From a virus, in IMG/VR virus record IMGVR_UViG_3300028392_000082, positions 1 to 53,747 of that record: 53,747 bases of DNA. The stretch is one strand, 5' to 3'. A model generated the notes under the pieces. The model had not been told where the DNA came from and searched no databases. It saw only the letters and a program-made list of their open reading frames with translations. The position numbers and the translations under genes are program-made. Shown here one piece after another: positions 1-53,747 of the stretch. How positions within the stretch are numbered: position 1 is the stretch's first letter; each line of letters starts with the position of its first letter.

Positions 1-104
1 AGCAATCCTGCGTTAAATACATTGTGACCGCATTCATCACATAACCAAGCCGTAGTTTTAGTAAGATCTACTTTTACTTGAAGTTGTTTTTGTTGTTGAT
101 TCAT
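1..104 (-). CDS. Partial zinc-ribbon-like protein (N-terminus only)
   Basis: The start codon is at 102-104 and the frame stays open to the window edge, giving the first 34 residues. A Gln-rich start is followed by a Cys-x2-Cys pair (C22, C25, in the motif CDEC) that looks like half of a zinc ribbon. The start lies 3 nt after the stop of the next zinc-binding gene, so the two are probably co-transcribed. The function is unknown. Confidence 0.6.
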   Translation of the reverse strand, partial: MNQQQKQLQVKVDLTKTTAWLCDECGHNVFNAGL

Positions 105-107
105 TTT

Positions 108-482
108 TTATTTTTTAGATTCCCAATATAATTGTCTTACTTTAGCTCCTAACTCTTGATCGTTAGGCGTACTCAATACAGTATACTCAGATACAGTAAA
201 TAGATTTCTATGAGAGTCCAAAGCGATTGGCTCTTCTTCTTTGTTGCCGCATTTATTACACAACTGACCTGCGCCTTCTACGTAATTGTATCTGAAGTCA
301 ATAGGAGTTCTAAATCTGTATTGAGTATCTACTCCACAGATAACGCATTTTTCAATGGGATTTTTTTGATTTTGTTCTTGCTCTAATGCACAAGAAAGAT
401 GGTCTACACCAACAAGATAATCGTACTCTACTTCTGAGGTGTCTTTGCCGCAATATTGGCAGGTAAATAGGGAGGTTTCCAT
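108..482 (-). CDS. Small multi-CxxC zinc-binding protein
   Basis: A 124-residue protein with three Cys-x2-Cys pairs (CQYC near residue 8, CVIC near 46, CNKC near 75), consistent with two zinc knuckles or ribbons. It has no signal peptide or membrane segment, so it should be cytoplasmic. The start has the GTTATG context seen throughout the window. It ends 3 nt before the start of a second zinc-binding gene. I do not recognise a named family; such small phage zinc proteins can be nucleic-acid binders or host-factor adaptors, but nothing here decides that. Confidence 0.75.
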   Translation of the reverse strand: METSLFTCQYCGKDTSEVEYDYLVGVDHLSCALEQEQNQKNPIEKCVICGVDTQYRFRTPIDFRYNYVEGAGQLCNKCGNKEEEPIALDSHRNLFTVSEYTVLSTPNDQELGAKVRQLYWESKK

Positions 483-547
483 AACGTTTTATTTATAACC
501 TAAATGTAACAATTATGGAGAAGATGGAGAAATAAAAGTTTAAAGTA

Positions 548-564
548 AAGCTGTTGTTCTTGAC
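548..564. repeat. Left arm of inverted repeat flanking gene 572-847
   Basis: Positions 548-564 (aagctgttgttcttgac) are the reverse complement, apart from one extra T, of 866-883. In a minus-strand transcript the two arms could pair into a stem of about 17 bp enclosing the whole 91-codon gene. This arm lies just past the stop of that gene. Confidence 0.7.
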
Positions 565-571
565 TTATTTT

Positions 572-847
572 TTATTTTTTGTTAATTAACTTTGATTCTA
601 ATTTGTCTAGTCGAGAATCCATCATGCTGTATATAGCTTGTTCTGATTCTGCTCGACTTCTGTGAACTTGTTCTATCTCTAAGGATAGTACTCTATTTGT
701 TTGAGCGTCTATTTCAAAGACGTCTCTATTGAGGTCTTCGATTCTTTTTTCTAACTTAATGGTCTTAACGAAGGCAATAACAGCAACTATCGCTAACGCG
801 ATAACCACCACTAGGCTCATCCCTAAAACGAATGATAGTGTTTCCAT
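572..847 (-). CDS. Single-pass membrane protein with coiled coil
   Basis: A 91-residue protein: a short N-terminus, one hydrophobic helix (about residues 5-28), then a charged, heptad-like helix to the Lys-rich C-terminus. This is an N-in or N-out single-span topology with a coiled-coil tail. A GGAG at 857-860, 9 nt before the ATG, supports the start and is unusual here because most genes lack a Shine-Dalgarno. It lies directly downstream of the tRNA-like RNA and is flanked by an inverted repeat. The function is unknown; a spanin-like or membrane-scaffold role is only a guess. Confidence 0.75.
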   Translation of the reverse strand: METLSFVLGMSLVVVIALAIVAVIAFVKTIKLEKRIEDLNRDVFEIDAQTNRVLSLEIEQVHRSRAESEQAIYSMMDSRLDKLESKLINKK

Positions 848-865
848 ATTTTATTTCTCCTATAT

Positions 866-883
866 GTCAAAGAACAACAGCTT
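866..883. repeat. Right arm of inverted repeat flanking gene 572-847
   Basis: Positions 866-883 (gtcaaagaacaacagctt) pair with 548-564. This arm starts 1-2 nt downstream of the 3' end of the tRNA-like RNA at 885 and ends upstream of the GGAG ribosome-binding site of the gene, so pairing could affect RNA processing or translation. Confidence 0.7.
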
Positions 884-884
884 G

Positions 885-1039
885 CTGTAGGGGAAGGATT
901 CGAACCTTCATGCAGCGATTCGATAAAAGACACATTGCTCGAGCTTGTGGTCAATCCATATCTTTTATCTATTTCGTTCTCTGCGCCCACGAGACGAGTG
1001 GGTGTGTATGCCGTGGCGTACGCCTTTCACCACCCTACA
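885..1039 (-). ncRNA. 155-nt tRNA-like RNA with insertion
   Basis: The ends form a perfect 7-bp tRNA acceptor (TGTAGGG at 1033-1039 with CCCTACA at 886-892), and a canonical T-arm precedes it (GAAGG, loop TTCGAAT, CCTTC). The interior is about 70 nt too long for a tRNA. It contains a D-like hairpin (GTG...CAC), a hairpin CCCAC-TCGTCTC-GTGGG, and a 9-bp stem GATAAAAGA/TCTTTTATC closed by GCAG/CTGC. No anticodon loop with U33 is convincing. It could be a tRNA with an intron or insertion, a degenerate tRNA, or a tRNA-like domain on another RNA. No CCA is encoded. Confidence 0.6.
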
Positions 1040-1044
1040 GTATA

Positions 1045-1293
1045 TTAATAGATTCCGTCCTCTTCGTCTATTTTAAAATCCAATTTATTCTGATCGATTC
1101 TAGCTTGTTCGGCTTCTTTGTACCACCTAATCCAAGTTAGAGATACATCGATAGGAGCCAATACCCAAGCCATTACTACAACCATAACAGCGTCTAACTC
1201 AGGAGAATTGTATTCTGTTCCTGTTTTTCTATATCTCTTGTTTAGTTGATAGAAACAATAGATAATGCAAATAAAATAATAACCTAATAACAT
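1045..1293 (-). CDS. Small two-span membrane protein
   Basis: An 82-residue protein with a hydrophobic N-terminal segment (about residues 2-16), a basic stretch, a second hydrophobic segment (about 34-53) and an acidic C-terminus. It is probably a double-span inner-membrane protein. It sits between the tRNA-like RNA and tRNA-Gln. No family is recognised. Confidence 0.65.
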   Translation of the reverse strand: MLLGYYFICIIYCFYQLNKRYRKTGTEYNSPELDAVMVVVMAWVLAPIDVSLTWIRWYKEAEQARIDQNKLDFKIDEEDGIY

Positions 1294-1310
1294 ATATTTA
1301 ATTTTTAAAG

Positions 1311-1381
1311 TTGCCCCTCAAGGATTCGAACCTCAACAAACTGTACCAAAAACAGTCGTACTACCGTTATACTAAAGGGCA
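1311..1381 (-). tRNA. tRNA-Gln (UUG)
   Basis: A 71-nt cloverleaf. Acceptor TGCCCTT pairs with AGGGGCA (one G-U), and the discriminator is A. The D-arm is GTA...TAC. The anticodon stem is ACTGT/ACAGT with loop TTTTGGT, giving anticodon TTG at loop positions 34-36. The T-loop is TTCGAAT. CCA is not encoded, so it must be added by host enzyme. It reads CAA/CAG glutamine codons. Confidence 0.93.
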
Positions 1382-1386
1382 TAATA

Positions 1387-1422
1387 GTGTAGTAGGAGCT
1401 AGCATCCTTGTGGTTACTACAC
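1387..1422 (-). other. Stem-loop in the spacer between tRNA-Gln and tRNA-Ser
   Basis: The 111-nt spacer between the two tRNAs holds a perfect 8-bp stem (gtgtagta 1387-1394 with tactacac 1415-1422) capped by a further GGA/TCC pairing. It may be a tRNA-processing spacer or part of another small RNA. There is no ORF or poly-T run. Confidence 0.45.
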
Positions 1423-1492
1423 GTTTTATCCACTTTGGTAAAAGGCCTACTCTGTGCGCCCTGATCGCGGGAAGGGGAGTAAACGTCTTTTG

Positions 1493-1579
1493 CGGAAAGA
1501 CAGGGATTCGAACCCCAGATACAGTTTCCCGTATTCTTGTTTTCAAGACAAGTGCATTAAGCCTCTCTGCCATCTTTCC
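1493..1579 (-). tRNA. tRNA-Ser (UGA)
   Basis: An 87-nt type-II tRNA. Acceptor GGAAAGA pairs with TCTTTCC, and the discriminator is G as in serine tRNAs. The anticodon stem is CTTGT/ACAAG with loop CTTGAAA, giving anticodon TGA. A long variable arm (ATAC...GTAT) follows, then a T-loop TTCGAAT. CCA is not encoded. It reads UCA serine codons. Its 5' end directly abuts the 3' end of the large structured RNA, so maturation may free both. Confidence 0.94.
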
Positions 1580-1907
1580 GTTACGGTGGCGACAATACTT
1601 AGACTAGGGCTGCAGACCCTTGGTATTGCGTTTCTTCAACCACCAACCACCGGCTTAAGACGTCAATGCCAATGGTCCTGTTTATTTTATATAAGACGTT
1701 TACAGCTAACGTCTTTGTCGGTTTAAAATTATCGCAATATTAGTACTATGAATACTAATTTTTGACTTTTTTAAACCAATAAGGTGCCGGTGGAAGTATT
1801 TGTTTAACTTCACGGAGTCCTTTTCGGTCACTCCACCACTTCGAATCAGGTACGTCTCAATGCTACTCGTCAGTATACATTGTTTATTCCGCCACACCGG
1901 CATATTA

Positions 1908-2046
1908 AGTTTAGGAAAGGCGAGGATGGTTCAGTGGACAACTCCTTTTATGATTGGCATTACTAATGATGGTTTAAACTCCGATATAGTCGGCCAATGC
2001 TTTTTGAGCGCCACCAACAGGCTAACCTATATCATTCCCCAATCAA
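1908..2046 (-). repeat. Structural module B of the large RNA
   Basis: A diverged copy of module A. The closing stem is GATTGG/CCAATC (2039-2044 with 1952-1957) and the inner stem GATATAG/CTATATC (2027-2033 with 1983-1989). A hairpin AAAGGAG/CTC-gc-CTTT (1942-1948 with 1916-1924) follows, ending in CCTAAA. The shared blocks are AATGCCAATC and TGTCCAC. Confidence 0.7.
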
Positions 2047-2054
2047 CCCAAAAA

Positions 2055-2160
2055 ATTTAGGAAAGCAGAAGATGGGTGCGTGGACATCTGCTTTTACGAT
2101 TGGCATTTCTAACCGCGAGGTATCCGCCCTTTCTACAGTTAAAGGATACATTCCAATCAA
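2055..2160 (-). repeat. Structural module A of the large RNA
   Basis: The closing stem is GATTGG/CCAATC (2153-2158 with 2098-2103) and the inner stem GTATCC/GGATAC (2144-2149 with 2120-2125). A hairpin AAAGCAGA/TCTGCTTT (2087-2094 with 2062-2069) follows, ending in CCTAAA. The fold is the same as module B with different but still paired bases. Confidence 0.7.
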
Positions 2161-2249
2161 CCTTAATATTGAAACAAACTACCCACAATTTTTCAAAGTC
2201 GCCATCCAAGTCATTGCTCTGGTTAAACCAGCGGCAGGTAGTTGTGTTT

Positions 2250-2651
2250 TTATGCTTTGTACATTTTAATTCGATACAATTTGAATTGCTTGTCTTTTGG
2301 ATTGATAAGAATATCTATACGCTTTTTCCAACGTTTGTTCATTAGGTCTTTGACCACATAAACTCCGCTGTACTTTCCTGCGCCCACAATTCTTACCTTT
2401 TGTCCGAACTTAAATTTTTTATTTAAGTCCCTACTAACTGCTATAATTCTGTGCTTCTTCGGATTGTTTTCTGTTAACCTCATTCCGGTTGCAGTCACAT
2501 CTCCATTAGGATCGTTTTTAAATTCGTTCACCTTGTAAGTGGTGACAGTTACGAATTCAACGCTACTCTTTTTATGAGGCACGAACTTCTTACCCGCTTT
2601 TATGGGGCTTGAAGCCAATACACTTATTAAAATAATACTAATCCATTTCAT
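2250..2651 (-). CDS. Secreted 3D-domain protein (putative cell-wall hydrolase)
   Basis: A 133-residue protein. The start at 2651 (MKWIS...) is chosen over an upstream in-frame ATG because that extension runs into the tmRNA; the start also carries the GTTATG context. An N-terminal signal peptide (about residues 1-19) precedes a domain with the pattern of 3D/MltA-type double-psi barrels: VTATGMRL, then RIIAVSRDL, KFGQKVRI, and VVKDLMNKRWKKRIDI with the late Asp residues. Family members cleave or bind peptidoglycan, so a lysis or envelope role is likely. It lies between the tmRNA and the large ncRNA. Confidence 0.7.
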   Translation of the reverse strand: MKWISIILISVLASSPIKAGKKFVPHKKSSVEFVTVTTYKVNEFKNDPNGDVTATGMRLTENNPKKHRIIAVSRDLNKKFKFGQKVRIVGAGKYSGVYVVKDLMNKRWKKRIDILINPKDKQFKLYRIKMYKA

Positions 2652-2666
2652 AACCTTTATTTTTTG

Positions 2667-3069
2667 TGGAGCATATGGGACTCGAACCCATGTCTCCGTA
2701 ATGAACAATAATACCAACGTCTCACACGCTTAGATCTGTTTTTATTCTGATCAGTAAGGGTCGTATGGTTTTTGGTCCTTACGATATCCACCACTTGGTT
2801 TTATGACTACCAAGAAACTCCCAGAAGGAGCAGAGCTATAATACTGAGACTATAGCGGGGTTTTCACTTCTTTTTAAAGTCCCATGAGTGATACGGGATG
2901 CGACTAAGCAGCGTATGCGTACTCGTCAGCACCGATGAAACTCATAAGAGAATCAAAGGTCATAGTAGATAATTCTACAGTTATTGTTTCGTAAGGTTTT
3001 AAGGACTTATCTTACTTTGTCCGCGTGTGGTATTACCTCCGAATTACGGATCAATTCCAAGGATGCCCC
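2667..3069 (-). ncRNA. ssrA: Phage-encoded tmRNA (transfer-messenger RNA)
   Basis: A 403-nt RNA. The tRNA-like ends pair as GGGGCAT (3063-3069) with ATGCTCC (one G-U), preceded by a T-arm ATGGG-TTCGAGT-CCCAT; discriminator A; no CCA encoded. A long P2-type helix CACACGC/GCGTGTG joins the tRNA-like domain to the body. The mRNA-like part encodes GADEYAYAA followed by TAG (2904-2933). The 3' part has hairpin and pseudoknot-like pairings (GCTATA/TATAGC, CTTGG/CCAAG, GTAAGG/CCTTAC with TCGT/ACGA). The role is to rescue stalled ribosomes by trans-translation, with host SmpB. The only odd feature is the tag end AYAA in place of the common ALAA. Confidence 0.92.
2904..2933 (-). other. tmRNA tag reading frame (GADEYAYAA)
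   Basis: Codons GGT GCT GAC GAG TAC GCA TAC GCT GCT TAG. The resume codon is inferred to be GGT because Bacteroidota tags usually start with Gly. A frame open further upstream means the exact resume point is not fixed by sequence alone. E. coli tags end YALAA; here the third residue from the end is Tyr. Confidence 0.8.
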
Positions 3070-3078
3070 ATGTGAATA

Positions 3079-3088
3079 TATAAATATA
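3079..3088 (-). promoter_or_regulatory. Candidate tmRNA promoter element (TATATTTATA)
   Basis: On the coding strand TATATTTATA ends about 10 nt before the 5' end of the tmRNA, at -10 element spacing. It resembles the Bacteroidota -7 box TAnnTTTG with the last base changed. The same core recurs upstream of many genes here. Confidence 0.45.
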
Positions 3089-3094
3089 CTAATT

Positions 3095-3352
3095 TTACGA
3101 GAATAGAATATCTGCCTCTTCTTCATCGAATCCATATTCTCCATCATGAAATTCAACTTCGAATAGATTGCCTACTTCTACATCGGTGTCTACAAATCTG
3201 TTCTTGTCAAAACAATTGTAAGGTTCAGGAGCGTCCAATTCCCAGAAAATATAATTTCCTTTTGAAGTGGTTGAGAACACTGTGTAGAATGCATCCTCTA
3301 CTAAAATACCGGTGTCGTCTGCTTTAATACATTTAACTTTTCTATAACTCAT
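3095..3352 (-). CDS. Acidic small protein of unknown function
   Basis: An 85-residue protein with a basic N-terminus (YRKVKCIKAD) and a strongly acidic C-terminus. The predicted short beta strands with interspersed turns resemble small SH3-like barrels common in phages, but I cannot assign a family. The start has the GTTATG context. It lies immediately upstream of the tmRNA promoter element. Confidence 0.7.
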   Translation of the reverse strand: MSYRKVKCIKADDTGILVEDAFYTVFSTTSKGNYIFWELDAPEPYNCFDKNRFVDTDVEVGNLFEVEFHDGEYGFDEEEADILFS

Positions 3353-3364
3353 AACTTATTAATT

Positions 3365-3397
3365 TAAAATAAAAAGACCTTTCTTAATGTAGTCTTT
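3365..3397 (-). terminator. Probable intrinsic terminator
   Basis: On the minus strand AAAGAC, a 13-nt loop and GTCTTT (plus 3373-3397) is followed by a T-rich run. It lies downstream of the small lipoprotein gene that ends at 3429. Confidence 0.55.
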
Positions 3398-3428
3398 GCA
3401 GGCGGAATTCCCCGACACCGTTACTTAA

Positions 3429-3644
3429 TTACTTTTGTGGTTGCTCTACTTTTGCGCGAGCTCCAGATCCACCGCCAATTGTTTTAGCTGTAGAATCTAC
3501 TGTAATCTCTGTTGAATCTGCTGCAATCTCTGTTGAATCTACTGTAGTTTTTGTAGAATCTGTTGTTGTTGTAGCAGAAGTGTTAGAAGTTCCGCAAGCC
3601 GTTAATACTAAAGCTGTAGCGAAAGCGATCATGATTTTTTTCAT
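3429..3644 (-). CDS. Small Thr/Ser-rich lipoprotein
   Basis: A 71-residue protein. The signal peptide ends in a lipobox (LTAC, Cys at about residue 17). The mature part is a low-complexity series of near-repeats of the type DST-x-T/I-x-VDST, then a Gly-rich patch and a basic tail. Lipid anchoring suggests an envelope location. The repeat nature suggests a flexible spacer or surface decoration. It is followed by a probable terminator. Confidence 0.75.
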   Translation of the reverse strand: MKKIMIAFATALVLTACGTSNTSATTTTDSTKTTVDSTEIAADSTEITVDSTAKTIGGGSGARAKVEQPQK

Positions 3645-3760
3645 GGTTGTTTTCTTTTTTGATTAATGAATAGATATGTAATATACACATCTCCTTTGAT
3701 ATAAAAAAATATTTAAGCTGTTTTTTTAAATATTCTTTTTTTTAATATATAACAGATTGA

Positions 3761-5143
3761 TTATAAATTCAATTTGCTACCAATCATGAAAGATCTTATT
3801 GGTATACTTTGGTCTGCGGTGCTTACCATAATTTTAAAGTTAACATTCACTTTAAACTTTCTAGTGATTTTGAAGTCTGTAGCGAAACCAGTCAAGAATG
3901 TCAAATCTCTACTTCTTGTTTGGGCTCCATCTTTTAAAGAGATTCCCCATGGTGCGGCTATCATAAATAGATCTGGGGTTACTGTCTTTCTACCTACAGT
4001 TATGGGATACATGGCGAAGCTGATAATAGAAGGGGATAGACTAATTGATCCGCCTTGAATGAACGCAGTGTTAGCGCTTATATTATACCCTGTGATTAGC
4101 TTGTCTATTGGTTGGATGTAAGTGTAAGCTGGAAATATCATGTGATTAGAGAAGTCGGTGAAATACGTAGTACCGAAGTTGTGCATCGCTTCTAATTGAC
4201 CTCTATCATTCATTTGACTCTTTGTGTAACTTCCACCTACCGCTATTTTACTAAAGTCCAAGAATATGCTTGCGTTAGCACCAAAGTTGGACAATCCTGT
4301 CATTGAAGACTTGGAAACTCCCATATTCATAGTCGGTACTAGCTTTCTATTCGGTGCTTGCTCTGCTACACTCAAATCTGCAGAGAATATCATTGGATTT
4401 ATACTTGCCGCTTTTTTCTTTTCTTCTTTCTTTTTGTCTTCTTTCTTCTTCTCTTCTTTTTTCTCTTCAGATTTTTTTTCTTCTTTCTTTTCTTCTGATT
4501 TTGTCTCTTCTTTTTTCTCTTCAGATTTTGATTCAGATTTGCTCTCTGATTTTGTTTCAGACTTGGTCTCTGATTTTGTTTCTGTACTTGAGCTTTTGCT
4601 CTCTGAGCTTGAGCTTGACGACGAAGAGCCAGAAGACGACGACGATTGGGAGGAAGAGGAAGATGAAGACGAAGTTGGTGGAGGTGATGAAGATACCGCT
4701 GAAGTCGATGCAGTGGATGCACTTGATGACGCTGCACTTGATGCGCTCGAACTTGCTGCTGATGAGGCCGCAGAACTTGCCGCACTTGAAGCTGCAGAGC
4801 TTGCCGCCGAAGCAGCTGCTGATGCCGCCGCTTGAGTTGCCGCGTTTGCAGCTGTGGTCGCTATTATGGCCGTTGTTTGTTGAGATACTGGACATGGCGT
4901 TGCGAATATGGATTTGATCCATGCATCTACTGTGCCTGATGCAAAGTCTGCGTAAGTAAATAATCTAGATTTTCCCCTAACTATAACTAGAACTCCGGGA
5001 TAATTGGAAGCTATGGGAGCTATGAATGTATAAACCTTGCTATCGCATGGATCTACGTAAGTGTTAACAATATTTTGCCCTTTAGCTTTGAGCGCTAATA
5101 AGGACAAAACCGATATCGTAAACGCTACTATCCATTTTTTCAT
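3761..5143 (-). CDS. Exported protein with Ser/Ala and Lys/Glu linker and putative outer-membrane barrel
   Basis: A 460-residue protein. A signal peptide (about 1-22) is followed by a small domain with two cysteines (C33, C84). About 150 residues of low complexity come next, first Ala/Ser, then Ser, then Ser/Lys/Glu repeats (SEEKKEE-like). A C-terminal domain from about 250 to 460 has alternating hydrophobic/polar strands and ends in a hydrophobic residue, as expected of an outer-membrane beta barrel. The TAATG overlap with the upstream 35-codon gene supports the start. It is the largest non-structural exported protein after the cohesin-like one. The function is unknown; receptor masking or envelope remodelling would fit. 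Confidence 0.7.
   Translation of the reverse strand: MKKWIVAFTISVLSLLALKAKGQNIVNTYVDPCDSKVYTFIAPIASNYPGVLVIVRGKSRLFTYADFASGTVDAWIKSIFATPCPVSQQTTAIIATTAANAATQAAASAAASAASSAASSAASSAASSAASSSASSAASSSASTASTSAVSSSPPPTSSSSSSSSQSSSSSGSSSSSSSSESKSSSTETKSETKSETKSESKSESKSEEKKEETKSEEKKEEKKSEEKKEEKKKEDKKKEEKKKAASINPMIFSADLSVAEQAPNRKLVPTMNMGVSKSSMTGLSNFGANASIFLDFSKIAVGGSYTKSQMNDRGQLEAMHNFGTTYFTDFSNHMIFPAYTYIQPIDKLITGYNISANTAFIQGGSISLSPSIISFAMYPITVGRKTVTPDLFMIAAPWGISLKDGAQTRSRDLTFLTGFATDFKITRKFKVNVNFKIMVSTADQSIPIRSFMIGSKLNL
4403..4864. repeat. Low-complexity coding repeat (Ala/Ser then Lys/Glu)
   Basis: Degenerate tandem codon repeats encode the Ala/Ser and Ser/Lys/Glu linker of the 460-residue exported protein. 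They create long false ORFs in all other frames of this stretch. Confidence 0.8.
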
Positions 5144-5250
5144 TATTTCAATTTAGCTAGAATCGCTAAGTTGTTGTCTACTAATTGTTTCTTTTTAACT
5201 CCAGAGCTTCTGCTACGCATTGCTCTCTTTTTTGGTTTTGCGTGTGCCAT
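5143..5250 (-). CDS. 35-residue basic microprotein
   Basis: The start is at 5248-5250, 1 nt after the stop of the CsgG-like gene, and the stop TAA (5143-5145) overlaps the ATG of the next gene as TAATG. The product begins MAHAKPKKRAMRSRSSG, with about ten Lys/Arg in the first 21 residues, and ends in a short amphipathic stretch. The tight coupling on both sides supports a real gene. The function is unknown; nucleic-acid or membrane binding are both possible. Confidence 0.65.
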   Translation of the reverse strand: MAHAKPKKRAMRSRSSGVKKKQLVDNNLAILAKLK

Positions 5251-5251
5251 A

Positions 5252-5998
5252 TTATTTGGTGAATACACCTTTTTTAACCATTCTTGCTAAAATACGAGAA
5301 CACGCGATATCTAATGCTTTCTTAGTTGCTATTGAAACTGTTGATTGATTGAATTTAACCGGGTCCACTGTTGCGTCAGATAGTAAAGTTAATTCTCTTG
5401 TTGTTTTTGCTTCGCCTAAACCAGATGCCGCTATAATCTCTCCAGTCTCGGCGTCTGTGAATCTTACTTGAAGACCGAGTCTAGTTACCATTGTGTTCTT
5501 AACTCCGTTTGATAAGTTAACCTCTTCGTCGTCAGATACAGACCAGTCGTAAACTTCGATCTCTACAAAGTAGTGAGCTAATCTAATCTTACCACGACCG
5601 TCTAATTTATCTTGAGAAATTCCAGCTGCTGAAGCTTGGAATTGTTTTACCATTCTATTTTTTATTTCTGTCTTGTCTTCTGTGAATGTGAACCTGTTTA
5701 AGTTCTCTAAGTACTCTAAAGAGATATTAGCGACACCAAGACCTACTCGCTTTTCTTTTAGCTCTGGGTATTGTTCGTATACTTCTTCTCCGATACCACA
5801 TTTCAATATCTGAATTGGAATGGTTGGACCTGAGTAGTCCATGTATTGATTAATATCTAGCTTTGTTTCGAATGAGGCTTTGTATTGCTCTGTTGTAGTT
5901 TTACCTATGGTTTGAGCGCATAAACTAGCTACAGTGAATAGGGCTAGCAATAAAGTGAGTCCAACTATTAGTAATATTTTTTGGTACTTTGCTTTCAT
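5252..5998 (-). CDS. CsgG-like curli-secretion family protein
   Basis: A 248-residue protein with a signal peptide (about 1-29). The mature part has the order expected of the CsgG/HfaB family: a nucleotide-binding-like alpha/beta core (VGLGVANISLEYLENL), a basic helix, then paired strands (HYFVEIEVYDW; TRLGLQVRFTDAETGEIIAASGLGEA) and a C-terminal helix (STVSIATKKALDIACSRIL). CsgG forms an outer-membrane export channel for curli. There is no clear lipobox Cys at the cleavage site, unlike classical CsgG. It sits in a run of exported proteins that could be its partners or substrates. Confidence 0.7.
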   Translation of the reverse strand: MKAKYQKILLIVGLTLLLALFTVASLCAQTIGKTTTEQYKASFETKLDINQYMDYSGPTIPIQILKCGIGEEVYEQYPELKEKRVGLGVANISLEYLENLNRFTFTEDKTEIKNRMVKQFQASAAGISQDKLDGRGKIRLAHYFVEIEVYDWSVSDDEEVNLSNGVKNTMVTRLGLQVRFTDAETGEIIAASGLGEAKTTRELTLLSDATVDPVKFNQSTVSIATKKALDIACSRILARMVKKGVFTK

Positions 5999-6001
5999 GT
6001 A

Positions 6002-6283
6002 TTAGTATTTTCTCTGTGGACGCGGAGGATTCTGTCTATATTCTATTCTTGGAATTACAATAGGCATATAATATGGAATAGGATACATATTATTGTAAAA
6101 ATAAGTTGGCATCATACTGTGTTGATAAACATCTTGATATATGATTCTTTTTCTTACTTCTATCAATTTACTAGAATCTTTAGCGTCTATCATTACGTAC
6201 TTTACTGGAGTGCAACTATTAATTAGCATTGCAAACCATAAAATTGCTAAAAATATTAAACAGATACTAATTATCTTTTTCAT
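6002..6283 (-). CDS. Lipoprotein with Pro/Tyr-rich tail
   Basis: A 93-residue protein. The signal peptide ends in a lipobox (INSC). A short charged middle is followed by a C-terminus rich in Tyr, Pro and Met and a basic end (PPRPQRKY). It is predicted to be an envelope lipoprotein. It lies 3 nt upstream of the CsgG-like gene and is therefore a likely accessory to it. No family is recognised. Confidence 0.7.
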   Translation of the reverse strand: MKKIISICLIFLAILWFAMLINSCTPVKYVMIDAKDSSKLIEVRKRIIYQDVYQHSMMPTYFYNNMYPIPYYMPIVIPRIEYRQNPPRPQRKY

Positions 6284-6284
6284 A

Positions 6285-6611
6285 CTACTTATTTTTTATG
6301 ATCAATTCTCCCAATACTTCTAAACGTCCCATCTCTTTTTGGAATTCTATAGGAGACATTGACAACGATATGCTTTTAAGAGTCTTTTCAAATTCTTTTT
6401 TAGCTTCGTCGATATCCATTTTTCCCTCTTTTGCTTTTTTGTAGTAAGGCAACTTAACTTTGTAATGATGGTAAGTCAACATTGAAGTACCGCCTTTCTC
6501 ATGAGAGGTATCAGCAATCTTTTCAGCACCGCTCAATCGCTTATCTGCAAACTCTTCGAATGGTTTTGTTTGAGCTAATTCTTCTTTTAGTAAATCTGCT
6601 AATTTTATCAT
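6285..6611 (-). CDS. Charged helical protein of unknown function
   Basis: A 108-residue protein. The start at 6611 (MIKLADLL...) is chosen because it overlaps the stop of the upstream membrane protein as ATGA; an earlier in-frame ATG would overlap that gene by more. The product is mostly helical and Lys/Glu-rich with no signal peptide. Its end lies 1 nt from the next stop. The function is unknown. Confidence 0.65.
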   Translation of the reverse strand: MIKLADLLKEELAQTKPFEEFADKRLSGAEKIADTSHEKGGTSMLTYHHYKVKLPYYKKAKEGKMDIDEAKKEFEKTLKSISLSMSPIEFQKEMGRLEVLGELIIKNK

Positions 6612-6781
6612 TTGAATCTTCCGTCTAATTTCCACATTATTTCGTTACCTATTTTTGTTGCCAATTCTGGCTTTACTACCATCAAAGTCATCATAGTAAC
6701 TTGAAACGATAGCGCGAATACGGTCCACGCAAAAACTAATTTTACAAACCATAGAAACGCTTTCTCTTTTACTTTATTCAT
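6608..6781 (-). CDS. 57-residue membrane microprotein
   Basis: The start codon is at 6779-6781 and the stop TGA at 6608-6610 overlaps the next ATG. A basic N-terminus (MNKVKEK) is followed by one long hydrophobic segment (about residues 9-36) and a polar tail. A terminator stands just upstream, separating it from the holin-like gene. Translational coupling supports it. A small membrane lysis or regulatory role is a guess. Confidence 0.65.
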   Translation of the reverse strand: MNKVKEKAFLWFVKLVFAWTVFALSFQVTMMTLMVVKPELATKIGNEIMWKLDGRFK

Positions 6782-6796
6782 ATACGTTTTTTATAT

Positions 6797-6818
6797 AAAA
6801 GGGCATTGCTGCCCTTTT
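6797..6818 (-). terminator. Intrinsic terminator after holin-like gene
   Basis: On the minus strand AAAAGGGCA-GCAA-TGCCCTTTT forms a 9-bp stem with a GNRA tetraloop, followed by TATATAAAA. It lies just after the stop of the 83-residue holin-like gene. Confidence 0.8.
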
Positions 6819-6822
6819 TTGT

Positions 6823-7074
6823 TTAAGATTCTTTTTCTTCAGCTGGAGCTTTCTTTGTAAATTTATCCAAAGTATCCGCACCCATACCAATACCAGTAAT
6901 AATCATTACTGCGTTTACCAATTCAGCAGCCGGTTTGAAGTGCTCCTCTGTAAAAGAGTTTGCCAACATTGTACCGCAAAGAAACAAAGCGCCAATAAAT
7001 GCAATTACAGGTTTAACTGATATTGTGCCTCTTTCGTCTTTGAAAATGTCAATTAGCCATTCTTTGAAAGTCAT
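6823..7074 (-). CDS. Holin-like two-span membrane protein
   Basis: An 83-residue protein. An amphipathic N-terminus (MTFKEWLIDIFKDE) is followed by two hydrophobic helices (about 21-39 and 50-66) with a short linker, and a charged C-terminus (TLDKFTKKAPAEEKES). Size, topology and charge are those of class II holins. It is followed by a strong terminator and lies near other small membrane proteins and lipoproteins that could be lysis partners. Confidence 0.6.
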   Translation of the reverse strand: MTFKEWLIDIFKDERGTISVKPVIAFIGALFLCGTMLANSFTEEHFKPAAELVNAVMIITGIGMGADTLDKFTKKAPAEEKES

Positions 7075-7081
7075 AATAATT

Positions 7082-7183
7082 TTATTTTATTTTGTTATTT
7101 AATCCGTCCTTGTAACCTTTAACACACAACAAAACTATTATCAAAACAAAAACTATAACCGTTACTATTTGGTATGCTACCAT
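7082..7183 (-). CDS. 33-residue membrane microprotein
   Basis: The start at 7181-7183 overlaps the end of the upstream gene by 7 nt, and the stop is at 7082-7084. The product is almost all one transmembrane helix (VAYQIVTVIVFVLIIVLLC) with a short basic tail (KGYKDGLNNKIK). It fits the 100-nt gap exactly between two genes. Candidates are a holin regulator or spanin-like peptide. Confidence 0.55.
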   Translation of the reverse strand: MVAYQIVTVIVFVLIIVLLCVKGYKDGLNNKIK

Positions 7184-7515
7184 TTAGGATCTTCTTTTTT
7201 AAATTCGTCTCCCTCTTTTTTCTTAACCGGAGCTGCTGGTTTGGAGTCTGTAGATTTTTCTTTAATGATTATAGTCTTACCACTCGCAGCTTGTTGTTGC
7301 TGAGGAATGTTAATATTGATTGATTGAGGTTGAACTTGTTTGTTTTCACCTTCTTTCGGTTTTTGCATATAAGTTAATAAAAATGCTCCGCCTGCAGTTA
7401 CCAATGTGCCGACTGTACCCAAGATGGTCTTCTTTAAACCACTCATTGTACCGTCGTTCATTTTTTCTATTTTGGCCATTGGATCTTTCTCTGCTGTTTG
7501 TTTTGCTTTTGCCAT
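7177..7515 (-). CDS. Membrane-anchored protein with Gln/Lys-rich tail
   Basis: A 112-residue protein. The polar N-terminus is followed by one transmembrane segment (about residues 31-50, GTVGTLVTAGGAFLLTYM), then a long disordered tail rich in Gln, Pro, Ser and Lys. A single span with a long flexible tail, beside holin-like and lipoprotein genes, is compatible with an inner-membrane spanin component, but the coiled-coil content is weak. The function is uncertain. Confidence 0.6.
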   Translation of the reverse strand: MAKAKQTAEKDPMAKIEKMNDGTMSGLKKTILGTVGTLVTAGGAFLLTYMQKPKEGENKQVQPQSININIPQQQQAASGKTIIIKEKSTDSKPAAPVKKKEGDEFKKEDPKW

Positions 7516-7521
7516 ATTAAG

Positions 7522-7878
7522 TTATTTTATAATTAGTGGATACTTTGTTTCTTTTCCGCTTATATCTATAAATATCAAATCGTAGTCCTTTTTAGACAAC
7601 GTTGAAAGATCGTAGACTTTCTTCGTGGTGATATCAGTTGCTGTGAATCCGTCCTTCTTTACAGGTTCGTCTTTTCCAAAAGGAACGATCTGAACCGAGT
7701 ACTTTGCTCCTACGGTAGTTTCGAACTCTGCAGTTACTACGTTTCCCGCTTGGTATATTGATTTGATTGATGTAGAATTTGATTTTACTCCCAAATCAAT
7801 TGGAGCTGGACTTGGTACTGGAGCAATTTTGGTACACGCAGCCAAAAACAAAACAGATATTAATGTTAGTTTTTTCAT
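7522..7878 (-). CDS. Lipoprotein
   Basis: A 118-residue protein. The signal peptide has a lipobox (LAAC, Cys near residue 15), then a Pro/Ser linker and a single compact beta-rich domain (about 45-118) with alternating strands resembling a small Ig-like fold. It ends 6 nt before the next gene start and is 1 nt from the large cohesin-like gene, suggesting a functional pair on the outer membrane. Confidence 0.7.
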   Translation of the reverse strand: MKKLTLISVLFLAACTKIAPVPSPAPIDLGVKSNSTSIKSIYQAGNVVTAEFETTVGAKYSVQIVPFGKDEPVKKDGFTATDITTKKVYDLSTLSKKDYDLIFIDISGKETKYPLIIK

Positions 7879-7879
7879 G

Positions 7880-10009
7880 TTAAAAGTTATTGTAGCCTGT
7901 TAATTTAATGTTAGTCATATTCAAAACTACGCCCAATTGATTTCCTTTATTATCGCTAGCATCCATTGTTTGAGATACTTTTAAAGCGGTGATAATATTT
8001 ACCCCATCCCCAATTGTTGAGAACTTTAATTTGAAAGGAGTTGAAACGCCTTTGATAGAGGTGGAGTTGTTTTGATCCAATGCTCCAAATTTAACTACGC
8101 CGTTTTTAGAGTTTGCAAAAACATACCATGAATTAGGAAGTGTAGATGCTAATTCTTCGAACTTAATTTTATTAGGATCGTATACAAACTCTAATTGTAA
8201 ACCTCCCACGCTATTGCCTTTAGTATCAATGTTAACCGGTATTTCAATTACGTTTGATGTTACTGTTTGATTAGAAAGGTTTACGTCTATTGAAGTGTAA
8301 GCAAAGTCAGTGTTAATATAAGGTCCTGTGCTTGCCATCGACATTTTTTGAGTCGATTCATTAAACGCTACATTCATTTGTAAACTTGGAATAGCGTTTG
8401 TTTGAACTGTACTTGAACCATTTGAAACTGTTACCACTTGAGATGAGTGAGATCTATTAACGTCTCCCCATAAAAGATACTTTAAATCCAATATTGCGTT
8501 TGCGCCTGCTGTGCCGGTTTTAAAATAAGTCTTAGGATAAGTGATGCTATTCCAGTTTGAGGTTGTAATAGCTCCCCAAGAATTGTTAACAGACGTATTG
8601 AATTCGAACTCTGCTCTAAAATTATAATCAGTGGTGTTCTGTCTTATATAAGCAGCGTATGTTGAAGTTCCGTCTGTCGCTTTAGCAAACGATGAAGGCA
8701 CTTTATATAAAGCCCAAGCTGCATCTTCGCTTACGTACTCAACTGGTCCAGTATAAACATCGAATAACTGAATACTTTTAATTTGACTTGGAGTAGTTCC
8801 GGTTGGGAATTTTCTCATGTCAATACGTAAAGCACTAACTCCTGCAGAATAACTGTTTGGAGAAACATATGCCCATTCTACTTGACCCCATACAGTAGTA
8901 GCGTCTGCTGCTCTCCAAGTTGGTAAACTCATCCATCCACCACTACCGGCTGTGTACGTTGAAGGCAAAGTCATTAAGGTATCTTTTCCTGCAACTTGAC
9001 CTAACAGTCTAGGTAAATCTCCTCCGTCTATTGCTTTATTTCTATTAATATCCGCTGCGTATAACGATTGACCTGTATTTAAGTTAATGCCTTTTGTAGG
9101 TGTAAGACCCATAGAAGTAAATTCTCCTTGAGCTGTAGTAAAATCTGATATGGTTATGGCGCTGTTATATATGTCGTATATTTTATCCATATCGTGCATC
9201 AAACTCACATCGTATACTGTGTTAGCCTTCAATAAAGCTTGATTAACGTCTACGCTTCCATCTGCTAATACTGGAAATAACTGACCTTGATTTGTAGCAG
9301 TATCTCTAAATGAAACTTTCAAAGCAGAAAGATTGTATAAGTTAGAGTTCAAATCAACTTTAGCCGATACGTACTTACCAAAGTTTTGATTCATTGTAAC
9401 TGCTGTTGATGTAGGAGATTCCATTATAGTAGCCTCTTGAGCTCCAGCGGCATTCCAACCTGCAACAAAGTTTAATTTAATTGGATTAAATGTATATGCA
9501 GTAGAAGCGGCTTTTAGTCTGAATACGAATACGATTAACCTATCGTAGCTTGCATACGGCATTGCGTTTGCAGTGGACCACGTTAATGTTGTTCTTAAAA
9601 TAGCATTTTGGCCTCCAACTCCGTTGTAAGTATAACTAGAATACTGGTAGTTAGCTGTACCATTAGAGGTATTGTTAGCGCTATTACCAGAAGTTACAGA
9701 GTTCCAAGTGTAATTAGTATAATTGTAGTAAGACAGGTTAATTGTAGATCCTGATGGTAGTATTCCACCATTTCCGCCTGTTCCTGTATGGTTAACTGAT
9801 ACTAATTCAAAATTGGTTTGATCGTATTGCATATCAACCAATATTTGACGAGTCGTGTTATTACTATTACCGTTAGCTTGAACGATGTACTCGAATGTAC
9901 CACCTCTATCAAGAGTGGCTCCACCTACAGAAGGCAGCGCTCTAAATTTGATTTGAGCAAAAGAGGAAAGGGATATCATCATCCCTAAAAACAATAAGAT
10001 TTTTTTCAT
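7880..10009 (-). CDS. Large secreted protein with cohesin-like and dockerin-like elements
   Basis: A 709-residue protein. The signal peptide (about 1-19) is followed by an N-terminal beta-sandwich region (about 20-210) with a cohesin-like pattern. A dockerin-type calcium loop lies near 318-335 (AADINRNKAIDGGDL, with Asp/Asn at ligand positions), and a second partial one near 512 (GDVNRSHS). A C-terminal cohesin-like domain (about 570-705, with VGGLQLEFVYDPNKIKFEEL) ends the protein. Cohesin and dockerin mediate calcium-dependent protein assembly on bacterial surfaces. A phage gene with both is unusual. It may be a surface adhesin or host-coat protein. Start by signal peptide. Confidence 0.65.
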   Translation of the reverse strand: MKKILLFLGMMISLSSFAQIKFRALPSVGGATLDRGGTFEYIVQANGNSNNTTRQILVDMQYDQTNFELVSVNHTGTGGNGGILPSGSTINLSYYNYTNYTWNSVTSGNSANNTSNGTANYQYSSYTYNGVGGQNAILRTTLTWSTANAMPYASYDRLIVFVFRLKAASTAYTFNPIKLNFVAGWNAAGAQEATIMESPTSTAVTMNQNFGKYVSAKVDLNSNLYNLSALKVSFRDTATNQGQLFPVLADGSVDVNQALLKANTVYDVSLMHDMDKIYDIYNSAITISDFTTAQGEFTSMGLTPTKGINLNTGQSLYAADINRNKAIDGGDLPRLLGQVAGKDTLMTLPSTYTAGSGGWMSLPTWRAADATTVWGQVEWAYVSPNSYSAGVSALRIDMRKFPTGTTPSQIKSIQLFDVYTGPVEYVSEDAAWALYKVPSSFAKATDGTSTYAAYIRQNTTDYNFRAEFEFNTSVNNSWGAITTSNWNSITYPKTYFKTGTAGANAILDLKYLLWGDVNRSHSSQVVTVSNGSSTVQTNAIPSLQMNVAFNESTQKMSMASTGPYINTDFAYTSIDVNLSNQTVTSNVIEIPVNIDTKGNSVGGLQLEFVYDPNKIKFEELASTLPNSWYVFANSKNGVVKFGALDQNNSTSIKGVSTPFKLKFSTIGDGVNIITALKVSQTMDASDNKGNQLGVVLNMTNIKLTGYNNF

Positions 10010-10012
10010 AGT

Positions 10013-10498
10013 TTAAAGTAGTTTATTCACAACCTGAACGCATGTCTTTTTTAGCGCGTTCCTCATAACGGTTGAGTTAAACTCTCCATTCTCTGAAATC
10101 AATAATGTTGATGTAGATATTTCAGAAGACTCGTCGGTTACCAACTCCTTTTTAACAACTTTACCTGATTTGTCTATTAACTTACCAAGCATTCTAATAA
10201 CTACTGCATTTTCGGCCTTGTGAAAAATAGATATATTGGTAGCAGTTTTCTGCTGGTCCATATACACGATCTCCACGTCGACAAAAAGATCAGCATCTTC
10301 TTTGTTAACTAATGAATAACCTTTGTCCTGTAAAACCTCTTGAATTATATTTTTGACACCGAAAGTCAGGTTTTGATTTCCTGTCATTGGGCCCATTCTA
10401 ACGCTATTTCTAACTGTGTTTACCGAAACCTTTGATTTTGCCTCTTGAGATAAAACAAAAAGAGGACACAATAATAGCAGTAGTAGTGTATATCGCAT
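10013..10498 (-). CDS. Exported protein of unknown function
   Basis: A 161-residue protein with a signal peptide (about 1-18, cleaving after VLSQ or nearby). The mature domain has a helix followed by strands (ADLFVDVEIVYMDQ; AVVIRMLGKLIDKSGKVVKKE) and a C-terminal helix. The strand-helix order is reminiscent of the CsgG/DUF4136-type periplasmic domains, which would fit the CsgG-like gene downstream, but this is weak. It lies 3 nt before the cohesin-like gene. Confidence 0.6.
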   Translation of the reverse strand: MRYTLLLLLLCPLFVLSQEAKSKVSVNTVRNSVRMGPMTGNQNLTFGVKNIIQEVLQDKGYSLVNKEDADLFVDVEIVYMDQQKTATNISIFHKAENAVVIRMLGKLIDKSGKVVKKELVTDESSEISTSTLLISENGEFNSTVMRNALKKTCVQVVNKLL

Positions 10499-10553
10499 AA
10501 AATGGCTTTAAAGCGAAACTGCTTCAAAACCATTTGTAGATAAATATGTGGTG

Positions 10554-10814
10554 TTAGCCTATTGTTCTAAGTAATTGAGACAATTGTCCCTTTGGCATGG
10601 GTCCTGTATGGCGATATAACGCTTTACCCATTTGATCTGCTATAACGATGGTAGGCACAGAAGTAACGCTATACATTTTGGCCAAAGCAGGATCTGCTTC
10701 TGCATCTACGTAGTTAACTTGAATGCCAAGCTCCTGTGAAACTTGTTGAACTACCGGTTTAAACGCTTTACAAGGTCCGCACCATGTAGTAGAGAAGTAT
10801 ATTATCTTTTTCAT
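10554..10814 (-). CDS. Thioredoxin
   Basis: An 86-residue short thioredoxin without signal peptide. The WCGPC active site (C12, C15) and cis-proline loop (SVPTIVI) are intact and the fold is compact. It is a cytoplasmic dithiol reductant; a likely partner is the phage class II ribonucleotide reductase at 26853-28703, which needs external reduction of its C-terminal cysteine pair. It is shorter than bacterial TrxA (about 105 residues) but typical of phage thioredoxins. Confidence 0.9.
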   Translation of the reverse strand: MKKIIYFSTTWCGPCKAFKPVVQQVSQELGIQVNYVDAEADPALAKMYSVTSVPTIVIADQMGKALYRHTGPMPKGQLSQLLRTIG

Positions 10815-10826
10815 ATTAATTGATTT

Positions 10827-11123
10827 TTAATTAGTTTTCCAAAACTGGTACCAACTCTTTTTTGATGTCTTTGGTTCTTCGAATGGATTGGTGTTATCGT
10901 GAATGTTTACAACGCTTCCGTATTTTACCATCATCATCCTCATGAATAGCAAATGATACTCTTTTGGTATCTTTTCAAAATCTGCAGATATGATAATATC
11001 CAAATCTTGGCCTTTGCTATCTCCTGTCAACAATCTCAACTTATCTCGCATCTCGACAGTATGGGTAGTTTTCATAGTTAGGTGCTGTCCATCGCCTATA
11101 TGAAATTCTGCTTCTTTTTTCAT
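10827..11123 (-). CDS. Hypothetical protein with aromatic C-terminus
   Basis: A 98-residue soluble protein. Alternating strands at the N-terminus are followed by a helix rich in Met and a C-terminal basic/aromatic tail (KKSWYQFWK) that could bind membrane or a partner. It lies directly upstream of the thioredoxin gene. No family is recognised. Confidence 0.65.
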   Translation of the reverse strand: MKKEAEFHIGDGQHLTMKTTHTVEMRDKLRLLTGDSKGQDLDIIISADFEKIPKEYHLLFMRMMMVKYGSVVNIHDNTNPFEEPKTSKKSWYQFWKTN

Positions 11124-11153
11124 AGCACTAATATAACCTTTTTTCTGGAATTC

Positions 11154-11789
11154 TTAATGTTTAAATTTGAAGTGAGTTAGCTTCTTAACATCGTCTAGAG
11201 TGACTTTATGACTTTCCAATCCACTGGGCTTGTCTGTGGTGTTATTGAAAACGAAAGCCATGTACTCTTTGGTCTTTTTGATATAGATCACCTTCCAACA
11301 AATTGTAGGAACAGATACTCTACCAATTTTTTTGGCTTCTCCTATATTTCCTGCCCATACGTGAATGCTATCTTGTTCTAGAGCCAAAGTTCTTGTTAAT
11401 GTTTCAAGCGTCTTCCAATCTCCAGCGTTTAGACTGTGATACTGCGGTGACATATTAGTAAAGTAGAAACATTCTGTTTGTACCTCTGCTCCTGAACATA
11501 AGTTATCAGCTGCAGGACTCATATGGCCGCGATCTGTCCCTGATCCAATATAATCTTTCGCTATATCTGACTCTTCTTTGATTTGAGGATCTGGTGCGAA
11601 TTGATCTTTTCTTGCTAATGGTGTAGGGCATCCAATTTTTGCTTTGGTTGCGTACCACTCTACTAATACAGGATACTTCTTTGATTTTGAATAAACTGTT
11701 GTGTACTCCTTGTGGTGTATTCTAACTGTGTCTTGGGCGTTTACTGCTAATGCGAATAGTAAACAGATAAAAAATATGGCTTGTTTCAT
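11154..11789 (-). CDS. Secreted DNA/RNA non-specific endonuclease (NUC1 family)
   Basis: A 211-residue protein with a signal peptide (about 1-18). The beta-beta-alpha-metal signature DRGHMSPAADN carries the general-base His (H89), followed by TNMSPQ with the metal-binding Asn (N112) and a downstream Trp/Glu helix (DWKTLE). It is related to Serratia and mitochondrial nucleases, which cut single- and double-stranded DNA and RNA. Export implies action in the periplasm or outside the cell. The start overlaps the upstream phosphoesterase stop by 4 nt (ATGA). Confidence 0.88.
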   Translation of the reverse strand: MKQAIFFICLLFALAVNAQDTVRIHHKEYTTVYSKSKKYPVLVEWYATKAKIGCPTPLARKDQFAPDPQIKEESDIAKDYIGSGTDRGHMSPAADNLCSGAEVQTECFYFTNMSPQYHSLNAGDWKTLETLTRTLALEQDSIHVWAGNIGEAKKIGRVSVPTICWKVIYIKKTKEYMAFVFNNTTDKPSGLESHKVTLDDVKKLTHFKFKH

Positions 11790-12505
11790 GTATATAAATA
11801 TACACGGCCGCTATCTTCTACGCATATAGCGGTCATGTTTTCAACCCAGTCCCCGCTGTTTAAATAACGCTTACCGTTTATCATTCTGTCTTCAGGTTGG
11901 TGTATATGTCCACACATTACTCCGTGACAGCCTTTCTTGGCGGCCATGGATAGCGCTGTAACTTCAAAATCGTTAACGTAATTGGTTGCAGCTTTTACTC
12001 CGCTCTTTATCTTTTGTGAAATTGATTGATAGGGCAGTTTTCTCCAAACTCTATATTTGTTGTACCATCTATTTAACCACAAAGCAAAATCGTATCCTAC
12101 AGCTCCTATCTTAGAAAGCCACTTGTACTTTGTTATAAAAATATCAATAATGTCTCCGTGGAAAACATAGTAGCTCTCCATAGTGTTACGTACATTGAGA
12201 ACATAGTCTTCTCTAATTTCGATTCCTCCAAAATGGTTTCCCATAAATTCGTGTAAGAATTCATCATGATTTCCTCTGATCCAAACGATCTGTGTTTTGT
12301 TAGATAATTTTAATAACTTAGATATTACTTTTGTGTGTTGTTTTTTCCACTTAGCGCCTCTATTCAAAGCCCAACCGTCAATGATATCTCCATTAAGAAT
12401 TAGTAGATCTGTTGGATGCTTTTCTAAAAACTCCATGAACTCTTCGGCTTTAGAATCTTTAGTTCCTAAGTGTAAGTCTGATACAATGATTGCTTGATAC
12501 TTCAT
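11786..12505 (-). CDS. Calcineurin-like metallophosphoesterase (LpxH-like)
   Basis: A 239-residue protein. All family motifs are present in order: SDLHLGT, NGDIIDGW, RGNHD, FHGD and CGHIHQPE, then LNSGDWVENM. The pattern is that of the UDP-2,3-diacylglucosamine hydrolase (LpxH) group of two-metal phosphoesterases, though substrate is not certain. It overlaps the secreted nuclease by 4 nt and the glycosyltransferase by 4 nt, so the three form one translational unit. A glycolipid- or surface-sugar role with the glycosyltransferase is an inference. Confidence 0.85.
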   Translation of the reverse strand: MKYQAIIVSDLHLGTKDSKAEEFMEFLEKHPTDLLILNGDIIDGWALNRGAKWKKQHTKVISKLLKLSNKTQIVWIRGNHDEFLHEFMGNHFGGIEIREDYVLNVRNTMESYYVFHGDIIDIFITKYKWLSKIGAVGYDFALWLNRWYNKYRVWRKLPYQSISQKIKSGVKAATNYVNDFEVTALSMAAKKGCHGVMCGHIHQPEDRMINGKRYLNSGDWVENMTAICVEDSGRVYLYT

Positions 12506-13206
12506 GACCAGTAGTTGTGGTGTTGTTTAAAGAATTCTGGATTGTTTCTATTCACATAACACTTGATCATTAACCAAAACATGTAGAATACTCCCTTATT
12601 TTTAAACCTTCTAGCCGAAGTATAGACGCCTTCTGTTTTGTGTATTTTGAATTTTTTAGAATCTACTAAATGGGATACAGAGTAGTCTTCAGCAAACAGC
12701 TCTTCTGCTTTGTATCCTCCACATTCCCAATAGGCTTTTGTATTCCAATATTGAAATCCACCAACAGCGAAAGGCGTTCCAAGCTTAATACTTAGAAGCT
12801 GAAATAAATCGAATAGCCTAAAAATCCAATTCCATTTTTTTTCTGTAACGAATGGAACTGTAATTAAATGCTTATTTTCTTTGCATATTTTTTCTAGCAG
12901 ATCTTTCTCTTTAAGCATTATGTCGGAGTCTAAAAATAGAATATATGGAGTGGTAACTAATTTACTGCCCTCTAATCTCGCTTTTGCTGGATATCCGCCT
13001 TTTATGATTTCTATATTTACAGAGTATTTAAAATCCATTTCTGTTCTCCATAACCACCACATGGATTCCTCTTCGTCTGAATTATCCGCTATTATGATTC
13101 TCGTTGAGTCGATATTTTTTTGCATACATATCAAACCTAAGCAATCGTAAATGTTTATTCCTTCATTTTTACAAGGAATAACAATGGTCAATATATCTTT
13201 TAGCAT
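12502..13206 (-). CDS. Family 2 glycosyltransferase
   Basis: A 234-residue GT-A fold protein. The N-terminal nucleotide-sugar site (TIVIPCKNEG), the DSD metal motif (LFLDSDIM) and an acceptor-side motif with EDY (LFAEDYSVSHLV) are all present. There is no signal peptide; a hydrophobic patch near 127-140 may touch the membrane. It probably transfers a sugar to lipid, surface polysaccharide or DNA. Overlap with the LpxH-like gene links it to envelope modification. Transfer to hydroxymethylated DNA is less likely because known DNA glucosyltransferases are of a different type. Confidence 0.8.
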   Translation of the reverse strand: MLKDILTIVIPCKNEGINIYDCLGLICMQKNIDSTRIIIADNSDEEESMWWLWRTEMDFKYSVNIEIIKGGYPAKARLEGSKLVTTPYILFLDSDIMLKEKDLLEKICKENKHLITVPFVTEKKWNWIFRLFDLFQLLSIKLGTPFAVGGFQYWNTKAYWECGGYKAEELFAEDYSVSHLVDSKKFKIHKTEGVYTSARRFKNKGVFYMFWLMIKCYVNRNNPEFFKQHHNYWS

Positions 13207-13216
13207 ACCAATAAAT

Positions 13217-13244
13217 AAAAAACCCCTATAAAACTAGAAGGTTT
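13217..13244 (-). terminator. Possible intrinsic terminator
   Basis: On the minus strand AAACC...GGGGTTTTTTATTT: a short stem of 5-6 bp with a 12-nt loop and a long T-run. It lies after the stop of the 86-residue membrane protein gene. Confidence 0.5.
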
Positions 13245-13264
13245 CAATGTTATCTAATTATTAA

Positions 13265-13525
13265 CTACTCGGTTTCTTTTTCGTAGAAGTTTTTTACTTG
13301 CTCGTAGCACTTTGCATTGTTATCTTTTAAATACTCCAAAGTTAATTCGTATCTTCCGTTTGCAGTTTGAGATTGGAACAATTCGTCCGTTAAACTATCG
13401 ACTAATTTGTCTTGTTTTACCGCTACAGTTTTTAGCTCTGTAATTTTTTCGTTCTGAGTATACATTGTGTATAAAAATAACGCAACACTAAATGTTGTTA
13501 AAAATGGTTTGATGTACTGTTTCAT
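13265..13525 (-). CDS. Membrane-anchored coiled-coil protein (spanin-like)
   Basis: An 86-residue protein. The start at 13525 (MKQYIKPF...) is chosen over an earlier in-frame ATG because that would overlap the upstream gene by about 30 nt. One N-terminal membrane anchor (about 8-22) is followed by a long predicted coiled coil to the C-terminus. Topology resembles i-spanins (Rz), but nothing is diagnostic. It is followed by a possible terminator. Confidence 0.6.
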   Translation of the reverse strand: MKQYIKPFLTTFSVALFLYTMYTQNEKITELKTVAVKQDKLVDSLTDELFQSQTANGRYELTLEYLKDNNAKCYEQVKNFYEKETE

Positions 13526-13535
13526 ATTTTTTATT

Positions 13536-14072
13536 TTAATCCCACCAATTGCGAAGATCAGTTCCATCGAACTTTTCCCAAGTGGTAAATTTGTTTCCTT
13601 TAATAATGGTCCACAATTCTTTCCACTCCTTCGCTTCTAACTGATGTGCTTGCTTAAATACTTTTCTACCATGTTTCTTTTCTTCTGGTGTATCGTTGTC
13701 TATCAATTCGTAATTTCCACCTTCTAATTTTTTCCAGTTTTTTTCGTCTAAAAAATTTGTATAGTTTACTGGTCCCAACTCAGCTTCAACTCTTTCTAAG
13801 TAATCATCGTCCAATTTGTGTTTAATTAATTCTATTGCTCTACGTATTTGTTTTACTTTTACATTTCTAGTCTCTGCTACTTCCATGCCTTTCTTACTCA
13901 TGCCCTCTTCCATAATAACCAAAGAGCGATAAAGCATTTTTAAAGTAAAAGTGTAATCCCACCAATCGTGACTGTACAACTCTTTTCTAAATTTCCAAAT
14001 GTTCTTAAAAAAGGTTGGTATGCCTCTTGTAAGCACTTCTTTTGCTCTATATATTGTGTATTGTATGCTCAT
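13536..14072 (-). CDS. Conserved-looking phage protein, unknown function
   Basis: A 178-residue protein rich in Trp and charged residues. A basic helical N-terminus (NIWKFRKELYSHDWWDYTFTL) is followed by helices with many Lys/Glu and a C-terminal WTIIKGN...WEKFDGTDLRNWWD segment. It is soluble with no signal peptide. It overlaps the upstream gene by 4 nt. The WWD repeats suggest a compact adaptor. I have no family name. Confidence 0.7.
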   Translation of the reverse strand: MSIQYTIYRAKEVLTRGIPTFFKNIWKFRKELYSHDWWDYTFTLKMLYRSLVIMEEGMSKKGMEVAETRNVKVKQIRRAIELIKHKLDDDYLERVEAELGPVNYTNFLDEKNWKKLEGGNYELIDNDTPEEKKHGRKVFKQAHQLEAKEWKELWTIIKGNKFTTWEKFDGTDLRNWWD

Positions 14073-14548
14073 ATTAATGATAAGTTTTTCATTCTGCGCT
14101 CTCTGGTCAGCTGCTTTACGTGAGTGTATAATTCTAAAGTAGTACCGTCAAAGTCTTCCATAATCAGCTCTAATTCATCACCAGATATACCGAAAGTGCC
14201 TTTAAAATCCCGCTTCATCTTTCTTAAGATTTCTTTCTCGTCTTTAGCATAATCGTCCATCAGTCTTTTCCATCTGGATCCGAATAAACTTCTGTGCTCT
14301 AATTGATCTTCGTAGAATCTTATGTCTTTGATTCTGTCTTGTAGAAGATAGTTTTCCATTTCTGCTTGATAGTAATAATCAGAGTGTTCGTAGTCACCGT
14401 TAACTATTTTATCGTATAGCGGAGATCTTTCTGGTAAAGTCTGTCTAGATTCGTAACGTCTCCACCACACAAACTGACTGTATCTTTTTGGAATCAACTT
14501 AGATAGTTGCTCTTCTAAAAACTCTCGTGCTAATTTTGTTGCTATCAT
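14069..14548 (-). CDS. Helical charged protein, unknown function
   Basis: A 159-residue, almost entirely helical, charged protein without signal peptide or obvious catalytic motif. The FDGTTLELYTHVKQL segment near the end is the most distinctive. It overlaps the next gene by 4 nt, implying co-translation, and the two may form a complex. The start has the GTTATG context. Confidence 0.65.
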   Translation of the reverse strand: MIATKLAREFLEEQLSKLIPKRYSQFVWWRRYESRQTLPERSPLYDKIVNGDYEHSDYYYQAEMENYLLQDRIKDIRFYEDQLEHRSLFGSRWKRLMDDYAKDEKEILRKMKRDFKGTFGISGDELELIMEDFDGTTLELYTHVKQLTRERRMKNLSLI

Positions 14549-14553
14549 AACTT

Positions 14554-15192
14554 TTATTTTAACATGTCATAATGTCTTGGATAGATGTGTAAGTTAGTTA
14601 CCATCCAATGCATTTCTCCTACTGAAATATCTAACTGAAACGCTACCATCTCCATAAGCTTGGCAAATGTGTACTGATCGTTACAGAAACCGAAAACTAA
14701 ATCGATAGATCTTGCGAATACTGTTAAATGTAGCTTATCGTCTTTTATATAGAAGTTAAGTACATCGTTACAAGGCGTATCGTATTTATATCTATCCAAT
14801 TCGTTTATATCGTAATGTACAACAATTGCTCGTCTTGTTTCTTTATTAGTTTTGAGTTCTTGTATTACTCTTGATAGTTGATAGTTCTTGTTCCAAAAGT
14901 AACCGTAGTTAGAGTTAACTTCTGTTGTGCCTTCTACCATCATCTGTTTCCATATCTTAGCACGTTCACCTATTTCGCTAGCATCACGATCTCCTTTAAG
15001 ATACCAATTCCATTCGTACTCAGCATAGTCTTCGTTGAACTTACGTTGAGGTGTGGTAACAGTTTTGTTACTTACATCTTGTAGTGTAAATGAAACGTTG
15101 AACTTAGCTTTAGTACCAGCGAATGATTCTCCGTTGGCGTTAATGTCGCTAAATAGTAATTCGAATGCGTCTGTGGCGTTTTTATATATCAT
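14554..15192 (-). CDS. Thymidylate synthase family enzyme, possibly dCMP hydroxymethylase
   Basis: A 212-residue protein with TS core motifs: YGYFW near 96, the catalytic Cys in TPCN (C141), RSIDLVFGF, and NLHIYPRH at the end. An ungapped alignment of the RS-x-D block to E. coli ThyA places D172 where ThyA has Asn177, and N142 where it has His147. Asn-to-Asp at this site is the hallmark of dCMP-specific hydroxymethylases such as T4 gp42. The protein is shorter than ThyA (264). It overlaps the dCMP deaminase by 11 nt and sits in a pyrimidine cluster. Reaction: CH2-THF-dependent C5 modification of dUMP or dCMP. Confidence 0.8.
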   Translation of the reverse strand: MIYKNATDAFELLFSDINANGESFAGTKAKFNVSFTLQDVSNKTVTTPQRKFNEDYAEYEWNWYLKGDRDASEIGERAKIWKQMMVEGTTEVNSNYGYFWNKNYQLSRVIQELKTNKETRRAIVVHYDINELDRYKYDTPCNDVLNFYIKDDKLHLTVFARSIDLVFGFCNDQYTFAKLMEMVAFQLDISVGEMHWMVTNLHIYPRHYDMLK

Positions 15193-15592
15193 ATTTTTCT
15201 ACTTCTATAAACTTTGATAAAAATTCAATTGGTTTTAAATCTCTGTAGCCTTCTAAATACACTACACGTTTAATACCTGATTGGATAATCAATTTACAAC
15301 AATTTTGACACGGGGATAAACTTAAGTATAGGGTGCTACCGTCTACTGCGTTACCGCTTTTGGCTGCTTTCAATATGGCATTCATTTCCGCATGGATAAC
15401 TTCTTCTTTGGTAACATTATTTTCTTCGCAACCATTGTCCATTCCAGCCGGTGTGCCATTATACCCAAAACTTATTACGTTACCGTCCTTCACCAACACT
15501 GCACCTACTTTTGATCTGGTGCAGTGCGATAAAGTTCCGACTTCTTTTGCGATGTTGATAAATGTCTTATCTAACTTCTTTTGTTTGTTCAC
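15182..15592 (-). CDS. Deoxycytidylate deaminase
   Basis: A 136-residue zinc enzyme. The HAEMNAI motif (H67, E69) and SPCQNC (C95, C98) form the zinc site and proton relay, with upstream GYNGTPAGM as in dCMP deaminases. It converts dCMP to dUMP for thymidylate synthesis. It overlaps the TS-family gene by 11 nt and is next to dUTPase, giving a complete phage dUMP-supply module. It is likely allosterically controlled by dCTP/dTTP as in T4, but this cannot be read here. Confidence 0.92.
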   Translation of the reverse strand: MNKQKKLDKTFINIAKEVGTLSHCTRSKVGAVLVKDGNVISFGYNGTPAGMDNGCEENNVTKEEVIHAEMNAILKAAKSGNAVDGSTLYLSLSPCQNCCKLIIQSGIKRVVYLEGYRDLKPIEFLSKFIEVEKYDI

Positions 15593-15593
15593 A

Positions 15594-15788
15594 TTACTTA
15601 TTTAGCGTTTTTGTCATATCTAAAGAAAAAAACCACCTCCACCATCCAAAATAAAATGCATAGTGGTATACGCCTTTTGGAAATATATCAAGATTTTTAT
15701 TTTTAAAAAACCTAATTATAAAGAAAGGCAAAATATCCCTTCTCATTTTTTTTGATCCTTTATTGAATTGAAATTCCCATTTATACAT
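15594..15788 (-). CDS. Small basic aromatic protein
   Basis: A 64-residue protein rich in Phe, Trp, Tyr and Lys with a hydrophobic centre (ILPFFIIRFF) and a second aromatic patch (YHYAFYFGWWRWFF). It may be membrane-associated. The start has the GTTATG context and the stop is 1 nt from the deaminase start. No family is recognised. Confidence 0.55.
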   Translation of the reverse strand: MYKWEFQFNKGSKKMRRDILPFFIIRFFKNKNLDIFPKGVYHYAFYFGWWRWFFSLDMTKTLNK

Positions 15789-15805
15789 AACTATATTTTT
15801 TTGTT

Positions 15806-16258
15806 TTATAAACCTGTTGATCCGAATCCACCAGCTCCTCGCTCTGTGTTTCTGTCTGGTAACTCTTCTAATACGTGTACGTCCATATAACTTACAGGAA
15901 TCAAAACGAACTGAGTTAACTTTTGTCCTGGTTTAATAGTTGTATGAGATCTTCCTACGTTGATTAAATGCAGATGAATTTCTCCTTCGTAGTCTTCGTC
16001 AACTACGCAAGCTCCAACTGATAAATTTTGTTTTGTCGCAACTCCTGATTTGTTAAATGCGATTAGTGCATAACCTGATGGAACGTGAGCTCTGATACCT
16101 GAAGGAATTAAAACTGCTTCTCCGGTGTGGATAGTAGTTTCTTGAAAATCTTCTGGTACGTAGAAGTCTAAACCCGCTGAAAGGTTAGTTCCTCTACTTG
16201 GTGTTTTTACGTTTCTTGTCTTTTGAATGTTCATTCTGTACATTGTTTTGAAAGTCAT
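15806..16258 (-). CDS. dut: dUTPase (trimeric)
   Basis: The protein is 150 residues if started at 16258; starts at 16243 or 16234 (MNIQKTRN...) are also in frame and give a more usual N-terminus. All dUTPase motifs are present: AGLDFYVPED, NKSGVATKQNL, VGACVVDEDYEGEIHLHL, QFVLIPV, and the C-terminal P-loop-like RGAGGFGSTGL. It hydrolyses dUTP to dUMP and pyrophosphate. Any of these starts overlaps the upstream gene by 41-65 nt, the largest overlap in the window. Confidence 0.92.
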   Translation of the reverse strand: MTFKTMYRMNIQKTRNVKTPSRGTNLSAGLDFYVPEDFQETTIHTGEAVLIPSGIRAHVPSGYALIAFNKSGVATKQNLSVGACVVDEDYEGEIHLHLINVGRSHTTIKPGQKLTQFVLIPVSYMDVHVLEELPDRNTERGAGGFGSTGL

Positions 16259-16499
16259 TTAGTGATGCAATATATGCAACTAAATCTAAATAATTGTCTT
16301 CTTTGTAATTATAAGATGCTCTTGATAACTTTAGGGCCATCATACAATTGTACATGTCAACTGTAGTGATTTCCTTTCTCGATAATAGAGACGCAATCTT
16401 GGCAGCTTCTTGCATGCCTTCTTGGAAAGGACCGTAAAGTCGCTCTTTTTCTTCGTTTCTTTCGAATACGATTTCGTTTGCTTTTAATAGTATATTCAT
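16194..16499 (-). CDS. DUF6378-like small helical protein
   Basis: A 101-residue helical protein. The pattern ERLYGPFQEGMQEAAKIASL...MYNCMMALKLSRASYN...DNYLDLVAYIASL fits the phage domain commonly called DUF6378, found beside nucleotide-metabolism genes. Its catalytic activity is not established. A Lys-rich C-terminus is encoded in the region overlapping dUTPase. Confidence 0.7.
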   Translation of the reverse strand: MNILLKANEIVFERNEEKERLYGPFQEGMQEAAKIASLLSRKEITTVDMYNCMMALKLSRASYNYKEDNYLDLVAYIASLNDFQNNVQNEHSKDKKRKNTK

Positions 16500-16529
16500 G
16501 TAGTAAATATAATTGATCTATTTGAGATA

Positions 16530-17441
16530 TTAAAATCCACGTTCTAAGTCTCTCATATCTCCCCAAACTCTTTGGGAATCAATGGCTTTCATATCGATAT
16601 CCACCACTCTTTTTTCTATTTGAGCATCGGCACCAACGTTTATAAAATAAGCACCTGGTTTTCCCTTTGTTTTAAATGCTTCGAACGCTTTTGCATCGTA
16701 AGTAGCCGTGGTAGGAAATGGAGGTAATTGATCTGGTCTTACTGGTTTTAAAAATGGTATAGTTGCGCTTTCTATAATTGCTCTACCGATTTCACCTTTC
16801 TTTAAATTTCTCGCAACAGCAATACCGTAAGCTGCAGCGTTTGGCCAACCGATTTGTAAACCTCTAGTCATAGTGCCTGTTGATACTGCGCACCAAAATT
16901 CTGGTGGCTCAGGTAAACTATTTGCAAAATTGACAATTCCTGCTGTTACGCCTGGCATACCTGATAATCCGAAAGTTAGGTACTGCGCTCCGTACTTCTC
17001 TGCCCACTTCTTTGCATAAATGTTAATAGTTGGCATCGCAGGAGTTTTAACGAATCTTAAGTCAGCTCCATACGCTTTTACGACTGCTTGGTGTTTTGAT
17101 ACCTCTTTAGAAGCTGGTGCAAAGAACACCGATTTCTTACCGTACAGCTGTGCTAAATTAGCGATTGCTTCTGGAGCGTGACCGACTCTTGGAGCTACGT
17201 AAACGAAAGTATCTTTAGGACACTCAGCAATTACCTTCTCTGCGGCAAATGCTTTGAATCCTGCTAAAGATAGATCGCATCTGATAATAAATTTATCTTC
17301 GAATGGCTCAACAACTACTTTAGGCATTTTCGATACAAAATCAGTACCGTACATGTCTAAATAATATTGTTTCGCTTGTTCAACTGTCATCCCGGCTGGG
17401 ATGTCTTTGTTGGACCTATCTTCTGTTACTTCATATTGCAT
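16530..17441 (-). CDS. PLP-dependent enzyme, fold type II
   Basis: A 303-residue protein. The N-terminal helix motif RCDLSLAGFKAFAAEKVI places K63 where fold-type-II enzymes (tryptophan synthase beta, ACC deaminase, cysteine synthase group) bind PLP. A Ser/Gly-rich phosphate loop (AVSTGTMTRGLQIGW) follows near residue 190, with ADLRFVKTPAMP between. The substrate is unknown. Related enzymes act in amino-acid chemistry, and PLP enzymes also occur in phage DNA-base hypermodification. Between a lipoprotein and pyrimidine genes, a role in modified-base synthesis is plausible but not shown. Confidence 0.75.
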   Translation of the reverse strand: MQYEVTEDRSNKDIPAGMTVEQAKQYYLDMYGTDFVSKMPKVVVEPFEDKFIIRCDLSLAGFKAFAAEKVIAECPKDTFVYVAPRVGHAPEAIANLAQLYGKKSVFFAPASKEVSKHQAVVKAYGADLRFVKTPAMPTINIYAKKWAEKYGAQYLTFGLSGMPGVTAGIVNFANSLPEPPEFWCAVSTGTMTRGLQIGWPNAAAYGIAVARNLKKGEIGRAIIESATIPFLKPVRPDQLPPFPTTATYDAKAFEAFKTKGKPGAYFINVGADAQIEKRVVDIDMKAIDSQRVWGDMRDLERGF

Positions 17442-17450
17442 AACTTTTTT

Positions 17451-18146
17451 TTATTTATTTTTTTCTTTCTTCTGAAGTTCCTTACTTAAGTTGCTAATAG
17501 GAATTGGTGTTCCTACAGGGTAAGGAGATCCTTCTTTAGCCGCAGTTATAGATGTCATTCCTGATTTAACTGGAACTGCTATACGTAATGGAACTGCTGC
17601 TTCGTTAAGTGGTCCGTATACTTTTGCTAATACAATACCTGAAGCGGTTGTATCAAAGATAATACCTGGCATAGCAAACATATTACTTTCGCTTGTGCTT
17701 GGAGAATCTAAGTTTACAACAAACGAACGATTTACTGGTGGTAATAATTGCCACTCTTTAGTCGATGGATCGAATTGAGGTACTGAAGTTGCTGAATCGT
17801 AATACCAAAAGAAAGACCATACTGTTTTGTCAGTTCCGTCTGGAGTTTGTGGGTTTTGGCCTACGTTGAATTTTCCGTAAGTTCCGCTAACGCCTTCCAT
17901 TAATAAATTTGAAAGAGACGGTCCTGTTAATACTGGACATACAGCACAACCTTCGTTATACTCTACGCCTTGAACTATAATCTTTTTTCCAGTTGGAACT
18001 GCTGCTGATGCACCGCAAAATGCGAAAGCGCCTTGGTGAAGAGCTGCGGCTTTATCTAATTTAATTTCTTGATCTGCTTCATTTTGTGTGTTACAGCTAA
18101 ATAATACCGTTAGTAGACTGACTACTATGATTGACATTTTTTTCAT
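17451..18146 (-). CDS. Lipoprotein with CxxC
   Basis: A 231-residue protein. The signal peptide ends in a lipobox (LFSC). The mature part has several conserved-looking cysteines (AFCGAS; CAVCP) and beta-rich sequence to a Lys-rich end. It is an envelope lipoprotein placed between an SGNH-like protein and the PLP enzyme, with 10-20 nt spacings. No family is recognised. Confidence 0.7.
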   Translation of the reverse strand: MKKMSIIVVSLLTVLFSCNTQNEADQEIKLDKAAALHQGAFAFCGASAAVPTGKKIIVQGVEYNEGCAVCPVLTGPSLSNLLMEGVSGTYGKFNVGQNPQTPDGTDKTVWSFFWYYDSATSVPQFDPSTKEWQLLPPVNRSFVVNLDSPSTSESNMFAMPGIIFDTTASGIVLAKVYGPLNEAAVPLRIAVPVKSGMTSITAAKEGSPYPVGTPIPISNLSKELQKKEKNK

Positions 18147-18163
18147 GTTTTTGTTTTTAATAA

Positions 18164-19099
18164 TTATTTTAATATATCTGATAAGTAAGGATACTGCTTT
18201 GGTTTCAAATGCACGGACTGCTTCATTTCTAATATATCTAGCATTTTAGTGCCGTCTTCATCGATCCACTCTGATGGCCACTGAATTACTTCTAATCCTG
18301 AATTGTTAATAATTTCGTTTGCAATTTCTCTTACTTGCATTCTTTCAGCTCTTGTACCAAAGAATGGTTGCTTCTTGTACAAACCAGTTCCAGGAATTTT
18401 TCTTGATTCGTGTTCTACTGGTAATAGTTCAACTAATGTTGCTTTCTTTAATTGTTTCGCAAATTCTACGTATCTGTTAAATAGATCTGCTGTAGCTTGT
18501 TGTGGATTATCTTGTCTCATTAAATGAAAACGTAAATCTATATTACCGAAGTATAATATAACTTCGTCGAATCTGCTATTGATCTCTTCTACCGTTTCTC
18601 TTTTTAGGAATCCGTGTAAAGTTCTACCAGCAGTAAAATCCAAAGAGTGTCCAGGTTTCCACACTGATAAAGCGTGAGAATCTCCAACAACGCCTTTTCT
18701 ACTTACTAAACCGTGAGCTAAAAAAGTGTTGTACCAAGATATTGTATTTGTTTCTGGAAATGTGCCTTCTACTTTTAATCTTTGGTTGAACTTATTGAAG
18801 TCGAATATACTGTTTGAATATCTTAGCTCGCCTTTAAATTCGGCAATAGCTTTCATTTTTTCTGTGTGAAGTGGTTGAGGTCCACCAGGAACGTTAAAAG
18901 ATCCCGCTACGAAATTAACTCCTTCGCAAATATAAAGCAGATCGTAAGTCCCCCACGTTGATGGTGGAGGATTTACGTCTACAGTATCGTTAGCATTTTC
19001 GTCTTTCAACATTTTTGATTGTATAAGTCCGTACGCTCCACCCTGTGAGTTAAACGTTGAACCTACATTTCCCATCATTGATACTAATCCAATTTTCAT
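18164..19099 (-). CDS. SGNH/GDSL-like hydrolase
   Basis: A 311-residue protein. GDSHALS (near residue 139) supplies a block-I Ser, FGNIDLRFH supplies the block-III Asn-like motif, and VHLKP near the end supplies the catalytic His. The GNIDxR variant resembles polysaccharide or nucleoside modifying SGNH proteins rather than classical lipases. There is no signal peptide, so it is cytoplasmic. Co-oriented with the PLP enzyme and TS-family gene, it may belong to the same modification pathway. Confidence 0.65.
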   Translation of the reverse strand: MKIGLVSMMGNVGSTFNSQGGAYGLIQSKMLKDENANDTVDVNPPPSTWGTYDLLYICEGVNFVAGSFNVPGGPQPLHTEKMKAIAEFKGELRYSNSIFDFNKFNQRLKVEGTFPETNTISWYNTFLAHGLVSRKGVVGDSHALSVWKPGHSLDFTAGRTLHGFLKRETVEEINSRFDEVILYFGNIDLRFHLMRQDNPQQATADLFNRYVEFAKQLKKATLVELLPVEHESRKIPGTGLYKKQPFFGTRAERMQVREIANEIINNSGLEVIQWPSEWIDEDGTKMLDILEMKQSVHLKPKQYPYLSDILK

Positions 19100-19117
19100 A
19101 ACTATATTTTTAATTTA

Positions 19118-20743
19118 TTACATTCCCATACCCATACCCATCATTGGGTCTTGAGTTTTTTCTTCTTTGTCTTTCTTTTCGAATACAACTGATTCTGTGG
19201 TTAGAATAGTTCCTGCTACAGAAGCTGCGTTTCTAAGCGCTGTGATAACGACTTTGGCTGGATCAATAATACCTGCGTCTAAAGCATTAACAATCTTGTG
19301 ATTCTTGGCATCGTACACTTCACCTTCGTTAGGAATTTTAGTGTACCAATCTTGAATTCCTGCATTTTCTAAGATCTTCTTGAATGGACTTTGAATCGCT
19401 TTCTGAACAATTCCATAAGCAATAGCATCGTGGATAGTCTCTTCTGGATGATGTTGAATAGACGCTTGGAATAAAGCTGAACCTCCGCCTGCTACTATAC
19501 CATCAGCTAACGCTGCTTTAGTTGCATATAAAGCGTCTTCTACTCTATCTTTCTTTTCTTTAATTTCAATATCAGAATTACCGCCTACGCTAATGATTGC
19601 AACACCTCCGACTAGTTTACCTAATCTCTCTTGTAATTTCTCTTTCTCATAGAATGAAGTAGATTTATCTATTTGATCTTTAATCTCTTCCGCTCTTGCT
19701 TGTAACTTAACTTCTTCGCCTTTACCGTCAATAATGGTGGTTTCATCTTTAGATACTGTTACTAATCTAGCTTTACCCAATACTTGAGAAACTTGTTGAG
19801 TAGTTAATTTATCTAATTTGTGACCTTTGTCTTTAGATAGCAATTCTGCGCCTGTTAAGATCGCAATATCTTCTAAGATCAAAGTTTTTCTTTCGCCAAA
19901 ATCTGGTGCTTTAACTGCGCAAACTTGAACGATGCCTCTCATTTTATTTACAATCAAAGTAGCTAATGCTTCGTCTCCGATATCTTCTGCAACAATTAAC
20001 AACGGTTTATTCTCAGAATTTACTTTCGCTAATACTTGCAATAACTCTTGGGCTGTTGAAATTCTACCATCAAATAAGAAGATGTAAGGATCTTCCAATA
20101 CAGCTTGCATACTCGTATTGTTAGTTACGAAGTAAGGAGATTTGTATCCGCGATCGAATTGCATACCTTCAACAACCTCTAAACTGGTTTCACCTGATTT
20201 AGATTCTTCGATTGTAATAACTCCTTCGCGACCAACTTTCTCTACTGCAGAAGCAATCAAGTTACCAATTTCTGGATCGTTGTTGCCTGAAATTGTAGCG
20301 ACTTGTTTAATTTGTTCTTCTGATTCGATATCAATAGCGATTGTCTTAATATATTCGATAACCTGTTTAACTGTTTTATCGATTGCATTTTTAATCTCTA
20401 CTGCGTTAGAACCTTGACGAATTTCTTTTAAACCTTCTCTTACCATTTCTGTTGCCAATAAAGTGGAAGTAGTTGTACCGTCACCAGCTTCGATAGCCGA
20501 CTTAATACTAACTTGCTTTACTAACTGAGCTCCTAAATCTTCGATGTCGTCTTCTAGCTTATGAAAAGCTTTTGCGACAGTTACGCCGTCTTTAGTTACT
20601 TTAACTTCCCCGTTTTGTTCTCTAATCAAAACAGTTCTACCGCCGGGTCCCAATGTTGATGACACCGCTTGGTTTAGTTTTTCTATACCGGAAAGTAACT
20701 TCTCTTTAAGTTCTGTTCCGTTTATGTTTTTTGTTGTACTCAT
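19118..20743 (-). CDS. groL: GroEL chaperonin (complete)
   Basis: 541 residues, full length for GroEL. Signature LGPGGRTV, catalytic D52 in KDGVTVAK, D88 in AGDGTTTST, the apical-domain GVITIEES, C-terminal DAGIIDPAKV and the Gly-Met tail (MMGMGMGM) are all present. It encloses and folds proteins in an ATP-driven cage, probably phage structural or enzymatic proteins under heavy expression. It sits 1 nt downstream of GroES, as in bacterial groESL operons. No inactivating change is seen. A full-length phage groESL pair is rare. Confidence 0.96.
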   Translation of the reverse strand: MSTTKNINGTELKEKLLSGIEKLNQAVSSTLGPGGRTVLIREQNGEVKVTKDGVTVAKAFHKLEDDIEDLGAQLVKQVSIKSAIEAGDGTTTSTLLATEMVREGLKEIRQGSNAVEIKNAIDKTVKQVIEYIKTIAIDIESEEQIKQVATISGNNDPEIGNLIASAVEKVGREGVITIEESKSGETSLEVVEGMQFDRGYKSPYFVTNNTSMQAVLEDPYIFLFDGRISTAQELLQVLAKVNSENKPLLIVAEDIGDEALATLIVNKMRGIVQVCAVKAPDFGERKTLILEDIAILTGAELLSKDKGHKLDKLTTQQVSQVLGKARLVTVSKDETTIIDGKGEEVKLQARAEEIKDQIDKSTSFYEKEKLQERLGKLVGGVAIISVGGNSDIEIKEKKDRVEDALYATKAALADGIVAGGGSALFQASIQHHPEETIHDAIAYGIVQKAIQSPFKKILENAGIQDWYTKIPNEGEVYDAKNHKIVNALDAGIIDPAKVVITALRNAASVAGTILTTESVVFEKKDKEEKTQDPMMGMGMGM

Positions 20744-20744
20744 A

Positions 20745-21038
20745 TTATTCTGTTATAACTGCTAAGATTTCAGTATCTTTTGCGATGAAATAATCTTCTC
20801 CTTCCATTGTGATCTTCATTGATCCCATTTTTGGAATTAGAACTTTGTCTCCAACATTAAGTGTTGATTTAATGTTTGAATCTGTGTGCCAATTGTAAGT
20901 TTCGCTAACTGCTACTACTTCGCCCATTTCAGGACGCTCTTTACCTAAGTCTGGAATTACAATGTTTCCGTAGGTCTGTTCTTGTTCTTCAACTGGTTTC
21001 AATACGATAAAACCGTTGAGTGGTTTAATTTTACTCAT
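20745..21038 (-). CDS. groS: GroES co-chaperonin
   Basis: A 97-residue protein. The core is KPLNGFIVLKPVEEQEQTYGNIVIPD, with the mobile-loop Ile-Val-Ile near residue 27, and GEVVAV, VGDKVLIPK and the acidic roof follow. It caps GroEL. It is placed directly before groL. T4 phages bring only a GroES substitute (gp31); here both subunits are present. Confidence 0.95.
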   Translation of the reverse strand: MSKIKPLNGFIVLKPVEEQEQTYGNIVIPDLGKERPEMGEVVAVSETYNWHTDSNIKSTLNVGDKVLIPKMGSMKITMEGEDYFIAKDTEILAVITE

Positions 21039-21041
21039 TTT

Positions 21042-21242
21042 TTAATTTATTATTTCTAGGTCTTCAATTTTAATACAAAAATATAACATTCCATCTTTTT
21101 TAAATGCGGTGTCAGCACCTAACCATTTTTTAATAGTTTCTACCTCAGTTTCAGGATTATCGATCCGGTCCTCAGGCATTTGCTTTACCACTTGGAAAAG
21201 CGAGTCGTTGACTTTGATGTAATTTTTACAGATGCTAAACAT
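21042..21242 (-). CDS. Small hypothetical protein upstream of GroES
   Basis: A 66-residue soluble, slightly acidic protein with the segment TIKKWLGADTAF and a C-terminal ICIKIEDLEIIN-like strand. It starts in GTTATG context and ends 3 nt before groS. It may be a chaperonin adaptor but nothing identifies it. Confidence 0.6.
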   Translation of the reverse strand: MFSICKNYIKVNDSLFQVVKQMPEDRIDNPETEVETIKKWLGADTAFKKDGMLYFCIKIEDLEIIN

Positions 21243-21272
21243 AACTAAGGGCGGTAGGCCTCTTTATTTTAT

Positions 21273-21713
21273 TTAGGCGTTAACTTGAAATAACGTCCTT
21301 GGTTTGATTTGAATTTTCTTTGGTAAACTTTCATCGGATAATGGAATTTCTATTTTTAATAGTCCTTTATCTATGGTGGCTTCCAAAGAAGTTAGATCGA
21401 ACTTGGAAGCAATTTTCCAAGCCAAATCAAAAGATCTTCGTGCTATTCCTTTGTGGATAAAATTTGTTATAGGTTCGTCTTCTTTTGCTTTTGCGTACTT
21501 GATGCGAAGAACATCACCTTGCACTTCGATATCGATATCTTCGTAATCCAAACCTACTGCTGCAAGTTCGAATACGATACTATCTTGTTTCTCGTAAATG
21601 TCTAGTGGATAAGAGATTTTCTCTGCGATTGTAGAGAAATTAGAATTTTGGTCGAATAGATTCTTCCATAGAAGATCAAAGGGATCGACGCCCCAATGGG
21701 TTAATTGTGTCAT
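21273..21713 (-). CDS. Hsp20 small heat-shock protein
   Basis: A 146-residue protein with an alpha-crystallin domain from about residue 35 to 130: the hydrophobic AAVGLDYEDIDIEV strand, RIKYAK, then the conserved GLLKIEIPL near the C-terminus, and an IxI-type tail (KIQIKPRTLF). It is an ATP-independent holdase. The start at 21713 is fixed by a strong Shine-Dalgarno. It groups with GroES/GroEL and Fe-S genes as a proteostasis/cofactor unit. Confidence 0.92.
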   Translation of the reverse strand: MTQLTHWGVDPFDLLWKNLFDQNSNFSTIAEKISYPLDIYEKQDSIVFELAAVGLDYEDIDIEVQGDVLRIKYAKAKEDEPITNFIHKGIARRSFDLAWKIASKFDLTSLEATIDKGLLKIEIPLSDESLPKKIQIKPRTLFQVNA

Positions 21714-21717
21714 TTTA

Positions 21718-21725
21718 CACCTCCT
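21718..21725 (-). promoter_or_regulatory. Canonical Shine-Dalgarno for Hsp20
   Basis: On the coding strand AGGAGGTG lies 5-6 nt before the ATG at 21713. It is the strongest ribosome-binding site seen in the window, where most genes have A/T-rich leaders without one. It may give Hsp20 a much higher translation rate. Confidence 0.8.
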
Positions 21726-21830
21726 GTGTGTTTTGGGTTAATTATTAAATTTAACATTCGTAACTAAAGGCCTACCGGTCCTTATTTTCTATAAATATAT
21801 ATCATTTTTAAATGATAATAAAACTTAAGT

Positions 21831-22154
21831 TTAAAGTGCGAAACTTTCACCACATCCACAAGTTCTACTTGCATTTGGGTTTATAAACTGAAACCCTTTG
21901 CCGTTTAATCCATCAGAAAAATCCAGTTCGGTACCATACAGATATAGCAAAGATTTCATATCTATTAGTATCTGTACGCCCTTATCTTCTGCTAAAGTAT
22001 CCGATGGTTGTTGTTCTGTATCAAATGAAAGGTCGTAAGACAATCCACTACATCCACCTCCTTTAACTGCCACTCTAACGAATGGAGTTTTGAATCCGCT
22101 TTCCTCAATTAGCGAATTTAATTTCTTTGCAGCTGTTTCTGATACAGTTACCAT
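21831..22154 (-). CDS. A-type Fe-S carrier (IscA/ErpA/SufA)
   Basis: A 107-residue protein. The three invariant cysteines are in place: C35 in GGGCSGLSY and C99/C101 in the C-terminal CGCGESF. The fold and length are typical of A-type carriers that deliver [2Fe-2S] or [4Fe-4S] clusters to apoproteins. Its stop and start abut the ferredoxin gene (shared nucleotide at 22154). IscA versus ErpA or SufA cannot be decided. Confidence 0.92.
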   Translation of the reverse strand: MVTVSETAAKKLNSLIEESGFKTPFVRVAVKGGGCSGLSYDLSFDTEQQPSDTLAEDKGVQILIDMKSLLYLYGTELDFSDGLNGKGFQFINPNASRTCGCGESFAL

Positions 22155-22462
22155 TAGGCATATTTTAATCCAAAGAATCCGTAGTTTTTATGAACTGATT
22201 CTTCGTCTCCTGCTTTTATGGCAAGATCTTCGTCTTCGTAAATAGCACTAACTGGACATTCTGGTACGCAAGCCCCGCAATTGATGCACGTATCTGGATT
22301 AATGTAGAGTTGGCCTCCTGGGAATGCCTCTCTACCCTGCTTTTCTACTTCCGATCCAGATCCTTCGATGTCTATTGGTCCGTGTATACAATCAACTGGA
22401 CATGCACTTGCGCATGCTGTATCCATACAATCAACGCATGCTTTTCCGATAATAAAACTCAT
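22154..22462 (-). CDS. Ferredoxin with two [4Fe-4S] motifs
   Basis: A 102-residue protein. Two cysteine motifs: C-VD-C-MDTA-C-ASA-C-P near the N-terminus, and C-IN-C-GA-C-VPE-C-P in the middle, with an extra Cys (VDC). It looks like a dicluster bacterial ferredoxin. It is an electron donor, here probably for Fe-S assembly or for a phage reductase. It lies between IscU and the A-type carrier, so the three genes read as one unit. Confidence 0.9.
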   Translation of the reverse strand: MSFIIGKACVDCMDTACASACPVDCIHGPIDIEGSGSEVEKQGREAFPGGQLYINPDTCINCGACVPECPVSAIYEDEDLAIKAGDEESVHKNYGFFGLKYA

Positions 22463-22472
22463 AATCTATTTT

Positions 22473-22883
22473 TTATATGTGTGATTCTTCAAAGACTAGT
22501 TGTTCTAGCCCTTGTTTTTGTCTATAATCGTTTATCGCAGATTTGATAGCGTCTTCAGCTAATACTGAACAGTGAATTTTAACAGGCGGAAGGTTTAGCT
22601 CTTCTACCAAATCCATGTTGTCTATCGTTACTGCTTCGTCTAATGTCTTGCCCTTCAACCACTCTGTAGCTACAGAAGAGGAAGCGATAGCAGAACCGCA
22701 ACCAAATGTTTTAAATTTAGCGTCAACAATAATGTCGTCGATAACTTCTATCTGAAGTCTCATAACGTCACCACACTCTGGTGCTCCAACCAATCCTGTA
22801 CCCACGTTCTTTTTCGACTTGTCTAAAGTGCCTACGTTCTTTGGGTTTTCGTAGTGGTCTATTACCTTATCTGAGTATGCCAT
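22473..22883 (-). CDS. iscU: IscU Fe-S cluster scaffold
   Basis: A 136-residue protein. Ligands C37, D39, C62, H104 and C105 are all present (PECGD, FGCGSAIASSS, IHCSVLAEDA). The LPPVK motif (98-102), the binding site for the host HscA/HscB chaperones, is intact. It builds [2Fe-2S] clusters with sulfur from IscS, which is absent here, so the host must supply sulfur and chaperones. A phage-coded scaffold is rare. It lies just downstream of DNA polymerase. Confidence 0.95.
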   Translation of the reverse strand: MAYSDKVIDHYENPKNVGTLDKSKKNVGTGLVGAPECGDVMRLQIEVIDDIIVDAKFKTFGCGSAIASSSVATEWLKGKTLDEAVTIDNMDLVEELNLPPVKIHCSVLAEDAIKSAINDYRQKQGLEQLVFEESHI

Positions 22884-22900
22884 ATTGTGTTTTTATATAA

Positions 22901-22908
22901 ATAAATAT
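22901..22908 (-). promoter_or_regulatory. ATATTTAT motif upstream of iscU
   Basis: Coding-strand ATATTTAT 18 nt before the iscU start. It overlaps the stop of the polymerase gene. Same core as the tmRNA promoter element; function inferred. Confidence 0.35.
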
Positions 22909-25223
22909 TAGTGACCGTCTCTTAGGTTGTGTGCAATCATGGGTGGCGCTTTTAATGCAATACTTAATTTTGTAGTATTTTCCATTTTATCTTGTACAAT
23001 CTTAGCAGCTTCTTCTGCGTTTTCTTTAGGTACTTCGCATACGATCTGGTCATGTATTTGTGCGCACACCCAGCCAGCTATTCCTCTCTTCTTAAATTCT
23101 CTATTGATTTCCATTGCAGCTCTGTTTACGATAGATGCAGACAGTCCCTGTATCTGTACGTTTTTGGCGTTGTTTAGACCGTTTACAAAGTCTCTGCTCA
23201 AGTTCTTAACGTTGTCCTTACCAAATTCGAACTCCATCTTTCTTTTAAAGTTCCAATCCAACATGCCGTCACCAATGGTCTCGTATATTGCTTTCACCTT
23301 TGGCAAGTGTCTTACTCGACCAACTTGTGTTTTAACGTATCCCAATGTTTTAGCTTCGTTCTCAGATCGCTTCATCCACTTGTCTAGTTCGGGAAATCCA
23401 CTTAAGTAACCTTTAACTAATTTATCCGCTTCTTTGGTAGACACTCCAATATTTTTACCCAAAGCGTAAGCACCCATACCGTAAGGAATACCTAATGCAT
23501 AGGCTTTAGCGGTGTTTCTTTTCTTTGGCGCATGCTTTCTTAAAAAGTTATCTGCTTTCTTGTCTCCTGAGTATTGATTAAGACCTTCTGTTTTGATAGC
23601 AATAGTGGAATAAAAATCCCAGTTATTTCTAAAGATGTCCTTAAGACCTTCGTCACCAGAAACGTGAGCGAATACGTGTGGCTCCAATGATTCGTAATCG
23701 CAGTCTACAAATATATTGCCCTGTTTTGGAATAAAGAATGCTCTTACCAAGTTTGTGTATTCGATAATTACTGCATCGTCATCGCCTTCTTCTTTAGGTC
23801 TTGGTAACTGTTGAGCATCTGATCCGTAACGACCTGATACAGTACCGTGTTGTTTGTAGTAGAAATAGTAGATCTCATTCTCGCTAGCATTTAGGAATCG
23901 ATCTATGTAAGTTGATTTGATCTTTAGTAGCTTGTTGTATATTCTTAGATTCTTTGCCCACTCGTATGTTTCTGAAATGACTTGTAACATATCTTCGTCG
24001 AACTGCGCTTTACCTTTTTTGGTACTGGACAACGGTTTGAATCCAAGAACGCTGAAAGCTATTTCGCCTAATTGATCTTTTGATTGAATGTTAAAGAAGT
24101 TACCGTCGTTTGCTTCTCTCCACATTTTCATACTGATCTTGTTAGAGAAGTCTTCGTCCAATACATCTGCACCGTTTAATAAGAATTGTTTTGCTGCCGA
24201 CTCTGGTAATCTTGCTACTTCTGATTTTGTAATGTTGTATTTGCCAGTCTTTTCTGATTTCGGTAATTCTAATCCACACTCTTCTACAACTTTCTGAGCG
24301 AATACGCCTTTACTATTTGCTGGGTAAGCCTCTTTTGCTTTGTCTAAAATCCAATGCTTGACTCTGCTATCTGAAAGCAATTCTGTTACTACTGCTTTTG
24401 ATCTCTTGTTCATCTCTTCGGTAATATCAAGATCTGCTTTTTTCATTGTCTCTACGTCAAGCTTAACACCGACCTCTTCCATTGGAATTGTGACCTCTCT
24501 GTACAATGGCATAACTTCGTCTTCAAAAAAGAAGGTTTCAAGACCTTGTGCGTAAAGCTCTTTAATAAAGTGGTGATACACTCTCAACGTTAAGTCGGTA
24601 TCTGCTGCGGCGTACTTTGCTAGAATGTTTATGTCAGCTTTGTATATTTCGTAGTTTTCTCTAGTTATAGATCCGCCGTTCTCTTTGATTGACGTCTTTA
24701 ACTCGATTTGTTCTTCGTTTGCTTCTTTGGTAACATCAAGACCTAATTCTTTTTGGATGGATTGTGCGATACTTTTTAGACCGAATGGACTAGCGAAAGC
24801 AAATCCTGCGCCTTCTTCGTTTACCGTGTGTACCAATAGAATGGTATCTACGTAAAGACTTGGTAATAAATCTACACCGTAAAAATTCTTAACGAATCGA
24901 CAGTCAAACGATGCATTGTGCATGATCAACTTTTTACCGATTAATTTTGATATGAATTGTTTTGCTAGATCTTGACAGTCTTTACCGTCTATGGTAGCGT
25001 TTACTAGAGAATCGCTTGCTTTATCGTAAACCGCTGTGGGCATATAATAACCTTCACCGATTTCTGCTGATACTGAGAAACCTATTATAGTTCCTTGTCT
25101 TGTGTTCAAAGAGTTGGTCTCGGTATCGAAAGCAATAATCTCTTTGTCTTTGACATGATTGACCATGTCTTTTAGTTTGTCGAAAGTGTCGACTAATACA
25201 TAACTTTTTTCTTGCATATTCAA
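22908..25223 (-). CDS. DNA polymerase, family A, with 3'-5' exonuclease
   Basis: A 771-residue protein. Exonuclease: AFDTETN (D33, E35), HNASFD and a late ADTD motif, so proofreading is intact. Polymerase: motif A FVDCDYESLEPHVFAHVSGD (catalytic Asp kept), motif B R-x3-K-x7-Y-G in KRNTAKAYALGIPYG, motif C IHDQIVCEV. Two changes from E. coli Pol I stand out: the motif C Glu (E883) is Gln, and motif A LR is PH. It has no 5'-nuclease domain, which is a separate gene at 30462. It is probably the replicative polymerase. Confidence 0.93.
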   Translation of the reverse strand: MNMQEKSYVLVDTFDKLKDMVNHVKDKEIIAFDTETNSLNTRQGTIIGFSVSAEIGEGYYMPTAVYDKASDSLVNATIDGKDCQDLAKQFISKLIGKKLIMHNASFDCRFVKNFYGVDLLPSLYVDTILLVHTVNEEGAGFAFASPFGLKSIAQSIQKELGLDVTKEANEEQIELKTSIKENGGSITRENYEIYKADINILAKYAAADTDLTLRVYHHFIKELYAQGLETFFFEDEVMPLYREVTIPMEEVGVKLDVETMKKADLDITEEMNKRSKAVVTELLSDSRVKHWILDKAKEAYPANSKGVFAQKVVEECGLELPKSEKTGKYNITKSEVARLPESAAKQFLLNGADVLDEDFSNKISMKMWREANDGNFFNIQSKDQLGEIAFSVLGFKPLSSTKKGKAQFDEDMLQVISETYEWAKNLRIYNKLLKIKSTYIDRFLNASENEIYYFYYKQHGTVSGRYGSDAQQLPRPKEEGDDDAVIIEYTNLVRAFFIPKQGNIFVDCDYESLEPHVFAHVSGDEGLKDIFRNNWDFYSTIAIKTEGLNQYSGDKKADNFLRKHAPKKRNTAKAYALGIPYGMGAYALGKNIGVSTKEADKLVKGYLSGFPELDKWMKRSENEAKTLGYVKTQVGRVRHLPKVKAIYETIGDGMLDWNFKRKMEFEFGKDNVKNLSRDFVNGLNNAKNVQIQGLSASIVNRAAMEINREFKKRGIAGWVCAQIHDQIVCEVPKENAEEAAKIVQDKMENTTKLSIALKAPPMIAHNLRDGH

Positions 25224-25259
25224 ATATACACTATTTAGGGAATCTAGAAAAATGTAAGA

Positions 25260-26282
25260 TTAAAGTACTAACTCGTTCTCTATCAACGACTTGGCCGTAG
25301 CGTAATCTACTTGGTACTCTTTTCGTCTTGCGCGTACCTCTTTGATAATGTCCAATTCGGTGCAGTATACCACGAAGTTTCTTACTTCGCTTTGGATACA
25401 ATTAACTTTTTGGTTCTTTACCAACGATAGCATCTTATTAAAAGACAGCACCGGATCTCCAGGTCGCTTCTTTCCGTTTTGGTAGTATAGTTTTAAAAGC
25501 GTAAGATTAAGCTCTGCCTGTTTGTACTTGGGCGTTGACAGGAGCTTTTTGGTCTCGTCGTACGATCCTAATGTATATACAGCGTTAAATGCCACACCAA
25601 GAGCGATGATAAACTCCAAGAAAAATGTCATGAATACGAATGCAGTATCGTTTTCTTTGTTCTTTGCTAAAACTGTTTCTGATCTGCCCACAGTTTTATT
25701 TTCGGCTTCTTTGACCTTTGTGTCTTTATTAACTTGTAGTGCTGCGACTATTGAATCTCTATATTTTCTATCGGCTTTAGATCGGCCTGGTTGTGATCTG
25801 TAGTATGTGATTTCTTTGTCGTAGTACTTTGAGATTGAATCCGACTTGATTTGAATATTATTGTCTATGGCTGTTTCTATCGTAGCGGAAGAGTCGACCA
25901 ATCTGTGAGCTCCGTTTAAAGAGAGGTAAAAAGATCCTGCTATTAGGAAAGCTACACACAAAGATCCGACTATTCCGTTCCAAGTAAAAAACTTTCTAAT
26001 CTGGATAAAATATACGCTTAGCTGTTCTATTGCAAATCTTTTGGTTAATTCGTATCCAGCCAAAAACAATCCAATGAATACCGAAAGGAATTCTGTTTGA
26101 TACGGAAACATGTGAGGTAATGTGTCTACGATATTCTTAATAAAGAAGTAACCGAAGTACACCAAAAAAATATTGCCCAAGAAAGAGAAGTAATACAACA
26201 CTCTGTCTAACGCAAAAAAATTCTTCTCAAGCTTAAGTACTTCTAATCTAACCTTGAGTTTTTGAAACTTGTCTAATTTCAT
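25260..26282 (-). CDS. Four-span membrane protein in the replication cluster
   Basis: A 340-residue protein. Hydrophobic helices lie at about 28-50, 63-80, 100-125 and 213-240, with a charged, mostly helical loop of about 90 residues between the third and fourth and a soluble C-terminal domain (about 245-340). The C-terminal domain has no known motif. Position between polymerase and small membrane genes suggests a membrane link to replication or host takeover. The start has the GTTATG context. Confidence 0.75.
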   Translation of the reverse strand: MKLDKFQKLKVRLEVLKLEKNFFALDRVLYYFSFLGNIFLVYFGYFFIKNIVDTLPHMFPYQTEFLSVFIGLFLAGYELTKRFAIEQLSVYFIQIRKFFTWNGIVGSLCVAFLIAGSFYLSLNGAHRLVDSSATIETAIDNNIQIKSDSISKYYDKEITYYRSQPGRSKADRKYRDSIVAALQVNKDTKVKEAENKTVGRSETVLAKNKENDTAFVFMTFFLEFIIALGVAFNAVYTLGSYDETKKLLSTPKYKQAELNLTLLKLYYQNGKKRPGDPVLSFNKMLSLVKNQKVNCIQSEVRNFVVYCTELDIIKEVRARRKEYQVDYATAKSLIENELVL

Positions 26283-26284
26283 AA

Positions 26285-26464
26285 CTACTTTTTTATTTTC
26301 TTGTAGGGAAAAAGCTTATTTAGCGTGCTTTGTCTTCTTGTGCATCCGCAATCTTCGTAACCTAAAGCGTTTGCAATACGTTCAGCCAATTTGTCGAGTC
26401 CAACAAAATGGGTAAATTTCGCTATAGTATCGCCTAATCCACTACTTTTATTTTCTATTTTCAT
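26285..26464 (-). CDS. 59-residue protein with CGC motif
   Basis: The start at 26462-26464 overlaps the end of the upstream gene by 17 nt, and the stop at 26285-26287 is 2 nt before the next ATG. The product has a helix (TIAKFTHFVGLDKLAERIANAL) then DCGC and a basic LNKLFPYKK end. I recall similar small proteins ending in a CGC-LNK-FPY pattern in other Bacteroidota phages, but this is memory rather than a search. Confidence 0.6.
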   Translation of the reverse strand: MKIENKSSGLGDTIAKFTHFVGLDKLAERIANALGYEDCGCTRRQSTLNKLFPYKKIKK

Positions 26465-26654
26465 TTCTGTCTACTTTTCTTTCGACTTCTTCTATCTTAG
26501 CGCCAGTCGCCATTGCCAGCACTCTTATTTGATCGAAGACTTCTTCTAATACATATTTCAATGCGTGGATCTTTCTCCACTGTAAAATTTGCATAACTGA
26601 TAGTACTACTATAATTAACACATAAACCCTATCCTCAGTGACTTCAATAATCAT
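26448..26654 (-). CDS. Single-pass small membrane protein
   Basis: A 68-residue protein. A short polar N-terminus, one transmembrane segment (about 11-25, VLIIVVLSVMQILQW), then a basic, then acidic helical tail (EEVERKVDRNENRK). No family. It overlaps the next gene by 17 nt. Confidence 0.65.
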   Translation of the reverse strand: MIIEVTEDRVYVLIIVVLSVMQILQWRKIHALKYVLEEVFDQIRVLAMATGAKIEEVERKVDRNENRK

Positions 26655-26680
26655 CTTGTATTTTTAACTAATTTAATAAA

Positions 26681-26845
26681 TTATTCGGAATCTTTATCTT
26701 TTATTTTCTTGGTACCCATCGTGTGCTTTGGATCGTAAGGACAATGTCTGCAGTAGTTACCACAGCACTGACCTCTCTGCAAATGGAAAAGAGCCGTAAA
26801 AACGACTCTTTCTCCTTCTACGTAGTAGTGAATATTTTCTACCAT
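26681..26845 (-). CDS. DUF5522-like cysteine-rich protein
   Basis: A 54-residue protein from the start at 26845; an in-frame ATG at 26881 would overlap the reductase by 29 nt and is less likely. The motif FHLQRGQCCGNYCRHCPY matches a small domain of unknown function (DUF5522) with four closely spaced Cys likely to bind a metal. It follows the ribonucleotide reductase by 7 nt, suggesting a linked redox or metal role. Confidence 0.7.
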   Translation of the reverse strand: MVENIHYYVEGERVVFTALFHLQRGQCCGNYCRHCPYDPKHTMGTKKIKDKDSE

Positions 26846-26852
26846 TCCGTCT

Positions 26853-28703
26853 TTATACGATTTCGCATGCTCCGCCTGCACAAGCTAGTTCTCCTTTTTG
26901 ATCCGTATTGTCGTTCAACTCTACGACTTTAGTAAGATCGATTTCGTGAAGATTTTTAATTATATCGTTGAATTGCTCTTCTGTGATTGTTTCGAAAGGC
27001 GCTTGAACGTAACTACCATTATCGTAAGGCAAACATGATAACGCTGTGTAGTTATTTCTGTTGTTCCATGCCCACTCGGTTACCTCTGGCCACTCTTCGT
27101 CTCTTAAACTAATTGTTACTGAAACGTTGTGCGTATTTCTACCGCCTCTGTGACCAGGCTTGATCCACTCTTTGTGTATCTTTTCTAGTCTGTGTAAAAG
27201 ATCTAATGCTTTTTCGTCTCTAGTAATTGCTCCTTCTGGTGCCTTTTGAGGAATGGTTACTATCGCTTGAGTTTGTGGTTTAAAGTACTCGTCTTCTATT
27301 AGCTCTGGATGATGAAGCGCCAAGTGAGTGTATAAAGATTCGTTCTTTCCCAATCTCATTCTTCTGTAATAGAATTTATCGTGCCATGCGTGTACTCCTG
27401 AAGAGGTTCCCAATACCATTGAAGTTGTGCCTGACGGTTTAACTGTTGTACATCTTGCAGATTTATTTATTCCGATTAGTTTTGCTACTCTTTCGTTTTC
27501 TTCTTTTACTATTAAGGCCGCTTCTTTCATGTTTAATTTAAGAACTGCGCCTGAAGCAATACCTGTCATACCGATTCCGATCAACGCATCTTTCTCTGTT
27601 GTTCTCTTCCAAATATCTCTTAAATAATGGAAGTCGGTGTAAGAGGCTTGTAGCGTTCCGATGAATGCGGCTTGCTTAACTCTTTCGTTGTAGTCTTCTT
27701 GTGATTCCAAGTTAGACACATTCACTTCGCACAAATTACAGAATTGAAAAGATCTCAACGCAATCTCAGCACATGGATTAGTTCCCCAATCTTTATCGTT
27801 TGTTAAGAAAAATCCAGGTTCTCCAGCTTTTGATAATTCAATTTTCTTGAACAGATCAAAGAATTCCTCTTTTTGAATTCTGTCTCTTAATAAGACCGCA
27901 GAGTTGTTTGCTCTACCGCGTTGTGGATTTGCTTCCCACCAAGAACCGAATTTAGAAGTTAACATGTCTTCGTCGTCGAAACTGAATAAGCTAATTAAAG
28001 CAGCTCTACGAATACCACCTGATAATACTGCGTCTGCAATATAGCAGATCATATCGTGACACTCTAATGGAGATAATCTGTCTCCGCTTTCTTTACGATC
28101 CAAAATCTTTTGAATTTGGAACAAACACTCTTTTAATGGCTCTGGTCCTGGCGCTTTACCGCCTGCAGTAATTAACATTGCGCCTTTTGGTCTAACGTCT
28201 CTAAAATCGAATTTAGGTCTTGGTCCACCAACTAAGTAAGACTTCATTAAAATCTTTACTGCGTCTGCCCAACCTTCTATAGAATCTCCAACTAAGAATC
28301 GCTTCTCTTTTGTTGGCTTTGTAATTTCTGGTAACTCGTCAATGTGATGCTTTTGCACAGAGTATCCAACACCGCAACCACCTAACAAAAGGAACATTAC
28401 TTCACTGAACACCCTCCAATCGTTAACAGGAGCAAAAGAGCAGTTAAATATACGAGCATTATTAATTTCAATGGGCTTACCTGCAAACTGCATCGAACGC
28501 ATCGAAGGAAGAATTTTTTTATCATATACTAGTTTATAAGCTTCTTCAATTTCTTTAGACAATAACGGAAACTTCTTCTGATGCATTTGTTTGTTTCTTG
28601 TTACTATCTCGTTCCACGTTTCTCTTCTCTGTAACTCGGGTAAATACTTGGCGTACTTGTTATACACCGTAATGTCAGATAGAATCTCCTGCGTAATGTC
28701 CAT
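26853..28703 (-). CDS. nrdJ: Class II (adenosylcobalamin-dependent) ribonucleotide reductase
   Basis: A 616-residue protein. FNCSF (redox Cys), GGCGVGYSV, NPCAEI and FCNLCEVN (active site), TVKPSGTTSM and the C-terminal redox pair in CAGGACEIV match the monomeric RTPR type. It reduces ribonucleotides to deoxyribonucleotides using B12, without a separate beta subunit, so the host must supply cobalamin. Electrons probably come from the phage thioredoxin. Size is usual for a compact phage form. It lies between the helicase region and small membrane genes. Confidence 0.92.
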   Translation of the reverse strand: MDITQEILSDITVYNKYAKYLPELQRRETWNEIVTRNKQMHQKKFPLLSKEIEEAYKLVYDKKILPSMRSMQFAGKPIEINNARIFNCSFAPVNDWRVFSEVMFLLLGGCGVGYSVQKHHIDELPEITKPTKEKRFLVGDSIEGWADAVKILMKSYLVGGPRPKFDFRDVRPKGAMLITAGGKAPGPEPLKECLFQIQKILDRKESGDRLSPLECHDMICYIADAVLSGGIRRAALISLFSFDDEDMLTSKFGSWWEANPQRGRANNSAVLLRDRIQKEEFFDLFKKIELSKAGEPGFFLTNDKDWGTNPCAEIALRSFQFCNLCEVNVSNLESQEDYNERVKQAAFIGTLQASYTDFHYLRDIWKRTTEKDALIGIGMTGIASGAVLKLNMKEAALIVKEENERVAKLIGINKSARCTTVKPSGTTSMVLGTSSGVHAWHDKFYYRRMRLGKNESLYTHLALHHPELIEDEYFKPQTQAIVTIPQKAPEGAITRDEKALDLLHRLEKIHKEWIKPGHRGGRNTHNVSVTISLRDEEWPEVTEWAWNNRNNYTALSCLPYDNGSYVQAPFETITEEQFNDIIKNLHEIDLTKVVELNDNTDQKGELACAGGACEIV

Positions 28704-28815
28704 TTATTTTGTTTTTTTATTATTTTTTTAAATAGCCCAGCCCGTGAGCGTAGCTGTATACCCCTATTATGGTTCGAAACCTTTAATAAATTAGTGAGAA
28801 TGTAAAAAGACTAAA

Positions 28816-29037
28816 CTATCTAGTTCCAGGTACTGTTGTGTTACCTTGAGTTTGATCAGCAGGCTGACTTTGAATCTTACCAATTTTTCTGATTTTATCA
28901 GTAGTAAGTTTATCGTACTGTTGGTCTCCTGTTGAATTCAATTGTGCAATTGAATCATTATACTTTGAAGGAGTTGCGTTAGCGCGAAAGTTATCGCCCT
29001 TTGGTGATTTTTTAAATAAGCTGATCAAAAAGTTCAT
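28816..29037 (-). CDS. Small Ser/Asp/Gln-rich hypothetical protein
   Basis: A 73-residue protein. A hydrophobic N-terminus (MNFLISLFKK) is followed by a polar, probably disordered tail ending TVPGTR. No motif. Upstream is the ATATTTAT motif. The 112-nt gap to the reductase on the other side contains only weak hairpins and no ORF. Confidence 0.55.
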   Translation of the reverse strand: MNFLISLFKKSPKGDNFRANATPSKYNDSIAQLNSTGDQQYDKLTTDKIRKIGKIQSQPADQTQGNTTVPGTR

Positions 29038-29055
29038 AGAATGCGTTTTGTACTA

Positions 29056-29063
29056 ATAAATAT
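29056..29063 (-). promoter_or_regulatory. ATATTTAT motif upstream of 73-residue gene
   Basis: Coding-strand ATATTTAT 19 nt before the start at 29037, in the 44-nt gap after the helicase. Confidence 0.35.
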
Positions 29064-29081
29064 AGCCTTTTTACGATAAAT

Positions 29082-30458
29082 CTAAAGATTCATCTCAAAG
29101 AATTTTTTGGACAAATAGTTTTTCTCGTCGGCGCTAAAACTGCCACTATTTCCATTACCGTTTGGCTTGCCGGTGTCGAATGTCAAATTGTCCTCGTCCA
29201 TCTCGTCCTTACTAATTTCTATTCTGCCGCAATTTGTGTTGACCTTTGCGGCGTAGGTCATGCCGTCTGCACCGTACCTATTTTTCATTACGTGCATTCT
29301 TCCGGTGCCATTTACCTTGTCCTGTCTCTTTCTTGATAACGACATCGCAAAGTCAGCAATCATCATTTTATTGTAAGATCCTGCGGCCTTGTCACCCTCA
29401 ATTACATCGTCTTTTGCTCCCATTCTATTTACTTGGGATACTGTCCAAACTGGTACTTTGATTTCTCTTGCCATACCTTTGACCGCAGTGTATACATCGT
29501 CTATCGCGTCCTTTGGGTCTATAGATCTTGTTTTGCTCTTTAACAGGTCAACGTAATCTATAATGACTAAATCTGGAGGATGCCCTAAATCTCTACACTT
29601 TTGAATGTGATTCTCTATAGTGTTAGGAGTAGTTTTACCCATTGGAAATTCTTTGATAATCAACTTGCCTTTTAGCTTGTCAATTTCTTGTTGAACTTTG
29701 TCTCTGTTCAAGTGAATCTGTTGAACGTCTATGCCAGTAAACAGCGCATCGTATCTTTTACCAATGTAGTCTTCGGATAATTCCAATGTGTAATGGTTTA
29801 CCGTAAAACCCATTTGCACTGCTATGGCGCCTAGGTTTACCAACAACCAAGATTTACCACCGCCTGGATTTCCAAATATAATTCCTAGATCTCCTACACC
29901 CAAACCTCCCATAAGCAATTCGTTTAGATTTGCCCATGGAGTTGCAATGGGAGAACGCTGTTCCATTCTATAACGAGTTTCCATGTCCTTCTCGTATTCG
30001 TGTCCTATTCTTTTGTCTTGTCCTGCTTTTAACGCTGTATCGATCATTGATCTAATCTGATCAAATTCGCCCTTTTCCAAAAGACTAACAGAATTCATAA
30101 TCGCGTTCTTCATCTGCTGATTCTTACAGAAGTTAGAAAATTCGCTCTCTACGTATTCTCTATCTTCGTCTGTAGCTTTTAATGAATCCTTTAGTTGTTC
30201 TACTACGCTCACCTTTAACACGTCGTTGTCGATCTTCTTAACTTCGACCTGTAAAGATTCCATAGAAGGCGTTGTGTGATACTTGTAATAGTACCTTAAT
30301 ATCTCTTGTACAATCCACTTGTGCGCTGGATTATCGAACATCTCTACGTCCAAAATGTCGTTTATGTTTTGTAAGAATTCTTTATCTTTTAATAAGCTAG
30401 ATAAAACCTTAATTTGAAAACCTACTCCGTACTGTTGTAACTGATTTAAAACTGCCAT
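29082..30458 (-). CDS. Replicative DnaB-type helicase (gp41-like)
   Basis: A 458-residue protein. The N-terminal helical domain (1-150) is followed by the RecA-like core. Walker A is GNPGGGKS (about 195), Walker B VIIDYVDLL, with the SQVNRMG arginine-finger region and late KNRYGADG. It forms a hexamer that unwinds DNA 5' to 3'. It stands directly after the exonuclease gene in the order exo-helicase. The start has the GTTATG context. Confidence 0.92.
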   Translation of the reverse strand: MAVLNQLQQYGVGFQIKVLSSLLKDKEFLQNINDILDVEMFDNPAHKWIVQEILRYYYKYHTTPSMESLQVEVKKIDNDVLKVSVVEQLKDSLKATDEDREYVESEFSNFCKNQQMKNAIMNSVSLLEKGEFDQIRSMIDTALKAGQDKRIGHEYEKDMETRYRMEQRSPIATPWANLNELLMGGLGVGDLGIIFGNPGGGKSWLLVNLGAIAVQMGFTVNHYTLELSEDYIGKRYDALFTGIDVQQIHLNRDKVQQEIDKLKGKLIIKEFPMGKTTPNTIENHIQKCRDLGHPPDLVIIDYVDLLKSKTRSIDPKDAIDDVYTAVKGMAREIKVPVWTVSQVNRMGAKDDVIEGDKAAGSYNKMMIADFAMSLSRKRQDKVNGTGRMHVMKNRYGADGMTYAAKVNTNCGRIEISKDEMDEDNLTFDTGKPNGNGNSGSFSADEKNYLSKKFFEMNL

Positions 30459-30461
30459 AAC

Positions 30462-31493
30462 TTATTTATATTTTGATAACTGGTGAAAATGATTGTGTAA
30501 CCACGACTGGAGATTTGCTATCGAATTTCCTAGGTCGTCTTCGTGATAAATTTCCATAAATTCCTTTGATCTATAAGTCTTGTTAGGACTCGCCAACATT
30601 TCTTGTATTTCTACAATGGAATCTTCTGGTATGTTGGGATTTGTTAGATCCATTAACTTTTCGTTTATCTTTAACTGATGCTCGAAATTTCTAATACTCA
30701 TGAATGCTTTTCCGTCTCCGTCTTTTGCTTTTTGTATAACTTCTGTTAAAGTCATTTTATTGTAGCTAGATAATTCTGGATAAAGTTTTGTTATCGTCTT
30801 TGGTCCGATGCCTTTAATTCCAGGAACGTTATCTCCAGAATCTCCGGTTAAAACTTTATAATTCAAAAAGTTTTCGCTGCTAACTCCGTATTGGTCTAAG
30901 ACTTTTTTAGGAGTGTAGAAGATTTTTTTCGTAGGAGAATATACAGTTATCCTTTCAGATACGAGCTGTAAATAATCTCGGTCTGAAGACATTATTGTGA
31001 AGTCAGTGTCCATCTGTTGAGTAATGTAACCGATAACATCGTCAGCTTCTATTTTATCTATTGAAATTAAATCTACCGGCAAGCACTTCAAATAATCTAT
31101 TAATCTAACTAACTGATTTGTGATTGCTTCTGATTCTTGCTCTTGATTCTCAAAAGCGTCCCAGTTAGTGACCCTGCGTATGCCTCTATTAGCTTTGTAC
31201 TCTGGATAGATATAACGTTTATTCGTTGATGAGCCCTTGCCATCGAACGCCAGAATCACTCTGGTAGGTCGAATCAAGTTGATGGCAAAACCAAGCGACC
31301 TTAGGTAACCTGTTAATCCACCAACGTGATTCAAACTTTTATTAAAATGCTGTATAACCGTAAACGCTCTTAGGAAAGTATTCAGTGAATCGATAATTAA
31401 AATTCTATCGTTTACCTTTAGATCTTCTTTTGTCTCTTCTACTACTGCTTCCTTTCCAAGCGAATCGAATATCTTTTGGTAATCTTTATTCAT
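30462..31493 (-). CDS. 5'-3' exonuclease / flap endonuclease
   Basis: 343 residues from the start at 31493 (MNKDYQ...), chosen because an earlier in-frame ATG overlaps the recombinase by about 55 nt. Metal-site motifs: LIIDSLN, LAFDGKG, IEADDVIGY, SSDRDYLQL and TGDSGDNVPGIKGIG (H3TH). It removes RNA primers and flaps (role of T4 RNase H or Pol I N-terminus), complementing the polymerase that lacks this domain. It overlaps the UvsX gene by 8 nt. Confidence 0.92.
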   Translation of the reverse strand: MNKDYQKIFDSLGKEAVVEETKEDLKVNDRILIIDSLNTFLRAFTVIQHFNKSLNHVGGLTGYLRSLGFAINLIRPTRVILAFDGKGSSTNKRYIYPEYKANRGIRRVTNWDAFENQEQESEAITNQLVRLIDYLKCLPVDLISIDKIEADDVIGYITQQMDTDFTIMSSDRDYLQLVSERITVYSPTKKIFYTPKKVLDQYGVSSENFLNYKVLTGDSGDNVPGIKGIGPKTITKLYPELSSYNKMTLTEVIQKAKDGDGKAFMSIRNFEHQLKINEKLMDLTNPNIPEDSIVEIQEMLASPNKTYRSKEFMEIYHEDDLGNSIANLQSWLHNHFHQLSKYK

Positions 31494-32562
31494 GTTCTGA
31501 ACTATCAAATAAATCTTTAGTGTCTTCGTCAGCCTCTTCAATTACATCGAAATCTTTTGAACCCAATGTTTTTAGCCACTGATGAGAATATTGTTTCTTG
31601 TAATTGTCCAATGCTTTCTTATCGTCGTCAATAAATCCGTGTACTGTCATAATAACCTTGTTCAAAGCAGTAACTCCAGTGACGTGATTCTTATCGCAAG
31701 AGATTTTTGTTCTCTTTGCAAACTCAACCTCTTTACCGTTCTTGGTAGCTTTGATCTTGTTTGTACCTGCATTAGTAACGTTTCCGAAAGTGATAATAAG
31801 AGAAGCGTCAAAGAACATTGTGTCTCCACCTTTATTCTTCATCTTTGGTTGACTCATAATAGTTTCAGGCTTTGCGACCCAAACTTTATTGATTGCAACG
31901 AATGAGTTTGTATAAGGCTGACTCTCTTTTCTTGATAACGCAATCTTCTGATTAACGAACTGTCCGAACTGTTGTGACATAGCACCCGCGTTCCACTCGT
32001 TATTGTTCTTGTTTGACTCAATCGATAGTCGGCATGGGACGGAGCCCACAGAGTCCCAAAAGAAACAGATATCGTAAGGCAAGTTTCCAGCCTTCTGCTC
32101 GTCCAAAATATCCAAGATAAATGCTGATACGTCTTCGATACAATTCATCTTTTCTCTATCAACGAACAAGAAAAAGCCTTTGTAATCGGATACTACGCCG
32201 TCTTCGTCAGCAACCTCTTCAAATTGCAATCCCATTTCTTTAGCGTGTTCCCAACTCCATTTCATCTCGGTAATAATGAAGACAGGTAGAATGCCCATTT
32301 TTTGAGCGTTAACTGCTGCTTCCAATAAAGCGGTTGTTTTACCTGTATCGGAGTGACCTCTCAATAAAGTAATGTGACCCTTTGGAATACCAGGAATTTG
32401 TAATGCGTCTTGAAACGATTTCGATAAAGGAATCCACGTTTGATCTTTGAATTTTATAGACGTAGAAGATAAATTCTTTGACTTCTTAAAGTTGTCCAAG
32501 TTGAATTCTGTCTTGATAGCTTTTGATATGGAGCTATTTAACCCTTCTTTAGCCTTTGCCAT
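31486..32562 (-). CDS. UvsX/RecA-like recombinase
   Basis: A 358-residue protein. Walker A GHSDTGKTT (69-77), Walker B FFWDSVGSVP, then FGQFVNQKIAL and FVAINKV. A divergent RecA like T4 UvsX that forms filaments on ssDNA for strand exchange and recombination-dependent replication. It lies between SSB and exonuclease, as a recombination-replication module. Confidence 0.9.
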   Translation of the reverse strand: MAKAKEGLNSSISKAIKTEFNLDNFKKSKNLSSTSIKFKDQTWIPLSKSFQDALQIPGIPKGHITLLRGHSDTGKTTALLEAAVNAQKMGILPVFIITEMKWSWEHAKEMGLQFEEVADEDGVVSDYKGFFLFVDREKMNCIEDVSAFILDILDEQKAGNLPYDICFFWDSVGSVPCRLSIESNKNNNEWNAGAMSQQFGQFVNQKIALSRKESQPYTNSFVAINKVWVAKPETIMSQPKMKNKGGDTMFFDASLIITFGNVTNAGTNKIKATKNGKEVEFAKRTKISCDKNHVTGVTALNKVIMTVHGFIDDDKKALDNYKKQYSHQWLKTLGSKDFDVIEEADEDTKDLFDSSEHE

Positions 32563-32573
32563 TAGTGCGGTTT

Positions 32574-32602
32574 AAAAAGCCCTCGTTTTTAGGTGAGGGC
32601 TT
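32574..32602 (-). terminator. Intrinsic terminator after SSB gene
   Basis: On the minus strand AAGCCCTC, a 10-nt loop and GAGGGCTT, followed by a run of T. It lies between the SSB stop and the UvsX start, so it may reduce SSB read-through into the recombinase. Confidence 0.8.
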
Positions 32603-32610
32603 ATATGAAT

Positions 32611-33423
32611 TTAGAAGTTAAAAAGGTCATCGATTTTGCTATCGATCTCTGTCTTACTTGTGTTCAAAGTAAAAGCTGCTTTTGGCGCTTCTTCTTTTGA
32701 TTCCCAAGGTAAATCTCCTACTTGCGCAGTTTTTTCAACTACTACGTCTGCGTTTTGCTTGATCTCTTCTTCAGGGTTCAAATGAGCGCCTAAAGCAGAT
32801 TTCATGTCTTCGTAAGACCAACGCTTAAATAGAGTGTTAGGCTCTGGTTGAGTTGTTAACCATAGTTTTACTTTGTCTGCATCTTCTGATAACGCAGTAA
32901 CTTTTGTTCTAACTCTTACTGTACTAGTGTTGTACATTAATCCAGTGGTTTCTTTACCTGCTGTGTCGACTGTAATGTCGTGACCTTGAATAGGATCTGT
33001 AAAATCTCCTACGTCTTCGTCTTCTAAGATTGCCAACAAATCCATGTAGACTTGCTTGCCGAATTCCCATAGTCTTACGCCTTTCTCTTCTTCGCCTCTT
33101 ACGATGACTGGAACGAATACGCGTAATTTTGGTTCGAACTTCTTAGCTGACTGCCAATCGTCGCTCTTTCTTAAACCTTGAGCGAATTCAACGATTGGAT
33201 CTTTTTCGCCGAAAGAAGTCGGAGAAATCATCGTCTTGTTGTTGATGCCGTAGTGGAAAAATAATTCCTTGAATGGGTTCGATTTGTCGTACGCGGATGG
33301 TACAATACGAACTAAGTGTTTACCTACAGTAGGTTTCCAGACTGTTAAACTGAAATCCTTTTTCTGTCCGCCTCTTGGATTTTGTAGGGAAGCGAGCCTA
33401 GACTTTAATTGAGAAATGTCCAT
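32611..33423 (-). CDS. Single-stranded DNA-binding protein (gp32-like)
   Basis: A 270-residue protein. A basic N-terminus, an OB-fold-like core (YGINNKTMISPTSFGE, RVFVPVIVRGEEEKG, VRTKVTAL) and an acidic C-terminal tail ending DSKIDDLFNF, the typical protein-interaction tail of SSBs. The Cys/His zinc ligands of T4 gp32 are absent, suggesting a zinc-free variant. A terminator follows. The start has the GTTATG context. Confidence 0.85.
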   Translation of the reverse strand: MDISQLKSRLASLQNPRGGQKKDFSLTVWKPTVGKHLVRIVPSAYDKSNPFKELFFHYGINNKTMISPTSFGEKDPIVEFAQGLRKSDDWQSAKKFEPKLRVFVPVIVRGEEEKGVRLWEFGKQVYMDLLAILEDEDVGDFTDPIQGHDITVDTAGKETTGLMYNTSTVRVRTKVTALSEDADKVKLWLTTQPEPNTLFKRWSYEDMKSALGAHLNPEEEIKQNADVVVEKTAQVGDLPWESKEEAPKAAFTLNTSKTEIDSKIDDLFNF

Positions 33424-33501
33424 AACTGTTGTTTAATAATTTATTATATAGCTAATATACTAAAAATAATCGAAAGAAAAAAATTTATTTTTCAGTGAAA
33501 G

Positions 33502-33930
33502 TTATACAGCAACTATCTTGTGGATGGCGGTATTCAACTTTCTTAACTCTTCGCCTTGGGTCAATAGTATTGAGTTTCTGTAGTCAGGCCAGTTCACCAT
33601 GAACGAATTGTCCAGGACGCCGTTGTTCAGACTCTTAATCAAAGTATTGAGTGCGTTAATTGTATATAGAGTGTTTGAGTCCTTCTTTCTGTGCAAAAGG
33701 ATTGTATTGGGAAGTATCTTTGTATTCGGCCCTTCTATCTCGATGTTGTATGTACACATGTACTCATCCGATTCAGGGGAAGACAAAACAAATATCTTAT
33801 TGTATAGGATCTTGTATTCTTTATTGATTTCTTGCAACCTTTCGTCTAATAACTCTTTTTTAGCGAATGTGCAAAATAGCTTGTTCATAAGCGATTCTGG
33901 TGTTAATTCTATTGTGTTTGTTTCTGTCAT
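33502..33930 (-). CDS. Conserved phage protein of unknown function
   Basis: A 142-residue soluble, mainly helical protein. LMNKLFCTFAKKELLDERL is followed by a central segment ILPNTILLHRKKDSNTLYTINALNTLI and C-terminal helices. It lies between SSB and the polymerase-like gene. Candidates include helicase loader or late transcription factor by position only. No motif decides this. Confidence 0.65.
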   Translation of the reverse strand: MTETNTIELTPESLMNKLFCTFAKKELLDERLQEINKEYKILYNKIFVLSSPESDEYMCTYNIEIEGPNTKILPNTILLHRKKDSNTLYTINALNTLIKSLNNGVLDNSFMVNWPDYRNSILLTQGEELRKLNTAIHKIVAV

Positions 33931-33941
33931 AACCTTGTTTA

Positions 33942-33949
33942 ATAAATAT
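33942..33949 (-). promoter_or_regulatory. ATATTTAT motif upstream of 142-residue gene
   Basis: Coding-strand ATATTTAT 12 nt before the start at 33930, in the 30-nt gap after the polymerase-like gene. Confidence 0.35.
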
Positions 33950-33960
33950 TTGTAATTAGT

Positions 33961-35262
33961 TTAGAATGCATAGCTTGTTCCATGTTTGTGTTTTACCTTC
34001 ATTTCGCCTGTTTCCAATACGGTTTTAATCTCCTCTAGTGTCTTTTTGCCGTCCTTTTTGCTGAAATCAAATAGAAACGAGTCGTATGTGATCAGAATAA
34101 GTTTTGTTTTGGCTGCCGTATTTTTAAGGTAATTCTGAATCTCCTGTATCTTATAAATATTTTCCTTAGTCTCTAGGTTCTGCACCACGTAGTTAAATAG
34201 CTTGTACTTGGTCATTGAAACATCAGGTCTTATAACTCTGCCGGTGTGTAGCTTATAGCCTTTTTGACTTTTATAGGCCTTCCATACCTCTTCAGCAAAC
34301 TCTTCCATTTTTGCAAAGAAGGGAATTTTCTTGTACTTCTTATCAACTCCACCATAAAGCTGTCTGAACGTGATGGTTTTGGACTCTTTGTACTCTTCTT
34401 CGGTCAACTCTTCCTTTTCGAAATACTGCTTTCCCAAATAAATGTGAAAAGAATCTTTTGGACACTCGAAGTCTATAAGTCTTGCTATAAGTCGTAAGTG
34501 ATAAGCGTCGAAGTCAAACTCTACAAGAAAATCGTTAGAAGGTAAAAAGCAGCTTCTAAAGTCGTTCTCTTTTGGAATGGCAAGAAAGTTAATGCCATTG
34601 AAAGAATTTGTCGGTCTTCCAGTTAAATTGTAAAGATTATAACAAGAGTACATCTTATCCGATTGTATGGAGTAGCTCTGATCGTGAATCTGGTACTTAT
34701 CTGTCAAGCACTTAACGTCTACCTTTATTGGATTCTCCTCGACTGATTTGTATGTGCTAACGAAGTCCTCTTGAGTCTGTAAATCTGTTTCTAATCCAAA
34801 GTAACCTTTAACGTAATCGTACAAACATTGGCACCTTTCGTAGTGCTTCGATATAGGTATTAATTCGTTTGTGATGGGAAGCTGCCCATAACGTGAGTAA
34901 AAATCGTGGTGTAAATTGGTATCACAATCGAACTGGTTAAATTCGTTGGTTTGATCTAGATTAACGAAGTGTAGATCTATAGCGTTAGGTAAATCTAAGA
35001 AGTAAGAGTGAAACTTCTTGTCTAATAGGTATACTTTTTTGTGTAGCTTTAAAAACTCTTGAACCATTTTAAAATCCAAGTAAAAGCTTTCTGAATGTTT
35101 GAAAGGAAATATATAGCCCTTTTCTCCATCGTGGTAGTACAGCAAACTTGGATACGTCAACTTTGGATGAACTCTATCGTTGCCCGGTATAAGCTGTACG
35201 AAACACTCGTCTTTAATATCAAGGTTGCCGAATTGCGACAAACTTTCTACAATGAAATACAT
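33961..35262 (-). CDS. Divergent second family A polymerase-like protein
   Basis: A 433-residue protein. YNLTGRPTNSF (about 213, like the TGR motif near motif 1), motif A FDFDAYHLRLIARL (catalytic D250; Pol I Glu710 is His255), motif B K295-x7-Y303-G, motif C TYDSFLF (D394, with HDE changed to YDS). Both catalytic Asp and the motif B Lys/Tyr remain, so activity is possible. The N-terminal 200 residues have no recognisable exonuclease motif. It is a separate protein from the main polymerase. A repair, priming or regulatory role is open. Confidence 0.75.
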   Translation of the reverse strand: MYFIVESLSQFGNLDIKDECFVQLIPGNDRVHPKLTYPSLLYYHDGEKGYIFPFKHSESFYLDFKMVQEFLKLHKKVYLLDKKFHSYFLDLPNAIDLHFVNLDQTNEFNQFDCDTNLHHDFYSRYGQLPITNELIPISKHYERCQCLYDYVKGYFGLETDLQTQEDFVSTYKSVEENPIKVDVKCLTDKYQIHDQSYSIQSDKMYSCYNLYNLTGRPTNSFNGINFLAIPKENDFRSCFLPSNDFLVEFDFDAYHLRLIARLIDFECPKDSFHIYLGKQYFEKEELTEEEYKESKTITFRQLYGGVDKKYKKIPFFAKMEEFAEEVWKAYKSQKGYKLHTGRVIRPDVSMTKYKLFNYVVQNLETKENIYKIQEIQNYLKNTAAKTKLILITYDSFLFDFSKKDGKKTLEEIKTVLETGEMKVKHKHGTSYAF

Positions 35263-35316
35263 AACCTTTTAATTTGAACTAAATATAACCAATCCAATCG
35301 ATTGTATTAAATTAAT

Positions 35317-35946
35317 CTACGAAGTGGGTCTTGCAAATTTAGCGTACTCACCACCTATGAACTCTACCAATCCTATGAACTTAACATTAGCCGCTTCTAT
35401 TAATCTTTTGTTTGTATCTATAATTCCCTCTCGTATATCGTACTGGGAATATCTTTTTGTGTTTAAATTTCCGGTTAACTTCCAAAATATGTCTTCCACC
35501 AAATAGAAAGACACATCGTAAGAAACAGTTCCATTCACAAAGTCATCGTATTCTTGAGGAGATATTTCTGTAACGAATCCTTTACTGTTTATCTTTTTAA
35601 TGAAGTATCTTATAATATAACCTTTATCGTAATCAGATTGTGTAGGTTTTGGAAAATAAGAAAGTGGTTCTTTTCCAGTGTGTTTAGTAAGATTAGTTTG
35701 TCTAGCCAATAAATCTTTTAATTCTGGAGATAGTATTTGTTCTGCTAAGTAAGTAGAATTTTTTGCGTAAGAAGCTATCGGTACTAACTCTTCGCTTGGT
35801 CCGACAATTGGATCTGCTCCGCTGTATACTTTGTTATCGTAAGTAGCATAGTAATCTCCTTTGTAAGGAATACCATTTAAAGCGTATTCATTTCCGGTAG
35901 TTTTTAAATTCGTCTTGACCTTGAATGATGGATAATATTTTATCAT
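35317..35946 (-). CDS. Baseplate-associated protein, unknown
   Basis: A 209-residue soluble protein. It starts YYPSFKVKTNLKTTGNEY and contains NGIPYKGDYYATYDNKVYSGADP, typical of beta-rich virion proteins. It overlaps the hub gene by 4 nt, so it probably belongs to the baseplate or its assembly. No family is recognised. Confidence 0.7.
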   Translation of the reverse strand: MIKYYPSFKVKTNLKTTGNEYALNGIPYKGDYYATYDNKVYSGADPIVGPSEELVPIASYAKNSTYLAEQILSPELKDLLARQTNLTKHTGKEPLSYFPKPTQSDYDKGYIIRYFIKKINSKGFVTEISPQEYDDFVNGTVSYDVSFYLVEDIFWKLTGNLNTKRYSQYDIREGIIDTNKRLIEAANVKFIGLVEFIGGEYAKFARPTS

Positions 35947-38900
35947 AGTAATTTACCTGTTGAATCTAAGTAAGTAGATAATACACCGTCTTTTAAAGCA
36001 ATGTGTAAGTGAGTATCCCATGCATAATCTGGTCTTGGAGGCCGGCCTACGTAACCCAATAAATCTCCTTTTTTAACTGATTGACCATCTTTGGCTACAA
36101 CGCTATCTAAGTGAGTATACCATGAATTTGTTTTAGAGCCATTCAATGTGAATCTATATCCCCAAATATATGGAACCACTTCGTAGAAGTTTATGCCTGA
36201 TATAGTTCCATCAAATAATGCATATACTGGAGTATAAGCAGGTACAAATAGATCCCACGCATTTTCACTTTGCCATTGACCTTTTTGAGAAGCGTCTCTA
36301 GCTCCATGCGCTTTTTGAGATACGGAATCTCCAAAACTTTTACTAGTTCCAAAAAGATATGCAGATGTAGAAGTAGCATTATTCGTGGCGTTTCCAGTTC
36401 CTCTTGCAGATTTAGATCCTTTAGAACTAGAAGTACCAGTTCCTCCTATGATATCTATTGCGTCTCCTGCACCCGGTACCGCAACTCCACCTTTGTCTTG
36501 ACTCTTATTGAGCTCTCCATTAAAATCAGATCTATTTTTTAAATAGATCATGCTACCTTTTATAGAAGTGGTCCATTGATTATTTTCTATAATATGGTTT
36601 ATTCCAGTAGTTATAAATCCAACTTTGTGTAAAGCGTCTAGTTCCTGTTTTCCGTTCTTATCAACTTTTACAGCTCTTGCGCTATATGTGTAAGGAAGTA
36701 GCTGCTGTGGTATTGTGAATCCTTGAGTAATTCCAAATCCAGATATTCCGTCTGTAGAAAAATTAACAGATACTGGAATCATTGCTGCTGCGCGAGTAGG
36801 AAAACTTTCATTCTTATTAGTAGCCATTCTTTGAATAAAATAGTTAGTAGCGTGATTTACATTTTCGGTAGACGGTTTGTCTGTACCGTAAAACTGTTCT
36901 ACGTTGCTATTGAATTTTATTGCAGATTCTTTTTCTGTATCGTTGTTTGCAGGAGTTTTTTCGTCAGTTAATCCAGTTCGGTTATTTATGTATCTATCGT
37001 AATAAAAATTATTTATAGCTCCTACAGGACTTGCGTCTACTGAATTTGAAGCTTGTTTTTTCTGATCAGCATTTGCAGATATGGCCAAAAGATTATTTAC
37101 TCTTGTTGATAGATCAGTTTTTAATTCTAAAGTTTTTGCTATAGATGCGACGCCATACAAAGGTAAATCTGTAGTTCCTGTTTTACTAATTAAAGTTTCG
37201 TTAGTCTTACCTGGCACCAATTGATCGTCTACTACTTGTAAAGTGTTTGCTGAATCGTCGTAATACAATCTAAATGCATTAAAACTACCTAAAGTTTTAT
37301 TCATATCGCTTAATATTTGATCTATTAAAGCTTTTAAATATAAACTATTAGAAGCGTCTTGAGAAAGATACTGTTTTATTATACCAAATAAATAATCAAT
37401 ACTTACCAATACATTCATAACTTTACCTCTATGCGCATCTGTTGAATCTCCACTGTTTGTAAATTTAAACTTAGGAATTTTATTCAAGAAAATGTCTTTA
37501 GAAGAAGCTGGATTAAATAGCTTGGTTACCGCTTTATTTTCTTTTGTTGCCAAAATTTCGTTACTAGAGTTTAATACAGCGGGATTAAACAATTTAACGT
37601 AATCTGAAAATTGACCCTCGAATGGAATTAGGAAAGATAATCCGTCAACAGATAATTGACTTGGATTACTCAAACAGAAGTTTGTTTCTGGATTGAAATC
37701 CAAATACATTATGGGTGTGGTGCTTGTGTTATCTGTAGCGCCAATCTTTTTATCGTAAAGTAAACAAGTATCATTAAGAATCATTAATAACAAACCAAAT
37801 TGTATATAGACAGGATGATTTAGCTGACTGCCGTCTTGTAAATTTTGATTTATTTTATAAGGAACTACATAAGATGTTAGTAATTCTTTATAGTTTACTG
37901 GAGGCAACATGTCTACTGATTCTCTACCAGCCAATAAAGAAGCGTTAAATCCGTACTTCGCAAATCTTTGTATGGTAACAGAAGCGTCTATTTTATCGTC
38001 TATTAAGTTTTGTATAAACGATTTGAATATTCCTGCGCTAAAAATTTGAGATGCTAAACTAGTCGTTAAATCTACTTTTTGTGGAACCAATCCAATATCC
38101 AATGCATTGTTAGCTTTTTTAATAGCGTCTACAAGAGAGTACACTTGTATTGTTCTTAGAATACACTCCAAAGAAGATTGCGTATTTGAAGAAGGCGATG
38201 TTTGAGATGGATCTGAACCTTGCGCGGGCTTAGAATCTGCCGTAGTAGTTTCTGCATTTGTATTTTGACTGTTTATGTTTTTAAGATAATCAAAATATTG
38301 AGCTGTAATTTCTAATTTTCTATTTGCTAATATTTTATCTATTAAAGCGCTATCTGTTATTTTAACGTATACTGGTAAAGTGGTAGTACCATCAGATTTG
38401 TCTACGCTATCTACTAAAGTGCCGCCCACGTTTTTAGTTCCGTCTTTACTTGTAGTAGTGGGTATTGTAAGATTGTAATGTAAAGTCAAATAATATCCGC
38501 TAAGGCCGATATCAGTACGATTAGCTCTATCATAACTAGGGCTTGATTCTCCGTTAATTATTTGAGTTATTTTATATGATCCTCCAACCCAACCATCCGG
38601 TGATTTTCTGTCGTCAGGTAATAATTGACTCTGTCTAGTATTTAAAACCACTTTTTTACTGCTGTCTAAAAGCATTTTATAAGAGCCGTAGTTAATTTCT
38701 CCAGTAGTTAAAAATTCAAATACATGCTTTGCTATGTTACTTTTTGAATCATTGTTATACTTAACTCCATTATTTTGAGAGAAGTCTATTTTAATTTCAA
38801 AAGTTTGAGGGTATAGACCTGTTTTATATTTGTCTGATGCGTAGTAACTATTCTTAGAAAAATATAATTGGCCATACTGTAAAAAAGTATCGCCAAATCT

Positions 38901-40208
38901 TGCCATATCGGAAACTAATTGATCAGGCGATTGATTAGAAAAAACGTTATTTTTTATGTAATCATAATTTAGAGTAATGCTATCTATATCATCATTAATT
39001 GTGTTTTTATTAAAAGCTAGTCCGTATTTTTTTAAGTAGATTGCATCGTCAGTAGCGTAATCATATTTTTTCCAGTCAGCGTAACTTTCTGCTGAGGTAG
39101 AATTGGTTTTTAAATCACTAGGAGAAACAGCATATTTTGCAAATGTGCTATTCGATATAGTATCACCCCATGCTTCGCTTGCTTTAGAAGACGCATTTTT
39201 TGGATCTAAATCAGCAATTAAACTATCATAATTTAATAATTTCTTTTTAGCCTCGTCTTCTTTAGCCTTTATTTCGCTATCTTTTTTAGCCTGCTCTGCT
39301 TTTACGGTAGCTTCCTTTACTGCTTCAATCTTTTTATAGATATTATTTAAGTCGTTGACTTGTTGTTGTAATATATCTGGAAGATTTAAAGGGTGGTTAA
39401 TCTTAATACTTTCTGCTAGCGTTCCTAAACCTGCCATTTTCAAAGTACAATCGTATCCGCCGTCTTGATTGTAAGAAAAACTAAAGTTGACTACCATGCC
39501 CAGCATGCCGTCGTAGTTACCTTCTGATTCTCTTCTTTTTTCGCCAATGTGTAATTGAATTTGTTCTTTTACAAGTCCATTAGAAAATGGATCTAAAGAA
39601 AATAATTCTGTAGAAGATAATGCACCATCTCCAGTTAAAGTAGTTGGATAGTAATATGTGTTACCCCATTCTAAGTACATTGTAAAACCTAATTTGAAAT
39701 ACAAAGCGTCCATTACGTCCAACTGATCTTTGTCCCAAACTTTGAATTCTATTGTGGCCATTCTTATAGATCCCAATTTACCTTGAGTTTCAATACTAAC
39801 TCTTGTTAAACCTGGCATTGGGCGATATCCGTACTTATTTACTTCTTTTTCTCCCAACATAGAGTAGGTCTCTTTGAAACCTTGTCTTGGCGTATAAGAA
39901 GTTGCGCCGTTTTGAATTTTTGTGTATACTGAAGTTCCTCCTTGTAACACGAAATCTTTTGCTAAAGAGTCAGGATTTGACAAAGGATAACCAATAAGAT
40001 CAGAGAAGTAACGTATATCTTCTTGTGCCTCTAAATTAACAGAAGACACTAACCTTACCCATGCAGTTTTGTTAGAAAGATACTCCAAATTTGCATTGTC
40101 TCTTTGGAGTTGGAGTCCTTTAGCACTTCTAGTTTGCAATTGTTTAAGTAACCAATTAGGGATAGCAGTGCCTATTATATTGGATATCTTATTATCAGAA
40201 CCTGCCAT
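35943..40208 (-). CDS. Baseplate hub/tail protein with C-terminal M23 endopeptidase domain
   Basis: A 1421-residue protein. The long N-terminal part is structural (Asn/Ser/Asp-rich, beta-rich with coiled-coil linkers). The last 125 residues carry an M23 peptidase fold: AWDLFVPAYTPVYALFDG, then WYTHLDS, KKGDLLGYVG and THLHIAL. The first metal-binding His of the usual HxxxD appears as Glu (SENAWD), a variant seen in some phage proteins. It probably perforates peptidoglycan during infection. It stands at the end of the tail module, equivalent to T4 gp5/gp27. Confidence 0.8.
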   Translation of the reverse strand: MAGSDNKISNIIGTAIPNWLLKQLQTRSAKGLQLQRDNANLEYLSNKTAWVRLVSSVNLEAQEDIRYFSDLIGYPLSNPDSLAKDFVLQGGTSVYTKIQNGATSYTPRQGFKETYSMLGEKEVNKYGYRPMPGLTRVSIETQGKLGSIRMATIEFKVWDKDQLDVMDALYFKLGFTMYLEWGNTYYYPTTLTGDGALSSTELFSLDPFSNGLVKEQIQLHIGEKRRESEGNYDGMLGMVVNFSFSYNQDGGYDCTLKMAGLGTLAESIKINHPLNLPDILQQQVNDLNNIYKKIEAVKEATVKAEQAKKDSEIKAKEDEAKKKLLNYDSLIADLDPKNASSKASEAWGDTISNSTFAKYAVSPSDLKTNSTSAESYADWKKYDYATDDAIYLKKYGLAFNKNTINDDIDSITLNYDYIKNNVFSNQSPDQLVSDMARFGDTFLQYGQLYFSKNSYYASDKYKTGLYPQTFEIKIDFSQNNGVKYNNDSKSNIAKHVFEFLTTGEINYGSYKMLLDSSKKVVLNTRQSQLLPDDRKSPDGWVGGSYKITQIINGESSPSYDRANRTDIGLSGYYLTLHYNLTIPTTTSKDGTKNVGGTLVDSVDKSDGTTTLPVYVKITDSALIDKILANRKLEITAQYFDYLKNINSQNTNAETTTADSKPAQGSDPSQTSPSSNTQSSLECILRTIQVYSLVDAIKKANNALDIGLVPQKVDLTTSLASQIFSAGIFKSFIQNLIDDKIDASVTIQRFAKYGFNASLLAGRESVDMLPPVNYKELLTSYVVPYKINQNLQDGSQLNHPVYIQFGLLLMILNDTCLLYDKKIGATDNTSTTPIMYLDFNPETNFCLSNPSQLSVDGLSFLIPFEGQFSDYVKLFNPAVLNSSNEILATKENKAVTKLFNPASSKDIFLNKIPKFKFTNSGDSTDAHRGKVMNVLVSIDYLFGIIKQYLSQDASNSLYLKALIDQILSDMNKTLGSFNAFRLYYDDSANTLQVVDDQLVPGKTNETLISKTGTTDLPLYGVASIAKTLELKTDLSTRVNNLLAISANADQKKQASNSVDASPVGAINNFYYDRYINNRTGLTDEKTPANNDTEKESAIKFNSNVEQFYGTDKPSTENVNHATNYFIQRMATNKNESFPTRAAAMIPVSVNFSTDGISGFGITQGFTIPQQLLPYTYSARAVKVDKNGKQELDALHKVGFITTGINHIIENNQWTTSIKGSMIYLKNRSDFNGELNKSQDKGGVAVPGAGDAIDIIGGTGTSSSKGSKSARGTGNATNNATSTSAYLFGTSKSFGDSVSQKAHGARDASQKGQWQSENAWDLFVPAYTPVYALFDGTISGINFYEVVPYIWGYRFTLNGSKTNSWYTHLDSVVAKDGQSVKKGDLLGYVGRPPRPDYAWDTHLHIALKDGVLSTYLDSTGKLL

Positions 40209-40209
40209 A

Positions 40210-40518
40210 TTATCTTTTTGAGTTTACTATCTTGTATTGATTAATTACCGATTGAACGTCATTGGGAATTCTTAGTTGCATTCCAACGGGTGGATACAAA
40301 GAATCTCCTGGTAATGCATTTGCTGAAGCTATGATCCACCATAAGGTAACGTCTCCATAAAAATCGTTTGCTAATAGATCTAGTCTATCTCCAAGAGTGC
40401 TTATTACGTAAGTATCATTTTCAGTCACAGCGATGTCTGGATATACATTATTTACATAGTATTGACTACCTGTTGCATTGTATTTAATTACGTTTATATT
40501 TTGGTATCTGTAAGGCAT
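40210..40518 (-). CDS. gp53/LysM-like baseplate wedge protein
   Basis: A 102-residue protein. GDRLDLLANDFYGDVTLWWIIASANAL...YPPVGMQLRIP has the LysM-like pattern of T4 gp53 and P2 gpX: a short two-strand, two-helix peptide binder at the baseplate. It lies directly between the hub and a tail protein, as in many myoviruses. Confidence 0.8.
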   Translation of the reverse strand: MPYRYQNINVIKYNATGSQYYVNNVYPDIAVTENDTYVISTLGDRLDLLANDFYGDVTLWWIIASANALPGDSLYPPVGMQLRIPNDVQSVINQYKIVNSKR

Positions 40519-40528
40519 TTTTTATTTA

Positions 40529-42358
40529 TTATCCAGTTTGAGGAACGTAATCGAAGTCTATTGGTTCTTGTATAATTGGAGGATTTTTTAACGACTCTCG
40601 TAATTGCTGAGTATTGAAATCTAATAAAGCTTGGTATACTTTATTCTCTTCGTTTATTTTTGTTTGAGCAGTATTAATATCTTCTTGTCTTTGTTGTTCT
40701 ATTTTTTGAGTAATAGAAGTATAATTAGTCGCATTTTGTACAACATTATTATTTGCTATCAATGCTGGCACTTCAGTTTCTGTTCTTCTTCTTGGTAAAA
40801 TATCCATAATTGGTTTGAACGATATGCTTACTTCAACTAGATGTGGTAGTTGAGGTTTATTTTCTGCAGCCACATCGTTTATTTCCCAAGTCGCTTGACC
40901 ATCTATAGAGACATTTACGCTTTCTAAAAATCCTGGGGTTCTGTATATGTAATCGCCTATTGTTAATCTAACTATAGGCGCTCTCATAATTGAGGTAGTT
41001 GGACTATAATCAGGATAAACTTGACTGATTAGATCGTTTAATTTTTGATACAACGGCTTTAATTCAGCTGATGATTGTGAAAATATTTTAAAACTAAAAG
41101 ATATTGATCTATCGAATCCTTGATAAGTTCTAAAATTTTCTCCTCTACCCAAATATTTGAAAGAGTTTAATTCAGCTGAGTGATTGTCTGTTATGCTTCC
41201 TAAAAATGCTCTAAATACTAGCGCTTGAGATCTACTAGGATTATCGTTTGAAATTGCTTCGAATGCAAATTTAATGATATCTTTATTTTCTGTAGCATTG
41301 TCCCATGGTGATGTGCTATTATTAAAAAATTTTGCTGCTGACGCATTTAATTTATCGACACCATTTAAATTGCCTTTTAAAAATTTTACTATGTATCCAG
41401 GATTTCCCGTATTTAATTTATTCTCTATGCTATCTGTGGTGTAATTCCAAGCTCTTGATTTTTGTGCTGTATTAGTCACATCCAATCTAAAGTCAGAAAT
41501 AACAGGAACTCCAAATTTTGTAGCTTTTCTATTCGGATCCATTAATTTATCGTAAGTCAATGTAAATTGATTCGATAATTTTGTAGAATCAACAAATCTT
41601 CTAATAACTGTTTTTCCAGTTCCGTATGTAGAACCAGGCCCTTGTAAGTAATCGAATAAAATATTTCTATTTAAAGAGAAGCCTAAATCGTTGTATAAAG
41701 TTACATCTGCTAGTGCTGAATTCGTTAAAGTAGAAACCATTTTAGTTTTGTAAAAAGCCACCAATCTATTCGTCTTTCCGTTATTGCTTGGTAGTGCTTG
41801 TGCTCCTACAGTATCTGCGTAGAATTTTTGGCCTGGTTGGAACGCGTTTAATCCGGCTCTATTTCCATGGGTGCCTGTACCCGCTGTTGCCACAGAATAC
41901 AAAGTATTTGCGCCGGTTGCATTATATACCCACGTATTTGGAACAGTGCCAGTATAAATCTGGTCAGCTAGGTTGTCTCTTGTTTGATAAGTATATTGAG
42001 TCTCTATTCTTGGATTAGACTTCTGTAATAAGACCTGCTTTGTTAAGAACGCTTTACCTCTTGGATCGTCTTTTAAAAATTTAGAAATTCTTAGTGCGTC
42101 TACTTGTGCTGCCGGACTCAAGTATTGTTGACCTGTAATTGATGCAGCAGAACCGCCTCTTATCGGAAAATCCAAAGAGGTTCTGTTTGTATTGTAATAG
42201 TCTCTAATAGACTGCGCAACGTTTTGATCGTCGATAGGAAATTTAACATAAGGTTGATCTGAACTTCCACCGCCCGGTCTGTCCATTCCGTACTTTAAGG
42301 TTTTAAAGTCGGTTTTTATTTCAAATAGCTCTTTCTGTCTTATGTTTCTTACTGGCAT
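40529..42358 (-). CDS. Baseplate/tail tube-junction structural protein (gp48/54-like candidate)
   Basis: A 609-residue protein. The middle and C-terminal region has FKYLGRGENFRTYQGFDRS, SQSSAELKPLYQKLNDLISQVYP and GDYIYRTPGFLESVNVSIDG, a pattern like T4 tube-initiator baseplate proteins (gp48/gp54). It is located between tape measure and gp53-like gene, as in T4-type tails. Function by position and weak pattern. Confidence 0.65.
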   Translation of the reverse strand: MPVRNIRQKELFEIKTDFKTLKYGMDRPGGGSSDQPYVKFPIDDQNVAQSIRDYYNTNRTSLDFPIRGGSAASITGQQYLSPAAQVDALRISKFLKDDPRGKAFLTKQVLLQKSNPRIETQYTYQTRDNLADQIYTGTVPNTWVYNATGANTLYSVATAGTGTHGNRAGLNAFQPGQKFYADTVGAQALPSNNGKTNRLVAFYKTKMVSTLTNSALADVTLYNDLGFSLNRNILFDYLQGPGSTYGTGKTVIRRFVDSTKLSNQFTLTYDKLMDPNRKATKFGVPVISDFRLDVTNTAQKSRAWNYTTDSIENKLNTGNPGYIVKFLKGNLNGVDKLNASAAKFFNNSTSPWDNATENKDIIKFAFEAISNDNPSRSQALVFRAFLGSITDNHSAELNSFKYLGRGENFRTYQGFDRSISFSFKIFSQSSAELKPLYQKLNDLISQVYPDYSPTTSIMRAPIVRLTIGDYIYRTPGFLESVNVSIDGQATWEINDVAAENKPQLPHLVEVSISFKPIMDILPRRRTETEVPALIANNNVVQNATNYTSITQKIEQQRQEDINTAQTKINEENKVYQALLDFNTQQLRESLKNPPIIQEPIDFDYVPQTG

Positions 42359-42366
42359 GGTTTCTT

Positions 42367-45135
42367 TTATGTAAATAGATTGCCTCTATCGAATTTTGAA
42401 TATTGATTATTTTCGAAACTATTCAATATTAAAGCGCCGACTTTAGTATCTCCCAAGAAAATTGGAGCTGCAGCGATTTGTATCTTATCGTTTGTTCCGC
42501 CTCTTCTATTCATCTGCTCTAGTAATTCGTTTGTTCTTTTTGTATTTTCTCCCATTTCTTTAACGTATTGGGCAGAATTCTTACCAAAATAAAATTCTCC
42601 TTTATCTATCACAGCGTTTCCAGATTCTTGAACTACTCCACCGTCTGCAGCTTTTGGTTTAGATAGTTGTCCTAAATTAGAACTTCTAATAGTACTTCCA
42701 AAATCTTTTAATTGATCTCCGTAATCCTCTCTAATTTTGCTATCTCCAATCAAGAATATATTTGCTATTTTTGAAATAGCATTTACCATAGATCCTGCAA
42801 CGTCTAATACTTGAGCAAAGAAATCTTTAACGCCGTTTACCATACCCATAATATTTTCAGGTTTAGACATCCAATTAATTGCTTTGTCTATAAACTGAGA
42901 TACTCCTGAATTTGATACTAAATCTACGAAACCTTGTTTAATTTTATCTATTAAAGCCGCAAGTTTTTCTTGAGCAGATCCATTAGCTAAAGCTTGATAC
43001 TCTTGTTTTTCTTGTTCGGTAGTAATAGCCGCCATTGTTGTGAAAGTCTTCTTGGCTAATTCGTATTTTTTTTCTGCGCTATCTGTATCTTTTGCTCCAA
43101 TCTTAGCTAAGAATTCTTGCTTCTTTAACATTTCACCCATAGAATCTCTAGTCATACCAAAAGCACTAGCCATACTTTCTGCAGCAATTCTATTTAGCTT
43201 TAAGAAATCTCCTGCGCTACCTACTTGATCAGTAATTTCTTTCGCTGCACCGGCTAAATCGTTATTTAAGAAAGCCTCTCTTGCTTTGGATAAATTAATA
43301 TCTTTACCTGTCAACAATTGTGCTTCCATCTCTTTTGAAATACTCGATTCAAAATCCAAGAAAGAATCAGCCATTCCGTCCAATTGTTTTAACTCAAGGC
43401 CCATTGCTTTTGTTTGCAATAACGCCTTTGTTAATTTTTCTGGATACTTAGCAAAACTTAAACCTAAATAACCGCCTAAATTACTAACATCTTTTAATAC
43501 CGCTTTGTAGTCTTGAGTTGCTAAACCTGCTTTTTTAAGATTCGCGACTTGCGCTATAATATTTCCAACAATATTTTCTGATTCTTTTCCTGTTATTGTA
43601 GAAGCTTCTGCAATTCTAGCTTGAGTTTCTGCGTCTACTCCAAGAACTTGATTTAATCTAATATTAGTAGCAAGAATTTCATTAGATAAAATAGCTGTAG
43701 TTCCTAAAGTTTTGCTTAAACCAATTTGAGCTTCGTACAATTTTTTAGAATTTACGAAAGCATCGTTTGTATTATTTGCAAAATCGCTAAATTGATTTGC
43801 TAATTTTTGAGATTCGTCAGCGCTTAAACCGAGTTCGCGTCCCATTTTAACAAACTGAGAATTTGCATTAACAGCAAAATCAAAGAATGTCGCCATCATA
43901 TCGACCAATCCTCCCAATAATCCGCCAACTAAAGGAATCTTTTCTAAGAATCCGCTAATTGGTTTTACTAAATTTTGAATAGGTCCGTCCGCTAATTCTC
44001 CTCCGATAGATTTCATTCCACTGGACAACATCTTAGTGGCTCCAGAAAACACATTCATTAAAGAGCTCCCAATCTTTCCTGCTATTAGCGCTAAAACTGC
44101 TGGATCTTTTAGAGAATTTAAAGCTCCTGTAAACATTGCGCTTAATCCGGATCCAAATACTTTAAAATTTGTAAGTAATTGACCAGGCGCGGCTTTTAAA
44201 TTATTGACAACGTTTTTGAATCCATTTCCTAAAGCTGCAGGAGCATTTTTAATTCCTTGCATAAAAGATTGAGTTCCATCTTTTAATTTATCAGAAATAC
44301 TTTTCGATTTAGGTATATCAAAAAGAGGAATAGGTTTTTTGCCTTGCTCTTCTCTTTGTATATTAATCGCTTGAATTCTCTTATTTCTCTGTATTAATTC
44401 TTCTTTCTGAGCGTTTAGTTCGTTTTGTGCTTGAATTTTTCTGGCTTTATCTACCATCGCTTCGTAAATAGAATCTCCTAAACCTAATTTTTTAGAAAAA
44501 TTCTCCATTGCAATACCAGAAAGACCTATAGAATTTTTAATTTCTCTTTCTTTAGATAACTGTTGCTCTAATTCTTTTGTCGTAGCCGTAAGCACTTGTT
44601 TGCTCTTTACTCTAGCAATGTATTCTCCTTGAAGTGGAGTTAATTCTTGAGATTCGCTATCTATTCTAGCCTCTATTAAATTTAAGGACTGTTTTAAAGA
44701 CTCTATTCTAGTTCTATCACCTTTTGCGCCAGCTTCTCTTAATTGACTTTCTATTTTGTCTTTATCACTTAATAAGCCTAAATACTCTTGAGCTCCATTT
44801 AATTGTTGCTGTCCAGCAATTTTTAACTTAATCTCTGTTTCTAATATCTTAGAAGCTTGAATAAACTCTTGAGATCTTGTCTTATTAATGTCTTGCTGAA
44901 TTCTTTTGATATCCAGACTGGAAGTTCTGAATCCATCTATAGAAGATCTTACTTTATTATAGCCAGTAAGTAATTTACCCAATTCCCTAACCTGATCTTT
45001 GATAATGTCATTAAAGTCATTACCATCCCTTAATATCTGTTTTAACGAGTCCCTTAAGTCTTTAGCTGAATCTGCTGCTTTAGCAGATTGCGATGCGTCC
45101 ATACCGGGACCTGAAGGGTTATTAGGATCTGACAT
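42367..45135 (-). CDS. Tail tape measure protein
   Basis: A 922-residue protein: long coiled-coil N-terminus (about 1-290), hydrophobic helices around 340-420 (including GGLLGGLVDMMATFFDFAVNA) and a long helical C-terminus with a final IAAAPIFLGDTKVGALI segment. Length and helical, hydrophobic composition fit the ruler that sets tail length. It lies downstream of tube and chaperone genes, the canonical order. Confidence 0.85.
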   Translation of the reverse strand: MSDPNNPSGPGMDASQSAKAADSAKDLRDSLKQILRDGNDFNDIIKDQVRELGKLLTGYNKVRSSIDGFRTSSLDIKRIQQDINKTRSQEFIQASKILETEIKLKIAGQQQLNGAQEYLGLLSDKDKIESQLREAGAKGDRTRIESLKQSLNLIEARIDSESQELTPLQGEYIARVKSKQVLTATTKELEQQLSKEREIKNSIGLSGIAMENFSKKLGLGDSIYEAMVDKARKIQAQNELNAQKEELIQRNKRIQAINIQREEQGKKPIPLFDIPKSKSISDKLKDGTQSFMQGIKNAPAALGNGFKNVVNNLKAAPGQLLTNFKVFGSGLSAMFTGALNSLKDPAVLALIAGKIGSSLMNVFSGATKMLSSGMKSIGGELADGPIQNLVKPISGFLEKIPLVGGLLGGLVDMMATFFDFAVNANSQFVKMGRELGLSADESQKLANQFSDFANNTNDAFVNSKKLYEAQIGLSKTLGTTAILSNEILATNIRLNQVLGVDAETQARIAEASTITGKESENIVGNIIAQVANLKKAGLATQDYKAVLKDVSNLGGYLGLSFAKYPEKLTKALLQTKAMGLELKQLDGMADSFLDFESSISKEMEAQLLTGKDINLSKAREAFLNNDLAGAAKEITDQVGSAGDFLKLNRIAAESMASAFGMTRDSMGEMLKKQEFLAKIGAKDTDSAEKKYELAKKTFTTMAAITTEQEKQEYQALANGSAQEKLAALIDKIKQGFVDLVSNSGVSQFIDKAINWMSKPENIMGMVNGVKDFFAQVLDVAGSMVNAISKIANIFLIGDSKIREDYGDQLKDFGSTIRSSNLGQLSKPKAADGGVVQESGNAVIDKGEFYFGKNSAQYVKEMGENTKRTNELLEQMNRRGGTNDKIQIAAAPIFLGDTKVGALILNSFENNQYSKFDRGNLFT

Positions 45136-45153
45136 ATTGATTGTTAACTAAAA

Positions 45154-45161
45154 ATAAATAT
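45154..45161 (-). promoter_or_regulatory. ATATTTAT motif upstream of tape measure
   Basis: Coding-strand ATATTTAT 19 nt before the start at 45135, in the 26-nt gap. Confidence 0.35.
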
Positions 45162-45422
45162 TTAAGCCTTTGGTTTTACCTTAGATACAAACGTGGGCTT
45201 GTCTTCAGACTTTGGCTTGGCAAACTCTGGTATGACTACTTTTGAATTATCTGTCTTGTTTGTGAGGACTTTATCGTTATCTTCTTGCATTTGACGCTGC
45301 CTTTCTAAGTGTTCGTTGATCTTTTTAATATTGAAACGACGCTTAGGTACATCCATCTGCCAAACTTCAGTGTAAGTAAAACCTCCACCACCGTGATATA
45401 CGAGGTCAAAAACCTCGGTCAT
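45162..45422 (-). CDS. Tail assembly chaperone C-terminal ORF (T part)
   Basis: An 86-residue ORF in the +1 frame relative to the upstream chaperone; its frame is open back to 45467. It contains LVYHGGGGFTYTEVWQMDVP and a Lys/Gln-rich tail. In most tailed phages the last gene before the tape measure is expressed as a frameshift fusion (G-T). It may also start at its own ATG at 45422. The alternative routes cannot be told apart here. Confidence 0.7.
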   Translation of the reverse strand: MTEVFDLVYHGGGGFTYTEVWQMDVPKRRFNIKKINEHLERQRQMQEDNDKVLTNKTDNSKVVIPEFAKPKSEDKPTFVSKVKPKA

Positions 45423-45432
45423 GAATACTGAC

Positions 45433-46200
45433 CTATATTCCGCTCCCGGGAAAAAAGAATTCCGCCGTCATTGGCATGTCAGATGTGACCTCCTCTCCAC
45501 CTTTTGTAGTGAAAGTGATCTGACTATCGATGTCCGGAGTCATAGAATCTATATAACGTCTTAACGGCATAGAATCTATTGAAAGTAGGGCACCGCTGTC
45601 GATGAACTCTCTGATGGTCTTTGTTGAATAATCTCCGTTAACCGAAGTAATTTGATGCTTTAATTTGGTAGTCAACAAACCTGGTGCTGCGTCTCCCAAA
45701 TTCTTTTTCAAGCCTTTTACCTCTTCGTCGATCTTCTTGTCGTCTGAGATTGTAAGTAATTTGAATGTAATAACGTTCTTAGTGCTTGGCAATTCGAAAG
45801 AGTACTCGTTCTTTTCGTTCAATGCACTAACGTCTACGTTTTTGTATCCAACTGACTGTAAGTTACCAACAACCGTCTCAACTTCTCCTGTGGCAGGATT
45901 GTAGTAGTCAAAAGAGTAGTCTTTACCGTAAGCCAATATACGAGCGGCTATAAGAAGCGCATTGCGATCGCCCAGAAGCAGATCCTCATACTTTATTGGA
46001 GTTTTAATAAGAGATTTAAGCATGTTCTCAATAGCTAGACCCTGACGTAACAGGTTAGCATTGGTGAGAATGTCTTCCTCTCTAGCGGTCATGTATTTTA
46101 ACTCAATTTGACCTGACGATGCAGGATTTTCTTTTGGGTAGATCAAGCCTTTTGAAGGAAGATCTATCATTTCGGTAGGAACCTGAAACTTTTCTGCCAT
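45433..46200 (-). CDS. Tail assembly chaperone / gp26-like hub assembly protein
   Basis: A 255-residue protein. IDLPSKGLIYPKENP, MTAREEDILTNANLLRQGLAIENML and LLLGDRNALLIAARILAYG follow the pattern of T4 gp26-type proteins and tail assembly chaperones. It is the gene just after the tube and before the tape measure. A run of six T then CCCGGG near its 3' end could promote frameshifting into the next ORF. Confidence 0.72.
   Translation of the reverse strand: MAEKFQVPTEMIDLPSKGLIYPKENPASSGQIELKYMTAREEDILTNANLLRQGLAIENMLKSLIKTPIKYEDLLLGDRNALLIAARILAYGKDYSFDYYNPATGEVETVVGNLQSVGYKNVDVSALNEKNEYSFELPSTKNVITFKLLTISDDKKIDEEVKGLKKNLGDAAPGLLTTKLKHQITSVNGDYSTKTIREFIDSGALLSIDSMPLRRYIDSMTPDIDSQITFTTKGGEEVTSDMPMTAEFFFPGSGI
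45445..45456 (-). other. Candidate programmed frameshift site (TTTTTTCCCGGG)
   Basis: Near the end of the 255-codon gene the coding strand reads TTC TTT TTT CCC GGG AGC. A +1 shift at CCC-G, or a -2 slip on the T-run, continues in frame into the 86-codon ORF (GGA GCG GAA TAT AGG ... ATG). The frame is open from here to that ORF with no stop. Position just before the tape measure matches the known frameshift in phage tail assembly genes. Not proven. Confidence 0.5.
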
Positions 46201-46218
46201 AAACTATGTATTTTATTT

Positions 46219-46226
46219 ATAAATAT
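46219..46226 (-). promoter_or_regulatory. ATATTTAT motif upstream of chaperone gene
   Basis: Coding-strand ATATTTAT 19 nt before the start at 46200 and after the strong terminator at 46254-46277, the arrangement expected of a promoter that restarts transcription. Confidence 0.45.
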
Positions 46227-46253
46227 ACCCCATTAAAATTTCCGGGAACAAAA

Positions 46254-46277
46254 AAAGACCGCAGTGAAGCGGCCTTT
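46254..46277 (-). terminator. Strong intrinsic terminator after tail tube
   Basis: On the minus strand AAAGGCCGC-TTCACT-GCGGTCTTT (9 bp with one G-U) followed by TTTTTTGTT. It is located just after the tube stop at 46302, probably so that abundant tube protein is made from its own transcript. Confidence 0.88.
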
Positions 46278-46301
46278 CTTATATTGTATGTTATTAGTAT
46301 A

Positions 46302-46787
46302 CTAGAAGTTCAAGATAGCGTAGTCCATACCAAGACTTAAAGTCAATTCGGTAGGATCTGAAGTAGACCAGTCGTAAGTTCCGAAGTTTGCTTCTTTGAT
46401 GAAAGCGCCCTTACAGATCCACTCAGATACGATATCACCAACTGGACCCAAGATTGATAAATTGATATCTTTCTTGTAAAAGTCAGAGTAACCGTTTCTA
46501 CCGGTAACTGATTCATGGTGTAAACGTACCCATTCCATAATAGCTTCTTGGCCTGATGGACTGATTGGGTTGTACAATGACAAACTGATATCTTTCCATT
46601 CAGCTTTACCTTTGATCTTACGGTAAACGTTGATATGGTCGATTTTGATCTCATTTAAAGTGATACCTGGAGCATCAGCTTTTTTGATCATATATGAAGG
46701 GATGCCATCAATGTACATTACGAAGCGATTTGATACTGTTGGTTCAAACGCTGTAAACATGATTTCATTTGGGTCCAATACTGGCAT
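46302..46787 (-). CDS. Tail tube protein (gp19-like)
   Basis: A 161-residue protein. SNRFVMYIDGIPSYMIKKADAP, NVYRKIKGKAEWKDISLSLYNP and DPTELTLSLGMDYAIL are the pattern of phage tail tube proteins of the T4/P2 type. It polymerises into the inner tube. Its expression is flanked by a strong terminator and an upstream ATATTTAT motif. Confidence 0.9.
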   Translation of the reverse strand: MPVLDPNEIMFTAFEPTVSNRFVMYIDGIPSYMIKKADAPGITLNEIKIDHINVYRKIKGKAEWKDISLSLYNPISPSGQEAIMEWVRLHHESVTGRNGYSDFYKKDINLSILGPVGDIVSEWICKGAFIKEANFGTYDWSTSDPTELTLSLGMDYAILNF

Positions 46788-46813
46788 GGTCTATTGATTT
46801 AGTTATTTCTTTT

Positions 46814-46821
46814 ATAAATAT
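46814..46821 (-). promoter_or_regulatory. ATATTTAT motif upstream of tail tube
   Basis: Coding-strand ATATTTAT 27 nt before the tube start at 46787. Confidence 0.4.
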
Positions 46822-46830
46822 CGTTATAAC

Positions 46831-47262
46831 TTATTTTTTCTTTTCTGCAACTTTCTTCTTAGCTTCTGCTTCTTTCTTTTTCTTGTCTTCAGCTTTCTTT
46901 TTATCGTCAGCTTCTTTTTTCTTTTTATCAGCAGCTATTTTTTTAGCGTCTTCTTTCTTAGCTTCGTTCATAGACTCTGCGCCTTTTCTAGCCCATTTTG
47001 TTTGTAAAAATTGCGAAATTTGACCAAGGTTTACTGTAGTTTTTTTAAGCAAGTCTCTTTGTTGGGGATCCTTTTCTACGTTTATTTCTTGCATTATCAT
47101 TTTAAGCGCTCTGTTAACAGCTTCGATTGTTTCTGCATCCAGTCCTCTTGTGCTGCCCTCTTTTACAGGAGTTTCAGTTTCTTCTTTGATCATTAACTTA
47201 GCCTTTACACTCTCGTATAAATGTGCTGGTACTTTAATTCTAATGATTGTATTATCGTTCAT
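46831..47262 (-). CDS. Lys-rich helical protein between sheath and tube
   Basis: A 143-residue protein. An ordered N-terminus (about 1-95, RIKVPAHLYESVKAKL...) is followed by a C-terminal run of Lys/Ala/Glu/Asp codons forming a highly charged helix. It is probably a structural or assembly protein of the tail; the tail-rich Lys helix could bind DNA or other tail parts. No family is recognised. Confidence 0.65.
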   Translation of the reverse strand: MNDNTIIRIKVPAHLYESVKAKLMIKEETETPVKEGSTRGLDAETIEAVNRALKMIMQEINVEKDPQQRDLLKKTTVNLGQISQFLQTKWARKGAESMNEAKKEDAKKIAADKKKKEADDKKKAEDKKKKEAEAKKKVAEKKK

Positions 47263-47280
47263 TTTCTATTTTATTTGATA

Positions 47281-49050
47281 TTATTGGCCAAATGTTGCTC
47301 CTGTAGGTAAAACGTTGAAGTCTAATTGAATAAACTCTGCAGTTTTAGTTGGTTGTAAGTAGATAGATCCAACTAATTGGTTTCTATCGATTACATCAGG
47401 AGTATTATTACTATCGTCCATTACTACTTGGAATGCGTACAAACCTTGTCTTTGTTGAACTGACTCTAAATAAGGGTTAACTTGACTTAAGAATCTGTTA
47501 CGAGTAACTTGTGTGTTAGGCTCGAATACAATAGTTTGTGCAACTTGACCGATGTAGTCTTTAAGAGCGATCAACAATCTTCTAACGTTAACTCTATCTA
47601 ATGCAGATGGTCTGCGTTGTAAAGTCTTTTGACCGTAGATAACTGTACCAACGCCTGGGAAAGTAGCGATTGGGTTGATTGAACCTTGGTAAACTCTATC
47701 TCTATCGTTAGAAGATAATTTACGCTCAGGTTGAAGAGCTGTTGGTAAACCGCCTCTGTTTAAACCGGCTGGTGCGAACCATTCTGCTCCAACTCTATCG
47801 TTGTATTCGTAAGCAGCAGGAACAATTGTAGAAGCTGGGATAAATGCTAATTTACCAGTCTCTCTTGATCTTACTTGAACCCAAGGCCAATAAGCTGCGG
47901 CGTATGAGTTATCGAATCCAGCAGCTTGAGAAAGCAATGTAGGAATAGATTGACCGTAACCAACCATATCAACTACAGCTATAGAGTCACCTCTTGTTTG
48001 TGCTGTGTTAACTAAGCTTGTTACTTGGCTTGTAGCGTTTACTGCTGTTAAGCCTGGTGCATATAATATGTTGAATTTATAAGAGTCTTTATTTCCTAAT
48101 AAATTGATAGCTGTGTTATAATCTGTAGCAAAAACTCCTTGAATATTTGAATTGCTTGTTGCAGTAGTAGAAGGCACGTTAGCAATCGTTTCGAAGAAGT
48201 TAACAGGCTCTTTACCGAATGAACCGAAGATTGCGCCTGTAGCAGCTCCAAAAGAACCGTTATAAGAGCCAGATCCTACGATTGGTAAAGATGCTGTATA
48301 CTGAGATTGTGCTTGACCATAAGTGTTCAAGTAACCTGGAGTTGGAGTGGCTACTGACTTGACTCTGATATACTTGCTCTTGTTTTGGTAAGAACCAGTA
48401 ATTTGTAAGTAGTAGTTACCTAAATCATCAGTTGATACTGTTTGTGTTTGATCACCAATTACATAAGAGACGTAGTTGTTTTGATTCGGATCCAAAGAAA
48501 GATTATTCCATGTTTCAAGAATGCTCTTGCTGTTCTCGTAGTCATCACCTCTTCTAATAATCATGTTGAAAATACCAGAACCAGTGTCGGTAGAGGTAAT
48601 TTCAAATCTTAAGTTAGCAGAAGATCCAGAAACTAAAGCTCCGTTAGATGCGCTAGTTTGGAAAGAGGCTGCGTTGTTATTCATTACAGATCCAACTGAT
48701 AAAGTTTCTAGAACGAATGCTGTAGTACTAGCCGCATTTGTAATAGAAGCAGTGGCTGGTGTGTAAGAACCAGAAGCTACTCTAGTTACTAACAATGAAT
48801 TTCCTCCTTGCTCGAAGTAGTTCAATGCTGCCATACTAGTTAAGTACTCGTAAACTGCACCTCCAGAAACGAAGGGAGCTCCGAATACAGCCTTGTATTG
48901 AGAGTAAGTAGTTACTAAGGTTGGGATGTTCACCGGACCAGTTACTGTTGGTCCGACGATTGCTGCTCCAGCTGTGATAGGACCTTGGGTTATCTGAGAT
49001 AAGTCGTTCTCTTGTAAGAAGACTCCCGGGCTAATTAATGTTTCGGCCAT
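47281..49050 (-). CDS. Tail sheath protein (gp18-like)
   Basis: A 589-residue protein. It starts with SPGVFLQENDLSQIT and contains GAAIVGPTVTGPVNIPTLV typical of contractile sheath N-termini. The C-terminal domain has SSNDRDRVYQGSINPIATFPG, ALDRVNVRRLLIALKDYIGQ and FEPN, the conserved sheath C-terminal motif. Contraction drives injection. It identifies the phage as a myovirus. The start is preceded by ATATTTAT. Confidence 0.95.
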   Translation of the reverse strand: MAETLISPGVFLQENDLSQITQGPITAGAAIVGPTVTGPVNIPTLVTTYSQYKAVFGAPFVSGGAVYEYLTSMAALNYFEQGGNSLLVTRVASGSYTPATASITNAASTTAFVLETLSVGSVMNNNAASFQTSASNGALVSGSSANLRFEITSTDTGSGIFNMIIRRGDDYENSKSILETWNNLSLDPNQNNYVSYVIGDQTQTVSTDDLGNYYLQITGSYQNKSKYIRVKSVATPTPGYLNTYGQAQSQYTASLPIVGSGSYNGSFGAATGAIFGSFGKEPVNFFETIANVPSTTATSNSNIQGVFATDYNTAINLLGNKDSYKFNILYAPGLTAVNATSQVTSLVNTAQTRGDSIAVVDMVGYGQSIPTLLSQAAGFDNSYAAAYWPWVQVRSRETGKLAFIPASTIVPAAYEYNDRVGAEWFAPAGLNRGGLPTALQPERKLSSNDRDRVYQGSINPIATFPGVGTVIYGQKTLQRRPSALDRVNVRRLLIALKDYIGQVAQTIVFEPNTQVTRNRFLSQVNPYLESVQQRQGLYAFQVVMDDSNNTPDVIDRNQLVGSIYLQPTKTAEFIQLDFNVLPTGATFGQ

Positions 49051-49072
49051 TTATGTCGTTTTTTTTCTAATA

Positions 49073-49080
49073 ATAAATAT
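49073..49080 (-). promoter_or_regulatory. ATATTTAT motif upstream of tail sheath
   Basis: Coding-strand ATATTTAT 23 nt before the sheath start at 49050, in the intergenic gap. Confidence 0.4.
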
Positions 49081-49101
49081 CGATATTTGATTCAAAACGC
49101 T

Positions 49102-49341
49102 TTAGCTGATTTCCCCAGTTTCGATGTTTATGGAGACGTTGCCGTATTTTTCTTTGATTTCTTCGAAAATTTCCTTTTCTTTTATCTTGATTCTTTTGAT
49201 CTTTGCTCTTAATTCTTCTTGGTCCAATTCGATTACCATCTTCTGGTATTCTAACTCTCCAAGTAAGGAAGCGACTTCTAAAGCGTCGGTTCTAATGAGA
49301 TTGATCTGTTGTAACTCTTCTGGTGTTAATTGCTTTTCCAT
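49102..49341 (-). CDS. Small coiled-coil protein
   Basis: 79 residues from the start at 49341 (MEKQLT...), chosen over an in-frame ATG at 49380 that lies inside the terminator hairpin; the start has GTTATG and is preceded by ATATTTAT. It is entirely charged and helical with heptads. It could be a sheath or fibre assembly chaperone. No family is recognised. Confidence 0.65.
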   Translation of the reverse strand: MEKQLTPEELQQINLIRTDALEVASLLGELEYQKMVIELDQEELRAKIKRIKIKEKEIFEEIKEKYGNVSINIETGEIS

Positions 49342-49354
49342 AACTAGATTTGCT

Positions 49355-49362
49355 ATAAATAT
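49355..49362 (-). promoter_or_regulatory. ATATTTAT motif upstream of coiled-coil gene
   Basis: Coding-strand ATATTTAT 14 nt before the start at 49341 and just after the terminator at 49368-49395, so it may start the sheath operon. Confidence 0.45.
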
Positions 49363-49367
49363 GTAAG

Positions 49368-49395
49368 AAAAACGGCCCACTTTTTGGGTGAGCCG
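49368..49395 (-). terminator. Intrinsic terminator after 153-residue gene
   Basis: On the minus strand CGGCTCAC-CCAAAAA-GTGGGCCG (8 bp, one U-G) followed by TTTTTC. It separates the fibre-side genes from the sheath operon. Confidence 0.82.
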
Positions 49396-49417
49396 ATTGT
49401 CTATTATTCTTTTGTGA

Positions 49418-49879
49418 TTATTCTGGTACTTTTACTAGCTTCAAGAAAGTAACGTAAGCGCCCTCGGTCTCAACGTTCTCGAAATCTTCCAATTGAAACT
49501 CTTTGTGTTCGATTTCTTTTTCTTCGTTTAATAGAGCATTGAACTCGTTTTGAAACTCTACGAACTTGGGGTTAATGTCTCTTGAAACTGTTTGGCCGTC
49601 TTCGTCTGTTACTACGTTAGTATACATTGGAATCGATACGTTGCCTTGATCGTCAGCTTCTCCATGCTTCTTGATTAGGTCCTGCTTGATAGCTTCAACT
49701 GCTTCTTTTTCTGCAACAGCTTTCTTGGCCAAATCTCCGATCCAATACTTTGTTGTTAGCTTTAACTTTTCTGCCAAAAGTCCCTTTGAGGTAACTTCTC
49801 CAGTTTGTTGATTCGTAACACCATTTAGTTCAGCTTCAAGGTTATAAAACTCGTAAAGCTTTAATGATACTTTTTCCAT
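49418..49879 (-). CDS. Hypothetical protein of the tail region
   Basis: A 153-residue protein. It begins VSLKLYEFYNLEAELNGV; a helical body and acidic linker follow (LLNEEKEIEHKEFQLEDFENVE). It is soluble. The gene is followed by a terminator. Possibly a chaperone or minor tail protein; no family is recognised. Confidence 0.6.
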   Translation of the reverse strand: MEKVSLKLYEFYNLEAELNGVTNQQTGEVTSKGLLAEKLKLTTKYWIGDLAKKAVAEKEAVEAIKQDLIKKHGEADDQGNVSIPMYTNVVTDEDGQTVSRDINPKFVEFQNEFNALLNEEKEIEHKEFQLEDFENVETEGAYVTFLKLVKVPE

Positions 49880-49882
49880 ATA

Positions 49883-50146
49883 TTATTTAGATTTTTTTGC
49901 TGACTTCTTAGGAGCTACTTTAGTGGTAGTCTTCTTAGTTTTCACTTGCTTTGTAGCAGTTTTAGCTTGGGCAACGATTTCGTTTTTAGGAGCTACTGCA
50001 GCGGCTTGTTCTACCACTTCTTTAACTTCTTCAATTGCAGGGGCGATAGCCTCTTCAACTTGATTAACTACTTTAGAGATTTTTGCTTTGTTTAGTAATA
50101 CAGCTATAACTACTGCTATTACTACGATAATAATTCCGAATAACAT
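49883..50146 (-). CDS. Membrane-anchored protein with basic low-complexity tail
   Basis: An 87-residue protein. An N-terminal transmembrane segment (about 1-18, LFGIIIVVIAVVIAVLL) is followed by a Glu/Val/Ala helix and a C-terminus dense in Lys/Thr (KTKKTTTKVAPKKSAKKSK) that could bind DNA or membrane phospholipid. It is an unusual type for a tail operon; it may be a late host-membrane protein. Confidence 0.6.
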   Translation of the reverse strand: MLFGIIIVVIAVVIAVLLNKAKISKVVNQVEEAIAPAIEEVKEVVEQAAAVAPKNEIVAQAKTATKQVKTKKTTTKVAPKKSAKKSK

Positions 50147-50171
50147 ATTTTTTAATTTTAGGTTGTTGTAT

Positions 50172-50179
50172 ATAAATAT
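50172..50179 (-). promoter_or_regulatory. ATATTTAT motif upstream of 87-residue gene
   Basis: Coding-strand ATATTTAT 26 nt before the start at 50146, after the S74 fibre stop. Confidence 0.4.
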
Positions 50180-50210
50180 ATAAGAATTTACGAAAAAATC
50201 TTTGAAGTGA

Positions 50211-52466
50211 TTAGTTAGTTTCTAGGGCTTCTACTCTTGATTTTAGAGAATCGTTTTCTGCTTTTAGTTCTTGGATTGCTTTTACTAAATAAGGAACTAA
50301 ATGTCCTGTATCAATAGTTTTAAAGTCTTCTACAACTTCTTCATTTATTGTTTCTTCACTAGAATGAACATATTTAGGAAATACTGTTTCAAACTCTTGA
50401 GCTATGAATCCTATATTATTGTTCTTTTGAGTATCATTCCAAGATCTATGAGTAGCAAAATCTTGTTTATAATCAAATGTAACAGGATTTAATGCTGCTA
50501 TTTTATCTAAAGCATTTGGTATTGTTACTACATTTTCTTTTACTCTAATATCTGAAGTTGTGTTGAATGTAGTTGAGTTAGAATAGTTGTATACTAAACC
50601 TGATGGACCTATCCATATTGCGTATGTTGATCCATTACAACCATAATAAGCATATGAGCCATACGCATCTATATTTGCAGTACCATTTGTGTTCTCTCCA
50701 ATATTTGCTGCTCCTATTACTGATAGTCTTCCTACACCCGGTACATTACTTGTACCTGTTGCAGGACCTATAGATACTAAACCTGCACTTGTAATACGCA
50801 TTCTTTCTGTAGCTCCATAAGAGTTACCAGTTCCAAACATTAGATCTCCTATAGCCCAGTTTGTATCTCCGCCCGCTCCTTGATAAATTCCAGTAATAAA
50901 AGCGTAAGTTGCGTTGTAAGCTCCACCTGAAGTCATTGAACTAAACGCAATAACTGGAGAATAAGCACCAACAGAAGCTACGTTGTTATATAAAGTTAAT
51001 CCATTGCCAATATTAGCATTGGCGGTATTAGATCCTGCCACTGAAATTCCATCGCTATTATAAGATAAACTAGTCGCATTTATATAAGGTAATATGGCAC
51101 CCGAAATTGCGTTATTAACTACTAATTTAGTTCCAGGACTAGTGTTGCCTATTCCAACATTTCCTCCGCCTGTAATACGCATTCTTTCTGTAGCTGTTAC
51201 ATCTCCACTTGCGCCTGCAGTACCAAAAGTCAATATTGACGTACCATTAGAAGTTGTACCAATACATTTAACATATGTTTGACAAGTACCACTAAAATCA
51301 TTCGCGGTTTCTAATAACAAAGTTGCAGTACCACCTAATGCACCATTTCTAACTCTTAAAGATGGACTACTACTATTTGCTACATCTAAAGCATAGCTAG
51401 GGTTTATTTGGCCAACTCCAACATTTCCAGCAAAATAAGCAACACTACCAGTCTGATAAAAACTACCAGTAAATGTCTGTGTATTGCTTAGTTGACTTCC
51501 AAAAATATTAGAACCACTACTATATTCTATAGAACTAGTAATCGTCTGCACTACCAAGGTCTGCGCAGTGATTGTTCCTGTTGATAGAATAGATGACCCA
51601 GTGATACCTTGAGATACGTTTAAGGAACCAGTAATGTTCACGCTACCTGTCATACTAATATTGGACCCTGATAAGTATAAACTTGGTCCTTGTATACTTA
51701 CAGAAGTCCCAGTATATATACCAATGCTATTTGCGCTTATAGAAGGAGCAAGAACACTTGCATTAGATTCAATAATGCCTCCTACGTACAATGCTCTACT
51801 ACCTCCATCATTGTTACTTCCAATTACCAAGTTACCGGTAGAAATTCTCAAGGCCACTTTTGCAGTTGTTGACCCAGAAAAACGTGGGTTAATGTTTACC
51901 GCTTCTAGTATTTGCGCACTTCCAGTTGCAGTCAAATAAGGGGCAATGTAAACTGCTGTAGTTCTTGAGCTAGAAGCGTAAAAACTACCAGATACTATTA
52001 CCAAAGACATAGATGGATTATTCGAAGCAACAGACCCTGATACTACTCCATCGAATATTGTTGTTCCGTACGAATTTATAGAACCCGAGCTCAAGGTTAT
52101 GCTGCCCGATTGGATAGTTAAATTACCTATAAAGGTAGAACTTCCTGTTACTGTTAGAGATCCCGTAATGCTTTGATCTGCTCTAAAGCTATTGGAACCT
52201 GTAGTGGCGTAATTGGCAACAACATTCAATAAGCTTGCGCTAATCTGCTGTTGAGAGCTAGAGACCTGTAACATGGAAGCTGTAGTAGCGAAGCCTATAG
52301 ATCCTGTGCCCTGCAACAATAAAGAGTCGCTTGCTAAACTAGCGGTGCCCGTCAAACTGCCCGAGGTCATGGTAAGACTGCCTGAGTTTATTGTTATGTT
52401 GCCTATAAACGTTGTGCTTCCGGTTACTGTTAGGGAGCCTGATATTACTGGTTGGTATATGTTCAT
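50211..52466 (-). CDS. Tail fibre with C-terminal S74 intramolecular chaperone
   Basis: A 751-residue protein. The N-terminus and middle are Ser/Thr/Gly repeats typical of trimeric fibres (SGSLTVTGS; SASLASDS), with a receptor-like middle. The last 115 residues are a peptidase S74 chaperone: TSDIRVKENV (catalytic Ser with Lys), then IGFIAQEFETVFP and a C-terminal coiled coil. The domain trimerises, folds and cuts itself off. This is a receptor-binding or appendage fibre. Confidence 0.9.
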   Translation of the reverse strand: MNIYQPVISGSLTVTGSTTFIGNITINSGSLTMTSGSLTGTASLASDSLLLQGTGSIGFATTASMLQVSSSQQQISASLLNVVANYATTGSNSFRADQSITGSLTVTGSSTFIGNLTIQSGSITLSSGSINSYGTTIFDGVVSGSVASNNPSMSLVIVSGSFYASSSRTTAVYIAPYLTATGSAQILEAVNINPRFSGSTTAKVALRISTGNLVIGSNNDGGSRALYVGGIIESNASVLAPSISANSIGIYTGTSVSIQGPSLYLSGSNISMTGSVNITGSLNVSQGITGSSILSTGTITAQTLVVQTITSSIEYSSGSNIFGSQLSNTQTFTGSFYQTGSVAYFAGNVGVGQINPSYALDVANSSSPSLRVRNGALGGTATLLLETANDFSGTCQTYVKCIGTTSNGTSILTFGTAGASGDVTATERMRITGGGNVGIGNTSPGTKLVVNNAISGAILPYINATSLSYNSDGISVAGSNTANANIGNGLTLYNNVASVGAYSPVIAFSSMTSGGAYNATYAFITGIYQGAGGDTNWAIGDLMFGTGNSYGATERMRITSAGLVSIGPATGTSNVPGVGRLSVIGAANIGENTNGTANIDAYGSYAYYGCNGSTYAIWIGPSGLVYNYSNSTTFNTTSDIRVKENVVTIPNALDKIAALNPVTFDYKQDFATHRSWNDTQKNNNIGFIAQEFETVFPKYVHSSEETINEEVVEDFKTIDTGHLVPYLVKAIQELKAENDSLKSRVEALETN

Positions 52467-52471
52467 CTAGG

Positions 52472-52479
52472 ATAAATAT
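52472..52479 (-). promoter_or_regulatory. ATATTTAT motif upstream of S74 fibre
   Basis: Coding-strand ATATTTAT 6 nt before the fibre start at 52466. Too close for a promoter, so it may instead be translational here. Confidence 0.3.
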
Positions 52480-52481
52480 TA

Positions 52482-52652
52482 TTATATTGGGGATACTTTG
52501 TATTGTATGCCTTCTGTGTCTCGACTTTGTAATTCGTCTACTTTGATTTGTGCCTCTTCTGCGGTATCGAATACGTAGTTTGGATTTTCGGGGTTTAGGC
52601 GAATGACAAGGTGAAATTGGCAAGGTATTGTGGCTAGTATTATGTATTTCAT
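52482..52652 (-). CDS. 56-residue protein in the fibre operon
   Basis: The start at 52650-52652 is 1 nt after the next-gene stop, and the stop is 15 nt before the fibre ATG. The product MKYIILATIPCQ... has a hydrophobic N-terminus and a helical EEAQIKVDELQSRDT body. Its fit between two genes supports it. It could be a fibre-assembly chaperone. Confidence 0.6.
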   Translation of the reverse strand: MKYIILATIPCQFHLVIRLNPENPNYVFDTAEEAQIKVDELQSRDTEGIQYKVSPI

Positions 52653-52653
52653 A

Positions 52654-53331
52654 CTATCTTGTTATTGTTATTGGGTAATCCGTATAAGAGTTCGAGCGAA
52701 TTATGTGCCCGTCAATGTAGTCTCCCAAATAGGCAGTTGAGGAAGCGTTTGCGTAGTACCTAATCGCGTCCATTGTTGTTGCGGAGTTTAAAATAAAAGT
52801 AATGTCAAGATAAGAATAGGTTCCCGTACAAGAGCTCACCCCAGTGTAAAAGTTTAACGGCGCGTCGCAAACGTACTGCGGTCTACTTAACGCTGGATAA
52901 AAAGAAACTATACCAACAAAAGGTCGAATTAAGTTGTTAGCAACAGCATCGCTTAAAGAGTAAAGAGTTCCGTTTAGCCTAACTTGAAAAGATTGAAACG
53001 TACGTGTACCTGTAATAGCTCCCCATTGTATTATAACGCTTACCACTCTGTTGCCAGAGATTGTTGGATACGTAGCGTTGAAAGTATATGTGTTTGTTCC
53101 TGATAAAAACTGTTGAGCGGTCGCGGTCACTTTAAGGGTGTGATCAAGATAAACCGGCGGTTGCGATTGACCAATAGGTTGGATATTATTACCGGTAAAC
53201 GTCCAGCTTGGAGCGTTCACTAAAGCATTATTACGATATATTTTACTGTTATACGAGTTTAAAGTCGTATTTAGAGAGCCGTCTCCTAAATACAATGGGC
53301 GCAAAGAGTCTCCGTATACTAGCGTACTCAT
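52654..53331 (-). CDS. Fibre-associated structural protein
   Basis: 225 residues from the start at 53331 (MSTLVYGD...), chosen because TAATG overlaps the upstream stop; an earlier ATG is inside that gene. A beta-rich, Ser/Thr/Asn-rich protein with distributed aromatic residues and a Cys pair (CDAPLNFYTGVSSC). It probably attaches to the neighbouring fibre. Confidence 0.65.
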   Translation of the reverse strand: MSTLVYGDSLRPLYLGDGSLNTTLNSYNSKIYRNNALVNAPSWTFTGNNIQPIGQSQPPVYLDHTLKVTATAQQFLSGTNTYTFNATYPTISGNRVVSVIIQWGAITGTRTFQSFQVRLNGTLYSLSDAVANNLIRPFVGIVSFYPALSRPQYVCDAPLNFYTGVSSCTGTYSYLDITFILNSATTMDAIRYYANASSTAYLGDYIDGHIIRSNSYTDYPITITR

Positions 53332-53747
53332 TATACTATTCCTCCTAATACGTTCCAAACGTTCGTATCTGTTTTATAGCACTGAATTACTTTGTACTGT
53401 CCAAATGTAGTTCTTGCCGGTGGTAATATTGTAACTCCACTTCCGGTCACTGCTGTTACTGAGCCCGAAGCCGCTTGCTCTATGGTAATAAAACTGCCCG
53501 TTGCCATTGGAACCGAAGTGTTGTCTGGTAACGTTACCGAGCAGGACACGCTACTACTTATGCGAACTATTTTGCCGACGTCTCCCGCTACTAGAGTGTA
53601 ACTACCGGTCTGCGTATTGAATGCCACTATTCCCGTAGTTCCTCCACTACTTCCAGCGTTTAAGGCGTATGAAGCGGTCAAAGCAAAAGACGAGGTTATA
53701 GCGTAAGAAGAGGAAACCGGAGATGCTGACACTCCTCCCATAGAAGC
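53331..53747 (-). CDS. Partial fibre protein (C-terminal part)
   Basis: The frame is open to the window edge and ends at 53331. The sequence visible has SSSYAITSSFALTASYALNAG-type repeats followed by a compact domain (LVAGDVGKIVRISSS...GFITIEQAASGSV), typical of repetitive phage fibre C-termini. Overlap of the stop with the next ATG suggests translational coupling. Confidence 0.7.
   Translation of the reverse strand, partial: ASMGGVSASPVSSSYAITSSFALTASYALNAGSSGGTTGIVAFNTQTGSYTLVAGDVGKIVRISSSVSCSVTLPDNTSVPMATGSFITIEQAASGSVTAVTGSGVTILPPARTTFGQYKVIQCYKTDTNVWNVLGGIV

What the first reader, a model, noticed from the sequence alone, without database searches (positions are those of the whole stretch)
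2667..3069. Complete phage-encoded tmRNA with tag GADEYAYAA
Seen: tRNA-like ends, T-arm, P2-type helix, tag frame and pseudoknot-like pairings. Knowledge: tmRNA is a host gene, and phage copies are known in few groups such as cluster C mycobacteriophages. The end YAA differs from the LAA that ClpXP recognises best. Inference: a phage tmRNA that rescues ribosomes while changing the fate of tagged proteins.
Basis: partly seen in the sequence, partly recalled or inferred. Interest (0 to 1): 0.92.

Follow-up and report, generated by a model that had tools for sequence, protein, structure and literature searches.

The report
Phage ribosome-rescue RNA, unusually long tag
A virus of Flavobacterium-like bacteria carries its own copy of the RNA that frees stuck ribosomes, and together with many uncultured relatives it encodes a 24-residue protein tag, more than twice the usual length, which standard software cuts down to its last 8 residues in this virus.

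Summary
The tmRNA is real. It lies on the minus strand (2667-3069; ARAGORN and Rfam RF00023 E=1.7e-21) beside two tRNA genes, in a 53.7 kb fragment of a myovirus related to Flavobacterium phage immuto. The tag was misread. GADEYAYAA is only the C-terminal part: the resume site, 12 nt after pseudoknot 1, starts a 24-codon tag, VELSTMTFDSLMSFIGADEYAYAA. In 43 distinct sequences the upstream 15 codons show pN/pS 0.24 in this frame, against 1.4 and 2.0 in the other two, which contain stops. Ninety viral loci (35 distinct tags) share this extension with variable ends (YAVAA, YALAA, EYALAA, EYAYAA), and a second long-tag type (25-27 aa) occurs in the same RNA clade. Bacteroidota host tags are 8-11 aa. 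ADEYAYAA occurs in 0 of 84,980 bacterial and archaeal genomes; phage and host tmRNAs form separate clades. No SmpB was found in 24 relatives, so the host's is presumably used. Phage tmRNAs as such are known (402 phages; PMC9004378), and mycobacteriophage ET08 (Bxz1 species) also has a 25-aa tag. Verdict: a new variant of a known kind, whose conserved tag extension has no known function.

The parts
2667..3069 (-). tmRNA gene (ssrA), mature body of 403 nt; CCA not encoded
   Evidence: ARAGORN 2666-3069; RF00023 E=1.7e-21; sequence shows ACAA after the acceptor stem
3063..3069 (-). P1 acceptor stem, 5' strand GGGGCAT, with the G of the G3-U70 alanine identity pair
   Evidence: G3-U70 in 88 of 88 relatives across 13 acceptor-stem versions; 37 of 37
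2668..2674 (-). P1 acceptor stem, 3' strand ATGCTCC
   Evidence: 92.8% of cells paired, 4 pairs with changes on both sides
2675..2691 (-). T arm (ATGGG TTCGAGT CCCAT)
   Evidence: 100% paired, 4 of 5 pairs with compensatory changes
3023..3049 (-). P2, 5' strands (CCGTAAT, GGTAATACCACACGC)
   Evidence: helices 2-4
2696..2729 (-). P2, 3' strands, including the conserved CTAAGCGTGTG region
2991..3022 (-). Pseudoknot 1 (GGAC/GTCC and GTAAG/CTTAC)
   Evidence: covariation in helices 5-7
2979..2990 (-). 12-nt linker GAAACAATAACT upstream of the resume codon (the AATAACT context seen in host tmRNAs before GGC)
   Evidence: resume codon 12 nt after PK1 as in E. coli (PMC2481249)
2907..2978 (-). Tag reading frame, 24 codons VELSTMTFDSLMSFIGADEYAYAA; resume codon GTA at 2976-2978
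   Evidence: frame-specific purifying selection; 90 loci with 20-25 aa tags
2931..2978 (-).
   Evidence: pN/pS 0.24 over the 15-codon core, no stops in 43 distinct sequences
2907..2930 (-). ADEYAYAA, C-terminal host-like degron part of the tag
   Evidence: same tag in 8 other viral contigs, 0 bacterial or archaeal genomes
2904..2906 (-). TAG stop codon of the tag frame
2864..2898 (-). Pseudoknot 2 candidate (TCCC/GGGA and TCACT/AGTGA)
   Evidence: 53-58% of cells paired on a gapped alignment, so supported for part of the family only
3080..3088 (-). TATATTTAT, candidate Bacteroidota-type -7 promoter element before the tmRNA
   Evidence: similar TATATTTG/TATATTTAC boxes before the tmRNA in relatives; inferred, not tested
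1492..1579 (-). tRNA-Ser (TGA), neighbour in the same RNA gene cluster
1310..1381 (-). tRNA-Gln (TTG), neighbour in the same RNA gene cluster

Best explanation
This is a functional phage ssrA gene. Its RNA would be processed at both ends, given CCA by the host enzyme, charged with alanine through G3-U70, bound by host SmpB, and enter ribosomes stalled on broken or non-stop messages during infection. The ribosome would then switch to the resume codon GTA, 12 nt after pseudoknot 1, and add a 24-residue tag (VELSTMTFDSLMSFIG plus the host-like degron ADEYAYAA), release at TAG, and leave the tagged fragment to host tail-specific proteases. The phage thereby keeps ribosomes cycling when host supply or message quality falls. 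The conserved extension probably adds a docking or unfolding site for the protease or an adaptor. Shown by sequence: gene, structure, resume position and coding constraint on the long tag. Inferred: charging, SmpB use, rescue, degradation and the extension's role.
For: tmRNA models; covariation of P1, P2, PK1 and T arm, 279 double-changed cells against 106 in shuffles and 36-74 in slid controls; G3-U70 88/88 and resume codon at nt 89-98; frame-specific purifying selection on the extension; 35 distinct long tags in 90 loci; host context AATAACT|GGC against phage AATAACT|GTA or GAC; length changes near the resume site are whole codons; the internal Met is Trp in L121, L122, L141, L153, so it is not an AUG start; ARAGORN itself-27 aa tags in several relatives; no SmpB in 24 relatives.
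Against: No expression, charging or tagging data. No cultured phage in 50,697 records was found with the long tag, so there is no isolate to test. The window's encoded end lacks CCA. PK2 and later pseudoknots vary and were only partly resolved. The closest isolate, immuto, lacks a tmRNA, so the gene is dispensable in this phage group.
Confidence: 0.8

Rival explanations
1. One reading: the tag is GADEYAYAA, of host-like length, and the Y in place of L weakens ClpXP recognition, so tagged proteins survive.
For: ARAGORN gives ADEYAYAA for the window; G..EYA.AA resembles the host tag GENNYALAA, which starts with G.
Against: The resume determinants sit 45-48 nt further upstream, directly before GTA; the upstream codons show pN/pS 0.24 in frame and no stops; the third residue from the end varies freely in the family.
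Confidence: 0.07
2. The upstream frame is not part of the tag but a separate small ORF, or is conserved as RNA structure.
For: An ATG lies inside STMTF; some of the region could pair in the MFE fold.
Against: The Met is replaced by Trp or Phe in several members; there is no stop between this frame and the degron; third codon positions vary most (entropy 0.84 against 0.38 and 0.22, permutation p=0.001), which is a protein signature.
Confidence: 0.05
3. The long tag is not a plain degradation signal: the extension hides or overrides the degron, or redirects tagged proteins to a phage-chosen fate (another protease, an adaptor, or stability).
For: The extension is conserved while the last residues vary, including ends such as LAIA and EATFA; some relatives carry a ClpP-family gene (6 of 24); mycobacteriophage ET08 has an equally long tag ending in ALV.
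Against: Most members keep YAVAA, YALAA or EYALAA ends, which look like normal degrons; the ClpP-like genes are absent from most relatives and resemble head maturation proteases as much as ClpP.
Confidence: 0.25
4. A captured host gene carried as a decaying passenger, or a prophage attachment-site relic.
For: Prophages can pick up ssrA fragments, since ssrA is a used integration site (PMC9004378, PMC3029335).
Against: All 78 phage tmRNAs form one clade apart from 30 Bacteroidota tmRNAs; the structure and tag frame are kept across the family; it sits beside tRNA genes in a myovirus fragment.
Confidence: 0.03

Closest known systems
Standard one-piece bacterial tmRNA (Rfam RF00023), Bacteroidota type with tag GENNYALAA
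   Same: Alanine acceptor stem with G3-U70, T arm, P2, pseudoknot 1, AATAAC(T) resume context, tag ending in -AA
   Different: 24-codon rather than 8-11-codon tag, with a conserved block between the resume site and the host-like degron; low model score (61-80 bits against mostly 111-206 in the hosts listed); separate clade
Cluster C1 mycobacteriophage tmRNA (ET08, species Bxz1)
   Same: Phage-encoded one-piece tmRNA in a tRNA cluster of a large phage; 25-aa tag ATDTDATVTDAEIEAFFAEEAAALV; a Phe about 9-11 residues from the C-terminus
   Different: Unrelated host phylum; tag sequence not alignable apart from the Phe; ends ALV rather than AA; placed outside the phage clade described here
Phage Melnitz and SAR11 phage tmRNAs (PMC9004378)
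   Same: Phage-encoded ssrA in large marine myophages
   Different: Two-piece, circularly permuted, linked to a glutamine riboswitch
Huge-phage tmRNAs (PMC7162821)
   Same: Large phages of many ecosystems carrying tmRNA
   Different: SmpB is reported among those huge-phage genes; tag length is not discussed in the passages read

Membership tests
tmRNA (RF00023) | Covariance model match over the full length above the curated cut-off | tested here: met
   61.1 bits against 47, positions 1-374; 64-80 bits in 7 relatives
tmRNA (RF00023) | Alanine-type acceptor stem with G3-U70 and a T arm | tested here: met
   88 of 88 with G3-U70; T arm 100% paired
tmRNA (RF00023) | Pseudoknot 1 followed about 12 nt later by a resume codon opening a tag frame with a stop | tested here: met
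   spacing rule from PMC2481249
tmRNA (RF00023) | Further pseudoknots PK2-PK4 | tested here: inconclusive
   PK2 supported in part of the family; PK3 and PK4 not resolved
tmRNA (RF00023) | Short tag, most often 10 aa (typical, not a strict criterion of the family) | tested here: not met
   24 aa here, 20-27 aa in the family; 10 aa is the commonest length in a database of 97,179 sequences (PMC11915505)
tmRNA (RF00023) | Alanylation, SmpB binding and tagging of stalled products | not testable with these tools
   needs experiment
Bxz1-type long-tag phage tmRNA | Long tag (about 25 aa) in a phage tmRNA | tested here: met
Bxz1-type long-tag phage tmRNA | Common descent with the mycobacteriophage gene | tested here: not met
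   ET08 falls outside the phage clade and groups with hosts (host + ET08 clade support 0.975); midpoint-rooted tree of a short RNA, so modest weight

The most novel reading that the evidence does not exclude
Large phages of Bacteroidota have a distinct tmRNA lineage whose tag carries a second, conserved signal in front of the degron, so that products of stalled translation in the infected cell are handled differently (faster, by another protease or adaptor, or spared) from those tagged by the host; long tags arose independently in mycobacteriophages for the same reason.
Probability: 0.35. Interest if true: 0.78.

Novelty: new variant of a known kind. Interest (0 to 1): 0.56.

Why it matters
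Why phages carry their own tmRNA is an open question, and a common guess is upkeep of the hijacked translation machinery. Here a large phage clade keeps, under purifying selection, a tag extension that the presumed hosts lack, which points to a function of the tag itself and makes the question testable with reporters. It also shows that automatic annotation (ARAGORN) truncates some of these tags, so long phage tags are probably under-reported.

Tried and rejected
Bacterial or archaeal genome with the same tag: none in 84,980, while the host tag pattern rang at once. Extended-tag pattern in 399 genomes of the Flavobacterium family: none. Cultured phages with the tag or a similar tmRNA: only T-arm-sized matches. 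SmpB in relatives: none. ClpP as a dedicated partner: in 6 of 24 relatives only, and ambiguous with head maturation protease. Amphipathic helix in the extension: hydrophobic moment not above shuffles. Pairwise identity of phage and host tmRNAs with free gaps was uninformative, so a tree was used. A tblastn search with the Bxz1-type tag found nothing although ET08 in the same collection carries it, so the negative peptide searches are weak on their own; the DNA searches support them. Internal-ATG ORF: rejected because the Met is not conserved.

Full report
Observation. ARAGORN finds one tmRNA in the window, on the minus strand at 2666-3069, next to tRNA-Ser(TGA) and tRNA-Gln(TTG). Rfam's tmRNA model matches over its full length at 61.1 bits, E=1.7e-21.

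Where it is. The window is a linear IMG/VR record of 53,747 bases. It encodes a contractile tail sheath, a DnaB helicase, DNA polymerase A, ribonucleotide reductase and GroEL. The closest isolates are the Flavobacterium phages immuto (160 kb): sheath 52% and GroEL 55% identical. Immuto itself has no tmRNA. The host is therefore inferred to be a flavobacterium or near relative.

The tag is longer than reported. Eight other viral contigs carry the tag ADEYAYAA, and aligning seven of them with the window showed that the frame stays open and alike upstream. ARAGORN itself reads 24-aa tags in L004, L006 and L008, the tmRNA of L004 being 94% identical to the window's. In the window, pseudoknot 1 ends with CUUAC, followed by the 12-nt linker GAAACAAUAACU and then GUA. 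In E. coli the resume codon lies 12 nt downstream of pseudoknot 1 and is set by the five bases before it, with A86 nearly invariant (PMC2481249). Bacteroidota host tmRNAs have the same kind of context directly before their first codon, for example AATAACT|GGC GAA. The resume codon is therefore GUA and the tag is VELSTMTFDSLMSFIGADEYAYAA.

Test of the long tag. Two further scans of viral contigs gave 115 and 65 stretches. Ninety loci with a recognisable core gave 35 distinct tags of 20-25 aa. In the 15-codon core upstream of the degron, 43 distinct DNA sequences have pN/pS 0.24 in the tag frame, 1.44 and 2.04 in the other frames, no stop in frame against 43 and 19 sequences with stops in the others, and most variation at third positions (permutation p=0.001). 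Length differences near the resume site are whole codons. The internal methionine is tryptophan in several members, so it is not an independent start. Thirteen further loci from the same scans were read by eye; together with others they show a second tag type of 25-27 aa, such as ADKTSRQEIGASIINMAFANAPVALAA, and its members that could be placed fall in the same RNA clade.

The RNA is under structural constraint. With the named structure (P1, P2, PK1, PK2, T arm) on 37 relatives, 86.9% of cells pair, with 279 cells changed on both sides against 106 in shuffles and 36-74 in slid controls. G3-U70 is present in 88 of 88. PK2 is supported only in part of the family, and PK3 and PK4 were not resolved.

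Origin. The tag ADEYAYAA occurs in none of 84,980 bacterial and archaeal genomes, while the tag GENNYALAA gave at least 120 loci in the same collection, nearly all Bacteroidota. In 30 tmRNAs drawn from the phylum, ARAGORN tags are 8-11 aa. None of 399 genomes of the Flavobacterium family has the extended pattern. In a tree of 274 columns, 78 phage tmRNAs form one clade (support 0.73) and 30 host tmRNAs another (0.99). This is an old phage lineage, not a recent host transfer. Of 24 relatives' contigs, 15 carry a sheath related to the window's (50-79% identity for the main match), so most belong to one broad clade of myoviruses.

How it most likely works. No SmpB gene was found in 24 relatives (the records may be fragments), so the host's SmpB presumably serves. 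The RNA would rescue ribosomes stalled during infection and add the 24-aa tag. The last residues are host-like (G-A-N-E-Y-A-L-A-A in some members against host G-E-N-N-Y-A-L-A-A), so degradation by host tail-specific proteases is the default expectation. The extension is kept under purifying selection and must do something; a docking or unfolding aid for the protease or an adaptor is the simplest idea, and a changed fate is the main rival. An amphipathic helix is not supported. ClpP-family genes occur in 6 of 24 relatives but may be head maturation proteases.

What is known. Phage tmRNAs are not rare: 402 of 18,146 phage genomes (PMC9004378), with further reports in huge phages (PMC7162821) and mycobacteriophages (PMC4131195). 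The commonest tag length in a database of 97,179 curated tmRNAs is 10 aa (PMC11915505). A long phage tag has a precedent: ET08 of the Bxz1 species encodes ATDTDATVTDAEIEAFFAEEAAALV, 25 aa. None of the papers found and read in eight searches describes the tag family reported here; most subscription papers and preprints were not searchable.

Verdict. The thing is a new variant of a known kind: a phage tmRNA lineage with a conserved tag extension of unknown function. The YAA argument carries little weight, since that residue drifts within the family.

Noticed in passing
3080-3088 (minus) and relatives L010, L121, L122, L128, L148: A Bacteroidota-type promoter box (TATATTTG or TATATTTAC, often with TTTGG upstream) lies just before the tmRNA in many relatives; other relatives share AGTTCTTTAAnnTAT directly before the first G instead.
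   Followed up: partly
L119, L120, L123, L129, L131, L136, L142, L143, L146, L149, L151, L154, L155: A second long-tag type (for example DNKIARQEEGASIINMAFANVAMAA and DANKQARIAEGEAILASIFSSVAVAA), with a Phe usually 10 (sometimes 8) residues from the C-terminus, as in the first type (10-11).
   Followed up: partly
L027, L032, L106 (tags ending ADLAIA), L056, L060 (ADEATFA), L102 (ADYE): A few family members have tags that do not end in Ala-Ala; L102 ends in Glu and may be damaged or changed in fate.
   Followed up: no
L309 (1480-2016) and L310 (1465-2007): Stand-alone ClpP-family genes beside glycosyltransferases in contigs of relatives; 6 of 24 contigs carry one, one of them two.
   Followed up: partly
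19118-20743 (minus): Phage-encoded GroEL, 55% identical to that of Flavobacterium phage immuto.
   Followed up: no
2250-2651 (minus): A small gene of 133 aa with a signal-like N-terminus starts a few bases after the tmRNA and may be co-transcribed; no Pfam match.
   Followed up: partly
L278 1430-1876 (crAssphage cr60_1): The annotated tmRNA has an odd layout (a T-loop sequence near its 5' part and a 3' end overlapping tRNA-Leu), and ARAGORN marks it with an asterisk; it may be permuted or misannotated.
   Followed up: no
L219 (MAG named Limnohabitans): A contig binned as a betaproteobacterium carries the Bacteroidota tag GENNYALAA; probably mis-binned.
   Followed up: no
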